Below are positions 1 to 64,000 of a stretch of DNA of 64,000 nucleotides, piece by piece (position 1 is the stretch's first letter; each line of letters starts with the position of its first letter). The notes under the pieces were generated by a model. It did no database searches and was not told the origin of the DNA. It saw only the letters and a list, made by a program, of their open reading frames with translations. Source of the DNA: an uncultured Prevotella sp. (lineage in GTDB: Bacteria > Bacteroidota > Bacteroidia > Bacteroidales > Bacteroidaceae); NCBI GenBank assembly GCA_905234845.1, contig CAJOIW010000007.1, forward strand, positions 23,445 through 87,444, read 5' to 3'. Both the position numbers and the translations under genes were made by a program.

Positions 1-123
1 CGCCCCGTCAACTTCAATCCGAAATACTGGATAGGCATCCGCGTCAACGACGTGCCCGACGACCTCACCCTGCAGCTGGTCCGCAACTCCTTCGCTCTTG
101 TCAAAGCCAAATACCAGAAATAA
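1..123 (+). CDS. MmcQ/YjbR family protein, C-terminal fragment
   Basis: The window opens inside a reading frame that runs 40 codons to a TAA at 121-123. The visible end reads NPKYWIGIRVNDVPDDL and closes with a short helix ending SFALVKAKYQK. This resembles the C-terminus of the small MmcQ/YjbR (CyaY-like fold) proteins, which typically have an N-K-x-W, x-D-G/D-x-V-P-D-E pattern followed by a helix and a lysine-rich tail. The family is of uncertain function, sometimes described as DNA-binding. The N-terminal two thirds lie outside the window, so the call rests on 40 residues. The next gene (hsdR) is convergent and ends 55 bp downstream. Confidence 0.6.
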   Translation, partial: RPVNFNPKYWIGIRVNDVPDDLTLQLVRNSFALVKAKYQK

Positions 124-177
124 CCGCCAGCCTGCAACTGCCAAGGAGAGTATTTAGACATATTGAAGAGGCTGCAC

Positions 178-2610
178 CTAAGCGCTATACAATCTTCGTT
201 GCAACTCAAAGTAGTGTGCCCGTATATCGGCGACAGACATCTGTAGTTTTTCCTTGGCATCACTCATCGAGTTGAACTTAATGGTGATAAAGGTCTTCAG
301 GTTATCCGAGCCAAGTTCCTTGAAGCCATTGCTGACATAGTATTCCAGTATCAGATTGTCGAATTCTCGCTGTTCTTTGTTCAGAGAGTCTACATATTGT
401 TTCTTCACAAGTTCCACTCGTTTAGCTCTCTCAATAGGAGTAGAGTTGTATGCGATATATTCAAGCACGTCGAGCAAGTCGCATTTCTGCATTTTCAGCA
501 TGTCCTTCAATAAGTTCAGTTTATCCTCTGCAAAACCAGCTTCATCCAGTGTACTCAGCAGTTGCTCACGGGTTTCCGGGTTCGACCATTTTTCTCTCAA
601 GTCGTCTGCGCCAGAGAAGAACTCAGGTATCCTGCCAAAGAGTTTCTTAACATATTCTTCAAGACTGATAAACTCATCGCCATAAAATATCTTCTGTTCC
701 CATGACGTTTCGAGCGACAGTTTTCTTCCTGTAGACAGCTTGATGTCGATGAGGTTTGTTTTCGGCCCTTCGCAGGTACATGGGAGGTTTCCGCATGTTG
801 GGCAGGGCGTAGGTTCACTTGCCATTTCGGGGGCGCGGTCAGGCATCACATAATGTTTCTTGTTGCAAGTGCATGGCCAGTTGCCGCATACCGAGCAATA
901 CTGGTCACCATCCCATTCAGGGTCTTTGAACATTTCGCATGCGCCAACAAAGTCGTAGATCGTGAAATAATATTTTTTGTCGAACAGGCGCGTGCCTCGA
1001 CCGATAATCTGCTTAAACTCCACGATGTTTTGTACGGGTCGCATCAATACGATGTTGCGCACGTTGCGTGCATCGACACCCGTGCTCAACTTATAAGATG
1101 TGGTCAGAATCGTCGGCAATAACTTCTCGTTGTCCTGGAAGGCTCTCAGTGTTGCTTCTCCCACTTCGCCGTCGTCGGCCGTCACACGCTCACAATAGTT
1201 GCTGGCGGGGCGACGTTTGTGCTTGTTCACCATGTCGCGGACTATCATGGCGTGCTTTTGTGTCGCGCAGAAGATGATGGTCTTTTCGTCAGGGTCAATC
1301 TTGTTCAACAACTCCTGCACACGGTGCTCATCGCGCTCCTTAATCTGGATTCTGCCATGATAGAAGTCCGACTCTGAGTAAACCTTTTCAAGGTCTATCT
1401 CGCCACTCTTTACGATATCGCCTTCTTCATATTTATAGTCGTCGATATTGCTCGTAGAGATGTCCACGCGGAACGGGACAAGGAAACCGTCCTCGATGCC
1501 TTGCTTCAGCGAGTAGGTATAAACGGGCTCACCGAAGTAGGCGTAGGTATTGGCATTGTCCTTTCTTCTTGGTGTGGCCGTCATACCGAGTTGATAGGCC
1601 GAGTCAAAATATTCCATCAGCTTGCGCCATTCGCTTTCATCGTTGGCGCCACCACGATGGCACTCGTCGATAATGATGAAGTCGAAGAAGTTGCGCTCAT
1701 ATTGCATGTAATATGGCTGGTCGGTAGAGCCTTCAGGCAACGTGATGCCCTGTTCCTCTGCCTTTTGTGCATTAGGAGAATTCATCATCGTCTGGAAGAT
1801 GGTGAAGTAGAGGTTACGGGCAGTGGGAACCTTGTAATTGTTCTTCCTCAATTCCTTCGGTGTGATGCGACACATGGCATCTTCGGGGAATTGGTCGAAG
1901 TCGTTGATGGCTTGATTGGCAAGAATGTTCCTGTCGGCAATGAAAAGGATTCTTGGTGCACGGTCGACTCCCTTGGTGTTCCACTTGGTTTGTGTCAGCT
2001 TCCAGCAAATCTGGAAAGCTGTGAACGTCTTTCCCGTGCCCGTCGCCATGGTCAGCAAGATGCGGTTTCTCTGCTTAGCCACGGCTTCAAGCACGTTCTT
2101 GATGGCTATCTCCTGATAGTAGCGTGGCTGACGGCCACCGCTACGGTTGAGGGCACACAGGTTGAACTTGTCGCGCCAAGGATTCTCCTCGGGGAAGGTC
2201 ATCTGCCACAAATCTTGTGGCGAGGGGAAGCGGTCAACGTCGTGCTCCTTGCTGGGAACGACATATTCTCCCTTGCTGTTCTTGACGCCCATGTCGATGA
2301 ACCAAATCTCATCGCCATTGCTGCTATAGGTATAGCGAATCTTTAGGGCTTCAGCATAGAGCTTGGCTTGGTCCACACCCTCAGCCACATCCTTCTCGTC
2401 GCTCTTGGCCTCAATCACGGCAAGTTTTTGTCCTTTGTATTCAAGGATATAGTCTGCTTTCTTGGGATTCTTGTTTCCCGTGGCTGTGATACGGCCAGGC
2501 GCAATATAGGCACTCTGTTCCACAAGAATCTTACTACCAGGAACAATGCCCCAACCAGCATCCCTTAGCTTCGGGTCAATCTTGTTAAATCGTGTCTGCG
2601 CTTCGTTCAT
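178..2610 (-). CDS. hsdR: Type I restriction enzyme, R (HsdR) subunit
   Basis: An 810-aa motor and nuclease subunit of a type I restriction-modification system; it cleaves unmethylated DNA after ATP-driven translocation. The N-terminal PD-(D/E)xK nuclease is visible as D53 and E67-A-K69. Two RecA-like helicase lobes follow: Walker A MATGTGKT at 188-195, Walker B DECH at 315-318, then a TATP motif and QIIGRGTRL (motif VI). Between the motor and the C-terminal helical domain are two CxxCGxxPCTC clusters (about residues 570-625) that look like paired zinc knuckles, a less usual ornament. It is the last gene of the operon and starts 3 bp after hsdS ends. The length suits the EcoEI-like branch. 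No disruption is seen. Confidence 0.95.
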   Translation of the reverse strand: MNEAQTRFNKIDPKLRDAGWGIVPGSKILVEQSAYIAPGRITATGNKNPKKADYILEYKGQKLAVIEAKSDEKDVAEGVDQAKLYAEALKIRYTYSSNGDEIWFIDMGVKNSKGEYVVPSKEHDVDRFPSPQDLWQMTFPEENPWRDKFNLCALNRSGGRQPRYYQEIAIKNVLEAVAKQRNRILLTMATGTGKTFTAFQICWKLTQTKWNTKGVDRAPRILFIADRNILANQAINDFDQFPEDAMCRITPKELRKNNYKVPTARNLYFTIFQTMMNSPNAQKAEEQGITLPEGSTDQPYYMQYERNFFDFIIIDECHRGGANDESEWRKLMEYFDSAYQLGMTATPRRKDNANTYAYFGEPVYTYSLKQGIEDGFLVPFRVDISTSNIDDYKYEEGDIVKSGEIDLEKVYSESDFYHGRIQIKERDEHRVQELLNKIDPDEKTIIFCATQKHAMIVRDMVNKHKRRPASNYCERVTADDGEVGEATLRAFQDNEKLLPTILTTSYKLSTGVDARNVRNIVLMRPVQNIVEFKQIIGRGTRLFDKKYYFTIYDFVGACEMFKDPEWDGDQYCSVCGNWPCTCNKKHYVMPDRAPEMASEPTPCPTCGNLPCTCEGPKTNLIDIKLSTGRKLSLETSWEQKIFYGDEFISLEEYVKKLFGRIPEFFSGADDLREKWSNPETREQLLSTLDEAGFAEDKLNLLKDMLKMQKCDLLDVLEYIAYNSTPIERAKRVELVKKQYVDSLNKEQREFDNLILEYYVSNGFKELGSDNLKTFITIKFNSMSDAKEKLQMSVADIRAHYFELQRRLYSA

Positions 2611-2613
2611 AAT

Positions 2614-3801
2614 CTATTCAAAAACTTGTCTTAATATTGCTTGTTTCAATGCGTCGCACTCCTGAGAAATCTTCTCGTAGTTTGCTTGGAGACGGTCAAC
2701 TTTGGATTTGAGGGAGTCGAGAGAGGTAACAATGGATTGCTGAACGGATAAATCTGGAATTTTAATAAGAAAATTCCTCAAATAACCCAAAGATACAAAT
2801 TTTTGGGTTGTACCTTTTGATTCAATCTGCATTTTTAACAAGACATTATCATTTAATAAATAATACCTTAAGAATTCACCAGATTGATTTGAAGGAACCT
2901 TAAATAATGCCATATTCTTAATTGCATAATTGGGTTTTTCCTGAATATAAACAGGGTTTCCTATTGTTCCTATCATAGCGAAAAGTACATCTCCAATATC
3001 TACTTTACTTCTATTATTTATAGCGTTATAATCCTCCTCTGAAATAAAACTTACATTAGACATATCCAATATACCACCTCTTAGATTCTTAGATGTGACT
3101 AAAGGATAGCCAGTCTCATGATATTTAGGACTATCATGAGTACCGTCGCGGACATCATATAAATCAGATAACTTCTTCTCTTTCCACCCTTCTTTTGGTT
3201 CAAGCATTTCTTTGAGAGATGCTTGGAAGAGGGCTTTGGCTTCATTGAGTGCTTTTTCTGCATTAGCCTTCATCGCATCTATCTTAGCAAAAGCAGAATC
3301 AAGATAATCAACGATGGATTGTTGCTCGGAGAGAGGGGGAACAGGGATTGTGAACAATTCTAATTCTTTTACCTTTATATTGTTTATATTTGCTCCAGCG
3401 GACAACTTCTTTATAAAACCTTTATAATCAGGAGAAGACAAAGAATAAAGAAAGAAATTGGGGTTTAGTTCTTCGTTTGGTGTGACAAGAGCCATAAAAC
3501 CACCAAAAGCATAAGGATAATCTTCATCAATAAGGGCGACCTTTCCAAGATGTATCTTACTACCATTTGACATACACATCAACAAACTGCCCTTTTTGAC
3601 AATTTTATCTTCTGGTATAGAAAACTCAGGTCTTAAATATTTTAATTCATCGAAGTTTAGTTTACCAGTTGAAAGATCAACATTATTTGAACGTAGTACT
3701 ATATTATTAGAGAGCTCAGCTTCATCATTTTTTGAATAAGTCAATCCTCTTGTAAAAGTAGCTACCTCTCTTAACTTTCTATATTCCCATCTTTTTTTCA
3801 T
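2614..3801 (-). CDS. hsdS: Type I restriction enzyme, S (specificity) subunit
   Basis: A 395-aa DNA-recognition subunit shared by the methylase and restriction complexes. It has two target-recognition domains, about residues 1-150 and 205-345. Each is followed by a conserved helical spacer with the family signature L-S-x-Q-Q-S-I-V (PPLSEQQSIVDYLDS and DLSVQQSIVTSLDS) and a coiled coil. The two half-site architecture predicts a bipartite target. The gene is visibly more AT-rich than hsdR and hsdM, as expected for a gene diversified by exchange. Its ATG overlaps the stop of the upstream four-helix-bundle gene by 4 bp, so translation is probably coupled. I see no inverted second hsdS copy or recombinase nearby, so phase variation by inversion is not supported. 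Confidence 0.93.
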   Translation of the reverse strand: MKKRWEYRKLREVATFTRGLTYSKNDEAELSNNIVLRSNNVDLSTGKLNFDELKYLRPEFSIPEDKIVKKGSLLMCMSNGSKIHLGKVALIDEDYPYAFGGFMALVTPNEELNPNFFLYSLSSPDYKGFIKKLSAGANINNIKVKELELFTIPVPPLSEQQSIVDYLDSAFAKIDAMKANAEKALNEAKALFQASLKEMLEPKEGWKEKKLSDLYDVRDGTHDSPKYHETGYPLVTSKNLRGGILDMSNVSFISEEDYNAINNRSKVDIGDVLFAMIGTIGNPVYIQEKPNYAIKNMALFKVPSNQSGEFLRYYLLNDNVLLKMQIESKGTTQKFVSLGYLRNFLIKIPDLSVQQSIVTSLDSLKSKVDRLQANYEKISQECDALKQAILRQVFE

Positions 3802-4493
3802 TTCACGTCCTCCTTTTGATTATTCGTATAGTTCAGAGGGGGTTGAGAAGAATTGTTGTTCGGAGTGATCAGAGTAATCGGAGTGTTCTGACTATTCTGA
3901 TAATTCGGATAGCCCTGTTGATTCTGGCTACTGCGATAATTGACTCGCGCTTGGTACATGCGTTCTTTGATGCCGCCCTCTGTGACAAAGCGCTCCTGCA
4001 TGGTGATGAGCAACTTGTGGAGCATATACATGGCCTGGTGGATGAGGGTGATGCATAGGTTGGCAATCTCCTCGTCGTTCATCTTTTGAATGAGTTGGGT
4101 GTAGTTTTCTTTGATTTGCTTGCTCCGTGCATACTGCCGCATTCTCTCATAACGCGGATGGAGATTACCCCATTGTGGCAACTGACGCACACGCAGATAA
4201 TCCTCGTAATCGTCGAGCAATTCCTCCAAACTGGCTTTCGCCACATTGGTCAGCTTGATTTCCGTCTCACTCGATGTGGCAGCAGCCTGGTTCCCCTCCG
4301 CTATGTTCTGCTTGCCGGATCTGGCCGCCTGCACCATCTGGTCGATGGTGCGGTCGCCTCTTTGCAGATAGTGCTGGGTGAAGTAGAAGGTAATGTCGTA
4401 GATAATCTCTGTAACCTGATACACCCTCAGTTGGCGATAATGGCCATGCTGGGGGAGAAAGGTCTTTGGAGGGTTTTGATTATTGGGAGCCAT
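3798..4493 (-). CDS. Four-helix bundle suffix-domain protein embedded in hsd operon
   Basis: A 231-aa protein between hsdM and hsdS. The body (about residues 15-170) is helix-rich and resembles the S23/IVS-type four-helix-bundle family: LRVYQVTEIIYDITFYFTQHYL, then RTIDQMVQAARSGKQNIAEG, whose SGKQNIAEG turn is the family hallmark. The last 45 residues are Asn/Gln/Pro-rich and low in complexity (YPNYQNSQNTPITLI) and come from a 9-bp minisatellite at 3849-3902. The gene starts 17 bp after hsdM ends and overlaps hsdS by 4 bp, so it is made with the RM subunits. Its job there is unknown; an accessory or regulatory role in the complex is inference only. Confidence 0.75.
   Translation of the reverse strand: MAPNNQNPPKTFLPQHGHYRQLRVYQVTEIIYDITFYFTQHYLQRGDRTIDQMVQAARSGKQNIAEGNQAAATSSETEIKLTNVAKASLEELLDDYEDYLRVRQLPQWGNLHPRYERMRQYARSKQIKENYTQLIQKMNDEEIANLCITLIHQAMYMLHKLLITMQERFVTEGGIKERMYQARVNYRSSQNQQGYPNYQNSQNTPITLITPNNNSSQPPLNYTNNQKEDVK
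3849..3902. repeat. 9-bp degenerate minisatellite in four-helix-bundle gene
   Basis: Six contiguous 9-mers run across the 3' part of the gene: TTCGGAGTG, ATCAGAGTA, ATCGGAGTG, TTCTGACTA, TTCTGATAA, TTCGGATAG. On the coding strand the shared core is TCnGAnnAn. The repeat stays in frame and encodes the Asn/Ser/Gln/Thr-rich tail. The same core and period recur in hsdM (4503-4553) and topB (56536-56581). Confidence 0.7.
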
Positions 4494-4502
4494 GGTTCCG
4501 AG

Positions 4503-4553
4503 TTTTCTGATTATTCAGAGTATTCCGAGTTTTCTGAATTTTTCTGATTGATG
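4503..4553. repeat. 9-bp degenerate minisatellite at the 3' end of hsdM
   Basis: Five to six 9-bp units with the coding-strand core TCnGAAnAn span the last codons of hsdM and the short gap to the next gene. They give HsdM the C-terminal tail NSENSEYSE. The repeat is the same class as that at 3849-3902 and keeps the reading frame. It may be a slippage-prone joint between the two genes. Confidence 0.7.
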
Positions 4554-6001
4554 ATGGTGTGGATGCTATTGAGGAGGGTTGCTGATTCGGCGTGGAGGGC
4601 TGCTAACGACTCGTAGATTTGCTCTGGCGTGCGCTCGTCCACTTCCTCAACCTTGTTGGGATTCTTCACGCTAAGGTCGCAAGCATCGTCGAGTTTTGTG
4701 GCGTCGATAGTCCACGAGTGTTCGCTCTCGGCCTGTGTCTTCTGCAAGGCGAGGAACTCTTCCATGTCAGCCTCGGTCAGTGGCTGCGTCTTGGTGAAGT
4801 GCTTATCAACTTGATAGTACCAAATCTTCTCGGTCGGCTCGCCCTTGGTGAAGAACAAGACGACGGTCTTCACGCCAGCACCCGTGAACACGCCTGATGG
4901 AAGGTCGAGGATGGTATGAAGGTTGCAGTTCTCCAAAAGCATTTTGCGGATGGCGCTTGCATCAGTATTGCTCAGGAAGGTGTTCTTGATGACGATGCCT
5001 GCACGACCGCCAGCCTTCAGCATCTTGATGAAGTGCTGCATGAACATATAGGCCGTCTCTGAGGTGCGAATCTCGAAGTTCTGCAACACCTCGCCACGCT
5101 CATTGCCACCAAATGGCGGATTAGCCAAGATGACATTCTTGCGGTCGCTCTCCTGAATCTGACTGAGGTTCATGGCCAGCGTGTTGCCGTGCGTGATGTT
5201 GGGCGCCGATACCCCGTGGAAAATCATGTTCATGGTGGCGATGATATAGGGCAGCCCTTTCTTCTCCTTGCCGTAGAAGGTATTCTTCTGCAAGATTTCA
5301 TGGTCTTTCACGCTCTTGATTTTTTCCTTCATGTAGAGGAAAGCCTCGCAGAGGAAACCCGCCGAACCACAGGCAGGGTCATAGACGGTCTCGCCTATCT
5401 TCGGGTCAACCACCTTGATGATGCTACGAATCAGTGGACGCGGCGTGTAATACTCGCCACCATTACGGCCTGCATTACCCATGCGCTGGATGTTGCTCTC
5501 ATAAAGCACTGTCATCTCGTGTTTGTCTTCGGCACTTTGGAAATGGAGTTCATCAATCATGTTGATAATCTCACGCATGTTGAACCCGGAGCGAATCTTG
5601 TTGTGCAGTTCACCGAAAATTTCGCCAATCTTGTATTCAAGACTGTCGGTTTGAGTGGCTGTGTTCTGGAAGTCTTTGAGGTAGGGGAAGAGCTTTTGGT
5701 CGACAAAGTCTACGAGGTCGTTGCCGCTCATGGCGTTGACGGTGTCTAATACCATCTTACCTGTCTGAGGGTCTTTCTTTTTCGGCGTAGCCCACTGGCT
5801 CCAGCGATAGAAGCCTGATACCAATCGCTTATAGGTCTTGCCTTCCAGTTCGGCTTCTTCCTCGCGTTCGGTCTCAAGGTCGTCGAGGTATTTGAGGAAG
5901 AGCATCCATGATTTCTGCTCCAGATAGTCCAGCTCGCTACCGCAACCCTGCTCTTTCCACAAGATTTGGTCTATTGCCTTGAAGGTGTTTTCGTATTTCA
6001 T
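4511..6001 (-). CDS. hsdM: Type I restriction enzyme, M (HsdM) N6-adenine methyltransferase
   Basis: The methyltransferase subunit, which with HsdS methylates adenines in the bipartite target. After an N-terminal helical HsdM_N domain (WMLFLKYLDDLE) comes the class I SAM-binding fold: motif I VYDPACGSAGFL and catalytic motif IV NPPFGG. The ATG at 6001 (496 aa, MKYENTFKAIDQILWKE) is preferred over the upstream ATG at 6046, because the -7 promoter element CAAAGGTA (minus strand TACCTTTG) lies at 6046-6053 and transcription should begin near 6039. It is the first gene of the hsdM, four-helix-bundle, hsdS, hsdR operon. Its C-terminal NSENSEYSE tail is minisatellite-derived. Confidence 0.94.
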   Translation of the reverse strand: MKYENTFKAIDQILWKEQGCGSELDYLEQKSWMLFLKYLDDLETEREEEAELEGKTYKRLVSGFYRWSQWATPKKKDPQTGKMVLDTVNAMSGNDLVDFVDQKLFPYLKDFQNTATQTDSLEYKIGEIFGELHNKIRSGFNMREIINMIDELHFQSAEDKHEMTVLYESNIQRMGNAGRNGGEYYTPRPLIRSIIKVVDPKIGETVYDPACGSAGFLCEAFLYMKEKIKSVKDHEILQKNTFYGKEKKGLPYIIATMNMIFHGVSAPNITHGNTLAMNLSQIQESDRKNVILANPPFGGNERGEVLQNFEIRTSETAYMFMQHFIKMLKAGGRAGIVIKNTFLSNTDASAIRKMLLENCNLHTILDLPSGVFTGAGVKTVVLFFTKGEPTEKIWYYQVDKHFTKTQPLTEADMEEFLALQKTQAESEHSWTIDATKLDDACDLSVKNPNKVEEVDERTPEQIYESLAALHAESATLLNSIHTIINQKNSENSEYSE

Positions 6002-6045
6002 GTTCTCAATTGTTATCTGATTTTCGTTCAAATGTTTTATTGGCA

Positions 6046-6053
6046 CAAAGGTA
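6046..6053 (-). promoter_or_regulatory. -7 element of the hsd operon promoter
   Basis: The minus-strand sequence TACCTTTG matches the Bacteroidota -7 consensus TAnnTTTG. I do not see a clear TTTG at -33. Its position decides the hsdM start at 6001. Confidence 0.6.
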
Positions 6054-6293
6054 CAAATAATTATCGATATTGATTTACTTCAGTAGATTTTTTTGTGTGT
6101 TTGTTGTTTTCGAAATGTTAAAATCGGGTGGGGAGGTAGTGGGGAATTTAACGCGCAGAATCGCACGAAACGGGTGGGGTGGGGTTGTTGGCTGGCAACA
6201 TCAAAACAAGAGATTCTGGAGGGTTGTTTGTAAATGGCTGGTTGTCAAAGCGTTTTAATACTTCTCATTTTTCACTTTTCACTCTTCACTTCT

Positions 6294-6415
6294 GAAAGGT
6301 ATATGTTTTGGGATGCGAAAGATAAGGTTTTGGGTGGTAAAAGACCGTGTTTTGGAGGGCAAAAGACGGTCTTTCACTACCCGAAACATATATCTTTCAG
6401 GGATGAGGGATGGAA
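6294..6415. repeat. 22-bp-period AAA-N7-TTT array
   Basis: Five units start at about 6296, 6318, 6340, 6362 and 6384 with an exact or near-exact 22-bp spacing. Examples are AAAGATAAGGTTTT, AAAGACCGTGTTTT and AAAGACGGTCTTTC. Outer units are mutually inverted (GGTATATGTTTTGGG against CCCGAAACATATATC), so the block can also fold into a long imperfect hairpin. No gene is supported here. The core AAAGACnGTCTTT is shared with the array after the TnpB-like gene (47768). Confidence 0.65.
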
Positions 6416-6621
6416 GGCTACGGGGGGGCGAGCTTTGCTCGGGATGGAGATGAAGGATGAAAGGGGGAGTGAAAGGGACGATAGAGCCCCCCAACCCCCT
6501 AATTTAGGGGGCAGAGTGAAATGTTAAATCGGGAATGGTGCGTTAACATTTCCGGAGGTGAGAGGTATATGTTTCAGGTGTCGGATTAAGATTTATTTGC
6601 AAATTGCGAGTGATTATTTCG
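6416..6621. other. Gene-free stretch without a recognisable feature
   Basis: The stretch from 6054 to 6869 holds no supported gene; short open frames here lack family similarity and codon structure. Apart from the 22-bp array, the palindromic element and the terminator listed separately, this part shows only G-rich low-complexity text and a lone further copy of GAGGTATATGTTTCAGG near 6560, which resembles the first unit of the upstream array. Confidence 0.5.
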
Positions 6622-6771
6622 ACCACGAATTTTACGAATTTCACAAATTGTTCTTACAAACATAATTATGAGGAATTATACCAATTCCTAAAATTGCGAA
6701 AGCATTTTTTTCGTGAAATTAGAAAATAAATCAGACATTAAGAATTAGTGCAATTAGTGTAATTTGTGGTT
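6622..6771. repeat. About 150-bp intergenic palindromic element
   Basis: The left arm (6622-6650) is built of 9-bp steps CACGAATTT, TACGAATTT, CACAAATTG. The right arm (6742-6771) is its imperfect reverse complement, ending AATTTGTGGTT. Between them is about 90 bp of AT-rich DNA with smaller inverted pieces. The transcript could form a long hairpin. It resembles dispersed palindromic intergenic repeats, but I cannot count copies genome-wide. Confidence 0.5.
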
Positions 6772-6786
6772 AGAGAACTAATAAAA

Positions 6787-6820
6787 AACAGGCAGCCTCT
6801 GATGGTAGAGGCTGCCTGTT
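6787..6820 (-). terminator. Rho-independent terminator of the secreted-protein gene
   Basis: A perfect 14-bp stem (AACAGGCAGCCTCT with AGAGGCTGCCTGTT, loop GATGGT) is followed on the minus strand by TTTTTTAT. It lies 50 bp past the stop of the gene at 6870. Confidence 0.9.
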
Positions 6821-6869
6821 GGGATTACTATTCTTCTCCCGTAGATGGGGAGGGGATAGGAGTCGGCAT

Positions 6870-8831
6870 TTACTTCTGAACGAACTTCTTGCCGTTCTTG
6901 ATAACGATGCCGCGATAGGTGTCGTTCACGCGCTGACCGGAGAGGTTGTAGATGGCGTCGGTGTTGACGTTAGCGTTATCGTTGACGTTAACACTCTTGA
7001 TGCCTGTACCGGTGGATTCCTCGATCTTGGTGGGATAGATCTCGGGTGCGTTCTTGTAGATGGTTCCGAAGATACCGGTCACGTCGTACTTCTTCGTCTC
7101 GTCGATCTCGGTGGGGATGACGCCAAGCTCGTACTTGTCGAAGATCTGGACCTTCTTGTCGTCGAGGTTCATGTAGTAGTTGGTCTTCAGGTTCTCGCCT
7201 TCGCCGGTGGTCTCGGAAGAGAGGGTGACGCCCTTGACGACGCACAGGTCGGCAATGTGCTTGAGTTCGATGAGCTCGTCGAGGGTTGTCTCTACGGGTG
7301 CTACCTCGCCGGTGCCTGTGGTGACGCCTTCAATGGAGGTTACATCCTGAATGTCTTTCGTTTCGGGAAGTCCGTAGTAGGGTGCGTAGTTGAACTTGAT
7401 GTCGCCAGTGAGGGTCTGGCCTTCGGTGAGGTTAAGACCGGTCTGGAAGAACAGGATGGCATAGTCGCCTTCGCGGACGTATGCACCCTGAGTCTCGCTG
7501 ACGTAGACCACGAGTGCATTGTTGAGCTTCAGGTTTACGCGGTCGATGGCAGTGGAGGTCTTGCCGTTAAGACTCTCGATGGTCTCATCCTGATAGGTGA
7601 CAACGATGTCACCGTCCTGAACGGTGAAGTTCTTGATTTCCCATGCGCCGTAGCTTTCACCACTGACATACTTGAAGGCAAACTGTACGGTCTTGCCTTT
7701 GTAGGCCGTGAGGTCTTTCTCTACGGTGGTGAAGTCTGTCCAATCCTTACCGGTAAATGCCTCGGGATATTCAAGGGCGATGGTTTGCCACTCGCCTCCC
7801 TCCTCACGTACGCAGAGCATGGCCTCTTCGGCAGGAGTGGTGAAGAAGCGGCCCTGATGCTCGAAGGAGAGCTTGGGCGTGTTGGCGTTTGTAAGGTTGA
7901 TGAATGGCGAGACGAGCATGGTGTTGGCATTCTTGGCCGAGACAACTGCACCATAGTTGTTGGTCTTCCATGCGGTCTTCGTCCCTTCAATCTGGAACTT
8001 GCCGTAGCTGCCCTGAAGGGTCTCGGTATAGGGCGGATTTACGGTCTCGTAGGTGATAACGTTCTTGGTGAATACCATTTCGACTACTTCGCCGAGGTCG
8101 CCTGTGATGGCGTCTTCCTCAACGGCCTTGACGGTGGTTGTCTCGGTGATAGTGAACGGACCACGATAGACGGTGGAGGCGCTTGTGGGATTGGTGCCGT
8201 CGGTGGTGTAGTAGATAACGTCGTCCTCATAAACAGCCTGAATGGTTACGGTGGTCTGATCATCGAATGGTGTGGTACCACTGATGACAGGCTTAGCGGC
8301 AGGTGCCTCACCGTCGAGTTCTACTTCGAGCTTCTTCAGTTGGGTATTGCTGTTAATGGTAAATACAATCGAGTTGGCCTGTCCTGCCCATGTGGCGGTC
8401 TGATTTTCCTTGTCGCCTACGGTCAGCGCGCCGGTGTTGGCCGTCAGGTCGAAGTTGAGCTTGCTCTTCGAGGAGTTCCAGTTGGGTACGAACACGATGG
8501 AGGTGATTTTGTGCCCTGTGGGAGCTACAACGGTTAGATTCCCATTGTACAGGCGCAAACGTGGAGAGGTCGTCCAGATACGATTGCGGGTTGAGGCTTC
8601 GGTGGGTGAAGCCGTTACGGTAATGCTCACACCATCGACAGTAGCCGTCTTGTCCTCATTGAATTCACCGGCAGGGTCGTAGGTGGAACCACTGCCGCTT
8701 GATGATCCGCTGATGCCGAAAAGCGTGTTGGCATCTGTGTCGAAATCGAACAACACATCGGTTGCAAAGCCCTTATTACCAGCAAACAACGCCAGCATAA
8801 GAACCATTGAATAACGTAAAAAATGTTTCAT
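6870..8831 (-). CDS. Secreted multidomain cell-surface protein with a chitobiase-C-like domain
   Basis: A 653-aa exported protein with a signal peptide (MKHFLRYSMVLMLALFAGNKGFA). The N-terminal part is a beta-rich, Ser/Thr-rich domain (about 25-180). It is followed by a CHB_HEX_C-type domain (IYYTTDGTNPTSASTVYRGP, about 195-265). Next is a domain like choice-of-anchor J / cleaved adhesin (MLVSPFINLTNANTPKLSFEHQG, about 290-410), then a further beta domain. The C-terminus IYNLSGQRVNDTYRGIVIKNGKK is a motif common on exported Prevotella proteins. No catalytic residues are recognisable, so surface binding or adhesion is inference. The gene is monocistronic with its own strong terminator. Confidence 0.75.
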   Translation of the reverse strand: MKHFLRYSMVLMLALFAGNKGFATDVLFDFDTDANTLFGISGSSSGSGSTYDPAGEFNEDKTATVDGVSITVTASPTEASTRNRIWTTSPRLRLYNGNLTVVAPTGHKITSIVFVPNWNSSKSKLNFDLTANTGALTVGDKENQTATWAGQANSIVFTINSNTQLKKLEVELDGEAPAAKPVISGTTPFDDQTTVTIQAVYEDDVIYYTTDGTNPTSASTVYRGPFTITETTTVKAVEEDAITGDLGEVVEMVFTKNVITYETVNPPYTETLQGSYGKFQIEGTKTAWKTNNYGAVVSAKNANTMLVSPFINLTNANTPKLSFEHQGRFFTTPAEEAMLCVREEGGEWQTIALEYPEAFTGKDWTDFTTVEKDLTAYKGKTVQFAFKYVSGESYGAWEIKNFTVQDGDIVVTYQDETIESLNGKTSTAIDRVNLKLNNALVVYVSETQGAYVREGDYAILFFQTGLNLTEGQTLTGDIKFNYAPYYGLPETKDIQDVTSIEGVTTGTGEVAPVETTLDELIELKHIADLCVVKGVTLSSETTGEGENLKTNYYMNLDDKKVQIFDKYELGVIPTEIDETKKYDVTGIFGTIYKNAPEIYPTKIEESTGTGIKSVNVNDNANVNTDAIYNLSGQRVNDTYRGIVIKNGKKFVQK

Positions 8832-9017
8832 AAGTGTAATGATTTAAATTATTAGTTGATATATTTGCCTGCAAAGTTAGCAAATAAAAATTGTACTGCC
8901 AATATTTTTTAAATTATTTTACGCTTATTTTTTTTACAGAATAGTGTAGCAAAATAAGGAAATGGTGGCGTATGGTAAGGCGAAATGTTAAAAAACAGCA
9001 TTTTTCCGTTGTTTTTC

Positions 9018-9048
9018 TTGTCAATTTGAAACAAATACTCTAAATTTG
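9018..9048 (+). promoter_or_regulatory. Promoter of the predicted small RNA
   Basis: TTG at 9018-9020, a 20-bp spacer and TAAATTTG at 9041-9048 match the Bacteroidota housekeeping promoter. It points at a terminated RNA, not at a gene. Confidence 0.65.
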
Positions 9049-9054
9049 CCACGT

Positions 9055-9127
9055 GTTTTTATGATTTCGACATTTACGAAATCGGTCTCCGAGGTTGGTA
9101 GCGTCCTGCACCAACCTCATTTTTTTT
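9055..9127 (+). ncRNA. Predicted ~73-nt small RNA
   Basis: A promoter ending at 9048 is followed, within 80 nt, by a complete rho-independent terminator, with no open frame between. The predicted transcript has two hairpins: GATTTCG/CGAAATC (9063-9083, 7-nt loop) and a 9-bp terminator stem GAGGTTGGT/ACCAACCTC (9091-9118), followed by A and eight T. A second, separate promoter (9136-9167) then drives the sigma-factor gene, so this unit is not simply that gene's leader. The RNA family and target are not recognised. Confidence 0.6.
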
Positions 9128-9135
9128 AAGAAAAA

Positions 9136-9167
9136 TTTGGTGGTTTCAATAAAAGTCTTTAACTTTG
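9136..9167 (+). promoter_or_regulatory. Promoter of the ECF sigma factor gene
   Basis: TTTG at 9136-9139, a 20-bp spacer and TAACTTTG at 9160-9167 give a full consensus Bacteroidota promoter. Transcription should start near 9174, leaving a leader of about 80 nt. Confidence 0.75.
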
Positions 9168-9255
9168 CCGCCGAAATCATTAACATTTTTGACAATAACT
9201 TAAAATTATTACGCCTATCGATAAAGCATTTACTTCAATTTCAAAGTAGAATAAA

Positions 9256-9852
9256 ATGAAGAATCTGCGTGATATGACCGACGAGGAGTTGGCCTTATCT
9301 TACATCGATGGAAACAACCGTGCGTTTGACTTGTTATTGTCGCGCAATCAGTCGAAACTGTTTTCTTATATTCTTTTCGTGGTTCGCGACCGCGACTTGG
9401 CTGATGACATCTTTCAGGAGACTTTCTTTAAGGTGGTCACTAAGCTGCAGCAAGGCAAATACACTACAAGCGGGAAGTTCGGAGCTTGGATTATGCGTAT
9501 AGCTCACAATGTGATAATGGACTGGTACCGTGACCAGCGTGCTGACCACATCATAGAACCTACTGAGAATAATGACCTTTCAAACATTGGCGGAGGGGAA
9601 TTGCTTGATAGCAACATTGAGAGTAAATTCATCAACGATCAGGTGATGAATGATGTGAGAAAACTCATGGAATGTCTCCCTGCAGCACAGCGAGAAGTAG
9701 TTTTCATGCGTTACTTCCAGCAGTTGTCTTTCAAGGAAATCGCCGAGACCACAAACGTGAGTATCAATACATCGCTTGGTCGTATGCGATATGCGCTGCT
9801 TAACCTTCGCCGGATGGCAAAGGAGTATAATATCGCCTTGCAAATGGCCTGA
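9256..9852 (+). CDS. RNA polymerase sigma factor, ECF (sigma-70 family)
   Basis: A 198-aa two-domain sigma factor that directs RNA polymerase to a subset of promoters. Region 2 (about 25-95) has the typical DRDLADDIFQETFFKVV core binding and -10 recognition helices and GAWIMRIAHNVIMDWYR. Region 4 (about 135-190) reads LPAAQREVVFMRYFQQLSFKEIAE followed by an HTH with SINTSLGRMRYALLNLR. No anti-sigma gene follows; the next gene is convergent rpe. This standalone, strongly promoted arrangement fits the conserved Bacteroidota sigma factors rather than the SusCD-linked FecI type. The regulon is unknown. Confidence 0.9.
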   Translation: MKNLRDMTDEELALSYIDGNNRAFDLLLSRNQSKLFSYILFVVRDRDLADDIFQETFFKVVTKLQQGKYTTSGKFGAWIMRIAHNVIMDWYRDQRADHIIEPTENNDLSNIGGGELLDSNIESKFINDQVMNDVRKLMECLPAAQREVVFMRYFQQLSFKEIAETTNVSINTSLGRMRYALLNLRRMAKEYNIALQMA

Positions 9853-9884
9853 GAAAGGTTGAAACGCTGAAACGTTGAAACGTA

Positions 9885-9924
9885 AAAAGGTTAAAAGGTT
9901 ATGTTGTTAACCTTTTAACCTTTT
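9885..9924. terminator. Bidirectional terminator between the sigma factor and rpe
   Basis: A perfect 17-bp inverted repeat (AAAAGGTTAAAAGGTTA and its complement, loop 9902-9907) lies between convergent genes and contains the last codons of rpe. Each arm is two copies of AAAAGGTT. It is preceded by three GTTGAAACG-like units at 9858-9883. Confidence 0.85.
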
Positions 9925-10554
9925 AATAGTTTCCAAGGGATTGGGTGAAGCGAAAATATGACTTCCGCTGACCAGAACATCGGTTCCTGCCTCTACAAGG
10001 CGAGGCGCCGTTTTTTCATTTACGCCGCCATCCACTTCAATGAGTGCCTTGCTGCCTCTTTCAACAATAAGTTTGCGCAATTGTTGAACTTTCGTGATGG
10101 TGTGCTCGATGAACGACTGACCACCAAAGCCAGGATTAACACTCATGAGCAACACAAGGTCTGCATCGCCGATGATGTCTTCCAACACCGAGACTGGCGT
10201 AGACGGGTTCAACGCCACACCAGCTTTCATTCCTGCCGCGTGAATCTCTTGAATGGTGCGGTGGAGATGTGTGGAGGCTTCCTGGTGAACAGTCATCATC
10301 ATGGCACCCGTTCGGGCTACCTGTGCTACATAACGCTCAGGCTGGATTATCATCAGGTGAACATCAAGCGGTTTCTTGCAAATCTTGGCTACGGCCTCGA
10401 TGACAGGAAAACCAAACGATATGTTTGGCACGAAAACTCCGTCCATCACATCAAGGTGAAGCCAGTCGGCCTCACTCTGGTTAATCATTTCAACTTCACT
10501 CCTCAGCGACAAAAAATCTGCCGAAAGGAGTGAAGGGGATAGAAGATGAGCCAT
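9907..10554 (-). CDS. rpe: Ribulose-phosphate 3-epimerase
   Basis: A 215-aa TIM-barrel enzyme that interconverts ribulose-5-phosphate and xylulose-5-phosphate in the pentose phosphate pathway. Recognisable motifs are the N-terminal SPSLLSADF, the metal-site HLDVMDGVFVPNISFG (His and Asp ligands), the second His in LDVHLMI, MSVNPGFGGQSF (phosphate loop) and EVDGGVNEKTAP near the C-terminus. The length is standard. The last residues (RLKG) are encoded within the terminator stem. Upstream lies a separate 50-aa gene on the same strand. Confidence 0.95.
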   Translation of the reverse strand: MAHLLSPSLLSADFLSLRSEVEMINQSEADWLHLDVMDGVFVPNISFGFPVIEAVAKICKKPLDVHLMIIQPERYVAQVARTGAMMMTVHQEASTHLHRTIQEIHAAGMKAGVALNPSTPVSVLEDIIGDADLVLLMSVNPGFGGQSFIEHTITKVQQLRKLIVERGSKALIEVDGGVNEKTAPRLVEAGTDVLVSGSHIFASPNPLETIKRLKG

Positions 10555-10574
10555 AATATCTCAGTGGTTGTTTT

Positions 10575-10727
10575 TCAATTAAGGCAATAAGCCGAATTCT
10601 GACCTCCCCATTGCCCGTTCCATTCGTAATGATCTGCTTTCGCAGCGCGATAGGTATAGGCAAACTGGCGAATGTTGTTCAAAATCTGTTCGGAGGGTCT
10701 TAATTCTTCAGGAGTAAAATGCGTCAT
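10575..10727 (-). CDS. Small conserved-looking protein, 50 aa
   Basis: A 51-codon frame starts with ATG at 10727 and ends with TGA at 10575-10577. The product begins MTHFTPEELRPSEQILNNIR and continues QFAYTYRAAKADHYEWNG, ending SAYCLN. Codon use and composition look like a real gene. The pattern of P-S-E-x-x-L-x-x-I-R-Q-x-A-x-x-Y-R with a C-terminal CLN resembles small uncharacterised Bacteroidota proteins, from memory. A near-consensus -7 element (minus strand AAACTTTG, 10763-10770) lies about 35 bp upstream. It is the only feature in the 270-bp gap between rpe and thiL. Function unknown. Confidence 0.6.
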   Translation of the reverse strand: MTHFTPEELRPSEQILNNIRQFAYTYRAAKADHYEWNGQWGGQNSAYCLN

Positions 10728-10824
10728 AGGCAGTCATTTTTTTATTTGTCTATTATCATAACGCAAAGTTTTTCACTTTATTACATCGTGAAGAAAAAAT
10801 TTTTTTATTTATAAAAATGGCACA

Positions 10825-11889
10825 TTATAAATGGAGTGGATTCCAGCCTTGAGCCTTCAATTCAAATTCAGTTCCATCGCGGCTAATTAACTGACAACCG
10901 AGTGAAGCATCGGTGATATGACCAATGAGACGGATTCCCTCTATTTGTTCTATTTTCTCGTGGTCGCCGATGGGAACGGTAAAGAGCAACTCATAATCTT
11001 CGCCACCGTTAAGTGCGCATGTGGTGACATTGAGGTTGAGCTCTTCAGCCATTACGGCAGTCTGATAGTCGATGGGAATGTTCTTTTCATAGATGCGGCA
11101 ACCCGTTCCTGATTGTTTACAGATATGGAGCAGCTCTGAGGAAAGACCGTCACTAATGTCCATCATCGCGGTGGGTCGGATACCAGCCTCACGTAGTTTA
11201 TTTATAATGTCGCCGCGAGCCTCGGGTTGTAATTGTCTTTGCAGTAGATATTCTTTGCCGGCAAAGTCGGGTTGGAAAGGAATATCTGGAATTTCTTTTG
11301 ACGGGGATTTTTTCTTTTCCTCTTCTAACTGTTGATAGTAGATGGCTTTCTCGCGTTCGAGCAGTTGCAGTCCCATGTAAGCGGCTCCAAGGTCTCCTGA
11401 CACGCAGATGAGGTCAGTATTATGAGCACCGCTTCTATAGATGATTTCTTCCTGGCGGGCTTCGCCTATACAAGTGATAGAGATGGCTAATCCTGTATAA
11501 GATGATGTGGTGTCTCCTCCCACTATGTCGACGTTCCATTGTTGGCAAGCATGGCGCAGCCCTTCGTAGAAGGCTTCCATGTCTTCCACGGTAAAACGGC
11601 GGCTGAGCGCAATGCTGACAAGCAGCTGTCGGGGAGTGCCATTCATAGCAAAGATGTCGCTCATGTTGACCATTGCAGCCTTGTAGCCGAGATGACGCAT
11701 GTCCATGTAGGTTAGGTCAAAATGAATACCCTCCATGAGCATATCGGTCGTAACAAGTACCTCACTATCGGGATAGTGGAGCACAGCGCAATCATCACCA
11801 ACGCCCAATAGGGTTGATGGCTGAGTGGATTTTATGTTTTTGGTAAGGTGGTCTATAAGACCGAACTCACCGAGTTTTGCAATCTCCAT
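10825..11889 (-). CDS. thiL: Thiamine-monophosphate kinase
   Basis: A 354-aa AIR-synthase-fold kinase that makes thiamine diphosphate from thiamine monophosphate. The N-terminus has the nucleotide/metal motif LGVGDDCAVL and TTDMLMEGIHFDLTY. The middle has VNMSDIFAMNG and VGGDTTSS. The C-terminal half has MMDISDGLSSEL and LNGGEDYELLFTVP. It carries a charged insertion (LEEEKKKSPSKE, about residues 185-200) beyond the usual core. It starts 5 bp after punA ends and is the last gene of the sppA, lpxK, punA, thiL run. Confidence 0.93.
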   Translation of the reverse strand: MEIAKLGEFGLIDHLTKNIKSTQPSTLLGVGDDCAVLHYPDSEVLVTTDMLMEGIHFDLTYMDMRHLGYKAAMVNMSDIFAMNGTPRQLLVSIALSRRFTVEDMEAFYEGLRHACQQWNVDIVGGDTTSSYTGLAISITCIGEARQEEIIYRSGAHNTDLICVSGDLGAAYMGLQLLEREKAIYYQQLEEEKKKSPSKEIPDIPFQPDFAGKEYLLQRQLQPEARGDIINKLREAGIRPTAMMDISDGLSSELLHICKQSGTGCRIYEKNIPIDYQTAVMAEELNLNVTTCALNGGEDYELLFTVPIGDHEKIEQIEGIRLIGHITDASLGCQLISRDGTEFELKAQGWNPLHL

Positions 11890-11894
11890 GTGGT

Positions 11895-12704
11895 TTAACT
11901 TTTTCTAATCATTTCGGTCATGATTTCGGTCATGAACGGTTGAGCACGGTTTGCGGCTTCCTGTACTTCCTCATGACTTACCTCAACGGGTACATCGAAA
12001 CCTCCTAAGTCTGTAACGACGGATACTCCGAATACGCGAATGCCACAATGACGAGCCACGATGACTTCAGGAACGGTGGACATTCCGACGGTATCGCCTC
12101 CGAGGATGCGGAACATGCGGTACTCGGCAGGTGTCTCAAACGTCGGTCCCTGTACACCTACATAAACCCCATGTTGCAGTTTGATACCTTTCTCCTTGGC
12201 AATGGTGTCAGCTAAATCAATAAGTTCGCGGTCATAAGCTTCGTGCATGTCTGGAAATCGCGGGCCAGCAGGGAGGTTCTTTCCGCGTAAAGGATGCTCT
12301 GGGAAGAAATTGATATGATCAGTAATGACCATGATGTCCCCGATATTGAACTGAGGATTCATACCACCTGCGGCGTTAGAGACAAAGAGCGTATCAATTC
12401 CCAATTCATTTATCACGCGCACGGGGAAGGTCGCTTCTTTCATCGAATACCCCTCATAGTAGTGAAAGCGGCCTTGCATGGCTATGATGTCTTTGCCTCC
12501 GAGTTTTCCAAAGATAAGTTTTCCGCTGTGTCCTTCGACAGTAGAAACGGGGAAATTAGGAATTTCCTCGTAAGGGAACTCGTAGATGTCAGTTATTTTT
12601 GAAGCTAATTGTCCGAGGCCTGTTCCCAGAATGATGGCTATCTTTGGGCTTGTGGTCATCTTTTCTTTTAACCAGGACGCTGTTTCTTGAATTTTTCTGT
12701 ACAT
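11895..12704 (-). CDS. punA: Purine nucleoside phosphorylase
   Basis: A 269-aa trimeric-type (family 2) PNP of purine salvage, cleaving (deoxy)inosine and guanosine with phosphate. Motifs are IILGTGLGQLA (phosphate loop), GHSGKLIFG, MQGRFHYYEGY, VSNAAGGMNP, GPTFETPAEYR and GMSTVPEVIVA with the purine-site Glu. I chose the ATG at 12704 (MYRKIQETASWLKEKM), which fits the family N-terminus; an upstream ATG at 12743 would add 13 residues. Either way the 5' end lies inside the 3' end of lpxK in another frame (116-155 bp overlap), which is unusual. Confidence 0.93.
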   Translation of the reverse strand: MYRKIQETASWLKEKMTTSPKIAIILGTGLGQLASKITDIYEFPYEEIPNFPVSTVEGHSGKLIFGKLGGKDIIAMQGRFHYYEGYSMKEATFPVRVINELGIDTLFVSNAAGGMNPQFNIGDIMVITDHINFFPEHPLRGKNLPAGPRFPDMHEAYDRELIDLADTIAKEKGIKLQHGVYVGVQGPTFETPAEYRMFRILGGDTVGMSTVPEVIVARHCGIRVFGVSVVTDLGGFDVPVEVSHEEVQEAANRAQPFMTEIMTEMIRKS

Positions 12705-13770
12705 AGCTAATAATCTTTTCATTGAATTTTTCTTCTCTATCAAGCAGGAATTTTATATCTATAGGGATGGCGAAAATATTTTGTTTCACTTCTTCGCTGA
12801 GTCCGTCTATAGCAAGAAGCCGTGATTCATCTTTCTCAGTTGTGATAATGACTTTTGGTGATGGCATTTCCTCAAATGTGCGATTGATGAGTTCGATGTC
12901 TTTCGTCTTGAATCTATGATGATCGGCAAATGATAAAGGCGTGATATTGCTTGTATAGAGTTTAAGGTCGAAGCGTAGTTGCTGGGGCGAGGCTATTCCT
13001 GAAAGAAGTAACACGTTGGTGTCGCGGAGTTCCTCGAGCTGTTTCGTTTCTTTTTGTGGGGTGAATATAGTGTGCAGGGGCTTGTAGTTGATAGTGGTAA
13101 AGTAGAGATCCTGATATGGGTAGAGATTGAGTGCGCGTGTAAGCACACGATATTCCATTGGTTTTAAGTCATGGGGGCACTTGGTTACGATGACAATATC
13201 GGCCCGGTTCTTCCCGTCTTTTGGCTCACGTAGTCGTCCGGCAGGAAGGAGCTTGTCGTAGATAATAAGTCTGTGATAATCGATGAGAAGGATGTTGATT
13301 CCAGGTTTGACGTAGCGGTGTTGGAAGGCATCATCGAGTATAATGACATCTACGTTACTGGTTTGTTCATCATCGCATAGTCGGTCAATGCCACGTGTAC
13401 GTTTCTTGTCTACGGCAATATATGCTTTGGGAAATTTCTGTTTCATCTGATATGGCTCATCGCCAATGTCGCTCATCGGCGTATTGATATCAGCGAGCAC
13501 ATAACCTCTGCTTTTCCGCTTGTATCCTCGGCTTAGCACGGCTACATTCAACTTGTTTTGAAGTAGGTTGACGAGATATTCCACATGAGGGGTCTTTCCC
13601 GTACCTCCGACGGTGATGTTACCGACGGAGATAACGGGAATGTCATAGGCATGGCTTTTCAGCACTCCGAGATTGAAAAGGCGGTTGCGCAGTCTTACCC
13701 CGATGCCGTAGAAGAAGCTCAGAGGTCTGAGCCACTCGTTAATTCGGATGAAATCGCCTTCGCTTCTCAT
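12589..13770 (-). CDS. lpxK: Tetraacyldisaccharide 4'-kinase
   Basis: A 393-aa inner-membrane kinase that phosphorylates the lipid A disaccharide at the 4' position. Visible motifs are the N-terminal amphipathic segment (INEWLRPLSFFYGIGVRLRN), the P-loop VGNITVGGTGKTPHV, VLSRGYKRKSRGYV, GDEPYQMKQKFP, VIILDDAFQHR and LLPAGRLREP. The core ends near residue 345. The remaining tail (KNSRNSVLVKRKDDHKPKDS) is basic, looks unstructured and is encoded in the stretch that also encodes the start of PNP. Downstream of sppA with a 68-bp gap that holds a 9-bp repeat. Confidence 0.93.
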   Translation of the reverse strand: MRSEGDFIRINEWLRPLSFFYGIGVRLRNRLFNLGVLKSHAYDIPVISVGNITVGGTGKTPHVEYLVNLLQNKLNVAVLSRGYKRKSRGYVLADINTPMSDIGDEPYQMKQKFPKAYIAVDKKRTRGIDRLCDDEQTSNVDVIILDDAFQHRYVKPGINILLIDYHRLIIYDKLLPAGRLREPKDGKNRADIVIVTKCPHDLKPMEYRVLTRALNLYPYQDLYFTTINYKPLHTIFTPQKETKQLEELRDTNVLLLSGIASPQQLRFDLKLYTSNITPLSFADHHRFKTKDIELINRTFEEMPSPKVIITTEKDESRLLAIDGLSEEVKQNIFAIPIDIKFLLDREEKFNEKIISYVQKNSRNSVLVKRKDDHKPKDSHHSGNRPRTISFKNN

Positions 13771-13794
13771 AGTAGCTTTTTACTTTGCTAATGT

Positions 13795-13830
13795 TTCTAG
13801 TAATTCTAGTATGACTAGTATTTCTAGTAT
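13795..13830. repeat. Four 9-bp units, TTCTAGTAN, between lpxK and sppA
   Basis: TTCTAGTAA, TTCTAGTAT, GACTAGTAT and TTCTAGTAT are contiguous in the 68-bp gap. The 9-bp period matches the coding minisatellites elsewhere in the window, but the core (CTAG) differs. Confidence 0.75.
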
Positions 13831-13838
13831 TATTGATT

Positions 13839-15611
13839 TTATCTGATATTGAGAATGAAGGGAACACGGGCTTGGATTGCTTCGTGCTGATTGAGCGTTT
13901 TTAGCATATAGAACGGCTCGTAGAACTCACCAAGCATCATTTGCATCTGCTCGTCAAGATAGTTACCACCTGACATAGAGGCGGTAAGTTGTTCAATAAA
14001 ATCGGGTGCAGCTGGATATTCGCGGGTATAGAATTCTTCGAGTTTTGCCAATTTGGCTGCCTTGGCAATAGCGTCATCGAGTCCCCCAAGCTGATCGACG
14101 AGTTTGATGCCGAGCGCATCCTGTCCGAGCCATACACGTCCTTGTGCAATCTTTTCTATGTCTTCGGTCTTTTGTTTACGACCGTCGGCTACACGCTTTC
14201 GGAAGAGTTCGTATCCTCGGTTGATGTAACCTTGTAGGAGTGAGAGTTCTTCGCCGTTAAAAGGACGTGCCATGACGTTGCCAAAACCACTGTTTTTATT
14301 CGTTTTTACCTCATCGAATTTTACACCAAGTTTTTGAGTAACCAGTTCACTGGCATCGGGGAAGGCTCCGAAAATGCCGATGCTGCCAGTGAGTGTGTTA
14401 GGCTGTGCCACAATCCATGAGGAGGCACAGCTGATATAGTAGCCTCCAGATGCGGCATAGTCACCCATCGATATTACTACGGGTTTCTTTGTTTTCAATT
14501 CTACAATCTGATGCCAGATTTGCTCAGAAGCGTAAGCATCGCCACCGCCTGAGTTAATGCGAACGACAACAGCTTTCACATCATCGTCTTTCGCAAGTTT
14601 TTCCAGATCAGCGCAGACGTCCTTAGCTACGATATTGTGTTCTCTGGTCATCATGCCAGTAGTATTATCTTGCACAATGGTGCCGTAGGCATAGTAGACC
14701 GCAATCTGCTCCCCGTCGCGCTTTTTCTCTTTCACGTTTTGCATGTCAGCGATGCTGATTTGGTTGATGCTCTTGTCTTCGTCCAGTTCAAGTAGTTTTT
14801 TTACTTCACTCTTCACCTGATCGGCATAGATGAGCTGGTCTACCATTTTATATTTCTTTAATTGCTCGGCTGTCTCGAAGGCGGTAAACCGGTCAGCATA
14901 GGCATTGAGTGAGTCAACACTAATGTTGCGACTCTCGCCCACTTCCTTGCAAATATTTGCCCATGTGCCATTGACGAATGCCGACACCTGTTCACGGTTA
15001 GCGTCGCTCATTTGTGTCTCTGTATATGGCTCGGTGGCACTCTTGAACGTGCCGACTTTCACAACCTGATATTTGACACCTACTTTGGCGAAAAGGTCTT
15101 TTAGGAAATAGGGCTGAGCAGCCAGACCATGCCAGTCGACCATGCCTTGCGGATTGAGATATATCTTGTTTGCAACCGATGCCAGATAGTAGGCTCCCTG
15201 TGAATAGGTGTCGCCATAACTGACAATCCACTTTCCGCTTTTGCGGAAGTCTTTCAAGGCATTGCGTATCTCTTGCAAGGTAGCATAACTTGCGGAGAGC
15301 GCGCCAGCCTCAATATAGATGCCTTTTACATCTTCGTTATCCTTGGCTTTACGGATGGCAGAAAGAGTGGTGTTCAGTCCTGTTGTGCTCATGGTTTGCC
15401 CCGTAAACTTACCGAGAAGATCGGGTTGCTCTTGCTCAGAGAAAGTGCCTGATAGATTCATCACGAGTACCGAGTTCTTGCTCACATTGCGTGTGGCTTG
15501 ACTCGACGACACCATACCTACAAGGCTCATCACGGCAAATAGCCCCATGATAATTCCGAAAACGAATAAGCCGACAACTGTGGCTAAGACATACTTAAAG
15601 AAACTTTTCAT
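13839..15611 (-). CDS. sppA: Signal peptide peptidase SppA, 67K type
   Basis: A 590-aa membrane-anchored serine protease that degrades signal peptides after release. It has one N-terminal transmembrane helix (VLATVVGLFVFGIIMGLFAVMSLVG). Two tandem ClpP-like S49 domains follow. The N-terminal one supplies the catalytic Lys (in YYLASVANKIYLNP). The C-terminal one supplies the nucleophile Ser (SMGDYAASGGYYISCAS). The C-terminal family box GRVWLGQDALGIKLVDQLGG is intact. The length equals the double-domain 67K type. It has its own promoter and heads the operon with lpxK, punA and thiL. Confidence 0.95.
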   Translation of the reverse strand: MKSFFKYVLATVVGLFVFGIIMGLFAVMSLVGMVSSSQATRNVSKNSVLVMNLSGTFSEQEQPDLLGKFTGQTMSTTGLNTTLSAIRKAKDNEDVKGIYIEAGALSASYATLQEIRNALKDFRKSGKWIVSYGDTYSQGAYYLASVANKIYLNPQGMVDWHGLAAQPYFLKDLFAKVGVKYQVVKVGTFKSATEPYTETQMSDANREQVSAFVNGTWANICKEVGESRNISVDSLNAYADRFTAFETAEQLKKYKMVDQLIYADQVKSEVKKLLELDEDKSINQISIADMQNVKEKKRDGEQIAVYYAYGTIVQDNTTGMMTREHNIVAKDVCADLEKLAKDDDVKAVVVRINSGGGDAYASEQIWHQIVELKTKKPVVISMGDYAASGGYYISCASSWIVAQPNTLTGSIGIFGAFPDASELVTQKLGVKFDEVKTNKNSGFGNVMARPFNGEELSLLQGYINRGYELFRKRVADGRKQKTEDIEKIAQGRVWLGQDALGIKLVDQLGGLDDAIAKAAKLAKLEEFYTREYPAAPDFIEQLTASMSGGNYLDEQMQMMLGEFYEPFYMLKTLNQHEAIQARVPFILNIR

Positions 15612-15656
15612 TTGTGTAATTGTTTATGAAGGTTCAATTAATATATAGAATAGGTG

Positions 15657-15689
15657 CAAAATTACGAAAAATTTTTACATATCAACAAA
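15657..15689 (-). promoter_or_regulatory. Promoter of the sppA operon
   Basis: On the minus strand, TTTG (15686-15689), a 21-bp spacer and TAATTTTG (15657-15664) match the Bacteroidota consensus. A -7 element for the divergent SDR gene (TACTTTTG) lies at 15739-15746. Confidence 0.7.
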
Positions 15690-15772
15690 TTTGGTTTATT
15701 TTTTTTCACCTATGTCCTTTATCTCTCATCTTTTTTTGTACTTTTGCACCAGAATAGCACTTTTTTCTGCTT

Positions 15773-16525
15773 ATGAGAACAGCGATTATCATGGGAGCCT
15801 CGTCGGGTATAGGGCACGAGGTGGCAAGACAACTGTTAGACGATGGGTGGAGAGTTGGACTTTGCGCCCGACGTGTGGCCCCGCTTCAGCAGCTTCTGTC
15901 TGAGCATGGAGGCACGGGAGAGGTGGAAAAGATAGACATCACTCAGGCAGATGCCTCGCATAAGTTAAAAGCGCTTTTTGAGCGAATGACACATGTTGAC
16001 CTCTATCTGCATGTATCGGGCGTAGGCCGGCAGAATACAGAACTGGAGGAAGACACGGAACTGATGACTGTCGAGACCAATGGCATGGGATTCATGCGTA
16101 TGGTGGGCGAGGCTTTCCGCCAGATGGAACGGCAGGGAGAGGGGCATATTGCAGTTGTCTCTTCCATTGCGGGTACGAAGGGTCTTGGCCCCGCACCCGC
16201 CTATAGTGCCACGAAAGCTCTGCAAAGCACTTATATCCAGGCGCTGGAGCAGTTGGCACGGAGCCGTCGGCTAAAGATACGCTTTACCGATATCCGCCCA
16301 GGATTTGTTGACACACCGTTAATTGCAGGCAGTAGCTTCCCAATGACCATGTCAGCTGAGAGTGTGGCTCGCCATATTGTTAAGGCTATTGACCGACATC
16401 GCCATGTTGCCGTCATCGACTGGCGTTACCGTCTGTTGACATTCTTCTGGCGATGTCTGCCAAATTGTCTATGGCGCAACCTTAATCTGCTCAAGCACTC
16501 TAATTCATCGTTCGTTCGGATATGA
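15773..16525 (+). CDS. Short-chain dehydrogenase/reductase
   Basis: A 250-aa NAD(P)-dependent oxidoreductase with a Rossmann fold. The dinucleotide loop is IIMGASSGIGHEVA at the N-terminus, followed by GLCARR (Arg after strand 2 suggests NADPH). The active site has the Ser of VVSSIAGTKG and the YxxxK motif YSATK (Y about 143). The substrate is not predictable from sequence. The C-terminus ends in an aromatic and basic helix (YRLLTFFWRCLPNCLWRNL) that may touch the membrane. The gene is alone, with a -7 element TACTTTTG 27 bp upstream and the groESL operon after it. Confidence 0.88.
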   Translation: MRTAIIMGASSGIGHEVARQLLDDGWRVGLCARRVAPLQQLLSEHGGTGEVEKIDITQADASHKLKALFERMTHVDLYLHVSGVGRQNTELEEDTELMTVETNGMGFMRMVGEAFRQMERQGEGHIAVVSSIAGTKGLGPAPAYSATKALQSTYIQALEQLARSRRLKIRFTDIRPGFVDTPLIAGSSFPMTMSAESVARHIVKAIDRHRHVAVIDWRYRLLTFFWRCLPNCLWRNLNLLKHSNSSFVRI

Positions 16526-16530
16526 TTTGC

Positions 16531-16587
16531 GTTCGTTACGTTTACACCCAACAAACGATAGCTTTATCCTTAATAAACGATACGTTT
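16531..16587. repeat. 22-bp-period array after the SDR gene
   Basis: Three units start at 16531 (GTT-N7-TTT), 16553 (AAACGATAGCTTT) and 16575 (AAACGATACGTTT), each 22 bp apart. They sit immediately after the stop codon of the SDR gene. Confidence 0.65.
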
Positions 16588-16633
16588 AGTTTGTGCTAAT
16601 AATGTATTCTTACTCTTCTGTCAATAGGGCTAC

Positions 16634-16696
16634 TGACAATTTGTCATGTTTTCCTGGTTGTTTTCCTACAGAAGATACTTTGGCACGGTTTTCGTA
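16634..16696 (+). promoter_or_regulatory. groESL control region: palindrome and sigma-54-like element
   Basis: A 13-bp perfect palindrome TGACAATTTGTCA (16634-16646) lies 34 bp upstream of TTGGCACGGTTTTCGTA (16680-16696). The latter fits the sigma-54 -24/-12 pattern (TGGCACG, GG then 10 bp) except that the -12 GC is GT. A TAnnTTTG-like alternative (TACTTTGG, 16677-16684) overlaps it, so the sigma factor cannot be fixed by eye. No CIRCE element is present. Confidence 0.45.
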
Positions 16697-16746
16697 TTGA
16701 AATGGACAGAATTTTAATTACAAACAACAAATAAAAAACAACAATC

Positions 16747-17019
16747 ATGAACATTAAACCATTAGCAGACCGCGTGCTTGTAGCTCCTGCACCGGCTGAG
16801 CAGAAAGTCGGCGGGATTATCATCCCCGACACAGTGAAGGAAAAACCGCTTCGCGGCAAGGTGATTGCCGTGGGTAAAGGTACGAAAGACGAAGAGATGG
16901 TGCTCAAAGAGGGCGATGAAGTGCTCTATGGGAAATATAGTGGCACAGAGCTTGAACTTGATGGAGAGAAGTATCTCATCATGCGTCAGAGCGATGTGCT
17001 CGCAGTAATCAATTCATAA
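16747..17019 (+). CDS. groES: Co-chaperonin GroES
   Basis: A 90-aa subunit of the heptameric lid of the GroEL folding chamber. It opens with the family signature [12 protein letters not shown]. The mobile loop that binds GroEL is at residues about 17-35 ([20 protein letters not shown]), and [14 protein letters not shown] follows. The length is typical. It is the first gene of the groES-groL operon, 23 bp before groL. Confidence 0.97.
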
Positions 17020-17030
17020 ACAATTCATAA

Positions 17031-18674
<1,644 letters not shown>

Positions 18675-18718
18675 ATAGACCGTTCTGAATGTTAAAAATC
18701 AATCAGGAAATAAAAGAA

Positions 18719-18747
18719 GAAGGGTAAATCGTTATGACTTACCCTTC
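18719..18747 (+). terminator. Terminator of groES-groL
   Basis: A 9-bp stem GAAGGGTAA/TTACCCTTC with an 11-nt loop, followed by a weak T-run (CTTTGTG). Confidence 0.65.
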
Positions 18748-18794
18748 CTTTGTGTTAAATTTTAAGCAAAATCGCAACTTTTCTTACAAAAAGC

Positions 18795-18825
18795 TTGGAG
18801 GTAAAGTAGAAAAGTTATAACTTTG
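18795..18825 (+). promoter_or_regulatory. Promoter of the second predicted small RNA
   Basis: TTG at 18795-18797, a 20-bp spacer and TAACTTTG at 18818-18825 match the consensus. No plus-strand gene follows, only a terminated non-coding stretch. Confidence 0.6.
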
Positions 18826-18831
18826 CGCAAA

Positions 18832-18975
18832 AATCGGGAGATTTGTTTGAAATTATTATTTTTCATAACGGTTGTTATGATGAGGATATGAAATATTTTT
18901 GATTTGTTTTAGTAGATTAGTTTTTAAGTAGTTTGTTTTTGAAAGCTCGGATATCGTGAGATATTCGGCTTTTTT
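18832..18975 (+). ncRNA. Predicted ~144-nt small RNA
   Basis: The stretch lies between a full promoter (18795-18825) and a hairpin followed by six T (stem AGCTCGGATATC with GATATTCGGCT, 18944-18970). It contains no credible reading frame. It is U-rich with one internal hairpin (CATAAC/GTTATG). The downstream gene is on the opposite strand, so this is not an mRNA leader. The RNA family is not recognised. Confidence 0.45.
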
Positions 18976-18981
18976 ATTGAC

Positions 18982-19016
18982 AGAGCAGGCAAACCGTAAT
19001 TCGGCTTGCCTGCTCT
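18982..19016. terminator. Terminator after the DPP4-like gene
   Basis: An 11-bp perfect stem AGAGCAGGCAA/TTGCCTGCTCT with an inner CCG/CGG pair lies 16 bp past the stop of the minus-strand peptidase gene. The T-tract is weak, so it may act with the adjacent small-RNA terminator. Confidence 0.7.
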
Positions 19017-19032
19017 ATATCATGTGATGCTT

Positions 19033-21183
19033 TTATTTCAGATAATCATCAAAATACTGTGAGATGCGCTCGTGCAAGTGTGTAGACTGATGTCCGCGCA
19101 TGTTGTGGGGCTCGCCAGGATAGACGAAGAAGTCGGGTTGTGTGCCAACCTTTATACACTCCGCAAGAAACGACAGGCAATGTTGAGGTACAACGGTGGC
19201 ATCGTTGTAACCGCTGATAATCTGGAGCTTTCCTTTCAGACTTGAGGCTTTGTTGAGGAGCGATACCTTTTCATAGCCTTCAGGGTTTTGTTGTGGGGTG
19301 TCCATATAGCGTTCTCCATACATGACCTCATACCATTTCCAGTCGATGACGGGACCTCCGGCCACGCCTACCTTGAATACTTCGGGGTGGTTGACCATGA
19401 GGGTAATGGTCATGAAGCCACCAAATGACCATCCGTGAACACCGATGCGGTCGGCATCAACGTAGGGGAGTGATTTTAAGTACCCAATACCTCTCATCTG
19501 GTCGGCCATTTCTACTTGCCCGAGCTGACGGAAGGTGGCTTGCTCAAATTCGCGTCCACGATTCTCACTACCTCGGTTGTCGAGGATGAAGAGCAGATAG
19601 CCTTTGCTTGCCATATAGGTCTCCCAACCGCGCGATCCGTAGTGCCATGAAGCCTGAACGTTGTGGGCATGGGGACCACCATAGACGTAGACGATGGTGG
19701 GGTATTTCTTTGCAGGGTCAAAGTCTGTGGGTTTCACCATGCGGTAGTAAAGATCAGTCTTGCCGTCATCGGCTTTTATCGTTCCGCAGACGTATTCGGG
19801 AATATCGTAGCCTTCCCAGGGATCTGCAGCATTTAATAGGTTAACTATCTTGTTTGGCGCATTGGTATTGAGTAGACTGATGTTACGTGGTGTGTCGGGC
19901 TCGGAATAATTGTCAATAAGGTATTTTCCAGTAGCAGAAAGTTCGGCATTGTGCCAGCCTTTTTGATTGTCGATAGGGGTGCGTTTGCCAATTTTTATAT
20001 CAACGGCATAGTAGTTTCGGCAGATGGGTGATGCCTCATTGGTTGCGATGATAACTTGTTTCTTTGATGTATCGAATCCAACAAGATCCATCACGACAAA
20101 CTGGCCACTGGTGAGCTGTTTGATGAGTTTTCCTTCCACATTATATATATACAAGTGGTTGTAGCCATCGCGTTGGCTTTGTAGGATAAACTCCTTTTGA
20201 TTCCATGGCAGGAAGGTAATCGGATGTAAGGGCTCGACGTATTTCTCATGGGTCTCACGGTATAGTTCTTTGTCCTTCTCACCGTTTTGTGCGTTGTAGG
20301 CTACTAGCCGACAGTCGTTCTGGTCGCGATTGAGTTCAAACATGTAGATGGTTTTGCCATCGGGTGCCCATGCGATGTTAGTGAAATAGCGGTCGGTGGG
20401 GTCGCCGGCATTTAAATAAAGGGTTTGTTTCGTCTCTGTATCGTAGATGCCGACGGTGACCTTGTGTGACGTCTCACCTGCCATTGGATATTTGTCGGGC
20501 TCATAGGTGGCCTCGCGTTTGAAGATATCAACTTGTGGGTAGTCGGCCACCATCGACTGGTCCATGCGGTAGAAAGCCAACCGACGACCGTCGGGACTCC
20601 AGAAGAGCCCTTTCGTGATGCCGAACTCATCGCGATGAACGCTTTGTCCATAGACAATCTCTCGTGAGCCGTCGGTGGTTAGTTGTGTTGTCTGACTTCC
20701 GTCGGAAATGTAGAGTTGATGGTCTTTCACGGTTGCCAGCATTTTTGATGCCGTACAAAACTCCTCTGCCTGCACGTTGTCACGGTCAAAGGTGCGTAGA
20801 AGCTCCTTCTTTTTCCAATCTATGAGTAGGATTTGCTTGCCGTTCATCAATTTCGCTATCGTCTCATCTGGATAGGGGAACTCAATATAATAAAGATGGC
20901 GTATACGGTTCTGCTCATCGCCTTGAATGATGTCGTTTATTGTGTCGAGCGTCAGCAGGGTGCTTTCTTTGCCCGTCTTGGGGTCAACAAGATAGCACGC
21001 TTCCATGTCCTGCCTGACGAGTTGGTCGCCCCACCATGTATAATAGCGGTTTTCGGGAATCATGTTGCGGTAGTTGTAGCCGCCATAGTTCAGGTCTTCC
21101 AGTGTGAATGTCTTTTTCTCTTGTGCCATGAGGTTTGTTGTTAGCAGCCCGAGCAGGGCCATCATGTACCATTTCTGTTTCAT
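19033..21183 (-). CDS. Dipeptidyl peptidase IV-like serine peptidase (S9B)
   Basis: A 716-aa exported peptidase (signal peptide MKQKWYMMALLGLLTTNLMAQ) that removes X-Pro or X-Ala dipeptides, typical of protein-fermenting oral and gut Bacteroidales. The N-terminal part (about 40-450) is an eight-bladed DPPIV propeller (WSPDGRRLAFYRMD is a typical blade). The C-terminal alpha/beta-hydrolase domain has YGGPHAHNVQASW, DNRGSENRGREFE and the nucleophile elbow GWSFGGFM. The acid is in SGYNDATVVPQH and the His in GEPHNMRG. It is the last gene of an HD, DUF554, folC, peptidase run; the gap to folC is 25 bp. Confidence 0.92.
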   Translation of the reverse strand: MKQKWYMMALLGLLTTNLMAQEKKTFTLEDLNYGGYNYRNMIPENRYYTWWGDQLVRQDMEACYLVDPKTGKESTLLTLDTINDIIQGDEQNRIRHLYYIEFPYPDETIAKLMNGKQILLIDWKKKELLRTFDRDNVQAEEFCTASKMLATVKDHQLYISDGSQTTQLTTDGSREIVYGQSVHRDEFGITKGLFWSPDGRRLAFYRMDQSMVADYPQVDIFKREATYEPDKYPMAGETSHKVTVGIYDTETKQTLYLNAGDPTDRYFTNIAWAPDGKTIYMFELNRDQNDCRLVAYNAQNGEKDKELYRETHEKYVEPLHPITFLPWNQKEFILQSQRDGYNHLYIYNVEGKLIKQLTSGQFVVMDLVGFDTSKKQVIIATNEASPICRNYYAVDIKIGKRTPIDNQKGWHNAELSATGKYLIDNYSEPDTPRNISLLNTNAPNKIVNLLNAADPWEGYDIPEYVCGTIKADDGKTDLYYRMVKPTDFDPAKKYPTIVYVYGGPHAHNVQASWHYGSRGWETYMASKGYLLFILDNRGSENRGREFEQATFRQLGQVEMADQMRGIGYLKSLPYVDADRIGVHGWSFGGFMTITLMVNHPEVFKVGVAGGPVIDWKWYEVMYGERYMDTPQQNPEGYEKVSLLNKASSLKGKLQIISGYNDATVVPQHCLSFLAECIKVGTQPDFFVYPGEPHNMRGHQSTHLHERISQYFDDYLK

Positions 21184-21208
21184 GTCATATATTCTTTAAT
21201 TTATGGTG

Positions 21209-22495
21209 TTAGATGTTGGGTGTTGATGGTAATGCCGCCAGCAGGTCGGCAACTACATAGCTTGAGCCGCCTATGAAGATAAAATCATCGCGCGAAGCCT
21301 CGGATAGCGCCTGTTCGTAGGCTTTGTAAACATCAGTATAGCTTTTCCCCTGAAGTCCATGTCGCAATCCTTTCTCTGCGACAATGGTTGCCGGGATGGC
21401 TCTTTTTGTCTGGGCTTGCGTGAAATAATAGACAGCATTCTTGGGTAGCATTTCCATTACCGTGTCGATGTCTTTATCGTCAACCATGCCGAAGACGATG
21501 CGAGTGGTTTTTGCCTCTTGTTCTTTGATTTGGCGCGAAAGATATTGCCATGCTGCCACATTATGGCCAGTGTCGCAAATTACACGGGGATTATCGCTCA
21601 ATACTTCCCAGCGTCCGCGTAACCCCGTAAGTTCGCATACATGGGTAAGAGCTTTTTCCACATTCCATTTCTTCCCCTTTTCTTCCGTTGTCTCTTCTCT
21701 CTCCCCGTTTTTTTCTCTCTTAAGAGAATTAAGACAATCGAGGGCGCAGAGTATGGTACGCAGGTTTTTTTCTTGATAATATCCTTTTAATTGGAATTTG
21801 GGTAGGGGATAGGGCATTTGAAACTCCTCAGCAAAAAAGATGGGAGCCTCCATTTCTTTGGCTTTCTGCTCAAATACGGGTCGTGTCTCTTCGTCAGTCT
21901 CTCCAATGACAACGGGAACACCACGTTTGATGATACCGGCTTTCTCGCTTGCAATTTGTTTCAAGGATTTGCCCAGAAATTCCATGTGGTCAAAAGAGAT
22001 ATTGGTGATGACAGACAGAACGGGTGTGATGATGTTGGTGCAGTCGAGTCGTCCACCAAGTCCCACTTCCATAATGGCGATATCAACCTTTTGCTCTTTG
22101 AAATACAAGAAAGCCAATGCCGTCGTCAACTCAAAGAACGAAGGGTGTAGTGGCTCGAAGAACTCACGTTCTTTTTGTACGAAATCAACCACACGTTTCT
22201 TGCTGATACACTGACCGTTAACTCTTATCCGTTCACGGAAATCAACAAGGTGTGGCGAGGTATAAAGTCCTACCTTGAATCCAGCTTCCTGCAATACGGC
22301 AGCAAGGCTATGCGACACACTTCCCTTACCGTTGGTGCCCGCCACATGGATGGTTTTGTAGCTATTGTGAGGATGTCCGAAATGCTCGTCTAAGGCCAGT
22401 GTCGTTGCCAATCCTGGCTTATATGCTGATGAGCCCACGTGTTCAAACACGGGTGTGCTGTTGTATAGATAGGTTATGGTTTGTTCGTAAGTCAT
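21209..22495 (-). CDS. folC: Folylpolyglutamate synthase / dihydrofolate synthase
   Basis: A 428-aa Mur-ligase-fold enzyme that joins glutamate to dihydropteroate or folate using ATP. The P-loop is HVAGTNGKGSVSHSLA (about 50-65). It is followed by LYTSPHLVDFRERIRVNG, VGLGGRLDCTN, ITNISFDHMEFLG and EKAGIIKRGVPVVIG. The C-terminal domain has CDTGHNVAAW. The length is normal. A Lys/Glu-rich insertion (KREKNGEREETTEEKGKKW, about 257-275) replaces a surface loop. Its start overlaps the DUF554 stop by 4 bp. Confidence 0.94.
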   Translation of the reverse strand: MTYEQTITYLYNSTPVFEHVGSSAYKPGLATTLALDEHFGHPHNSYKTIHVAGTNGKGSVSHSLAAVLQEAGFKVGLYTSPHLVDFRERIRVNGQCISKKRVVDFVQKEREFFEPLHPSFFELTTALAFLYFKEQKVDIAIMEVGLGGRLDCTNIITPVLSVITNISFDHMEFLGKSLKQIASEKAGIIKRGVPVVIGETDEETRPVFEQKAKEMEAPIFFAEEFQMPYPLPKFQLKGYYQEKNLRTILCALDCLNSLKREKNGEREETTEEKGKKWNVEKALTHVCELTGLRGRWEVLSDNPRVICDTGHNVAAWQYLSRQIKEQEAKTTRIVFGMVDDKDIDTVMEMLPKNAVYYFTQAQTKRAIPATIVAEKGLRHGLQGKSYTDVYKAYEQALSEASRDDFIFIGGSSYVVADLLAALPSTPNI

Positions 22496-23181
22496 ACAAA
22501 TAGACTATAAATGATGAACCATAATGGAGGAACAAGTAGGGCTGGGAGAAGATTGAGCGTTTTGCAGTCTTTTAGTTTAAGGAGCGACAAGCCCGAACCG
22601 GTGATGAGCAGTCCGCCCACGATGAGCAGCTCGCTCATCAAGGCATCGCTTACGGCTTCGGATGAAATCGTAGCCACCAGGTAGAACATCCCTTGCCAGA
22701 GAAACAATACCGGAGCGGCGAAAACCATGCCGATGCCATAGACAGAGGCAAAGACAATGGAGGAGATGAGGTCGAGCGTGGCGTTCGTATAAAGGAAAGT
22801 ATTGTCGCCTTTAAGTGCGCTGATTACCGGCCCGAGCATCGATAGCGGTCCGATGCAATAGAGCAAGATGGCGGTGGAGAGACCTGTGGCAAGGTTTTTC
22901 TTCGGGTTATGCGAGAAATGGTCTACCAGACGGTTGAAACGACCGTTCAGGTCAAGTGCCGTACCGGCTACTCCGCCTATAGCCATGGCTACAATGAACA
23001 GCACGGGAAACTGGCTCTTCGGCAGGTTGGAGATGGTTGCATTCAATCCGATTCCTATACTTGCCAGTCCGAGTCCGTTGTAGAGTACCGTCTGGTATTT
23101 CTCCTTAATGCCTCGGTGCAGTATGCTACCGACAACCGACCCGACGATAATGGTAGTGGTGTTGATAATTGTTCCTATCAT
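22492..23181 (-). CDS. DUF554 family membrane protein
   Basis: A 229-aa integral membrane protein of the YdfK/DUF554 family. The N-terminus MIGTIINTTTIIVGSVVGSILHRGI followed by LYNGLGLASIGIGLNATI is typical. About six hydrophobic segments and glycine-rich turns (GSGLSLL near the C-terminus) are visible. Function is unknown in the family; transport is often assumed. It overlaps both neighbours by 4 bp (HD protein upstream, folC downstream), so translation is probably coupled. Confidence 0.88.
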   Translation of the reverse strand: MIGTIINTTTIIVGSVVGSILHRGIKEKYQTVLYNGLGLASIGIGLNATISNLPKSQFPVLFIVAMAIGGVAGTALDLNGRFNRLVDHFSHNPKKNLATGLSTAILLYCIGPLSMLGPVISALKGDNTFLYTNATLDLISSIVFASVYGIGMVFAAPVLFLWQGMFYLVATISSEAVSDALMSELLIVGGLLITGSGLSLLKLKDCKTLNLLPALLVPPLWFIIYSLFV

Positions 23182-23840
23182 AATATTCTGTTTAATCCAT
23201 CACCCTTTTCTTCATGAAATAGCCTGTCAAAATAGCTTCTGAGCAGGTCGGGTGTTTCAACGATATGCCGGAGTGAGGCAAGATATTGTTCGTTTTTCGA
23301 CCCAGGCACCCAAAGATGGATGTAACCTTGGTGGGCATATTTATTCTCAATGTGTGCCACGAAGCGTTTCCATTGTTCCTCCTCCGACAACTCGGGATAA
23401 TGGTCAAGTCCGTATTCTATCGTGCGACGAAACACCATTTCGGGTTCCAGCTCACGGTCGGCCTCAGCCACAATCCGACCATATAGCGAGCGGGGGGCAT
23501 GGCTCGACGAGGCACGATGGTCTTCAACGGCTTCGCGCATCACTTTGATCTGATCGGCCGAGAACCATTTTCTCAAACGGGCATCGGCCTGCAGTATGCG
23601 TCCGCTCGTCAGGTGGTGGATGGCTCGCGGTCCCTCCAGTCCAAGGTCGTGGTAGGCGGCAATCGCATACACCATGTTAAGGTCCGCACCCGTGCGCTTT
23701 GCCAGTTCCATCGAGTTGGCAATCACACGGTTTGCGTGGCCGATGTCATGGGCACGGTCGAAAGCATTGTAGCGGGGCAGTATCTGCTGTTCTACGAATT
23801 CCACAAGGTCGAGAGACGGTGTTTGCAAAGAGTCATTCAT
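23178..23840 (-). CDS. HD-domain phosphohydrolase
   Basis: A 220-aa metal-dependent phosphohydrolase of the HD superfamily. The ligands are in HDIGHANRVIANSMEL (first His) and YAIAAYHDLGLEGPRAIHH (the HD pair, about residues 68-69, plus following His). A further Asp/His set is in REAVEDHRASSSH, and EADRELEPE is a typical late helix. The substrate is unknown; relatives act on nucleotides. It is first in its operon behind a full promoter (minus strand TTG, 19 bp, TAACTTTG at 23851-23880). Confidence 0.85.
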   Translation of the reverse strand: MNDSLQTPSLDLVEFVEQQILPRYNAFDRAHDIGHANRVIANSMELAKRTGADLNMVYAIAAYHDLGLEGPRAIHHLTSGRILQADARLRKWFSADQIKVMREAVEDHRASSSHAPRSLYGRIVAEADRELEPEMVFRRTIEYGLDHYPELSEEEQWKRFVAHIENKYAHQGYIHLWVPGSKNEQYLASLRHIVETPDLLRSYFDRLFHEEKGDGLNRIL

Positions 23841-23850
23841 AAATTTCAGG

Positions 23851-23910
23851 CAAAGTTACGATTTTTTTTTCACTTTTCAACCTTTCATCTTTCATTTTTT
23901 TGTAATTTTG
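23851..23910. promoter_or_regulatory. Divergent promoters for the HD operon and menA
   Basis: Minus strand: TAACTTTG (complement of 23851-23858) with TTG at 23878-23880, spacing 19 bp. Plus strand: TAATTTTG at 23903-23910, only 7 bp before the first menA ATG, which implies a leaderless mRNA or a later start. Confidence 0.6.
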
Positions 23911-23917
23911 CAAACGT

Positions 23918-24865
23918 ATGGATACTCATCCGATTCATCATAGAACGGTTAAATCCTCTCCATCGGTGGAGATGGGGTGTCGGCATAGTGGGCTGACGGC
24001 ATGGTTTCTTGCCTCACGACCAAAGACGCTCTCTGGCGCAGCCGTGCCTGTAGCCGTTGGCCTGTCGATGGCATGGGCCGACCTCGGACGGCTTTGCTTT
24101 TGGCCGGCATTGCTCTGCCTGCTCTTTGCCTTTGTGATGCAGATTGACGCCAATTTCGTAAACGACTATTTCGACTACCTCAAGGGCACTGACGATGAGC
24201 ACCGGCTGGGACCGAAGCGGGCCTGTGCGCAGGGATGGATCGCGCCAAAGGCCATGCTGCGCGGTATTATTGTAACGACCATTGTAGCCTGCCTTATTGG
24301 TCTGCCGCTTGTCTTTTATGGTGGCTGGTGGCTTATCGGCATGGGTGCGGCCTGCGTTGTTTTCTGTTTTCTCTACACCACACATCTTTCCTATCGTGGT
24401 CTGGGCGATGTACTTGTGTTGGTTTTCTTTGGCCTTGTGCCCGTCTGTCTTACTTATTACCTGCAAGCCAGCACCATCCCGCTAAACGTTGTTCTTACCT
24501 CGGTTGCCTGTGGAATGGTCATCGACACCCTTCTCGTCGTCAATAACTATCGCGACATTGATGGCGACCGTCGGACAGGAAAGCGTACGCTCGTAGTCAT
24601 TATTGGCAAGTCGGCAGCCGAACGGCTTTATCTCCTTCTTGGTCTCGTCGCTTGCCTGTTAGCTCTGCCGTATCTTCTTCGTCACGAGCCCCTTACCTTC
24701 CTTTTACCCCTTTTCTATCTTGCCGTTCACGCCGTTACCGCCCATCGCATGAAACGAATAGCGAAGGGTCGTCAGTTGAACCGCATACTCGGACAGACCG
24801 CCCGCAACATCGCCTTCTACGGACTCTTGTTTGTCGCAGGCCGCATCCTCGATAGCGTTATGTAG
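23918..24865 (+). CDS. menA: 1,4-dihydroxy-2-naphthoate polyprenyltransferase
   Basis: A UbiA-family membrane prenyltransferase that attaches the isoprenoid tail in menaquinone synthesis. The first Asp-rich motif is NDYFDYLKGTDD and the second is NNYRDIDGDRRTGKRTL. WFLASRPKTLSGAAVPV at the start is typical of MenA. About eight transmembrane helices are visible. From the ATG at 23918 it is 315 aa. The ATG at 23972 (297 aa, MGCRHSGLTAWFLA) is an alternative, because the -7 element ends at 23910 and the first ATG would be nearly leaderless. No other men gene is nearby. Confidence 0.9.
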   Translation: MDTHPIHHRTVKSSPSVEMGCRHSGLTAWFLASRPKTLSGAAVPVAVGLSMAWADLGRLCFWPALLCLLFAFVMQIDANFVNDYFDYLKGTDDEHRLGPKRACAQGWIAPKAMLRGIIVTTIVACLIGLPLVFYGGWWLIGMGAACVVFCFLYTTHLSYRGLGDVLVLVFFGLVPVCLTYYLQASTIPLNVVLTSVACGMVIDTLLVVNNYRDIDGDRRTGKRTLVVIIGKSAAERLYLLLGLVACLLALPYLLRHEPLTFLLPLFYLAVHAVTAHRMKRIAKGRQLNRILGQTARNIAFYGLLFVAGRILDSVM

Positions 24866-24926
24866 CCTGCTTTATTTACAATTTAGCAATTTACGATTTA
24901 TTTGTTTAATATGTTATCCTCATACA

Positions 24927-25020
24927 GTATAAGTAAGGAAAACAGCTAGTATTCGCCCTTGATACGCCTCGTATTTGTACTTGAAACACCCAGTATTTGC
25001 CACATATACTGGGTGTTTCA
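24927..25020. repeat. 22-bp-period GTATT array after menA, ending in a hairpin
   Basis: The word GTAT(T/A) recurs at 24927, 24949, 24971 and 24993, exactly 22 bp apart, and the related GTTTC falls at 25015. The last units form a 15-bp perfect stem, TGAAACACCCAGTAT/ATACTGGGTGTTTCA (24982-24996 and 25006-25020), which probably terminates menA. Confidence 0.7.
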
Positions 25021-25113
25021 GTTTCAAAATTCAGTTTGAAACTCGTTAATATGTTATTTTGTTAATATGTCTTAGATTCGTCATTATGTCATGATGTCTC
25101 TTTGTCAGAATCG

Positions 25114-25237
25114 TATAGCTATGCCTTTCGCGTCTAAAGCAGTCCTTTAGGGTGTAAAAACCATAGCTTTAGACCTCCTAAACCATAGCTTTAGCATGTG
25201 TAAACCATAGCTTTATACCTAATAAAGGTGATGCTTT
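25114..25237. repeat. 22-bp-period AAA-N7-TTT array before the porin gene end
   Basis: Units begin at 25114, 25136, 25158, 25180, 25202 and 25224, all 22 bp apart. The three best are AAACCATAGCTTTA; 25136 is AAAGCAGTCCTTTA. The array lies in the 413-bp gap between convergent menA and the porin gene, which otherwise contains only AT-rich DNA with GTTAATATG repeated at 25045 and 25061. Confidence 0.75.
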
Positions 25238-25278
25238 CGACTTTACGGCCTCCTTCCTGCTCCCCCGATGGGGAGAGA

Positions 25279-27672
25279 TTAGTTGTTAAAGTTCCAACTG
25301 AGGCCGAAGCGGAAGATACGCTGGTTGAGTGGATAGTGGGGGGTGAGGAAATAGTTGTTGTTGCCCATGCCCTCGTTGAGGTGGCTCATCATGACGAAGA
25401 AGCGTGTCTGTTTCAGATGGAAATTGGCATAGACGTTCACGAGTGGGTAGCCGCCTACTTGGGTAATGGTTGAGTTTTTCGCCGTATTTTCAGAGGTGTC
25501 TTCCTGAACGGCGAAGAGGCCGAGGGCGGGGCAGTAGTCGGGTGCGTTGTACTTCGTGAAGTAGCGCACATCGAAGCCGAGGTCGCATTTCAGCACCCGT
25601 GCAATACGGAAGCGTAGGTAGAGGTTGCTATAAGCGTTGAAGGAGGGTAGGGGGAGAACATCTTCTTTCGTGGTCTTCTGTACGGTGAGCAAGTTCTCCC
25701 AGTTGATGGAGGCATGGGGCGTGAGGCGGAAAGTGAAGTCCTGCCCTAACTGAAGGGTGAGCACAGTAAGCGCATCGGTGCATTGACGCGCGGCAGCCCT
25801 CAAGCCTATTCGGGGAGTAAAAGTCTCTCCATTCTCCTCTCTTCTCTCTACACTATTATAACTCATACCGAGGTAGGCATAGTTTTTCAGTTCATCAAAG
25901 GCCACGCGCAAAGTGGTGCGGGTCTTGGGATAGGTAAGCTCACCTTGTATGCGGCTATGGATGGTATAGTCGAAATCGTCGTCGTTGTCCCACCAGAAAT
26001 GGCGCGACTGATAGTGGCGCAGGAAGAATGAGGGTGAATAACGGTACAGGAAGGCGGTGGAGGCTATTTGCAGAGTGTCGCCGAAAAGAGGGATGTTCAC
26101 GTCGGCGGAAGCGTCGATGGAGAACTCACCGATGTCGCTGCCCACGATACCTGCCTCGCCCATGATGTCGTAGTGGAGGAAGTTGCCTTCGGTTTTGCTG
26201 ATTTGTCCGCCGAGGGTCATGGCGTTCTCGTTGAACTTATCGAGCGTGTTCTCGAGCGATGGTAGGGTATAGTGGCGCAGGTGATGAGTGACGAAGGCTT
26301 TGAGTCCTGCCTTTGCCCATCGGTTAAAGCCCTCAAGCATGGCAATGGCGAAGGTGTTGGTAAGCTCGTAGTGGCGAGTCTTATCGTAAATGGAGTCGCC
26401 TGTATAGGTGGGTGGAGTGTAGAAGTCGTCGGCATAGAAATTGGCAGGCGACTGATAGGCCTGATAGATGCGACGATAGTTGTCAAGCTCTATGGTATGG
26501 ATGAAACTCGTTACGGGCACATATTCGATCTTCATCCACTCTTCTTCCTCTTTCTCTTTCATCTTTTCTTCCTCATCACTTATCGCTTGATTGAGACTGT
26601 CGAGTGCTGCCTGTCCGTTGATGGCAATGCGGCCGCCTTCTACAATCTTTGCATCATCGGGACGACCGGAAGGGATGTGCTGGTTATCGTATGCTTCTTC
26701 GTCGAACTCCCTGCCCTCGCGCATGGCTCTCTTGCGGTCGGCCTCCTTGGCCTTCAGGGCATCATTGTCTTTCTTCGACTCGATGGCAAACTTGCGAGCT
26801 TTGATTTCCTCCTCGGTCATCTTCACCTTGCGATGGAAGCCGAGGCTGTAGCGGTGGGTGAGGAAGAGTTGCTGATTGTCGTTGCGGTTCCAGTTGCGTT
26901 CGAGTACGGTAGGTATCTCGTTTGAGGCATAGTTGTCGCTGAAGCTCTCGGGATGGGTAATGTAATTGTCGTCGGTAATGCCTCCGTTCTCGGTCACTTT
27001 CTGATGGTTGAGCGAGACAAGGGCATGAAGCTGGTAGCGGTCGCCAATGTAGGAGCCGTAGGTCGTATAGTTGAAGTGAGAGGTGCTCTGGTTAAGGTAG
27101 TATCCGCGCCCGTAGAGATAGTCGAACTTAAATCCTACACCGATGCGCTTTCCGGCATTTACCCCGAACTTGGCCGTGAAATGGTCTTCGCCATTAGTGC
27201 GGTTTCCGGCGGAGTTGTAGCTGAGATTGGTGAAAGGTGAGAGTGTGTTGGTAAAGTGGAAATCCTCTATGGGCTTGACCACAAAGTCATAAGGTTGGGT
27301 AAAGGGGAAGTCCTCCATATCGTCGCGGTCGATGAAGATACGGTTCATGCGTGGTGCACCGAGATTGCCCGTAGTGTTATATTCTCCCCGTAGGCCAGTG
27401 GTAAAGATGCTGTTCATATACATGTGTGACAGCGTGTCGGGCTCAGCCTCGGTGCGATCACCAAAGTAACTGTCAATCGTCCATACTCGCAAGCCTATGG
27501 GAATCTCCTTGTCTGTTCCTAACGAGTCGGCACTGACCATACCCGTACCCCTTGACACACCTCGACGCGAGAGTTTGCCATTGCTGTTCATGTCGTTGGT
27601 GGCAATGCGTACCTGTGCTCCTGACGTGAGCGCAAGGAGGAATAGACAAAGGGTAAGGAGTGAATGTCTCAT
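25279..27672 (-). CDS. Putative outer-membrane porin (Porin_10 type)
   Basis: A 797-aa exported protein with a signal peptide (MRHSLLTLCLFLLALTSGAQ). It is rich in alternating beta strands and ends in an aromatic residue pattern (RIFRFGLSWNFNN) typical of outer-membrane barrels. It matches my recollection of the Bacteroidota Porin_10 family: IGLRVWTIDSYFGDR near the N-terminus, NLGAPRMNRIFIDR, and FGVNAGKRIGVGFKFDYLYGRG. A long charged helical insertion (about 310-400, EEEKMKEKEEEEWMKIEYV) interrupts the barrel. The ATG at 27672 is chosen because it overlaps the stop of the upstream small gene as ATGA; an ATG at 27696 would put the signal peptide out of place. Confidence 0.82.
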   Translation of the reverse strand: MRHSLLTLCLFLLALTSGAQVRIATNDMNSNGKLSRRGVSRGTGMVSADSLGTDKEIPIGLRVWTIDSYFGDRTEAEPDTLSHMYMNSIFTTGLRGEYNTTGNLGAPRMNRIFIDRDDMEDFPFTQPYDFVVKPIEDFHFTNTLSPFTNLSYNSAGNRTNGEDHFTAKFGVNAGKRIGVGFKFDYLYGRGYYLNQSTSHFNYTTYGSYIGDRYQLHALVSLNHQKVTENGGITDDNYITHPESFSDNYASNEIPTVLERNWNRNDNQQLFLTHRYSLGFHRKVKMTEEEIKARKFAIESKKDNDALKAKEADRKRAMREGREFDEEAYDNQHIPSGRPDDAKIVEGGRIAINGQAALDSLNQAISDEEEKMKEKEEEEWMKIEYVPVTSFIHTIELDNYRRIYQAYQSPANFYADDFYTPPTYTGDSIYDKTRHYELTNTFAIAMLEGFNRWAKAGLKAFVTHHLRHYTLPSLENTLDKFNENAMTLGGQISKTEGNFLHYDIMGEAGIVGSDIGEFSIDASADVNIPLFGDTLQIASTAFLYRYSPSFFLRHYQSRHFWWDNDDDFDYTIHSRIQGELTYPKTRTTLRVAFDELKNYAYLGMSYNSVERREENGETFTPRIGLRAAARQCTDALTVLTLQLGQDFTFRLTPHASINWENLLTVQKTTKEDVLPLPSFNAYSNLYLRFRIARVLKCDLGFDVRYFTKYNAPDYCPALGLFAVQEDTSENTAKNSTITQVGGYPLVNVYANFHLKQTRFFVMMSHLNEGMGNNNYFLTPHYPLNQRIFRFGLSWNFNN

Positions 27673-27887
27673 TTGTAAATCATGCGAATGCAGCATTCCA
27701 CAATCTTAAAAGCCATGCCCACAAGGATGATGACGGTTCCGGTGGTCTCGTTAGCGGCAAAGTAGATGATCAAACCGATAACAGCCAAGAGCATGAAGGC
27801 CACGTTGAGCAGGTTGCGTGTCTTGAGCAACTTGTCGTTCTTAGGTTGCTCTTCACGTCTATGATGACGAGGGATAGTTTCTTCCAT
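27669..27887 (-). CDS. Small two-helix membrane protein, 72 aa
   Basis: A 72-aa protein with a charged, His/Arg-rich N-terminus (MEETIPRHHRREEQPKNDK) and two transmembrane helices (LLNVAFMLLAVIGLIIYFAA and TGTVIILVGMAFKIVECCI). It overlaps the porin start by 4 bp (ATGA), so the two are co-translated. I do not recognise the family. The tight coupling suggests a role connected with the porin or simply with operon architecture; that is inference. Confidence 0.7.
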   Translation of the reverse strand: MEETIPRHHRREEQPKNDKLLKTRNLLNVAFMLLAVIGLIIYFAANETTGTVIILVGMAFKIVECCIRMIYK

Positions 27888-27949
27888 GTAACTTTTCTAT
27901 ATTTATTTCGTTTACGATGGGAAATATAAATATTCAACTCAGTAAATTC

Positions 27950-28795
27950 TCACTTGTTGAGCAACTGGGTAACAGTAGCAAAAATCTGATCTTTGCGATC
28001 GATGGTCTTGCGTCGGAATTTGCCCGTAAGTGGGGCGAGTTTTGTCTTTTTCTTGTTGAGCGCCCGCTCATCGGTAATCCACGACTCTGCCGTTTCGCGG
28101 ATACCATCGGGACGGTTTTCCTCGTAAACGTAGTTGATGCGTTCCAATGTCATTTTCAGATGATTGTCCGCACAGTAGGCGATGATGGTATAGTTGAATT
28201 CCGTCTGGTCGAGCATGACCATGCTTTTTCGGAACTGTAGCCATTCGGAATAGCGTGCGGCAATGATGTGTTCTGTCTTGTTGAATAGTGTAATGCCGCT
28301 TTCTTCTTTCTGACAATCTTCTTTTGCTTGTGCGTCAAGGAAGGCATAGACGATATCATAAATCTCTGAGGCATTCTTTTCCGGCACATCAAGGTCGAGC
28401 GTGAACACAACTTTCCCGTCAACAACGGGCACGGCACCGGCAAGATATTTGTTTCCTGATGTCTCCCAACTGAGGGCTGTTTCTTTTTTGGTTGTCTCTG
28501 GAGCTACCGATAGTATAGGTGTGGCAGGTTTCTCGTTCTCCAAAGGCTTTGACGGTGTTGCCACAATAGTGGGTGCCGAGGGGTGTTGGGCTGTTTTTTC
28601 TTTTCGTTTAGCTTCCTTTGCAGCCTTCTTTGCGGCAGCCTTTGCCTCTTTTACGGCTCGCTTGGCTTCAATCTCGGCCTTTCGGGCTTGTTCCAGTTTC
28701 TCAGCAGCCGTGAGCGGTCTTTCCCATTCACTTTGCGCCATTGCAAAAAGCGGCAATAATGCGATGGCGGCAATCATTATTATTCTTCTTTTCAT
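27950..28795 (-). CDS. DUF4468 domain-containing exported protein
   Basis: A 281-aa protein with a signal peptide (MKRRIIMIAAIALLPLFAMAQ). An Ala/Lys/Glu-rich coiled region (about 30-75, VKEAKAAAKKAAKEAKRKEK) is followed by a DUF4468 domain (about 115-260) recognised by YLAGAVPVVDGKVVFTLDLDVP and YNDIVYAF-like text. The family is a periplasmic or outer-membrane-associated Bacteroidota family with a TBP-like fold and unknown role. It lies 62 bp upstream of the small membrane protein and may share its transcript. The C-terminal tail is basic. Confidence 0.8.
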   Translation of the reverse strand: MKRRIIMIAAIALLPLFAMAQSEWERPLTAAEKLEQARKAEIEAKRAVKEAKAAAKKAAKEAKRKEKTAQHPSAPTIVATPSKPLENEKPATPILSVAPETTKKETALSWETSGNKYLAGAVPVVDGKVVFTLDLDVPEKNASEIYDIVYAFLDAQAKEDCQKEESGITLFNKTEHIIAARYSEWLQFRKSMVMLDQTEFNYTIIAYCADNHLKMTLERINYVYEENRPDGIRETAESWITDERALNKKKTKLAPLTGKFRRKTIDRKDQIFATVTQLLNK

Positions 28796-28853
28796 ATTTC
28801 TATTTTGGTTTAACGCAGCAAATTTACAAATTTTCGTGGGATTATCGCGAGAA

Positions 28854-30884
28854 TTAAGGAATATTTAACGTTTTCAATTGTTCTTGTAGAACGATGATTT
28901 CGTCGCGGTATTGTGCGGCTTGCAGGAAGTCGAGGTCGGACGCGGCTTGTTTCATGAGAGCTGTCAGGTTGGCAATACTCTTCTCAAGTTGCGGGCGAGT
29001 CATGTGGCGTTCAATAGCATCGGCTGCCATAAGTGCACGCTCGGGCTCAACGTATGGCTGGTAGGCAAAGTTTTCCTTGGGGCTCTTTTGGGCGGATTTC
29101 AGAGTTCCCTTGATGTTTTTCACGATTTGCTGCGGGGTAATGCCATGCTCTTCGTTGTATTTGAGCTGTAGGGCTCGTCGGCGGGCTGTCTCGTCGATGG
29201 TCTTTTGCATACTGTCTGTAATAGTGTCGGCATACATGATGGCTTTTCCGTTGACGTGTCGTGCCGCGCGTCCTACGGTTTGCGTGAGCGAGCGATGGCT
29301 GCGGAGGAACCCTTCTTTGTCAGCATCGAGGATAGCAACAAGTGAAACTTCGGGCAAGTCGAGTCCTTCGCGTAACAAGTTAACGCCTACGAGAACGTCG
29401 AAGAGTCCTGCACGCAGGTCGTTCATAATCTGCACGCGGTCGAGTGTGGCAACATCGCTGTGGATGTAGTTGGCACGAACCTCATGGTTGAGCAGGTATT
29501 CGGTAAGCTCCTCTGCCATACGCTTAGTGAGGGTCGTCACAAGAACGCGCTCATCACGTTCGGTGCGTTCGAGTATCTCATTCATTAGGTCGTCAATCTG
29601 GTTCTCGCTCGGTCGCACTTCGATGACGGGATCTAAAAGACCTGTGGGGCGTATGATTTGCTCAACAACGACCCCTTCTGCCTCTCCAAGCTCAAAGTCG
29701 GCAGGCGTGGCCGAGACATAAACGACTTGATGAACCATATCCATGAACTCGTCGAAACGTAATGGACGGTTATCGAAGGCTGCTGGCAGGCGGAACCCAT
29801 ATTCCACAAGGTTTTGCTTACGGGCACGGTCACCGCCATACATTGTCCCTATCTGTGGAACGCTTACGTGACTCTCATCGATGAAAAGGAGAAAATCTTT
29901 TGGAAAGAAGTCGAGCAGACAATAAGGTTTTTGTCCAGGCTCACGTCCATCAAAGTAGCGCGAATAATTCTCAATCCCACTACAATGGCCAAGTTCTTTT
30001 ATCATCTCTATATCATATTCAACACGCTCCTTAATACGTTGAGCCTTAATACTGTCGCCAATTTCATTAAAGAAATCAATTTGTTTAAGAAGGTCGTCTT
30101 GAATGTGACGAATGGCGGCGGCTGTTTGCTCTTTAGACGTTACGAAAATGTTTGCAGGATATAGCTGATAATTGTCAAACGTGGCTAATCGGTGATAGTC
30201 GGTGCTGTCTATTTCTTCGATGCTGTCAATCTCATCGTCCCACCATGTCACACGTAATACGTTTTCACTATAAGCCATTGAAATGTCCACGGTATCTCCT
30301 TTTACTCGGAAATATCCCCGTTTTAGCTCGAGGTCGTTTCTGACATAGAGTGAGTCGACCAGTTTGCGGAGAAACTCGTTTCGATCAAGATGCTGCCCGC
30401 GTTGGATGGAAATGATGCTTTCTGACATGGCCGTAGGCCCCCCCATACCATAGATACACGACACTGATGAGACAATGACAACATCCTGTCGCCCTGAGAG
30501 CAGTGCGCTTACCGCACTCAGTCGCAGACGGTCGATCTCCTCATTGATGGCCAAGTCTTTCTCTATATAAGTGTCGGAGGAAGGAAGATAGGCTTCGGGC
30601 TGATAATAATCATAATAAGACACGTAGTATTCCACCGCATTGTTGGGGAAAAAGCCCTTCATCTCTTCGTATAATTGAGCGGCCAGTGTCTTGTTGTGGC
30701 TAAGTATGAGAGTTGGCTTGCCCACGTTGGCAATGACGTTTGCCATGGTGAAAGTCTTGCCCGAGCCTGTCACACCGAGCAACACCTGGGCATGGTCTCC
30801 CCGCTCAAGCCCCTCTGTTAGTTGCCTGATTGCCTCTGGTTGATCACCGGTGGGTGAGTATTCGGATGTGAGTTGAAATGCCAT
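28854..30884 (-). CDS. uvrB: Excinuclease ABC subunit B
   Basis: A 676-aa damage-verification helicase of nucleotide excision repair. It starts MAFQLTSEYSPTGDQPEAI. Walker A is GVTGSGKTFTMANV; the beta-hairpin region is VEYYVSYYDYYQPEAY. DESH is in LLFIDESHVSVPQIG, and motif VI reads QTVGRAARHVNG. The C-terminal UVR motif (MKQAASDLDFLQAAQYRDEI) that binds UvrC is present. The ATG at 30884 is preferred over 30926 because a consensus promoter (-7 complement of 30897-30904) would place the transcript start between them. Monocistronic. Confidence 0.97.
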   Translation of the reverse strand: MAFQLTSEYSPTGDQPEAIRQLTEGLERGDHAQVLLGVTGSGKTFTMANVIANVGKPTLILSHNKTLAAQLYEEMKGFFPNNAVEYYVSYYDYYQPEAYLPSSDTYIEKDLAINEEIDRLRLSAVSALLSGRQDVVIVSSVSCIYGMGGPTAMSESIISIQRGQHLDRNEFLRKLVDSLYVRNDLELKRGYFRVKGDTVDISMAYSENVLRVTWWDDEIDSIEEIDSTDYHRLATFDNYQLYPANIFVTSKEQTAAAIRHIQDDLLKQIDFFNEIGDSIKAQRIKERVEYDIEMIKELGHCSGIENYSRYFDGREPGQKPYCLLDFFPKDFLLFIDESHVSVPQIGTMYGGDRARKQNLVEYGFRLPAAFDNRPLRFDEFMDMVHQVVYVSATPADFELGEAEGVVVEQIIRPTGLLDPVIEVRPSENQIDDLMNEILERTERDERVLVTTLTKRMAEELTEYLLNHEVRANYIHSDVATLDRVQIMNDLRAGLFDVLVGVNLLREGLDLPEVSLVAILDADKEGFLRSHRSLTQTVGRAARHVNGKAIMYADTITDSMQKTIDETARRRALQLKYNEEHGITPQQIVKNIKGTLKSAQKSPKENFAYQPYVEPERALMAADAIERHMTRPQLEKSIANLTALMKQAASDLDFLQAAQYRDEIIVLQEQLKTLNIP

Positions 30885-30896
30885 ATTCTCTCTCTG

Positions 30897-30975
30897 CAAA
30901 GTTACAAAAAGTCGAGAGCAGAACAAAATAAACGAGTTTATTTTTTTATGCCGAGACGTAATAACTTCGCGACTT
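30897..30975 (-). promoter_or_regulatory. uvrB promoter within an element shared with rpoD
   Basis: Minus strand TTTTG (30924-30928), 19-bp spacer, TAACTTTG (complement of 30897-30904). The flanking words AAAAGTCGAG, GCA, AACAAAA and the T-run before ATGCCGAG recur in the same order upstream of rpoD (63825-63905). A second -7-like CAAAGTTA lies at 30982-30989. Confidence 0.65.
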
Positions 30976-31071
30976 TTGTCGCAAAGTTACAAAAAATAAG
31001 TTCATAATTTATCGTTCGTTGTTTATTATTTGTTGAAAAAAACATATTTTCTGAAAAATTACTTTAAATAC

Positions 31072-31102
31072 TTTGTATTTCAAAGAAATATGCTTACCTT
31101 TG
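31072..31102 (+). promoter_or_regulatory. Promoter of the bamD operon
   Basis: TTTG at 31072-31075, a 19-bp spacer and TACCTTTG at 31095-31102. This rules out the in-frame ATG at 31073 as the bamD start. Confidence 0.75.
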
Positions 31103-31120
31103 CAGGCTGAAATAAGTGGA

Positions 31121-31948
31121 ATGATGAAAATACAATCGTTTATCGTAGCTCTCTTCGCACTGTTTTTTACTGGTTGTGCTCAAGAATTCAACCAAGTGTA
31201 TAAGAGTACCGATGCCGCCTATAAGTACGAATACGCTAAGGAAGCCTATGCTCAGGGCAAATACGTTCGTGCGGCTACAATTCTGGAAACTGTCATTACG
31301 ACGATGAAGGGAACCGATAACGCTCAGGAAAGTCTTTATCTGCTGGCAATGGCACAATATCTTGACAAAGACTACGAGGGAGCTGCGGCCACTTTCAAGC
31401 GTTATTACCAGAGCTATCCGCGTGGTATTTATGGAGAGGAGTCAAACTTCTATATCGGTGAGAGTCTGTTTAAGAGCACACCCGAGCCGCGACTTGATCA
31501 GTCACCGACGATGCAAGCCATTGCTTCTTTTCAAGATTTTCTCGATTTGTATCCCGAATCAAAAATGCGGTCTCTTGCCCAACAACGTCTTTTCGAGTTA
31601 CAAGATAAACTTGTCCAAAAAGAACTTTACTCCGCTCAGCTCTATTATAATCTCGGACAATATTTCGGCAACTGCGTGCAAGGCGGAAACAACTATGAGG
31701 CTTGCATCATTACTGCCCAAAATGCTATTAAGGACTATCCCTATACCACGCTTCGCGAGAAGTTCGCCATCCTCATCATGAAAAGCAAGTTCGAGCTTGC
31801 CCAGCAGAGTGTCGAGGAGAAAAAACTCGACAGATTCCAAGATGCCGAAGATGAGTGCTATGGCTTCCTCAATGAGTTCCCCGAGTCGAAAGAAGCTGCC
31901 ACCGCGGAGAAATACATCGCAAAATGCAAGGAGGTTGTGAAAGACTGA
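31121..31948 (+). CDS. bamD: Outer membrane protein assembly lipoprotein BamD
   Basis: A 275-aa lipoprotein of the BAM complex that inserts beta-barrel proteins. The signal sequence MMKIQSFIVALFALFFTGCAQ ends in a lipobox with Cys at about residue 19. TPR-like helices follow: YEYAKEAYAQGKYVRAATILE, ESLYLLAMAQYLDKDYEGAA, FKRYYQSYPRGIYGEES and DFLDLYPESK, a classic BamD/YfiO pattern. The start was set by the promoter at 31072-31102, which overlaps the first possible ATG. It is the first gene of a run with rpoZ and DUF4293. Confidence 0.92.
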   Translation: MMKIQSFIVALFALFFTGCAQEFNQVYKSTDAAYKYEYAKEAYAQGKYVRAATILETVITTMKGTDNAQESLYLLAMAQYLDKDYEGAAATFKRYYQSYPRGIYGEESNFYIGESLFKSTPEPRLDQSPTMQAIASFQDFLDLYPESKMRSLAQQRLFELQDKLVQKELYSAQLYYNLGQYFGNCVQGGNNYEACIITAQNAIKDYPYTTLREKFAILIMKSKFELAQQSVEEKKLDRFQDAEDECYGFLNEFPESKEAATAEKYIAKCKEVVKD

Positions 31949-32018
31949 CAAACGCACCCCCATCATTTTCAATCATCGTTTCTATGGTTCAACTATAAAA
32001 TATCAACATTATTACAAT

Positions 32019-32354
32019 ATGGATTACAAAAAGTCAAAAGCACCCGTGAATACCGTTACGCGCGACGTGATGGATATGTGTGAGGAAACCGGTAACATCT
32101 ACGAGAGTGTCGCTATCATTTCGAAACGCGCCAATCAGATCTCTTCCGAGATTAAGCAAGACTTGAGCAAGAAGCTCGCAGAGTTTGCTTCATACAACGA
32201 CTCTCTGGAAGAGGTTTTTGAGAACCGCGAGCAAATTGAAATCTCTCGTTATTATGAGAAACTTCCGAAGCCGACTCTCCTTGCCACAGAAGAGTTTCTT
32301 GACGGGAAGATATACTATCGTGATCCCTCTCAGGATTCACAAGAGTTCGAATAA
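32019..32354 (+). CDS. rpoZ: RNA polymerase omega subunit, Bacteroidota type
   Basis: A 111-aa protein matching the Bacteroidota RpoZ/omega family: MDYKKSKAPVNTVTRDVMDM, then GNIYESVAIISKRANQIS (the conserved omega helix that clasps the beta' subunit) and KQDLSKKLAEF. It stabilises RNA polymerase assembly. It lies 70 bp after bamD and 5 bp before the DUF4293 gene, an arrangement that is common in this phylum, from memory. The C-terminal EFLDGKIYYRDP is typical. Confidence 0.88.
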   Translation: MDYKKSKAPVNTVTRDVMDMCEETGNIYESVAIISKRANQISSEIKQDLSKKLAEFASYNDSLEEVFENREQIEISRYYEKLPKPTLLATEEFLDGKIYYRDPSQDSQEFE

Positions 32355-32359
32355 TACCG

Positions 32360-32812
32360 ATGATACAGCGCAAGCAAACTATTTATCTGTTCTTGGCTTT
32401 CGTGGCCATCGTATGCTGCCTGTGTATGCAAGTAGGCTCTTTTGAGCCTGTTAATATGGGCACGTCGGCAGAAATGTACAATCTTTTCGTTATAAGCGAT
32501 AAGGATGGTGCGCCTGCTGTATGGCCATTGTTCACGATTCTGCTTGTCGTAGCGCCAGTCACTCTTGTGACAATTTTTCTATTTAAAAAACGTAAAGTTC
32601 AAGCGAGATTGTGCGTGGTTTGTCAGGTGTTGTGCCTTGCATGGTGTATTGCCTATGCTGTAATGGGATGGGGTGTTGGTATAGAGAACACCACGTTTCA
32701 CCCTGCCTTTGCTGCGGTATTGCCTGTATGTGCCATGATTCTGTTGGCTTTGGCGCGTGCCGGTATACTTGCAGACGAACGACTTGTTCGTGCAGCCGAC
32801 AGAATTCGATAA
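32360..32812 (+). CDS. DUF4293 family membrane protein
   Basis: A 150-aa protein with four transmembrane helices: TIYLFLAFVAIVCCLCMQVG, LFTILLVVAPVTLVTIFLF, LCVVCQVLCLAWCIAYAVM and FAAVLPVCAMILLALARAGI. It starts MIQRKQTIYLFLA, a hallmark of DUF4293, and ends with the family pattern ILADERLVRAADRIR. Function is unknown. It starts 5 bp after rpoZ and is followed by a strong terminator, so it closes the bamD operon. Confidence 0.88.
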   Translation: MIQRKQTIYLFLAFVAIVCCLCMQVGSFEPVNMGTSAEMYNLFVISDKDGAPAVWPLFTILLVVAPVTLVTIFLFKKRKVQARLCVVCQVLCLAWCIAYAVMGWGVGIENTTFHPAFAAVLPVCAMILLALARAGILADERLVRAADRIR

Positions 32813-32835
32813 AAGTCTAATAATGGCTTATGAGG

Positions 32836-32863
32836 AAAGGAACTGACACCAGTTCCTTTTTTT
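32836..32863 (+). terminator. Terminator of the bamD-rpoZ-DUF4293 operon
   Basis: A 10-bp stem AAAGGAACTG/CAGTTCCTTT with an ACAC tetraloop, followed by more T. Confidence 0.9.
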
Positions 32864-32890
32864 GTGAAATTCTAACGAGAATTTCATGCT

Positions 32891-32991
32891 AACCATATAC
32901 TTTTCAAGTGCTAAACGTATGCTTCTCATGTGGTAAACGTATGCTTTTCATGTGGTAAACGTATGCTTTTCGGGTCATAAACGATACGTTT
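32891..32991. repeat. 22-bp-period AAA-N7-TTT array between DUF4293 and yidC
   Basis: Five units start at 32891, 32913, 32935, 32957 and 32979, exactly 22 bp apart. The three central ones share AAACGTATGCTT; the last is AAACGATACGTTT, the same core as at 16575. The array lies between the convergent terminators at 32836 and 33054. Confidence 0.8.
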
Positions 32992-33053
32992 AGTATAAGA
33001 AAAGAATACATATAGGCTTATATAAAACTATATACGGAAGATGATTTCATAAA

Positions 33054-33086
33054 AAACTGCTGTGGGATTTGTGTCCACAGCAGTTT
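33054..33086 (-). terminator. Terminator of pyrG-yidC
   Basis: A perfect 12-bp stem AAACTGCTGTGG/CCACAGCAGTTT with a 9-nt loop, followed on the minus strand by TTTATG. It is 20 bp past the yidC stop. Confidence 0.9.
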
Positions 33087-33106
33087 AATTGATATGTTGA
33101 GATTTA

Positions 33107-36620
<3,514 letters not shown>

Positions 36621-36799
36621 TTAGTATTACTAAATTATTGAATGATAAATCGTCTATTGAAATTATGAATTCAAAGTGCAAAGGTAAGAAAAAAAGTTGA
36701 AAAGCAGAAAAGATAAGAGGTTAAAAGTGACGAAAAAGCAATTTTCTTTACAATCACTTTTCACTTTTCGTTTTTTTTTGTATTTTTGCAAATCTAAAT

Positions 36800-37169
36800 A
36801 GCAGTGTCTCGGTCTGTCGCTGGTACTGATAAAAGGTGCGAGAGGAAAGTCCGGGCAGCATAGGACGCTCCACTTCTGAAAGTAGAAGCCATTGGTGACA
36901 GTGGGTGACGGCAGAAGAAAATGACCGCCACATTTTGTGTGGTAAGGGTGAGAAGGTGAGGTAAGAGCTCACCAGCCGGCGGGTGACCGACGGGCTGTGC
37001 CGACTGGAGGCTGCAAGTTCATGTAAACCGTCGTTTGAGGGCTGTCCGTCCGACCGTAGCGACGACGGAGGGTAGAACGCTAAAGTTGCGGGGTGACTCG
37101 CAATGTAGATAAATGACAGACACGTTACTGAAAGGTTGACGTACAGAACCCGGCTTATAGAGGCACTGT
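36800..37169 (+). ncRNA. rnpB: RNase P RNA, bacterial type A
   Basis: The catalytic RNA that matures tRNA 5' ends. The universally conserved P4 strands are present: GAGGAAAGTCCGGGC (36839-36853) and ACAGAACCCGGCTTATAG (37143-37160). The 5' end GCAGTGTC pairs with the 3' GGCACTG to close P1, and the T-run after 37168 ends the transcript. A -7 element TATTTTTG lies at 36781-36788. The adjacent tract of inverted elements (GCCGGCGGGTGACCGACGGGC) fits the variable P10-P12 region. yihY starts 25 bp downstream. Confidence 0.95.
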
Positions 37170-37194
37170 TTTTTCTTTTTAAACCTATCGAACA

Positions 37195-38517
37195 ATGAGT
37201 CTGAAACGTATAGTTACTTTTTTCAGAGATGAGTTGTGGAAGCCTCTTCCCGAAGGAAGAAGCTGGCTATATCGGTTTATGTATAGTCTTTTCAAGAAGT
37301 TGTTGTTGGCAGTACGGTTTTTCACAACAAAAGGGGTGATGGACCGTGCTTCATCTCTGACCTATAGCACGTTGTTGGCCATTGTGCCGGTTGTAGCCGT
37401 GGTTTTTGCTATTGCGCGCGGGTTTGGCTTTTCCAAGTATATTGAGGTGTGGTTTCGCGATGCACTATCGTCTCAGCCTCAGGCGGCCGATGCCATTATC
37501 GGTTTCGTGAACTCCTATCTGGTGCATGCGCGAAGCGGCATTATTCTTGGTATAGGTTTGGTCTTTATGCTCTGGACGGTGCTCATGCTTACCCGTAACG
37601 TGGAGCAGGCGTTTAACAACATCTGGCAGGTGAAGTCGCAAAGGAGTTTTTTGCGGAGGAGCACCGACTATTTGGCCGTTTTCTTCCTTGTTCCTATTGT
37701 CATTGTTCTGATGTCAGGCCTCTCACTTTTTGTCACAACCATTGCCGATAAGTATGTCATCGTTGGTCCGTTTCTTCGCTTTTTGCTGAGATTGATGCCC
37801 TATGTGCTCATGTCGGCAGTGTTCGTAGGTATGTATATGTTCATGCCTAACACGCGAGTGCGCTTTATGAGTGCTTTGGTTCCTGGTGTACTTGCTGGTG
37901 TGGCCATGCAAATATTACAATGGTTTTATATCTATGCGCAGATACTTCTTTCGTCCTATAATGCCATCTATGGTTCGTTTGCGGCTTTACCATTGTTTAT
38001 GCTTTGGGTGCAAATATCTTGGACCATCTGCCTGTTCGGTGCTGAGTTGAGCTACACGAATCAGAATCTTGAGGAATTCAGTTTTCTCAACAACATGGAA
38101 GACATGAGCAATCACGACCGTCTCGTGCTTAGCGCCACCTTGCTTGGAAACCTATGCCGACGGTTGGAGGAAGGTGGGAAACCTTATACTGCATTGCAAC
38201 TGAAAAATGCCACTGGCATCCCAGTCCGCATAACGACTGATCTTCTCCAGCAGATGGTAAAGGCGGGACTTATCAATGAGAGTATCACGGCTGATGCTGA
38301 TGCCGAAACGGTTTACCAACCAGCATTATCTCCTGATAAAATCAATATGGGTGTGCTTGCCGAGCGCTTGAACGATATTGGAGAACATCCGACAGGCATT
38401 GATATAGAAAACTACGAGAAAGCTCTTCCGAACGATTACACAGAGGTCTATCAGCATTATCTTGATGAATTAAAGCATATAAAGATTGAAGACCTAAGCG
38501 ATAAAAGTCTGCAATAA
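37195..38517 (+). CDS. YihY/BrkB family membrane protein
   Basis: A 440-aa membrane protein. After a basic N-terminus come six transmembrane helices (about 40-300) with the family blocks FFTTKGVMDRASSLTYSTLLAIVPV, LTRNVEQAFNNIWQV and SYNAIYGSFAALPLFMLWVQISW. A C-terminal cytosolic part (about 310-430) has a winged-helix look (GKPYTALQLKNATGIPVRITTDLLQQMVKAGLI). The family was once called ribonuclease BN by mistake; its true role is unknown. It is followed 29 bp later by the 133-aa gene, forming a three-gene run with ykvA. Confidence 0.88.
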   Translation: MSLKRIVTFFRDELWKPLPEGRSWLYRFMYSLFKKLLLAVRFFTTKGVMDRASSLTYSTLLAIVPVVAVVFAIARGFGFSKYIEVWFRDALSSQPQAADAIIGFVNSYLVHARSGIILGIGLVFMLWTVLMLTRNVEQAFNNIWQVKSQRSFLRRSTDYLAVFFLVPIVIVLMSGLSLFVTTIADKYVIVGPFLRFLLRLMPYVLMSAVFVGMYMFMPNTRVRFMSALVPGVLAGVAMQILQWFYIYAQILLSSYNAIYGSFAALPLFMLWVQISWTICLFGAELSYTNQNLEEFSFLNNMEDMSNHDRLVLSATLLGNLCRRLEEGGKPYTALQLKNATGIPVRITTDLLQQMVKAGLINESITADADAETVYQPALSPDKINMGVLAERLNDIGEHPTGIDIENYEKALPNDYTEVYQHYLDELKHIKIEDLSDKSLQ

Positions 38518-38546
38518 AAAGCAAAAAACCGCGTTATTATTATACG

Positions 38547-38948
38547 ATGAACCCCATACTGAACGACTACGAGCATAGCATCACGGATAAGATGGCGAAG
38601 TTTGCCAATCTACCTGACTTTCCACGTCTGGAGGATTACGACCTTACACGTGCCGACCTTGACGACTATCTTTTCGACAAGCAGGCTATCCTTGATAGCG
38701 AGGGCTCGGAGAAAAGTCGTTACGTCACCACGGGTATTCTCATCATCCTGCCTATCATCGTAATAGCTGCCTTCCCGCCTTCCATGTTGCCAGGGCGCGA
38801 GTTGTTCGTGTTTGTGGGCATTGCCATCGGATTGGTGCTTTCGGCCTTTGTCTATTTCGCGAGGAAAGCCATTGTGAAGATGAAGCTCCGTCGACTCTAT
38901 GACGATAAGATAGAACGCTATATCACCGCCGTATTGGAGTATAAATAA
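38547..38948 (+). CDS. Hypothetical two-helix membrane protein, 133 aa
   Basis: A 133-aa protein with an acidic, soluble N-terminal half (LEDYDLTRADLDDYLFDKQAI). Two transmembrane helices follow (YVTTGILIILPIIVIAAFPP and LFVFVGIAIGLVLSAFVYFA), then a basic C-terminal tail (KAIVKMKLRRLYDDKIERYI). I do not recognise the family. It sits between yihY and ykvA on the same strand, which suggests an envelope-related role; no more can be said. Confidence 0.65.
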   Translation: MNPILNDYEHSITDKMAKFANLPDFPRLEDYDLTRADLDDYLFDKQAILDSEGSEKSRYVTTGILIILPIIVIAAFPPSMLPGRELFVFVGIAIGLVLSAFVYFARKAIVKMKLRRLYDDKIERYITAVLEYK

Positions 38949-39029
38949 TAATGAGCCATCCTCTTTACTTCATAAGGGGAAGGATGAGAAAAACGCAAAT
39001 CGCTAAATGCTAAACAAATAAAGTGAACT

Positions 39030-39443
39030 ATGAACTATCAGTTACCCGATTTCATGTCGTATAAAGACAAATTCTCGGCAGAGAAATTTGTCGAGAAGAT
39101 TTCACGCATTGCCAAGCGCGCAGGCTCAAAACTCGTCTATGCGGCGTTGCTACTTTATTATACCTTGCAAAGCGATCAAGTGTCGATGAAAGACAAGGCC
39201 ATTATTATAGGTGCCCTGGGTTATCTCATTAGTCCCCTCGACGTGATACCTGATGCCATTCCCATTGCCGGGTTGGGTGATGACTTGGCTGTGCTCGTCT
39301 TTGTATTGAATAAAGTTTGGGGCGAGATTTCCGATGATGTGAGAGAGAAAGCCAAGGCCAAGCTTGCCACGTGGTTCGACGAGGATGAGTTGAAGCAGGC
39401 CGATAACCTATTCAAAGAAGCTCCTGATAGCGATCCCGTATAA
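39030..39443 (+). CDS. YkvA/DUF1232 family protein
   Basis: A 137-aa protein whose centre carries the DUF1232 signature: DKAIIIGALGYLISPLDVIPDAIPIAGLGDDLAVLVF (about 55-92), a hydrophobic hairpin with the invariant SPxDxIPD turn. The N-terminus is basic and the C-terminus charged (KAKAKLATWFDEDELKQADN). Members are membrane-associated and of unknown function. It is the last gene of the yihY run and is followed by a convergent gene without an obvious strong terminator. Confidence 0.87.
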   Translation: MNYQLPDFMSYKDKFSAEKFVEKISRIAKRAGSKLVYAALLLYYTLQSDQVSMKDKAIIIGALGYLISPLDVIPDAIPIAGLGDDLAVLVFVLNKVWGEISDDVREKAKAKLATWFDEDELKQADNLFKEAPDSDPV

Positions 39444-39513
39444 AGGAACACAACATCCTTTCTTTTATTCTACATTGAAAAAGTTCGGCAAGGGCTTGCG
39501 TTGAATATTTCCA

Positions 39514-41950
39514 CTACAGATTGTCGAAATTGATTTCTTCTTCGCGGAGGCCCGATTGACGGTCGGGGTTATAGGGGTCGTCGTCGGGGAGTTCTCGGCG
39601 GCGACGCACTTGGCGTACGACGGGGTTGCCCTCCTCATCGAACACAATTTCGTCTTCATAGTAGTAGAGACTGTCCATGTCAGTCGAATCATTGTTCTCG
39701 GGCGTGTATCCTTCGCAGGTGTAGAGGTCTGGTGTAATGTCGCTATCTTTTGGTCCGAGGAAGCGTGCATGGTATTGTCGGAAGTTCCGGTCGGCGAGCA
39801 TCTGGCGGAGGAATTGTCCGCAGATGGGTAATGCGGTGCGTGCGCCTTGTCCGAGGGCTCCCGTACGGAAGTGTATGCTTCGGTATTCTCCTCCTACCCA
39901 TGCGCCCACAACGAGTCGCGGGCTTACGCCCATGAACCATCCGTCACTATTGTTGTTGGTGGTTCCTGTCTTGCCTCCGAAGGTGGTGTCATCGTAGTCG
40001 CCCACATATTCCCATAATCCCGCTGAGGTTCCTCCGGGCTCACGTAGTCCTCCGAGGAGCATTTGTTGCATGAAGAATGCGCTTTTGTAGCTGATGGCCT
40101 GCTCGCCATCGGTGGGCGCGGTGTACACCTCGCGTCCTTCTCGGTCGACAATTCTCGTGACAAGTACGGGAGCCTGATGTCGTCCGTCGTTGGCTACGGT
40201 GCAATAGGCGCTGACCATCTCAAGCAGGTTGACGTCGCTTGAGCCAAGTGCGAGCGATGGTGTCTCCTCGAGCGGGCTCTCTATGCCCATGGCATAGGCG
40301 GTCTCGGCGATGCGTTTCACGCCCATTTCCTGTCCAATCCTTACGGCTACGGAGTTGACGCTTCTTGCAAACGCATTCTTTAACGGGAGTGAGTCACCTG
40401 AGAATGATCCGTTGGCGTTGGTCGGCACCCACATTTCCTCTTGTTGTTTTTTGGCATTCCACACGGGGAAGGAGATAGGCTCGTCGCGTCGTTTATCGCA
40501 GGGGGTGAGCCCTTGGTTCATAGCTTCAGTATAGACGTTGTCGCATGGCCGTCACCTTATCATATTCCCACGAGTTCCAGTCAATGTCGCCTACCCATGC
40601 TTTCACATGTCCCGTCTGTGGTTCCATGGCCACGAAGGCGCAATGCATAAAGCGCACCATGTAGCGAATGGAGTCGAGGGTCGACATCTCACGTTCGATG
40701 GTTCCTTGGTCGTAACTGAAGAGTTTTACCTTGTGTGGTCGGTTAAGCGCGTTGCGTATGGAGTCGGGTTGGTTAGGATAGCGTGCAGAGAGTTCCTTGT
40801 AGAGTGGCAGGTGCTGGGCTATTCCCTCGATGAAGCCTTGTATGGGTTGTCCGTTCTCGTCGGTCCATGGGTCACGTCCGCTCCAATGCTCGTCGAAACT
40901 TTGTTGTATCTGTTTCATTTGCTTTCGGGCGGCTTGCTCGGCATAGCGCTGCAGACGTGTGTCGAGGGGAGTGTATATCTTATAGCCTTGCGTCTCCAGT
41001 TCCTGTCGTGAGAATTGTTTCTCCAGGTGTTTGACGATGGCTTCCCTGAAATAGTTGGCCGTGCCGTTGTCCTTGGTCTCCGAGGTGAAATGTAGTTGCA
41101 TGGGTTGTTGGCAGAGGCTGTCGAACTCCATGCGGTTGAGGTCGTCGTGCTCGAGCATGTTTGCCAGTACGGTGTTGCGTCGTTTAAGGCTTCGCTCTGG
41201 GTTTACAAGTGGGTTGAAGAGGGTAGTGCCTTTGAGCATTCCCACGAGCGTGGCCACCTGCTCAGTAGTCAGTTCCGAGGGTGTGGTGTCGAAATAGGTT
41301 TTGCTGGCGGTCTTGATGCCGTAGGCGTTCGATCCGAAGTCGACGGTGTTGGCGTACATGGTGAGTATTTGCTGTTTGTCGTAGAGCAGTTCGAGTTTAG
41401 TGGCGATTATCCATTCCTTGCTTTTCATGATAATCATGCGCAGCCCTGGTATTTGTCCGAGCAAGCCTGTGGAGTATTGGGTACGCACGCGGAACATATT
41501 CTTCGCCAGTTGCTGGGTGATGGTCGATGCGCCTCGTGCTTCTCGGTGTACGGCCGCGTCTTTCAATGCGGCGATCAGTCCTTGGAAGTCGATGCCCATG
41601 TGTCGGTAGTAGCGCTCGTCCTCGGTGTCGATGAGTGCTTTCCAGAACATGGGGTTCACCTCCTCATACTTTACTGGTATACGGTTCTCATTGAAGTATT
41701 TTCCGATGATTTTTCCGTCGGCGCTATAGATTTCGGAGGCTACGGGGGTATCGGGTTTCATGATTTGCGAGAAGCCTGGCGATTTGCCGAATAGCCATAG
41801 GAAGTTCATGTCTACGAGTATAAGCCATGTGATGAGGCTGATGATGCCCGACGTGGCGAGCACGGCCAGTCGTGTATACCATTTTCGTCCGCGGTATAGC
41901 GAGATATACCACGAGCACATGTTACCTATTTTGCGGAAGAACCATTTCAT
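39514..41950 (-). pseudogene. Penicillin-binding protein 1A, broken at the transpeptidase SxxK motif
   Basis: Two adjacent frames make one class A PBP. The upstream frame (41950 to 40526) has a transmembrane anchor and the complete GT51 glycosyltransferase: TEDERYYRHMGIDFQGL, RGASTITQQLAKNMF. It then enters the transpeptidase domain (MEPQTGHVKAWVGDIDW, DKVTAMRQ) and stops a few codons later. The downstream frame (continuing to 39514) resumes at VYTEAMNQGLTPCD and has the SVN and GGKTGTT motifs. Family members read RQPGSxFKPFVY at this point, so about 23 bp encoding the catalytic Ser-x-x-Lys are missing at 40536-40538, which also shifts the frame. It could be a true deletion or an assembly error. 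Overlaps miaA by 29 bp. Confidence 0.85.
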
Positions 41951-42845
41951 TGTTTTCGCTATCTATTTTTTTGATGATGTCGTTGTATTGATCGGGGTGG
42001 AACCAGTGTATGTCGTTGTCGCGCTGGAACCATGTGAGTTGTTTGCGGCAATACCGTCGGGTGTTCGATTGTATTTGTCGGATGGCCTCGTCGAGGCTGA
42101 TAAGTCCGTCGAAATAGGTGAAGAGTTCTTTGTATCCAACGGTGTTGAGCGCATTGAGGTGTCGTTGGGGATACATGCGACGGGCTTCGTCGATGAGTCC
42201 TTGGTCGATCATGCTCAATACGCGTCGGTTGATGCGGTCGTAGAGTTCCTCGCGTGGTCGGGTAAGTCCTATCTTCAGTATGCGGAAAGGTCGTTTTTTC
42301 TTTGTGCCCAGCCGGTACGATGTGTAGGTCTTTCCCGTCTGATGGATAATCTCGAGGGCATGCACCACGCGTCGTGGGTTCTTCTGGTCGACGATTGCCC
42401 AATGCTCGGGGTCGAGCCGGTGTAGTTCTTCAACGAGCGCGGCCAGCCCCTCATTGGCCAGCCGTTGCTTCATTTCCGCGCGAATGTCGTCGCGTATAGT
42501 GGGAATGTCGTCGATACCGTTGCACACCGCATCGATATACATCATTGAGCCGCCCGAGAGGAGTGTTTGGTGATGAGGGTTGAGAGTTGAAGGTTGAGAG
42601 TTGATTAGTTTCATCACGTCCTGCTCGTACATCGAGGCGCTGTAGTAGTCGGCGATGTGGTGCGTGCCCACGAAGTAGTGCCTCACGCGTGCCTGCTGCT
42701 CAGGTGTGGGAGCGGCGGTGCCGATGGGAATCTCCTTGAAGATTTGTCGCGAGTCGGCGTTGATGATGGGTGTATGAAGATGTTCAGCCAGCCGAAGCGA
42801 GAGTTCCGTCTTGCCAACACCTGTAGGTCCGAGAAGGACAATCAT
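41922..42845 (-). CDS. miaA: tRNA dimethylallyltransferase
   Basis: A 307-aa enzyme that adds dimethylallyl to A37 of UNN-reading tRNAs. The P-loop is [17 protein letters not shown] at the N-terminus, followed by [32 protein letters not shown] and [30 protein letters not shown] and the insertion domain follow, and the C-terminus has [16 protein letters not shown]. The length is normal. It overlaps lpxA by 4 bp and the PBP gene by 29 bp. Confidence 0.95.
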
Positions 42846-43612
42846 TTGATGATGCCTCGTTGTGACGCTTCTACGAAGTCAATAACGTATTGCACCTCGG
42901 GAGTGACGGTGAGTTTTTGTTTAATTTCCTCGATAGCCTCGGCGCGTGTGCCTGTTCCGTAGATGATGCGGTAGGCCTCGTGAATCAAGTCGATGGTCTC
43001 GTTGGAGAATCCTCTCCGGCGCAGACCAATGAGGTTAAGGCCCGCAAAGCGGATGGGCTCTTTGCCTGCGATAACGTATGGTGGGATGTCCTGACTGCTA
43101 CGGCTTCCGCCTTGTACCATCACGTATCCTCCGATGCGGCAGAACTGATGCACGAGCACGTTGGCCGAGATAATGGCATTGTCGTCGATGATGACTTCAC
43201 CCGCGAACTTCGTGCTGTTGCCGATGATGCATCCGTTGCCTACGACACAATCGTGAGCCACGTGTACGCACTCCATGAGCAGGTTGTGCGATCCCACCTT
43301 GGTGGTGCCTTTCGAGGCCGTTCCTCGGCTGATGGTGACATTTTCGCGGATAGAGTTGTTGTTGCCAATCTCGCAGATAGCCTCCTCGCCCTTGAACTTC
43401 AGGTCTTGGGGCTTGGTGGAGATACTGGCACCAGGGAAGAACTCGTTGCCGTTGCCGATGCGCGCGCCTGTATGCACGGTCACACTATTAAGGAAATGGT
43501 TATTGTCGCCGATGACCACGTTGGCGTCGATGACACAGAACGGGCCAATGATGTTACCCTCGCCGAGCTTGGCGTCAGGGTGGACAACTGCTAAAGGACT
43601 GATATTATTCAT
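42842..43612 (-). CDS. lpxA: UDP-N-acetylglucosamine acyltransferase
   Basis: A 256-aa left-handed beta-helix acyltransferase for the first step of lipid A synthesis. Hexapeptide repeats run from [26 protein letters not shown] to about residue 190. The catalytic His lies in [16 protein letters not shown]. The helical C-terminal domain ([20 protein letters not shown]) is characteristic of LpxA. I chose the ATG at 43612 ([12 protein letters not shown]), which fits the family; 43642 would add ten residues. It overlaps miaA by 4 bp, and the MFS gene ends 40 bp upstream on the same strand. Confidence 0.93.
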
Positions 43613-43651
43613 AAAATATTGTTTAATCTTATAGGAGGTCAAGAGGGTGTG

Positions 43652-45274
43652 TCACTTTACAATATTCGGTTTCTCAAGCCCGATGCCTTTCTTGCGGTCA
43701 ACCACCTTCAGCACAAGGCCGAGCAATAGGGCGGCCACGCCGAGGCAGGCCAGCATGATGAGCGGAGCGGTGTAGTCGAGTTTGGTGGGGTCGCTGATGC
43801 CAGGGTTAGTCTTGTCGAGCACTTGTCCGATGAGCATGGGGAAGAGCCACAGACCGATGTTCTGAATCCAGAAGATAAGCGCATAGGCCGATCCGATAAC
43901 CTTCTGGTCAACAAGTTTGGGCACGCTGGGCCACAGCGATGCGGGCACGAGCGAGAACGATGCACCGAGCACCAGTATCGTCGCATAGGCCACCACCACG
44001 CCACCTACGGCCGAGCCCTTGAACATGGGCAGGATGAACGCGAATGTCAGATGGCATCCGATGAGCAGCAACGAGCCGAGCACGAGCATCGACGCAGCCT
44101 TGCCGTGACGGTCGAGATAGTTGCCGAGGATAGGAGTGATGAGCACGGCCAGCAAGGGGAACACGGCGAAGATGGCCTCAGCCGACTGGCGCATATAGCC
44201 CATGTAGCAGTAAGTCACCAGTGCTGCGATAGAGATGGCCAGCAGCGTGTAACGGCGGCTTGCCACCTTCTGGAAGTTGCTTGCGAAGCCCGCCGCGGCC
44301 ACCACCAGCATGATGATGTATTGCACGATGGTCACGCTGTCGCCCGCCCAGAACGATCCCTCGGCGGGAGCCGTCAGTGTGAGGTTGCATTGCAGCATGT
44401 TCACCGCATATTTCTGGAAGGGGAAGATGGCCGAGTAGTAGAGCACGCAAAGCAACGCCACGAGCCAGAAACCGCTCGAGGTGAGAATCTGCCCGATGTC
44501 CTTGATGCGGAATGGGTCGTCCTTCTCCTCGGCCTCGCCCGTCTGACTGTCGAGCTTGCGGTCCATGAAGAAATAGACGATGGTCATGATGAGCGCGATG
44601 CACATCAGCACCACGCCGAAGGCCACCGATCGGCTCACGCTCACCTGTCCGCCCAGACGGGCGAAGAACGGCGAGAAAATCATACACGTGGCCACGCCCA
44701 GACGCGCCAGAGCCATCTCCGAGCCCATGGCCAGAGCCATCTCACGGCCCTTGAACCACTTCACGATGCCTCGCGACACGGTGATGCCCGCCATCTCACA
44801 TCCGCAACCGAAGATCATAAAACCGCTTGCGGCACACTTTGCCGAGGCCGGCATGCCATCGTAGAACGGCAGGATGTCGAGCCACTCGGCCAGCGGCTGC
44901 CAGTTCAGATGATTCGTGAACCACGTCTCCAAACCGCTTCCCACGAACCCCTCGCTCACGGCAAACCATTTGATACATGCGCCAGCGAGCATCACCAGCG
45001 CCGAGAGCACCATCGTGAAGCGCGTGCCCATCTTGTCGAGGATGATACCCGCGAAGATGAGGAAGAACGCCCATACGTTGAGGAACACCTCGGCCCCCTG
45101 CATCGTGCCGAAAGCCTTGGAACTCCATCCGCGCGTCTCCTGCATTAGGTCCTTGATGGGAGAGAGAATGTCCATGAAAATGTAACTGCAGAACATGGCG
45201 AGCGCCAGCAGCAGCAGAGCCGTCCACCGCATCGCGGCAGAGTCTCTCAGAGTCTTCTTAATTGCTTGTGTCAT
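43652..45274 (-). CDS. Major facilitator superfamily transporter
   Basis: A 540-aa polytopic transporter with about twelve transmembrane helices in two halves. Early motifs include LALAMFCSYIFMDILSPI and the MFS motif-A region FAGIILDKMGTRFTMVLSA. The second half has LGNYLDRHGKAASMLVLGS, a second motif A. A cytosolic loop (LDSQTGEAEEKDDPFRIKDI) separates them. The substrate cannot be told from sequence. The coding DNA is distinctly richer in G+C than its neighbours. It has a consensus promoter (45400-45430) and a structured leader of about 120 nt, and may be transcribed with lpxA and miaA. Confidence 0.87.
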   Translation of the reverse strand: MTQAIKKTLRDSAAMRWTALLLLALAMFCSYIFMDILSPIKDLMQETRGWSSKAFGTMQGAEVFLNVWAFFLIFAGIILDKMGTRFTMVLSALVMLAGACIKWFAVSEGFVGSGLETWFTNHLNWQPLAEWLDILPFYDGMPASAKCAASGFMIFGCGCEMAGITVSRGIVKWFKGREMALAMGSEMALARLGVATCMIFSPFFARLGGQVSVSRSVAFGVVLMCIALIMTIVYFFMDRKLDSQTGEAEEKDDPFRIKDIGQILTSSGFWLVALLCVLYYSAIFPFQKYAVNMLQCNLTLTAPAEGSFWAGDSVTIVQYIIMLVVAAAGFASNFQKVASRRYTLLAISIAALVTYCYMGYMRQSAEAIFAVFPLLAVLITPILGNYLDRHGKAASMLVLGSLLLIGCHLTFAFILPMFKGSAVGGVVVAYATILVLGASFSLVPASLWPSVPKLVDQKVIGSAYALIFWIQNIGLWLFPMLIGQVLDKTNPGISDPTKLDYTAPLIMLACLGVAALLLGLVLKVVDRKKGIGLEKPNIVK

Positions 45275-45329
45275 TGCTTATCTGATTTGTTTCTATTTAC
45301 AATTTGTCTGCATTTGCCTGCAAAAATTT

Positions 45330-45390
45330 TACAAGCGAGCGCCAAAGGAGCTTGTTCCAATTTTGTCGAGTGTAGCTCGCTACTTATGCA
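45330..45390 (-). promoter_or_regulatory. Structured leader of the MFS transporter mRNA
   Basis: AGCGAGC at about 45334-45340 pairs with GCTCGCT at about 45375-45381, flanked by AAATTTT/AAAATTT-like arms, in the ~120-nt leader between the promoter and the MFS start. No riboswitch class is recognised. The hairpin is far from the start codon, so attenuation or RNA stability is only a guess. Confidence 0.35.
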
Positions 45391-45399
45391 AATTTTCTG

Positions 45400-45430
45400 C
45401 AAAGGTAAGAAAAAGAAACGAAATGGCAAA
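45400..45430 (-). promoter_or_regulatory. Promoter of the MFS transporter gene
   Basis: Minus strand TTTG (45427-45430), 19-bp spacer, TACCTTTG (complement of 45400-45407). It diverges from the CRISPR-locus promoter about 100 bp away. Confidence 0.7.
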
Positions 45431-45508
45431 TTTCTTTGTTCATTATTTATTTAAATAGTCCGTCGGTGGGCTAAGTTTGCGGTCTTTGCCATTTTTTCCT
45501 GCTGTTTC

Positions 45509-45539
45509 TTGCAAATGTCAGAAATAGTTTGTACCTTTG
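45509..45539 (+). promoter_or_regulatory. Promoter of the CRISPR/TnpB-like locus
   Basis: TTG at 45509-45511, a 20-bp spacer and TACCTTTG at 45532-45539. It is the only clear promoter upstream of the array. Transcription from about 45546 would pass through the scaffold RNA, the array and the nuclease gene without an intervening terminator. Confidence 0.75.
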
Positions 45540-45545
45540 CGCCAT

Positions 45546-45731
45546 AAGGTGTTGTCAGGCCTTGCGGACGTTAAGCTAATGCCGGTGGGCGGCTGGTTCG
45601 ACAAACGATTTAGCAGAATTAGGAATGCAAAAAATAACAGTCAGTTCCCTCGGGAATGGGAGTATAGAGCAAGTCTTAGAGTATGCAAATCATGACTTTT
45701 TTATTGATTTTCAGGTGATTAGACATTATAG
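45546..45731 (+). ncRNA. Putative tracrRNA/scaffold RNA of the CRISPR/TnpB-like system
   Basis: About 185 nt of non-coding sequence lie between the promoter and the first repeat. Near its 3' end, GATTTTCAGGTGATTAG (45706-45722) is 13/17 identical to the reverse complement of repeat positions TTAGTCACCCAAAAATC. Counting G-U pairs, it can pair at 15 of 17 positions. Colinear with it, TCATGAC (45690-45696) can pair with GTCATTGA at the repeat's 3' end with one bulge. A UUCC/GGAA hairpin (45645-45656) lies further upstream. Because R1 begins 10 nt later, the anti-repeat and R1 can fold in cis as a natural single guide. The role is inferred from this complementarity. Confidence 0.6.
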
Positions 45732-46160
45732 AGTGTTAGTCACCCAAAAATCTAGGTCATTGACAGGTGTACTTTAACAAAGGCGACTTACAGAAAGAGT
45801 GTTAGTCACCCAAAAATCTAGGTCATTGACAGGGTTTTCTTTTCTTCCTTTTTTGGCTCTTCCAGTGTTAGTCACCCAAAAATCTAGGTCATTGACAGGG
45901 ATTGCCGTTGTACGTCCAGCCGAAGTTGAGTGTTAGTCACCCAAAAATCTAGGTCATTGACAGGATTACGGTGTCTTTTGTGTCAGCAGGTCAAGTGTTA
46001 GTCACCCAAAAATCTAGGTCATTGACAGGGTGTTGGAGGCCGACGAGCAGTCGCCCGTAGTGTTGGTCACCCAAAAATCTAGGTCATTGACAGGTTTTCA
46101 TCGGAAGAACAGACATCTTTAGTGGTGTTAATCACCCCAAAATCTAGGTCATTGAAATTT
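45732..46160 (+). CRISPR. CRISPR array, seven repeats and six spacers
   Basis: Direct repeats start (first G) at 45733, 45799, 45865, 45930, 45995, 46060 and 46125, a 65-66 bp period. The repeat is 36 bp if the preceding A is counted, opening AGTGTTAGTCACCC and closing GGTCATTGACAGG. The first five are identical; the sixth has one change (GTTGGT); the seventh is degenerate (GTGTTAATCACCCC and ending ATTGAAAT). Decay toward the nuclease end puts the leader side at 45540-45730 and predicts plus-strand transcription. Spacers are 29-31 bp and all different. GTG/CAC at the 5' end and GTC/GAC at the 3' end can form small hairpins. The last repeat ends only a few bases before the nuclease ATG at 46162. 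Confidence 0.95.
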
Positions 46161-46161
46161 A

Positions 46162-47742
46162 ATGAAAGAAGTATTTGTATTGGAACTACCTTTGCAAGTT
46201 GAGAAATATCAAGCCGATATTCTTGACAAGCGCTATGAGCAACTTCGCCAGTTGTATAACTACGTGCAGGGTAAGTTGCTCAGACAATACAAATATTTCG
46301 AGCAAATGAAGGAGTTTCAGAATTGCAAAACCCTCAGAGATAAAAAAGATTTCTTCAGAAATCATCCTTTCCATATTAATGGAATTTTAGGCCAAGACAA
46401 GGAATTGCTAAACATTACATTCGATGAATATGGCATTCAAGGTTTCATCGAAAAACTGGTTCAGAAATCTGCTGGTTCGGATGTAACCTATGCCGACCTC
46501 GGCTTGAATACTTACATTTTTGATTATTTGTCTTCCGGCGTTTGGGCGGCATGGGAGAAAAAACTGTATAACTTTCGTACCAAGCGAATCTCATTCAAGA
46601 GGCATGGCGAACTCGACTCTTTCTCGAGTAGGAGAAAGGTTGCACGTGGAAAGATTTATTTCTCTGGTATGGAGTTGCATCTGGAGAGGATGGAACTTGC
46701 TATCAAGTTGAATGGCAAGGTGGGTAAAAACGCAAAATTCATTACTTTACCTATTTTGCATAACCCAAAACATGCCGACTATGAGATGATGGCTCTGAAA
46801 GATGGTCTTGATGGCGTGAAAGTGCTCAAGGTTGTCCGCCGTTTGGTGAGGGGACGTTACAAGTATTATCTGCAAATAAGTATTGAAGGCGAGAAACCGC
46901 AAAAAGGCAGAGCACTGGGCAAGGGTAATGTGGGTATTGATTTGGGGCCAACCACTATTGCTATTTCCGGAGATAACATTGTCAGCATCGATAAGTTGGC
47001 TTCAAAATGCGACAACATAGAAAAGGAAATCGCTAAGTTGAACAGGAAGATAGACCGTAGCCGACGAGCCAACAATCCGGAAAACTTCAATGAGGACGGA
47101 ACCATAAAACGGGGCATTCGACTCGTATGGAATGACTCCAATCGCTATCGGGCGCTTTTGAAGGAAAAGGCAGAGTTACAGCGCAAACAGGCTGCCATCA
47201 GAAAACAGCAACACATTGACCGAGCCAACTCTTTGTTGAAAGAGGGTGAAACGTTTATCGTAGAGAACAATAAAATAAGCAGTTGGACGGCAAGGGCAAA
47301 AGAAACCAAAGTGAATGAGAAAACTGGCAAAATTCAGAAGAATAAACGCTTTGGTAAATCGGTTGCCAATCATGCGCCTGCCATGTTTGTGACAATCTTG
47401 GAGAATAAAGTAAAATCATTAGGCGGTAAAGTCGTGAAAGTTGAAACTCAGAACGCGGCAAGCCAATATGATTTTACTAATGACACATTCACGAAACATG
47501 AGCTTAAGGAGCGTAGCATAACATTATCAAATGGCGATGTTCATCAACGCGACATGTTGGCAGCCTTCAATCTGCAACATCTGAAATATGATGAGGATGA
47601 TTTGAAACAATATGACCGCGATGCAATGAAACGTGACTATGAGCGTTTCTGCCAGTTAGAGCGGGAAGAGATAGAACGCTACAAGAGCAAAGAAAAACAA
47701 GATGACCACTCAACCATTGCCGCATCGGAAATGATGCTTTGA
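46162..47742 (+). CDS. Compact TnpB/Cas12-like RuvC nuclease, CRISPR-associated
   Basis: A 526-aa protein of the TnpB/Cas12 lineage. The N-terminal half (about 1-250) is the helical and WED-like part, with YYLQISIEG leading into RuvC. The split RuvC carries D260 (GIDLG, 258-262), E368 (FIVENN, 365-370) and D464 (QRDMLAAFN, 462-470), so the catalytic triad is complete. A coiled bridge spans about 275-350. The target-nucleic-acid-binding insert before D464 (ASQYDFTNDTFTKHELKERS) has lost all zinc-ribbon cysteines; the protein has only three Cys. It follows the array directly, with no tnpA, cas1, cas2 or transposon ends. It is best viewed as a TnpB-derived type V effector (V-U or TranC-like). 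The subtype is unassigned. Confidence 0.88.
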   Translation: MKEVFVLELPLQVEKYQADILDKRYEQLRQLYNYVQGKLLRQYKYFEQMKEFQNCKTLRDKKDFFRNHPFHINGILGQDKELLNITFDEYGIQGFIEKLVQKSAGSDVTYADLGLNTYIFDYLSSGVWAAWEKKLYNFRTKRISFKRHGELDSFSSRRKVARGKIYFSGMELHLERMELAIKLNGKVGKNAKFITLPILHNPKHADYEMMALKDGLDGVKVLKVVRRLVRGRYKYYLQISIEGEKPQKGRALGKGNVGIDLGPTTIAISGDNIVSIDKLASKCDNIEKEIAKLNRKIDRSRRANNPENFNEDGTIKRGIRLVWNDSNRYRALLKEKAELQRKQAAIRKQQHIDRANSLLKEGETFIVENNKISSWTARAKETKVNEKTGKIQKNKRFGKSVANHAPAMFVTILENKVKSLGGKVVKVETQNAASQYDFTNDTFTKHELKERSITLSNGDVHQRDMLAAFNLQHLKYDEDDLKQYDRDAMKRDYERFCQLEREEIERYKSKEKQDDHSTIAASEMML

Positions 47743-47766
47743 CGGTAGGCTGATAGTTGGCTACCT

Positions 47767-47803
47767 AAAAGACGGTCTTTCGGATTACGAAAGACCGTCT
47801 TTT
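47767..47803. terminator. Terminator of the TnpB-like gene
   Basis: A perfect 16-bp inverted repeat, AAAAGACGGTCTTTCG and its complement, with a GATTA loop, starts 24 bp after the stop codon. It is made of two 22-bp-period AAAGACnGTCTTT units facing each other. Confidence 0.8.
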
Positions 47804-47904
47804 GGGAGAAATTCCCTAGGGAATTATATGCGAAATGCCGTCTTTCGGAATAAATTCTCTAGGGAATTTTTCGGGAAAGATTGTCTTTGGGGACAAAATT
47901 CTCG
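47768..47904. repeat. Alternating AAAGACnGTCTTT and AATTCYCTAGGGAATT array
   Basis: Cores start at 47768, 47790, 47833 and 47876 (AAA-N7-TTT type). They are interleaved with CTAG-centred palindromes at 47809 (AATTCCCTAGGGAATT) and 47852 and a partial one at about 47896. Spacing alternates 19 and 24 bp (43 bp per pair). It fills the gap between the nuclease and luxS. Confidence 0.65.
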
Positions 47905-47948
47905 TGAACATCAGTAAAGAAATCCTGTTTTATATAAGGCAATCCCAG

Positions 47949-48443
47949 CTATGCGTCGGCAAATGTGCGGCCATCGCTGAGTGTGATTTGGAGCTTGGTG
48001 TATTCGTAGTGGAAATGGTTCTTCAGACGGTCTAAGTAGCGGCGGCACTCCCAAAGGCACATGGGGAGGTCGTGGAGCAGGCAGTTGCCACAGGTCTCTG
48101 GTGTGGTGGCGGGAACCTCTGTCTGCGTAAGTATCCACTCCAGACACTCTATGGTGAGCCGGCGCATGTCCTCGACGGTGTAGGAGCCTGTCATGATGAT
48201 ATACATGCCCGTAAGACATCCCATCGGACCTACATAGACCACATCGTCCTTGACCGTAGAGTTACGGAACCATGTTGCCATGAGGTGTTCCATGCTGTGA
48301 ATGGCGGCGGGGGCTACCGCCGGCTCTTTGTTGGGCTCGGTGATGCGCAGGTCGAACGTTGTGAAGCCCTTGTCTTCGCGCGACACATAGATGCCTGGCT
48401 TCAGGTGTGTGTGGTCGATTGTAAAACTTTGTATGACTTCCAT
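47949..48443 (-). CDS. luxS: S-ribosylhomocysteine lyase
   Basis: A 164-aa metalloenzyme of the activated methyl cycle, releasing homocysteine and the AI-2 precursor DPD. The metal site is intact: HSMEHL (HxxEH) and CGNCLLHD with the third ligand Cys. The N-terminus has the catalytic-pocket pattern SFTIDHTHLKPGIY and FDLRITEPNKEP. GCLTGMYII carries the catalytic Cys region. The length is standard. It follows the S9 peptidase gene by 31 bp on the same strand, separated by an 8-bp repeat. Confidence 0.95.
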   Translation of the reverse strand: MEVIQSFTIDHTHLKPGIYVSREDKGFTTFDLRITEPNKEPAVAPAAIHSMEHLMATWFRNSTVKDDVVYVGPMGCLTGMYIIMTGSYTVEDMRRLTIECLEWILTQTEVPATTPETCGNCLLHDLPMCLWECRRYLDRLKNHFHYEYTKLQITLSDGRTFADA

Positions 48444-48451
48444 AATTATTT

Positions 48452-48487
48452 TAAGGAGTTTAGGAGTTCAGAAGTTAAGGAGTTAGC
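48452..48487. repeat. 8-bp AAGGAGTT repeats between luxS and the S9 peptidase
   Basis: AAGGAGTT, TAGGAGTT, CAGAAGTT and AAGGAGTT are contiguous and run into the last codons of the upstream gene, giving it the C-terminus LTP. The same unit ends purC at about 51496-51530. Confidence 0.7.
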
Positions 48488-50652
48488 CAGCGGTCGAGCC
48501 ATCCGAAGAAGGTGCGTTGCCAGAGGATGCCGTTTTGGGGTTTGAGCACCCAGTGGTTCTCGTCGGGGAAGATGAGCAACTCGGCGGGTATGCCACGGAG
48601 TCGGGCAGCATTGAACGCGCCAAAGCCTTGGTTGGCATTGATGCGATAGTCTTTCTCGCCATGGATGCAGAGGATGGGAGTGTCCCACTTGTCGACGAAA
48701 CGGTGAGGGGAGTTCTCATAGGTCTTGCGGGCGCGCTCGGTCTGATTTTTGTTCCAATACGCATCGTCGTACTCCCAGTTGGAGAACCATACTTCTTCGG
48801 TATCGGTATACATCGATTCGAGGTTGAAAGCACCGTCGTGTGCGATGAAGCATTTGAAGCGACCCTCATGGTGGCCGGCAAGGAAATAGACAGAGAATCC
48901 TCCGAACGATGCCCCTACGGCTCCCATACGGTCGCGGTCGACATAGGGGAGGTTCTGGGCGGCATCGTCGATGGCCGTGAGATAGTCGCTCATGCACTGG
49001 CCGGTCCAGTCACCGGAGATTTCCTCACACCACTCGCTGCCGAAACCCGGGAGTCCATGACGGTTGGGCGCGATGACAACATAGCCCTGTGAGGCCATGA
49101 TCATGAAGTTCCATCGGTAGCTCCAGAACTGACTGACGGGGCTTTGTGGGCCTCCCTCGCAGAAGAGCAGGGTGGGGTATTTCTTGCTGGCATCGAAGTG
49201 CGGGGGCAGGATGACCCAGTAGAGCATCTGCTGGCCATCGGTGGTGGTTACCCATCGTTGCTGGATGGTGGGCTTGGCGAGCGCAGAGAAGATGTGCTCG
49301 TTCTCGCGTGTGATTTGCTCTATTTTGGTTTTCTTAGGGTCTTTGCCAGGGGTGATGAGGTAGAGGTCGGCGGCCTCGACGTGGCTATGGCGCTCGGCTA
49401 TGATTTGACGGCCATTGCCTAGCATCTGTAATGAGCCGAAGTCGGCCCAGTTGTCGGTGAGTTGCCGTACCTCGCCTCGGAGGTTGGTGGAGTAAAGGTT
49501 CTCGGTGGCGTGCCATACGCCGATGAAGTAGAGGGGTGCGTCTTTGGTGTCGCTCCAGCAGAAGTCATCGACGTTGGAGTCGAAGGACTCGGTGACATAG
49601 GTTTTCTTGCCTGTGGCAAGCTCATAGACGCAAAGCCGCTGGCGGTCGCTCTCATAGCCGTTGCGAGCCATGGAGATCCATGCCACGTATTTCCCGTCGG
49701 GCGAGAATTGTGGGTTCTGGTCGTAGCCTACGTTGAGGTCGCCCTGCTGATGGTTAACGGACTGATGGGCCATGGTCTTGGTGGGGTCGATGTCGGGCTC
49801 GACATAGCCCTCTGGCTTGCAGAGGTTGCGTGTCTGGCGCGTGGCAAGGTCGTAGAGGTAGATGTCGGAGTCGGTGGAGATGGCGTAGGCCACACCTTCT
49901 TTCTTGCGGCAGGTGTAGGCGATGGTCTTTGAGTCGGTGCTCCAGTCGAGTTGCTCTATGCCACCGAAGGGTGCGAGCGGACACTCGTAGGGCTCACCAG
50001 CGAGAATATCTGTACCTGCATCAACGGTGCCGTCATTGGCAATGCTGGCTACGAAGGGGTGGGCGATGCTCTCCACGTAGTGGTCCCAATGACGGTAGTT
50101 GAGATCGGTGATGCGTCGGCCCGTGGCCTTGGGCAGGTCGGAGGGGTTCTCTTGTATGCTTCCGTGATAGGGGAACGATTTAATGAGGATGACGTGCTTT
50201 TGGTCGGGTGAGAACTTAAAAGCCTCTATCTCGGTTTCGTCGTTGGTGAGTTGCCGTCGGTCAGTGCCATCGGTGTTCATCGACCACACTTGTCCGTCGG
50301 TAAGGTAGGCAATGCGTCGTCCACCGTCAATCCATGCTGGGTCGGTCTCGTTCTTGGCCGTAGTGGTGAGTTGTCGGCGGTCGGTGCCGTCGGCGTTCAT
50401 GATGAAGAGCATGTGGTGGCTCTTGTTCTGTTTTACACTATAGTAGCCTACCTGAAAGACAATTTGCTGTCCGTCGGGTGATGGGGCATAGCTACTGATG
50501 CGCCCCATTGCCCAAAGTGCCTCGGGAGTCATTAGGTCGCTTGTGAGTTTGATGTTCTGTTTTCCTATCATGTCTTGCGCTCCTATTGGGTTAATGAAAA
50601 ACGAAAAATGAAGAGCGATGATTGCACATAGTGCGGTGAGGATTTGCTTCAT
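48475..50652 (-). CDS. Prolyl oligopeptidase family (S9C-like) exported peptidase
   Basis: A 725-aa exported serine peptidase (signal peptide MKQILTALCAIIALHFSFFINPIGAQ). A TolB/WD40-like propeller covers about 40-440 (QLTNDETEIEAFKFSPDQKHV; FSPDGKYVAWISMARNG). The alpha/beta-hydrolase domain has LLFCEGGPQSPVSQFWSYRWN, the nucleophile elbow GAVGASFGGFS, Asp in CIHGEKDYRI and His in PDENHWV. It resembles the Bacteroidales acyl-peptidyl or dipeptidyl peptidases (DPP5-like group); the exact specificity is not readable. It is the second S9 peptidase in the window. Its last codons come from a repeat. Confidence 0.9.
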   Translation of the reverse strand: MKQILTALCAIIALHFSFFINPIGAQDMIGKQNIKLTSDLMTPEALWAMGRISSYAPSPDGQQIVFQVGYYSVKQNKSHHMLFIMNADGTDRRQLTTTAKNETDPAWIDGGRRIAYLTDGQVWSMNTDGTDRRQLTNDETEIEAFKFSPDQKHVILIKSFPYHGSIQENPSDLPKATGRRITDLNYRHWDHYVESIAHPFVASIANDGTVDAGTDILAGEPYECPLAPFGGIEQLDWSTDSKTIAYTCRKKEGVAYAISTDSDIYLYDLATRQTRNLCKPEGYVEPDIDPTKTMAHQSVNHQQGDLNVGYDQNPQFSPDGKYVAWISMARNGYESDRQRLCVYELATGKKTYVTESFDSNVDDFCWSDTKDAPLYFIGVWHATENLYSTNLRGEVRQLTDNWADFGSLQMLGNGRQIIAERHSHVEAADLYLITPGKDPKKTKIEQITRENEHIFSALAKPTIQQRWVTTTDGQQMLYWVILPPHFDASKKYPTLLFCEGGPQSPVSQFWSYRWNFMIMASQGYVVIAPNRHGLPGFGSEWCEEISGDWTGQCMSDYLTAIDDAAQNLPYVDRDRMGAVGASFGGFSVYFLAGHHEGRFKCFIAHDGAFNLESMYTDTEEVWFSNWEYDDAYWNKNQTERARKTYENSPHRFVDKWDTPILCIHGEKDYRINANQGFGAFNAARLRGIPAELLIFPDENHWVLKPQNGILWQRTFFGWLDRWLTP

Positions 50653-50738
50653 GGTTTATTAAAATGTTTGTAGTTGAATTTTATTCGACCTTTTTTGCCA
50701 TGGCAGAATCAAAGCAAGCTTTGTTCTGCTCATCTGGC

Positions 50739-51491
50739 TTAATCAAAACGTTCAAAATGTGGAATGGGTTTCAGTTTGAAGAGATTTTTCTTGTGCTTGT
50801 CATCGATGAGGGCTTTTGTCTTGGGGTCGTCACATTCGCCAGTGCGGATATAGCGGTCGAGAACAGCATAGGTAAATCCAAGGTTGTCTTCATCGGTCTT
50901 CCCGCATAGTCCGTCGGAAGGTGTTTTTTCGACTAAGTCGGTGGGTAGGCCCAAGGCTTTGCCGACGGCTACCACCTCGTTTACGGTCAGGCCGCCAAGG
51001 GGGGAAAAGTCGCCTGCGGCATCTCCATAGCGTGTGGAGTAACCTACCCAGTCCTCGGAAAGGTTGCAGGTGTTGGCCACCCGTCCGTTCATTGATTGTG
51101 AGATAGCGTAGAGCGTGGTCATGCGCACACGTGGTGGGAGATTGATGATGGTCTGGGCTGACATCTCGCTTTCGAGTGTAGCCAGTTGCTCGCTGACCAT
51201 GGCCGTGAGTGTCTGGCACGTATCGCCGATATTTGCATTGCAATGGCGTATGCCTAAATGCTCTATCAGTCTTATGCTATCGGCAATGTCTTTCTGCTCA
51301 CCGTTGGGCATGGTGACACCAATCACCCTATCTTTGCCCAAAGCCTCGGCACAAAGGGCCGCGACGACACTACTATCCTTGCCGCCTGAGATGCCAACCA
51401 CGGCATTGCAACCTTTTCCGTTTTCCTCAAACCAGTCGCGAATCCACCGCACTACTTGGTCTTTCACTTCTTTTGCATTGAATTCTGACAT
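50739..51491 (-). CDS. nadE: NAD synthase, ammonia-dependent
   Basis: A 250-aa PP-loop enzyme that amidates deamido-NAD. The pyrophosphate motif is VVGISGGKDSSVVAAL (SGGxDS), followed by GVTMPNGEQKDIADS. NTCNLSEDWVGYSTRYGDAAGDFSPLGGLTVNEV is the NaAD/ATP-binding block. KTPSDGLCGKTDEDNLGFTYAVLD and KPIPHFERFD are the typical ending. There is no N-terminal nitrilase domain, so ammonia must be supplied. It starts 4 bp after purC ends. Confidence 0.94.
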   Translation of the reverse strand: MSEFNAKEVKDQVVRWIRDWFEENGKGCNAVVGISGGKDSSVVAALCAEALGKDRVIGVTMPNGEQKDIADSIRLIEHLGIRHCNANIGDTCQTLTAMVSEQLATLESEMSAQTIINLPPRVRMTTLYAISQSMNGRVANTCNLSEDWVGYSTRYGDAAGDFSPLGGLTVNEVVAVGKALGLPTDLVEKTPSDGLCGKTDEDNLGFTYAVLDRYIRTGECDDPKTKALIDDKHKKNLFKLKPIPHFERFD

Positions 51492-51495
51492 AATA

Positions 51496-52458
51496 TTAGG
51501 GAGTTAAAGGAGTTAAGGAGTTCAAGTATTCTCTGCAATTACGCTCGATGCGCGCAGCAAGGTCTTCGTCTTGGGCTGTGCGGACGAAAGGTTTTCCTGT
51601 GATGTGCTCATAAAGTTCTATGTAACGTTCGCTTACCTGAAGGGCGTACTCGTCGGTTATCTCGGGCATTACTTGTCCGGGTTGGTTCATGAAGCCTCTG
51701 TCGATGAGCCATTGGCGCACAAACTCTTTCGATAATTGCCGTTGTGGCTCGCCTTTCATGAGTTTCTCCTCGTAACCGTCGGCATAGAAATAGCGTGAGG
51801 AGTCGGGTGTATGAATCTCATCGATGAGATAGACTTTTCCGTCGCGCTTGCCGAACTCATATTTCGTGTCGACGAGGATGAGCCCGCGCTCGGCGGCTAT
51901 CTCCTGTCCCCGACGGAAGATACGTCGTGTATAGTCCTCCATTACGGCATAGTCCTCCTCGCTGACAATTCCCTGGCGGATGATCTCCTCGCGCGATATA
52001 TCCAGATCGTGGCCCTCATCGGCTTTTGTCGTCGGAGTGATGATGGGTTCGGGGAAACGCTCGTTTTCCTTCATTCCGTCGGGCAGAGGCACGCCACACA
52101 GCTCGCGCTTGCCTGCCTTGTATGCCCGCCATGCCGAACCAGTGAGGATGGAGCGGATAATCATCTCCACACGGAAACCCTCGCATTTCAGGCCGATGGT
52201 AACCATCGGGTCGGGTGTTGCCAGTTTCCAGTTGGGGCAGATGTCGGTGGTGCGGTCAAGGAAGTCGGCGGCTATCTGGTTGAGCACCTGTCCCTTGTAG
52301 GGGATTCCCTTCGGCAATACCACGTCGAAAGCCGAGATGCGGTCGGTGGCAATCATGACGATGAGGTCATTGTTGATGTCGTAAACGTCGCGGACCTTGC
52401 CGTGATATACACTCTTTTGTCCGTCGAAATGGAAGTCAGTTGTTGTCAGTGTTTTCAT
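51496..52458 (-). CDS. purC: Phosphoribosylaminoimidazole-succinocarboxamide synthase
   Basis: A 320-aa SAICAR synthetase of purine biosynthesis. [30 protein letters not shown] is the ATP-binding start. It is followed by [33 protein letters not shown] and [30 protein letters not shown]. The C-terminal [11 protein letters not shown] is encoded by CTTAACTCC-type repeats and probably extends the natural end. It lies between phoH and nadE on the same strand. Confidence 0.95.
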
Positions 52459-52548
52459 AATTATTTATTCTTCATATCTAACACGAATTTCTATGAATTA
52501 ACCCTGAATTATAATTGATGATAATTTATGTGTTTATATTTTCACTTT

Positions 52549-53505
52549 TCATTTTTCATTCGAGGCCGTGCTCGCGTCATGTTGCTCGTATGCGTTGACG
52601 ATGCGGGTGACAAGTCGGTGGCGCACAATGTCTTTCTTCGTGAGTTCCACAATGCCGATGCCCTCCACATCTTTTAATATATGTAAGGCCTCGATGAGCC
52701 CGCTCTTTTGTGTCTTCGGAAGGTCGATCTGTGAGGTGTCGCCCGTAATAATCATCTTCGTGTTCCATCCCATGCGTGTGAGGAACATGCGTATCTGGGC
52801 AGGGGTGGTGTTTTGTGCCTCGTCGAGTATGACTACGGCATCAGACAGTGTTCTTCCGCGCATGAAGGCGAGCGGAGCAATCTGAATGACGTGCTTCTCC
52901 ATCATGTCTTGCAGGCGTGCTTGAGGCAGCATATCCTCGAGAGCGTCGTAGAGAGGTTGCAGGTAAGGGTCAATCTTGTCCTTCATGTCACCGGGCAGGA
53001 AGCCGAGTTTCTCACCGGCCTCTACAGCGGGTCGTGAGAGAATGATACGCTTGGCGGCTTTCTCTTTCAATGCCCTTACGGCAAGGGTAATCGACAGGTA
53101 TGTCTTACCCGTACCGGCAGGACCTATGGCAAATAGCATGTCGTTGTGTTCGAACTCGTCGATGAGCCGTTGCTGGTTCTCGGAGCGGCTCTTGATAGGC
53201 CGTCCCGAAACGCTATAGGCCACCACGCCTTTTACCGCGTCGGCTTTTGTTTTACCGCCATGGTAGAGGTCGATGATGTCTTCTACGTTGATGACGTTAT
53301 AGCGTAGCAGGTGGCGGCGAATGAGTTCTGCGTGTTCCTCAAAACGGCTCATTTCCTCTTCGTCACCCAAAAGTTTGATGACGTTGCCGCGAGCCACGAT
53401 GCGCAATTTCGGATAGAGAGACTTGAGCATCTGTAAATGCCCGTTATTGACCCCATGGAAAGCCATAGGGTCAATGTCTTCTAATACAATGTGTTTCTCT
53501 GTCAA
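52549..53505 (-). CDS. PhoH family ATPase
   Basis: A 318-aa protein with an N-terminal KH-like RNA-binding part (LRIVARGNVIKLLGDEEE, about 35-100) and a PhoH NTPase domain. Walker A is FAIGPAGTGKTYLS, and RPAVEAGEKLGFLPGDMKDKIDPYLQPLYDAL is the family core. Walker B is VVILDEAQNTTPAQIRMFLTRMG, then TGDTSQIDLP. It is likely an RNA-associated helicase or ATPase; the precise role in Bacteroidota is not established. A -7 element (complement of 53541-53548) lies upstream. First gene before purC and nadE, with a 90-bp gap to purC. Confidence 0.92.
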   Translation of the reverse strand: MTEKHIVLEDIDPMAFHGVNNGHLQMLKSLYPKLRIVARGNVIKLLGDEEEMSRFEEHAELIRRHLLRYNVINVEDIIDLYHGGKTKADAVKGVVAYSVSGRPIKSRSENQQRLIDEFEHNDMLFAIGPAGTGKTYLSITLAVRALKEKAAKRIILSRPAVEAGEKLGFLPGDMKDKIDPYLQPLYDALEDMLPQARLQDMMEKHVIQIAPLAFMRGRTLSDAVVILDEAQNTTPAQIRMFLTRMGWNTKMIITGDTSQIDLPKTQKSGLIEALHILKDVEGIGIVELTKKDIVRHRLVTRIVNAYEQHDASTASNEK

Positions 53506-53610
53506 TGTGATGCTCCTTTTTGTTATGCTAATTTCGTTTGCAAAATTACAAAATAATTTTTAATATACTTCATTCTATATTCATTATTTTTTGTAACTTT
53601 GCAGGCAATT

Positions 53611-54345
53611 ATGGGTGAGAAATTGAAGACACGTTATCTGCAAGGGTTTGGCCTTGTAGTGGTGATACTGGCTTTAGTGCGTGCCGTTTTCATTGATGGT
53701 CACGGCTCGGAGTCATCGGCAGGGATGACCGATAGTGTAGCTGTTTCTGACTCATTACCCTCTTACTCGGGGATTGCCCATCCCGTTAGGGGCGTGCGTA
53801 GCTATACAGAGGCGTTTCCCGACACCAACGATCTGCAGCTCTCTGCCGCTGTCCAGCATGGCATAAGACCTGCCATGAGTCGCCAAGAGGCCATGAAGCG
53901 CGATGGAGAGCGGTTGGTGTATATCGGTTTCAGCCCATTCTATCATGTCGATTCTCTGAAGCGTAGCATCCCATATCTGGTACCGAGAGCAGCATTATTG
54001 TTGCACGATATGGGGCGCGCTTTCTTCGATAGCCTTGAGGTGAAACATGTACCCTTGCACCGTCTTGTCGTGTCGAGCGTATTGCGTACTGGCGATGACG
54101 TGAACAAGCTTCGCGGGCATAACCGAAATGCCACGGAAAGGTCGTGTCATCTGTTTGGCACCACGTTCGATGTCAGCTACAACCGGTATAAGGCCGTCAA
54201 CGCTTGCGACACGTGTAGTGACCGTGCTCAGAGCGACACACTAAAGCGGGTGTTGTCGGAGGTGCTCAGGGACATGCGCGAGAATGGTCGTTGCTACGTC
54301 AAACACGAGCGTAAGCAGGGTTGTTTTCATATAACGGTAAGATAA
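53611..54345 (+). CDS. DUF5715 family protein, peptidase M15-like
   Basis: A 244-aa protein with one N-terminal transmembrane or signal segment (LQGFGLVVVILALVRAVF). The C-terminal half (about 130-240) resembles a D-Ala-D-Ala carboxypeptidase (VanY/M15) fold: RLVVSSVLRTGDDVNKLRGHN, then HLFGTTFDVSYNRY with the H-x6-D metal pattern, and a final His in GCFHITV. Peptidoglycan hydrolysis is therefore inferred. The start at 53611 (MGEKLKTRYL) is chosen because the -7 element TAACTTTG (53594-53601) overlaps the earlier ATG at 53599. Monocistronic, divergent from phoH. Confidence 0.78.
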   Translation: MGEKLKTRYLQGFGLVVVILALVRAVFIDGHGSESSAGMTDSVAVSDSLPSYSGIAHPVRGVRSYTEAFPDTNDLQLSAAVQHGIRPAMSRQEAMKRDGERLVYIGFSPFYHVDSLKRSIPYLVPRAALLLHDMGRAFFDSLEVKHVPLHRLVVSSVLRTGDDVNKLRGHNRNATERSCHLFGTTFDVSYNRYKAVNACDTCSDRAQSDTLKRVLSEVLRDMRENGRCYVKHERKQGCFHITVR

Positions 54346-54357
54346 TCTGACCAGAGT

Positions 54358-54458
54358 AACTCTATTGTTTTCGTCTGACAAACGCCACGTTTATCATGAA
54401 CAAACACCACGTTTATCATGAACAAACGCCGTGTTTGTGAGAGTAAAACAAACGGGGA
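54358..54458. repeat. 22-bp-period AAA-N7-TTT array after the DUF5715 gene
   Basis: Units at 54358 (AAC), 54380, 54402, 54424 and 54446 are exactly 22 bp apart. The two best are AAACGCCACGTTTATC and AAACACCACGTTTATC. The array fills the gap between two convergent genes. Confidence 0.8.
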
Positions 54459-54467
54459 CCGATTGCT

Positions 54468-55115
54468 TTACTTGAATTTTACGTTGACGTTTCCTTCTGA
54501 AGGGTAGGGAGCGGGGGATGAACCGTAACGGTATTCGTCGGTCACGGTGATGGAACGGCCCTCCATATCGTAATAGTGGTCGCGAACCATCCAGTTGCTT
54601 TTCTTCATCGGCTCTTTCAGATTCAGACATCGCGAGGCCTTGCTGATGATATAATGTGTCTGCTTGAGCCAAGGCTTTTCACCCCTCAGGACTATCTTAT
54701 AGCCCGTTCCAATTTTCATCCGCCGACCAGAGAATGTGTCTATACGCCATAGCTCCTGTCCTTTCTCGAGATAGGTTTCGGTAAGTCCTTGACGGTCGAT
54801 GGCCACAATGAGATAATGGTGATTATCGTTAATCCAGATATTGATAATCTTTGTGTAGCCCGAAGGCGAGATGGTAAGATCGGTTTTAGTACCATCGACC
54901 ACATCGTATTTGAACAGTCGGTCGCCTATTTTATAATACAGGCAATGACGGCGGTCATCGGTATAGCGTGCAATCACAACGGCCCCCTTCGGCAAAGCCT
55001 TGGCCATGCCCCTCACACGGTTGGCTATCGGTGTTTGGGTAAAGGCTATGGCAAAAGGAAAAAGCCAAAGACAAAAAGCTAAGAGTAGTTTTCTTTGTAA
55101 GTTGACACCACGCAT
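54468..55115 (-). CDS. Exported protein of unknown function, 215 aa
   Basis: A 215-aa protein with a signal peptide (LQRKLLLAFCLWLFPFAIAFTQ). The rest is beta-rich with many aromatic residues (YYKIGDRLFKYDVVDGTKTD; YLEKGQELWRIDTFSGRRMKIG), which has the look of a half propeller or lipocalin-like fold. I do not recognise the family. The ATG at 55115 is chosen because the -7 element (complement of 55125-55132, TAACTTTG) lies just upstream; an ATG at 55229 would precede the promoter. The mRNA leader is then only a few nucleotides. Divergent from topB. Confidence 0.65.
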   Translation of the reverse strand: MRGVNLQRKLLLAFCLWLFPFAIAFTQTPIANRVRGMAKALPKGAVVIARYTDDRRHCLYYKIGDRLFKYDVVDGTKTDLTISPSGYTKIINIWINDNHHYLIVAIDRQGLTETYLEKGQELWRIDTFSGRRMKIGTGYKIVLRGEKPWLKQTHYIISKASRCLNLKEPMKKSNWMVRDHYYDMEGRSITVTDEYRYGSSPAPYPSEGNVNVKFK

Positions 55116-55154
55116 AATCGTCTGCAAAGTTACAAAATAATTGACAATTGGGAA

Positions 55155-55184
55155 TTGATAATTGATAATTATTTTGTAATTTTG
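55155..55184 (+). promoter_or_regulatory. Promoter of topB
   Basis: TTG at 55155-55157, a 19-bp spacer and TAATTTTG at 55177-55184. Transcription should start near 55191, 25 nt before the ATG. Confidence 0.65.
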
Positions 55185-55215
55185 CCGGTAAATAGAAAAA
55201 TGATATTCAAATCGC

Positions 55216-57063
55216 ATGATTGTTTGCATCGCAGAAAAGCCCAGTGTGGCGCGTGATATAGCTCATGTTATCGGAGCCAACTCTTCCCACGAAGGCTATA
55301 TGGAAGGCAACGGTTATCAGGTGACCTGGACATTCGGCCACCTTTGTGAGCTGAAGATGCCCGAGGACTATACACCCATGTGGAAGCGGTGGACATTGGG
55401 TTCGTTGCCCATGATACCCCCACGCTTCGGTATAAGGCTGAAGAACGACGATGGTGTGAAGAAGCAGTTTGGCATTATCAAACGGCTCATGCTGGCCGCA
55501 GACGGTATCATTAATTGTGGTGATGCCGGGCAGGAGGGTGAGCTGATACAACGATGGGTGATGCAACTGGCAGCACCCACGTGTCCCGTTCAACGGCTAT
55601 GGATCTCGTCGATGACCGATGAGGCCATCCGAGAGGGATTTGCTAATCTTAAAGAGCAGTCGGCTTATCAGCAACTCTATATGGCTGGTCTCTCCCGAGC
55701 CGTGGGCGACTGGTTGCTCGGAATCAATGCCACTCGCCTTTATAGCATCAAGTATGGCCAGCCGGGGCACCCCCTCAGCATAGGGCGCGTGCAGACACCT
55801 ACACTCGCACTCATCGTCAACCGACAGCTCGAGATAGAAAACTTCAAGCCCGAACCCTACTGGGTGCTATCTACCGTCTATCGAGATACGCTTTTTACCG
55901 CTACAAAAGGCCGTTACACAAGTAAAGAAGAGGGTGAGCAGGCCTTCAAAACCATTGAGGGGAAACCTTTCACCGTGACCGATGTCCAGAAGAAAAAAGG
56001 TACCGAGGCACCACCACGCCTTTTCGACCTTACCTCTCTCCAGGTGGAATGCAATAAGAAGTTCGGCTTCTCGGCTGAGACAACGCTTAACTTAATACAA
56101 TCGCTCTACGAGCGGAAGATTGCCACTTACCCACGTGTCGACACTCAGTTCTTGCCAGACGATGTATTCCCCAAATGTCCGCAAATCATGAACGGCCTTT
56201 TCAAGACTTCTTTGGCAGGTCAACGTCCCTATGCTGACATCGTCAAGACACTTGGCGGAAAACCTTTGAAAAAGTCGAAGAAAGTGTTCGACTCGTCGAA
56301 GGTCACCGATCACCATGCCATCATTCCTACGGGTGTTCCGCCCACGGCTCTCTCTGATATGGAGCAAAAGGTGTTCGACCTCATAGCCCGTCGCTTCATA
56401 GCCACGTTCTATCCCGATTGTAAGTTCTCGACCACTACCGTTCTGGGTGATGTTGATGGTGTCGGGTTTAAGGTATCTGGCAAGGAGATATTAGAGCCAG
56501 GTTGGCGTGTGGTCTTTGAAAAAGGCACGGAAATTTCGGAAACTCCAGAAAATTCAGAAGCCCCAGAGAATCCTGAAAAAAACACCGTGGAGCGAACGCT
56601 TCCCACCTTTGAGAAAGGTGAGAGCGGTCCCCACGAACCCACACTCACCGAGAAACAAACCACGCCTCCTAAGCCATATACAGAGGCCTCATTGCTTCGG
56701 GCAATGGAGACGGCTGGCAAACTCGTGGAGAATGAGGAGCTTCGCGCCGCCATGAAAGAGAACGGCATTGGTCGACCATCAACCCGTGCGGCTATTATCG
56801 AGACGCTTTTCAAGCGCCGATACATCAGAAAAGAGCGCAAGAATCTTATCGCTACGCCTACGGGCTTAGAGCTTATATCGCTCATACATGAAGACTTGCT
56901 CAAAAGCCCTGAGCTGACGGGTATCTGGGAAAAGAAACTCCGTGATATCGAACATGGCCGTTACGACGCTCATCAGTTCATCGATGAGTTGAAAACGCAG
57001 GTCAATGAGATTGTGCTTCAGGTGATGCGCGATACGACCAACCGCCGGGTAACCATCGAATAA
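55216..57063 (+). CDS. topB: DNA topoisomerase III
   Basis: A 615-aa type IA topoisomerase that decatenates single-strand DNA. The Toprim domain opens IVCIAEKPSVARDIAHVIG and has the acidic triad in NCGDAGQEGELIQRWV. The active-site Tyr is in YERKIATYPRVDTQFLP, and RLYSIKYGQPGHPLSIGRVQTPTLALI marks the domain II hinge. ENGIGRPSTRAAIIETLFKRRYI is the late conserved block. A minisatellite-encoded insert (SETPENSEAPENPEK, about 440-456) lies in a surface loop. No C-terminal zinc fingers are present. The length is near the family norm. Confidence 0.95.
   Translation: MIVCIAEKPSVARDIAHVIGANSSHEGYMEGNGYQVTWTFGHLCELKMPEDYTPMWKRWTLGSLPMIPPRFGIRLKNDDGVKKQFGIIKRLMLAADGIINCGDAGQEGELIQRWVMQLAAPTCPVQRLWISSMTDEAIREGFANLKEQSAYQQLYMAGLSRAVGDWLLGINATRLYSIKYGQPGHPLSIGRVQTPTLALIVNRQLEIENFKPEPYWVLSTVYRDTLFTATKGRYTSKEEGEQAFKTIEGKPFTVTDVQKKKGTEAPPRLFDLTSLQVECNKKFGFSAETTLNLIQSLYERKIATYPRVDTQFLPDDVFPKCPQIMNGLFKTSLAGQRPYADIVKTLGGKPLKKSKKVFDSSKVTDHHAIIPTGVPPTALSDMEQKVFDLIARRFIATFYPDCKFSTTTVLGDVDGVGFKVSGKEILEPGWRVVFEKGTEISETPENSEAPENPEKNTVERTLPTFEKGESGPHEPTLTEKQTTPPKPYTEASLLRAMETAGKLVENEELRAAMKENGIGRPSTRAAIIETLFKRRYIRKERKNLIATPTGLELISLIHEDLLKSPELTGIWEKKLRDIEHGRYDAHQFIDELKTQVNEIVLQVMRDTTNRRVTIE
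56536..56581. repeat. 9-bp degenerate minisatellite inside topB
   Basis: Five units, TCGGAAACT, CCAGAAAAT, TCAGAAGCC, CCAGAGAAT and CCTGAAAAA, share the core TCnGAAnAn with the repeats in hsdM and the four-helix-bundle gene. They are in frame and encode SETPENSEAPENPEK. Confidence 0.7.
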
Positions 57064-57136
57064 GGCAATAAATCAGCAAAAAAGACGTTTATACCTATAA
57101 CAATAGCGTTTCTAATAGGCGTTTTTAAATCAAAAT

Positions 57137-59218
57137 ATGAAAATACAGAATGTCAGCTCAATAGCAACAGGTGCCTTGTGCTTGTGCCTGCTCATTGTCT
57201 CATGCGGGGTTGATAAGCACATAAAGAAAGGTGAGAAGTATCTTGCCATAGGCGAATACTACGATGCCGGAAACCAATTCAGACAAGCATATTCAAAAAC
57301 TCCAGCAAAGGAGCGCGACAAGCGCGGGCGCATTGCCTTAAAACAGGCCTATTGTTTTGAGCGTATAAACTCCACTCAGAAAGCTATTGCAGCCTATCGT
57401 AACGCCATCAGATATAACCAAGCGACTATCGAGGACCGCCTTGCTTATGCCCGTCAATTATTGAAAAATGGTGACTATAAGGTGGCCGCACAAGAGTTTC
57501 AATCGGTACTTGACTCAATGCCTGATAATCAATTGGCTCTCAATGGCTTGCGTTCGGCACGGCAAGCGCCAGAAATGAAGCAACGTGGTAGCCGCTATAC
57601 GGTAAGAAAAATGGAAGCGTTCAACTCACGACGTGCCGATTATTCGCCCATGCTTTTCGGTGATCAGTTCGACCAACTTTACTTTTCTTCAACACGAAAT
57701 GATGCGGAAGGCGATGAATTGAGTGGCATCACGGGCTCGAAAGCTGCCGATATCTTTGTCTCCGAGAAAGATGACAAGGGGAAGTGGGGCAAGCCCGAGC
57801 AAGTGAAAGGTGGTCTGAACACGGCTTATGATGAAGGAGCGTGCTCGTTCTCGACCGATGGTAGGGAGATGTATCTCACTCAATGTATTACCGACCCGTC
57901 GTATCCCCGTTATGCACAGATAGTGAAGTCGAACCGTGCCGATGCCGCTTGGGGTAAGGTCTCGCCTATAGAGCTAACTCACGACACGCTTTCTTCATAC
58001 GCTCATCCTGCCATTTCGCCAGACGGACAATGGCTTTACTTCTGTTCAGACATGCCTGGCGGCAAGGGAGGGCTCGACATCTGGCGCGTAAGAATAGTGG
58101 CTGGAGGCTATGGAGGTGTTGAGAACCTCGGTGACCCTATCAATACCGAAGGCGATGAGATGTTCCCCACGTTCCGTCCGAATGGTGATTTCTATTTCTC
58201 CTCCAATGGCCATCCTGGTATGGGTGGGTTGGACATCTTCATTGCAACGGTAGGTAAAGACAGACGCTACCATCTGGAACACCCAGGCTATCCCTTGAAC
58301 TCTCAGGGCGATGACTTCGGTATGACCTTTGAGGGACCATATAATCGAGGCTTCTTCTCATCGAATCGAGGTGATGCTCGAGGCTGGGATCATATCTACT
58401 CGTTTGAGAATCCTGAGATAGTACAGGCTATCAAAGGGTGGGTATATGAGCAAGACGGCTACGAATTGCCTGCCGCACAAGTCTACATAGTAGGTAGCGA
58501 CGGCACCAATCAAAAGGTTAGCGTAAAGGGCGACGGCTCGTTCGAATATGTGATTCAACCGAATGTTGACTATTTGCTATTGGCTACCTGCAAAGGGTTT
58601 CTTAACCATAAGGAGGAGTTGCGCGTAGGGCCGGTAGAGGATTCAGAGGAATATGTGTTGCAATTCCCCTTGGCCAGCATCTCGGTGCCCGTGATGATAG
58701 ACAATATTTTCTACGATTTCGATAAGGCAACTCTTCGACCCGAGTCGACGGAAGCCCTTGACGAGCTCGTAACGCTGCTCAACGAGAATCCAAATGTGAC
58801 CATTGAGCTTTCCGCACATTGTGACTATAAGGGCTCTTTACAATATAATAAGCGACTTGCCCAACGTCGTGCTGAGTCGGTGGTGAACTATTTGATTGCC
58901 AAGGGTATTGCCTCTGACCGGCTTACACCTGTGGGTTATGGCAAGGAGAAACCAAAGACCATTCGTAAAAGACTGACAGAAAAGTACACATGGCTGAAGG
59001 AGGGCGATGTGCTTACCGAGGAGTTTATCAAGAAGTTGAGCGAGGACAAACAAGAAATTTGCAATCAACTGAACCGCCGCACAGAGTTCATCGTGTTGCG
59101 CACCACCTACGGCATGTTCGACGAGCAAGGCAATCCAAAACCCCAACCGCAAAAGCCTAAACCCAAACCCAAACCTGAGCTCAACCCCGATGACGAATAC
59201 GACATTTACATCGAGTAA
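57137..59218 (+). CDS. PorE-like T9SS lipoprotein (TPR, PD40, CRD, OmpA)
   Basis: A 693-aa outer-membrane lipoprotein: the signal peptide ends in LLIVSCG with the lipobox Cys. Domains in order: TPR (about 25-140, YLAIGEYYDAGNQFRQAY; AIAAYRNAIRYNQ), WD40/PD40 propeller (about 150-420, AHPAISPDGQWLYFCSDMPGGKGGLDIW), carboxypeptidase regulatory-like domain (about 430-510), and OmpA C-terminal peptidoglycan-binding domain (about 520-660, NIFYDFDKATLRPES; LSAHCDYKGS; RRAESVVNYLIAKGI). This order matches PorE (PG1058) of the type IX secretion system, as I recall it. The tail is a Lys-Pro repeat (PQPQKPKPKPKPELNP). Function by analogy: anchoring T9SS to peptidoglycan. Confidence 0.82.
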   Translation: MKIQNVSSIATGALCLCLLIVSCGVDKHIKKGEKYLAIGEYYDAGNQFRQAYSKTPAKERDKRGRIALKQAYCFERINSTQKAIAAYRNAIRYNQATIEDRLAYARQLLKNGDYKVAAQEFQSVLDSMPDNQLALNGLRSARQAPEMKQRGSRYTVRKMEAFNSRRADYSPMLFGDQFDQLYFSSTRNDAEGDELSGITGSKAADIFVSEKDDKGKWGKPEQVKGGLNTAYDEGACSFSTDGREMYLTQCITDPSYPRYAQIVKSNRADAAWGKVSPIELTHDTLSSYAHPAISPDGQWLYFCSDMPGGKGGLDIWRVRIVAGGYGGVENLGDPINTEGDEMFPTFRPNGDFYFSSNGHPGMGGLDIFIATVGKDRRYHLEHPGYPLNSQGDDFGMTFEGPYNRGFFSSNRGDARGWDHIYSFENPEIVQAIKGWVYEQDGYELPAAQVYIVGSDGTNQKVSVKGDGSFEYVIQPNVDYLLLATCKGFLNHKEELRVGPVEDSEEYVLQFPLASISVPVMIDNIFYDFDKATLRPESTEALDELVTLLNENPNVTIELSAHCDYKGSLQYNKRLAQRRAESVVNYLIAKGIASDRLTPVGYGKEKPKTIRKRLTEKYTWLKEGDVLTEEFIKKLSEDKQEICNQLNRRTEFIVLRTTYGMFDEQGNPKPQPQKPKPKPKPELNPDDEYDIYIE

Positions 59219-59257
59219 ACGCATCTTACGATGGTAACCCCATAATGATGAAGATTA

Positions 59258-59298
59258 AAGAAACCGGAAGTTCCCTTTTACGGAATTTCCGGTTTCTT
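59258..59298. terminator. Bidirectional terminator after the PorE-like gene
   Basis: A 17-bp stem AAGAAACCGGAAGTTCC/GGAATTTCCGGTTTCTT with one G-U pair. It serves the plus-strand gene and the minus-strand tRNA. Confidence 0.85.
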
Positions 59299-59301
59299 GT
59301 G

Positions 59302-59372
59302 AGGTGCGTAGCGGAGTCGAACCGCTCTATTTGGTTTTGCAGACCAACACATAACCGCTTTGTTAACGCACC
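59302..59372 (-). tRNA. tRNA-Cys (anticodon GCA)
   Basis: Read on the minus strand, the acceptor GGTGCGT pairs with ACGCACC and the discriminator is U73, as required for tRNA-Cys. The anticodon arm is TTGGT-CTGCAAA-ACCAA, with GCA in the loop. The T arm has the GGTTCGACTCC loop. No CCA is encoded. It stands alone, opposite in strand to its neighbours. Confidence 0.93.
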
Positions 59373-59490
59373 ATTTTTTGAATGTGAGTGCAAAGATACA
59401 AAAAAAGGATGAAAGAGAAATAGTAAGAGAGGACTTTTGATGAAAATTAATTGCTATTTTAACGTTTTTTTTATTTTGTAGTTTTTTTGT

Positions 59491-59521
59491 TTTGCTTTTT
59501 GGTCAACTTTTGCTAACTTTG
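59491..59521 (+). promoter_or_regulatory. Promoter of the Mrp/ApbC gene
   Basis: TTTG at 59491-59494, a 19-bp spacer and TAACTTTG at 59514-59521 match the consensus. The leader to the ATG is about 60 nt. Confidence 0.7.
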
Positions 59522-59587
59522 CAAAAGATTTAGCTGCACTCGGCAAATTGGAGTATTTAGTATAATTAGGGCAAGTATCTTTTGATT

Positions 59588-60658
59588 ATGGTATTATATC
59601 CGAACTTGATACGTGAGGCACTACGCACAGTGACCTATGCTGGAACAAAAAAGAATCTCGTGGAAAGCAATATGGTAGGCGAGGACATCATCGTCAATGG
59701 GATGAGTGTTCGCCTGACCTTAATATTTCCGCGCGAGACCGACCCTTTTCTTAAATCTACACTGAAAGCTGCAGAGGCTGCCATTCACTTTTATGTCAGC
59801 AATGACGTGGAGGTGGAAATAGAAACGGAGTTTCTTTCAAAACTTCGCCCTGAGGTTGGTAAACAATTACCTGGTGTGAAGCATATTATTGCTGTAAGCT
59901 CTGGCAAAGGCGGAGTTGGGAAAAGCACGGTTGCCGCCAATTTGGCCATCGCATTGGCTCGTATGGGCTATAAGGTGGGTTTGTTGGATACTGATATTTT
60001 CGGACCTTCAATGCCTAAGATGTTCAAAGTTGAAGGAGAACAACTCTATTCGATAGAGAAAGATGGCCGACATTTGATAGAACCTTTGGAGCGATATGGA
60101 GTAAAATTGTTGAGTATTGGATTCTTCGTTAATCCTGACACGGCAATGCTCTGGCGTGGAGGCATGGCTTCGAATGCATTAAAGCAACTCATTGGCGATG
60201 CCGATTGGGGCGAGTTAGACTTCTTCATACTTGACACTCCACCAGGTACGAGCGACATACATTTGACCTTGTTGCAGACATTGTCCATCACTGGGGCCGT
60301 CATTGTCTCCACACCTCAGCAGGTTGCTTTGGCCGATGCGCGAAAGGGCATTGACATGTATCGGAACGAAAAGGTGAATGTTCCTATTTTGGGTTTGGTA
60401 GAGAATATGGCATGGTTTACACCTGCTGAACTTCCGGAAAACCGTTATTATATTTTCGGGCGTGAGGGAGTAAGGCAACTGGCTGAAGAAATGAAAGTGC
60501 CGCTTTTGGCGCAGATTCCCCTTGTGCAAAGTATTTGTGAGAGTGGCGATACAGGAGAACCCATAGTTTTGCACGAAGAAACAATCATGGGACAGGCCTT
60601 TCTCTCATTGGCTCAGGCTGTGGTTACCGTAATTCGCCGACAGGAAGCAAGCAAGTAA
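59588..60658 (+). CDS. Iron-sulfur carrier P-loop ATPase, Mrp/ApbC family
   Basis: A 356-aa scaffold or carrier of Fe-S clusters. An N-terminal MIP18/DUF59-like domain (about 1-85) precedes the MinD-like ATPase domain. The deviant Walker A is AVSSGKGGVGKSTVAANLA. LLDTDIFGPSMPKMF and FFILDTPPGTSDIHLTLLQ follow. The CxxC pair usual in bacterial Mrp is not present: the corresponding region reads ENRYYIFGREGVRQLAEE. I therefore avoid claiming cluster chemistry. The ATG at 59588 is preferred over a TTG at 59582. Confidence 0.9.
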   Translation: MVLYPNLIREALRTVTYAGTKKNLVESNMVGEDIIVNGMSVRLTLIFPRETDPFLKSTLKAAEAAIHFYVSNDVEVEIETEFLSKLRPEVGKQLPGVKHIIAVSSGKGGVGKSTVAANLAIALARMGYKVGLLDTDIFGPSMPKMFKVEGEQLYSIEKDGRHLIEPLERYGVKLLSIGFFVNPDTAMLWRGGMASNALKQLIGDADWGELDFFILDTPPGTSDIHLTLLQTLSITGAVIVSTPQQVALADARKGIDMYRNEKVNVPILGLVENMAWFTPAELPENRYYIFGREGVRQLAEEMKVPLLAQIPLVQSICESGDTGEPIVLHEETIMGQAFLSLAQAVVTVIRRQEASK

Positions 60659-60664
60659 TATAAA

Positions 60665-60809
60665 AAGGGTATGCTTTTCTAATGCTAAAGCATACCTTTT
60701 TATATCATAAAGCTATGCTTTTTGATTGCTAAAGCATACCTTCTCGTCCTCTAAAGCATACCTTCTCGAACAAAAATACCGTTTTTTTAAATATGAAAGG
60801 CGGTATTTT
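60665..60809. repeat. 22-bp-period AAA-N7-TTT array and hairpin after mrp
   Basis: Units start at 60665, 60687, 60709, 60731 and 60753, exactly 22 bp apart, mostly AAAGCATACCTT or its inverted form AAAGCTATGCTTT. The array is followed by AAAATACCG/CGGTATTTT (60773-60781 and 60801-60809), which can terminate either strand. Confidence 0.8.
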
Positions 60810-60815
60810 CATTAT

Positions 60816-61085
60816 TTATTCTTCGACAATACCGGCTTCCTGCCACTGGCTAATGAGGGTGTAGCAGTCGTTAAGGGCTTTCTCGCGTTCAACCTCATAT
60901 TCTTCAGTAAGTAGGTCGGCGAGGATTTCGGCTGTGAATTCTTTGCCTTGAATATTTTTCCAAAGATAGGCCGAACTCTCATTCATGCTGATGATATTGC
61001 TGAAATCAATGTTTTCTTTTCCTTCGGCAACGATAATTTGTTCACCGCAAACGGTGCGGAGGTTGAATCCTGGTTTTGCTTTCAT
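60816..61085 (-). CDS. PqqD family peptide-binding chaperone
   Basis: An 89-aa PqqD-like (RiPP recognition element) protein: FNLRTVCGEQIIVAEGKENI is the winged beta part and MNESSAYLWKNIQGKEFTAEILADLLTEEYEV the helical part, with the family pattern LNES/AxxxW. In RiPP pathways such proteins bind leader peptides. It is the last gene of a run with an S24/S26 peptidase and an HPr-kinase-like protein. No radical SAM enzyme, cyclase or obvious precursor is adjacent, so the substrate is unknown. Confidence 0.82.
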   Translation of the reverse strand: MKAKPGFNLRTVCGEQIIVAEGKENIDFSNIISMNESSAYLWKNIQGKEFTAEILADLLTEEYEVEREKALNDCYTLISQWQEAGIVEE

Positions 61086-61132
61086 AATGTGTATAAATAT
61101 TGAAATGTTGAATTCTTAATACTAAATAATTC

Positions 61133-61618
61133 TTATATTGGGCGGAAAAACTTTAGCCAGATGCGCCGATAGAAGGCAAGTAGGTAACGGCGGATAGGGA
61201 AGAGACGTGTCCATACAAAAGAGTAGGCGCGCCATTTCAGGCCGTTAGTCTTGTCCATTTTCTTACGACCTTTTCTATAGAAGCCTATGACAAATCCTTT
61301 AACGTCGGCCAAGAGGCATTGCTCGGTGTTGAGGTTGCCATCTCCACGTAGAGTCACTTGGTCGCCATTGATCTTGATAATACGATGAAGTACGTAGTGC
61401 TTCGGCTCTATCTCAGCTAAAACGGCATCACCAACACGTGGTGATATAGCTTTGACAATCAGAGCCTTGTCGCGGTTGTCCTCGAGGAATGGACGCATAG
61501 AGAATCCGCGTAGGCGGAGAGTGACGGAATGCCCTTCTTCCATTAACTTGACAATCTCAGGCAAGAGCTGAGCGTTGGCAAATTGCACTTCTTTTATCTC
61601 GATATGGTTTTGTTGCAT
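61133..61618 (-). CDS. S24/S26 family peptidase-like protein
   Basis: A 161-aa protein with the S24/S26 (LexA/signal peptidase) fold: VTLRLRGFSMRPFL carries the catalytic Ser, and the second block YVLHRIIKINGDQVTLRGDGNLNTEQCL is typical of S24/S26. The usual catalytic Lys is replaced or displaced (HRI in the second block), so activity is uncertain. The C-terminus (SFVWTRLFPIRRYLLAFYRRIWLKFF) is a basic amphipathic or membrane helix. It overlaps the HPr-kinase-like gene by 25 bp and precedes the pqqD-like gene by 47 bp. Confidence 0.75.
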   Translation of the reverse strand: MQQNHIEIKEVQFANAQLLPEIVKLMEEGHSVTLRLRGFSMRPFLEDNRDKALIVKAISPRVGDAVLAEIEPKHYVLHRIIKINGDQVTLRGDGNLNTEQCLLADVKGFVIGFYRKGRKKMDKTNGLKWRAYSFVWTRLFPIRRYLLAFYRRIWLKFFRPI

Positions 61619-62484
61619 AGGATAGCTGCATCTTTGTCAGGCAGACAATGCATAGTATAGACGGGAGTGGTTTCGATGACTTTTGTGACGGTATCGCAGA
61701 TGTCATGAAAAATATCCTCATCCCATTTCATGGCCGAGCATGAGGGGAGGAACGAGGCAAATGCCTCTATGGGTGGCAGCTTTTCAATGCTGTTCTGTGG
61801 AGCGCGGTCTATGCGAGTGACTGCTCCGAGGGGTGCTTTCACATTGCGGTAGCAGGGTGTCTTTCCGCTCCATGGACCACCGTAGATGTAAGGTTTATCG
61901 TCGATGATGCGGATAATAGGGTTGTCGTCATTCATCAGGTCGCAGTCGGGGATATGCCGCAGCCATAGGCTTACGTGAGTACTCTTGCCAGTTCCGCTCT
62001 TAGCGATGAAAGGGTAGCCGTAGCCTTTATGACGAACGAGCGAGGCGTGTACGAGCAGTGTTTGCTTGCGACTGCCGGCGAAGGCGAAGATAAGCATAAG
62101 TGCATTGTTTAACCCAAAGCTGCGCATATTGTAGTTACCATTGAGAGCACAATGGCAGTCGGTAAAGTCTTTATTGGCTTGAAGCATACAACAGTCGTAA
62201 CCATTGATGTTCTTGATAATATATTGATAGCCGCCGTCTGCTGTTTGGTCAACAGTGGTGTCGCCGTTGCCAGTGTCGAACTTCCGGATACGTGTACGTT
62301 GGGCTTTACTGATAGGCTTCAGTGTATCATCGATGGTGAGCTGAAAGAAAAGCTGATCGTCTGGGAAGGGTTCGGTTCTGAAAGGCTCGAACGAGGGCAA
62401 CAACTGCATGTTGTTCTTCTTCGATGGCTCAAAGACAAGACGAATGCAGTGGTCGGCAATCTTGAAATAGTGTTGCTGGCTCAT
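61594..62484 (-). CDS. HPr kinase/phosphorylase-like protein
   Basis: A 296-aa protein whose centre has the HprK-type P-loop FIAKSGTGKSTHVSLWL, followed by CDLMNDDNPIIRIIDDKPYIYGGPWSGK (the DDN and GxPWxGK pattern). RIDRAPQNSIEKLPPIEAF resembles later HprK-like blocks. Such proteins occur in RiPP loci, for example next to PqqD-like proteins in lasso-peptide clusters, where some phosphorylate precursors. It overlaps the S24/S26 gene by 25 bp, and the exported-protein gene ends 2 bp upstream. A role in modifying a peptide is inference. Confidence 0.8.
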   Translation of the reverse strand: MSQQHYFKIADHCIRLVFEPSKKNNMQLLPSFEPFRTEPFPDDQLFFQLTIDDTLKPISKAQRTRIRKFDTGNGDTTVDQTADGGYQYIIKNINGYDCCMLQANKDFTDCHCALNGNYNMRSFGLNNALMLIFAFAGSRKQTLLVHASLVRHKGYGYPFIAKSGTGKSTHVSLWLRHIPDCDLMNDDNPIIRIIDDKPYIYGGPWSGKTPCYRNVKAPLGAVTRIDRAPQNSIEKLPPIEAFASFLPSCSAMKWDEDIFHDICDTVTKVIETTPVYTMHCLPDKDAAILCNKTISR

Positions 62485-62486
62485 GA

Positions 62487-62915
62487 CTATTTAGTTTTCT
62501 TCTTGCCCTGTAATAGTTCCCCTTCGTCGGGCATGATTCCCTGATAAGTGAAATCGGCTTTCTCAATGTATTTAATGGTGTAGTTGCCTTTCTTTGTGTA
62601 TTTCTTTCTCAAGGCGAGATATTTTTTCTCGATTTTCTTCTGTGTGGTGGCGAACGATGTGACACACATAGCATTGGGTACACCGATTTTCTCCATGTGT
62701 CCATGCAGCTGATAGGAATAATTGTTGCGGCTATAGAGGAAGTTGCCTTTTCCGTAAACCACTGCTGAGTCTAATTGCTGGATATCGGTCAGATAAATAG
62801 TAGAGTCATTGAGTGTGGTGGCAAATCCGAATATATAGACCTTTCCCGTAGGATTGCCGGCTTGGGCCGTTATGGTGAAGAATGCCACGATGGCAGCATA
62901 AATATACTTTCTCAT
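62487..62915 (-). CDS. Exported protein of unknown function, 142 aa
   Basis: A 142-aa protein with a signal peptide (MRKYIYAAIVAFFTITAQAG). The mature part is beta-rich with conserved-looking blocks KVYIFGFATTLNDSTIYLTDIQQLDSA and YSYQLHGHMEKIGVPNAMCVTSFA and a Lys-rich end. I do not recognise the family. It is the first gene of the HPrK-like, S24/S26 and PqqD-like run (2-bp gap) and directly follows rpoD (26-bp gap), so it may be transcribed from the rpoD promoter. Confidence 0.65.
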   Translation of the reverse strand: MRKYIYAAIVAFFTITAQAGNPTGKVYIFGFATTLNDSTIYLTDIQQLDSAVVYGKGNFLYSRNNYSYQLHGHMEKIGVPNAMCVTSFATTQKKIEKKYLALRKKYTKKGNYTIKYIEKADFTYQGIMPDEGELLQGKKKTK

Positions 62916-62941
62916 ATCGATTTGTAAACTTTTGTCTTCAT

Positions 62942-63802
62942 TTAATTTGCCAGATAGGTTTTCAGCAACTTGCTCTTGGTATTGTTGCGAAGCTTCCTGA
63001 TGGCTTTTTCTTTGATTTGTCTCACGCGCTCGCGGCTTAAACCGTATAGATTGCCGATTTCCTCGTAGGTCATTTCCTGATGATTAATGCCATAGAACCG
63101 CTCTATTACAAATCGCTCACGCTCGCTGAGGATATTGAGCGTGCGTGCAATCTCCTCACGTAGTGATTCCATGACGAGCTCACTGTCGGCCATAGGCGCA
63201 TCATTGTTGGGCAATACATCGAGCAGGCTGTCTTCGCCTTCGCCGAGGGGTGCGTCAACCGAAATGCTCTTACCGCTGGATTTTATGGCATCGGCGATTT
63301 TCTCTTCGGGGATGTCGATGCGCTCGGCTATCTCGTTTACACTTGGCCGTCGCTCGTGTTCCTGTTCAAACTTTCTGCTCTCGCGATTAATTTTATTGAC
63401 AGAGCCAACCTGATTAAGAGGTAACTTCACTATTCGTCCCTGTTCGGCGATGGCCTGCATGATGCTTTGTCGTATCCACCAAACGGCGTAGGAGATGAAC
63501 TTGAATCCGCGAGTCTCGTCGAATTTCTCGGCTGCCTTGATGAGTCCGAGATTGCCTTCGTTAATGAGGTCGGGTAAACTCAGACCCTGATGCTGGTATT
63601 GTTTAGCAACCGAGACGACAAACCGCAGGTTGGCTTTGGTTAATTTCTCCAATGCCTCACGGTCGCCTTTCTTAATGCGCTGTGCCAACTCAACCTCTTC
63701 TTCGGGTGAAAGCAGTTCTTCTTGTCCTATCTCCTGAAGGTATTTGTCGAGCGATTCATTACCTCGGTCGGTAATCTGCTGGTTGATTTTCAGTTGCCTC
63801 AT
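62942..63802 (-). CDS. rpoD: Primary RNA polymerase sigma factor RpoD/SigA
   Basis: A 286-aa housekeeping sigma factor of the short Bacteroidota type, without the long N-terminal region 1.1. Region 1.2 reads RGNESLDKYLQEIGQEELLSPEEEVELAQ. Region 2 has LRFVVSVAKQYQHQGLSLPDLINEGNLGLIKAAEKFD and FKFISYAVWWIRQSI. Region 3 and region 4 follow, with LSERERFVIERFYGINHQEMTYEEIGNLYGLSRERVRQIKEKAIRKLR. It recognises the TAnnTTTG promoters seen throughout this window. Its own promoter lies in an element shared with uvrB. Confidence 0.96.
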   Translation of the reverse strand: MRQLKINQQITDRGNESLDKYLQEIGQEELLSPEEEVELAQRIKKGDREALEKLTKANLRFVVSVAKQYQHQGLSLPDLINEGNLGLIKAAEKFDETRGFKFISYAVWWIRQSIMQAIAEQGRIVKLPLNQVGSVNKINRESRKFEQEHERRPSVNEIAERIDIPEEKIADAIKSSGKSISVDAPLGEGEDSLLDVLPNNDAPMADSELVMESLREEIARTLNILSERERFVIERFYGINHQEMTYEEIGNLYGLSRERVRQIKEKAIRKLRNNTKSKLLKTYLAN

Positions 63803-63824
63803 GCTATGTTTTGGATATTTGGTG

Positions 63825-63905
63825 CAAAGTTACGAAAAGTCGAGCGCAAAACAAAAGAATTCATTCTTTTTTTTCAGATACGGAGTAAGTTCGCAACTTT
63901 GTGCA
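63825..63905 (-). promoter_or_regulatory. rpoD promoter in an element shared with uvrB
   Basis: Minus strand TTTTG (63852-63855 region), 19-bp spacer, TAACTTTG (complement of 63825-63832). The words AAAAGTCGAG, GC, AAAACAAAA and a T-run follow in the same order as upstream of uvrB. A further TAATTTTG (complement of about 63932-63939) may be a second promoter. Confidence 0.6.
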
Positions 63906-64000
63906 GAGTCAACCAGCAAGTGCAAGTTGGGTGCAAAATTATGAATAATGTTTGAAAAACTCTTCTTTTGGTGTGTTAAAATTCAATTTTTCCCTTGGTC

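Follow-up and report, generated by a model that had tools for sequence, protein, structure and literature searches.

Organisation of the locus

The window, that is, the whole 64,000-nt stretch of DNA analysed here, carries on its forward strand a compact unit in which a promoter-like motif, a leader, a CRISPR array and the gene for a TnpB-like RuvC protein follow one another:

45509..45539, + strand: Bacteroidota-type promoter-like motif (TTG at 45509-45511, 20 nt, then TACCTTTG at 45532-45539)
45546..45732, + strand: scaffold or tracrRNA-like leader, 187 nt (from conservation, covariation and homology to the downstream scaffolds of relatives)
45552..45557, + strand: 5' scaffold strand UUGUCA; predicted partner, repeat 3' end UGACAG (45761-45766)
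45692..45698, + strand: anti-repeat strand ATGACTT; predicted partner, repeat AGGTCAT (45754-45760 in repeat 1)
45733..46159, + strand: CRISPR array, seven repeats with six spacers between them
45733-45767, 45799-45833, 45865-45899, 45930-45964, + strand: repeats 1-4
45995-46029, 46060-46094, 46125-46159, + strand: repeats 5-7 (last degenerate)
46162..47742, + strand: TnpB-like RuvC effector, 526 aa
46939-46941, 47263-47265, 47551-47553, + strand: codons of catalytic residues D260, E368 and D464

The array consists of a 35-nt repeat occurring seven times at a spacing of 65-66 nt, with six different spacers of 30-31 nt; the seventh repeat is degenerate, and 2 nt separate it from the ATG of the effector. 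All seven matches to the repeat core found in the window's assembly (up to three mismatches allowed) lie within this array. No open reading frame (ORF) of at least 80 aa overlaps the leader at 45546-45732, and the three catalytic residues of the effector are invariant in 46 of 46 aligned family members. The TAnnTTTG motif, which we take to be the Bacteroidota promoter consensus, starts 14-17 nt 5' of the scaffold in 16 of the 17 orthologous loci having that stretch, window locus counted, and is absent only from L014; a generic sigma-70 scan found no promoter at the window motif. The elements named in the original prediction (a promoter 5' of the array, a gene-free leader, seven repeats with six different spacers, and a 526-aa RuvC protein with D260, E368 and D464) are thus all present, the promoter in the form of this conserved Bacteroidota-type motif.

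The same prediction held that cas1, cas2, cas4 and tnpA are missing nearby, and none was found among the 16 ORFs scanned between 33.1 and 59.2 kb of the window, a set that leaves out smaller ORFs and overlapping frames taken as shadows, and in which one ORF had no Pfam match. No cas1 was detected in the window's assembly, which is 82% complete. Flanking genes differ between loci, each being common to at most three of the 34 loci compared (many with short flanks), and by eye, a few close pairs excepted, conservation ends at the promoter on one side (17 loci compared, one of them cut short) and at the stop codon on the other (21 loci). The stretch from promoter to stop codon is therefore the conserved unit, and the unshared flanking genes and lack of conservation outside it disfavour a recent transposon. 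The luxS side of the window insertion site was located in 17 of 59 other relatives; in the nine relatives inspected, the MFS gene was absent within 1.5 kb of that side, so that an empty insertion site is not defined.

Two further features of the window lie outside the unit. Just 3' of the effector, at 47764-47900, is a palindromic intergenic element with ten more partial matches elsewhere in this genome, some of them overlapping across the two strands, which is probably a member of a dispersed repeat family. At 39514-41950, the transglycosylase and transpeptidase domains of one apparent penicillin-binding protein fall in two adjacent ORFs, which looks like a frameshift or an assembly error.

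Conservation of the unit among orthologues

A scan of genome contigs recovered 23 loci, titled Prevotella, Prevotellaceae, Bacteroidaceae or Bacteroidales. Contig-scan and genome-search matches, with duplicates removed, gave 22 distinct clade loci with usable upstream DNA; L031 and L032, in which the gene is a fragment at the end of its contig, were left out of this architecture count. The array lies directly upstream of the effector in all 22, and no downstream array was detected in any of them. Orthologues therefore keep the array, the check that had been proposed for the locus, and the finding of one array-then-gene order in all 22 loci rules out a chance tandem repeat. Eighteen loci have the whole leader; in L003, L015 and L028 the contig ends within it.

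Two members of the clade depart from the pattern. In L016 (1870-2080) the scaffold is 5'-truncated though the contig continues, with array and effector frame present, reflecting either a deletion or an assembly break. L013 (10001-10159) has an in-frame stop early in the effector and keeps its array; it was left out of the tree and kept in the array count.

Carriers are sparse. Counting the window's own genome, genus-level searches found them in 9 of 200 and in 17 of 398 genomes (overlapping sets, with different queries and limits), and a family-level search in 8 of 399 genomes, in 5 of 30 genera; in the order (393 genomes) and the phylum (296 genomes) the own genome was the only carrier. Two other genera of the same family had carriers in 4 of 45 and 6 of 121 genomes. 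Relatives of the effector fall into 1,072 protein clusters at E<=0.001, and several named carrier records are rumen, omasum or colon assemblies.

A structured leader complementary to the repeat

The leader is near-invariant in the 18 distinct loci in which it is complete (mean column identity 91%). A nested structure on these 18 leader-repeat sequences contains 40 predicted pairs with 99.0% of cells paired, versus 24-53% for slid control structures, over which it is favoured by having been drawn by hand from the same 18 sequences. Six pairs changed on both sides, in 16 such cells, and 0 of 500 shuffles scored as high, a test that related sequences can nevertheless beat. The leader thus behaves like a structured RNA with respect to covariation, in keeping with its predicted role as a scaffold. 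A single-sequence fold of the window leader is mildly low in energy (z -1.72; 9 of 200 shuffles as good). Assignment of the leader to an Rfam family was rejected, the four matches being sub-threshold microRNA matches that all lie 3' of the gene.

Scaffold and repeat are predicted to pair in the anti-repeat helix (helix 7; scaffold columns 151-155 with repeat columns 217-221), where all five counted pairs vary, 90 of 90 cells are paired and two pairs changed on both sides. When repeats were swapped among 15 loci, hand-chosen to cover both layouts, the own pairings summed to -182.8 kcal/mol versus -143.8 +/- 8.7 kcal/mol for swapped pairings, a difference reached in 0 of 20,000 permutations; the window's own anti-repeat pairing ranked only 10th of the 15. 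A second helix beside the guide, UUGUCA/UGACAG, is paired in 18 of 18 sequences, is invariant within the clade and was not significant in the swap test (0.27); its 5' strand is missing in L016. The aligned loci show scaffold-repeat complementarity that covaries.

Other layouts among relatives and the direction of change

An array was identified in 33 of 34 distinct family loci, in one of these about 6 kb from the effector. It lies 3' of the effector in 11 distant relatives, ten of which, distinct loci with 37-59% identity, carry it just downstream. In L035, L036 and L037, a scaffold homologous to the window leader sits between the stop codon and the array (nhmmer 4e-8, 3.8e-7 and 6.6e-7, respectively). 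In L007, L038 and L039, the effector frame continues across the scaffold to a stop codon within the first repeat, giving ORFs of 605-615 aa. The scaffold match is weak in L007 and L038 (nhmmer 0.002 and 0.004), and nhmmer detected no scaffold homology in L039, L008, L009, L060 or L061. Duplex prediction gave a run of 8-12 anti-repeat pairs in L008, L009 and L060 and no convincing run in L061.

The passage of the nuclease frame through the guide-scaffold region, at 3193-3342 of L007 and at the 3' ends of L038 and L039, is an observation in its own right, as one stretch of DNA may here double as protein code and scaffold RNA.

The relative nearest to the upstream clade, L059 (wider context L083), is borne by a plasmid-like element with resolvase, ParA-type and DnaB-type genes. 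At L083 4302-11964 the effector is followed by genes for 1,234-aa and 744-aa products and then by a scaffold (3e-15 against the window leader), two repeats and one spacer; the two products, without Pfam matches, are possible partner proteins. A reading of L059 as an array-less sister is rejected, since the wider context places this scaffold and its mini-array about 6 kb downstream.

No array was found in the 19.9-kb stretch of L040. Read by eye, this array-less member (L040 1300-1500, and L084) has a single scaffold- or reRNA-like element on its 3' side and has probably reverted to one guide. Among viral carriers, a narrow query found no relative, and a wider one found four distant relatives. 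Just upstream of three of them, on the viral contigs L042, L043 and L044, is an ORF read by eye as an IS200-like TnpA; these look like IS605-type elements carried by viral contigs, and L043 and L044 are identical over the stretch compared.

Seven IS605-type TnpBs, taken from other phyla and from phages, served to root the tree; next to three of them an IS200-like or tnpA gene is annotated. The tree includes six rows without known context, and L043, being partial, was left out of the trees. The Bacteroidaceae family forms one clade against this outgroup (support 100/100), so that the protein falls outside the array-less IS605 TnpBs tested. The independent origin suggested in the original prediction accordingly stands relative to these seven outgroups, a sample short of all known Cas12 and TranC clades. 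The deepest split within the family sets downstream-array rows on one side (87/88), and the upstream layout is one clade, with support of 98/95 with 21 rows and 88/84 with 6 rows in the rooted tree; the deeper nodes of the family have moderate support (82-98), with long branches in places. L040 falls within a group of array-bearing rows and therefore probably lost its array, two array gains (2 changes) being a conceivable alternative to this loss. Most likely the upstream order is derived and arose by rearrangement, because relatives carry the array, and several also the homologous scaffold, downstream of the gene.

Spacers, targets and function

The 151 spacers from 32 loci are all distinct strings, and 148 of them are 30 or 31 nt long; a spacer of L002 holding an N was dropped. 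In 31 of the 32 loci the array has only 2-11 repeats. The other, L024 (7329-9933), has 40, the first slightly unlike the rest, with the trailing G of its spacers taken as part of a 36-nt repeat; its spacers 23 and 37 differ by one trailing base only, and 22 nt are common to the overlapping spacers 1 and 4. Repeats within an array are near-identical, and the last ones decay, degenerate repeats being found mostly at the array end far from the scaffold.

Spacer 4 of L024 matches a viral contig in 30 of 30 positions over its first 30 nt, and spacer 1 in 29 of 30 at an overlapping site. The ORF that holds these protospacers matches a PHROG major tail protein and has a portal gene nearby; the two sites have no common 5' motif, and therefore no PAM is defined. 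A match to a mobile element is seen for two spacers of one orthologue and for none of the window's own. The viral-contig scans used six 20-21-mers (four window spacers and two L024 pieces) and returned one match, with 0 matches for the four of six window spacers scanned as 20-mers (2 and 6 left out). All six window spacers were without a match in phage BLAST. BLAST of 101 of the 151 spacers against phages (62 joined spacers plus the L024 array of 39) and of 39 of the 151 against plasmids gave three weak matches (E 0.7-0.8), which are not credible.

A cas1 gene was present in 10 of 30 carrier genomes, one as a short broken match. In nine it is on another contig than the effector, and in G429 it lies on the same contig about 1.7 Mb off. 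The genome of the L024 locus (G1271) has a cas1 match. With cas1 in these ten carriers, including the genome of the 40-repeat array, adaptation in trans is possible.

The unit order and its sequence conservation, the covarying complementarity of scaffold and repeat, the catalytic residues, the diversity of spacers and one phage-matching orthologue array directly support the view that the locus is a compact CRISPR unit; we regard it as highly probable that it is such a unit, likely a stand-alone type V defence in which a scaffold-repeat guide would direct the nuclease to phage DNA. A working RNA-guided binder with a mainly non-immune role, in gene regulation or plasmid/transposon competition, with the array supplying regulatory guides, would agree with the location of L083 beside resolvase, ParA-type and DnaB-type genes on a plasmid-like element, with the lack of adaptation genes among scanned neighbours and with the shortness of nearly all arrays. 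It is nonetheless improbable, as the spacer strings all differ between loci, the two L024 spacers match a phage tail gene at overlapping sites and the three RuvC residues are invariant throughout the aligned family.

The array could also be a relic and the nuclease an ordinary TnpB that takes a single guide from the scaffold, first repeat and first spacer, with later spacers unused. Scaffold and first repeat are indeed contiguous, as in a reRNA, and the array-less L040 has, by eye, a single reRNA-like 3' element. Against this stand internal repeats that are near-identical while the last ones decay, the retention of 40 repeats in L024 with its overlapping phage spacers at positions 1 and 4, flanks that vary by locus and the lack of a transposase among the 16 scanned window neighbours, which together make a relic very unlikely.

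If the unit is a CRISPR defence, a single transcript would start at the promoter, cover scaffold and array, perhaps extend into the effector, and be cut into scaffold and repeat-spacer units. The scaffold would then pair with each repeat via the anti-repeat helix, and perhaps via the second helix beside the guide, rebuilding the shape of a TnpB reRNA, and the loaded effector would cut double-stranded DNA matching the spacer. New spacers may enter at the scaffold end, with adaptation proteins acting in trans. The family would descend from an IS200/IS605-type TnpB, its repeats presumably being copies of the 3' end of the downstream reRNA, and the scaffold-array block may later have moved upstream once to give the window order.

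The step from a TnpB with a single guide to a CRISPR system with many is usually deduced by comparing distant end points. In this case, several arrangements coexist in a single protein family within one bacterial family. There is perhaps an even chance that this is an undescribed type V family, so far seen only in Bacteroidaceae/Prevotellaceae, that records the TnpB-to-CRISPR transition: with the scaffold in frame and the stop in the first repeat; with scaffold and array just downstream; with both past a block of three genes in a plasmid-like element; and, last, with both upstream, the scaffold-array pair being a portable module kept matched by compensatory base changes. With a matching scaffold-array block kept at different places around the nuclease gene, the relatives preserve in nature the steps by which a transposon enzyme probably turned into a CRISPR system. 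Since several arrangements persist and the scaffold-repeat complementarity can be read from compensatory changes, the order of events is testable by swapping parts between relatives. The small size of the effector (~525 aa) and its many relatives also make it a candidate compact RNA-guided nuclease.

Comparison with known systems

As in type V systems, all 22 usable loci of the window clade pair one RuvC effector with a neighbouring CRISPR array. For the type V adaptation module, no cas1 was detected in the window's assembly (82% complete); the 2025 classification reports this module in only a subset of type V subtypes (PMC12669027). The same source puts the number of independent TnpB-to-CRISPR events inferred so far at ~50, and this kind of association is therefore already known (PMC12669027); 'Prevotella' has 0 occurrences in its main text. 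Titles and abstracts in the literature gave no description of the Bacteroidaceae family, a search whose scope did not include the TnpB census, the 2025 subtype paper or the TranC papers. The suggestion that the system is little-described in Bacteroidota fits this search and falls short of proof, and there is a real chance that the family is already listed, without description, in a published TnpB census.

Among the families listed in the fold comparison, the effector is nearest to TnpB and then to Cas12f, and it has the TnpB fold with the RuvC D-E-D residues. In contrast to IS200/IS605 TnpB with its reRNA (omegaRNA), it scores 73.6 bits with the guided_TnpB model, below the NCBIfam cut-off of 100 bits; no tnpA occurs among the 16 scanned neighbours of the window locus (33-59 kb); and the unit has a CRISPR array, with scaffold and repeat split. 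The guide RNA of TnpB lies at the 3' end of its gene, whereas in all 22 loci of the window clade the scaffold and array precede the gene, an order unlike that of typical TnpB, as had been claimed.

Likeness to other compact effectors is partial. Cas12f works as a dimer on one guide; the window effector matches Cas12f (V-F) over residues 224-471 only, not full length, and the guided_TnpB model is stronger (E 1.8e-20), while other family members match different models among Cas12f and Cas12u. The best PDB sequence match is Cas12n (RdCas12n, PDB 9j09; E 0.001, profile E 1.1e-8), and its sequence match covers only the C-terminal half. The V-U2 C2c8 model (NF038192) is matched by 11 of 46 family members, the window protein itself not being among them at E<=0.001.

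TranC systems combine a split tracrRNA-like scaffold, a CRISPR array and a TnpB-like effector. The sequence match of the window effector to LaTranC (PDB 9jfo/9jfq) is weak (profile E 0.026). In architecture and covariation, the window family with its predicted scaffold RNA fits this general definition of TranC, a comparison made with the definition alone.
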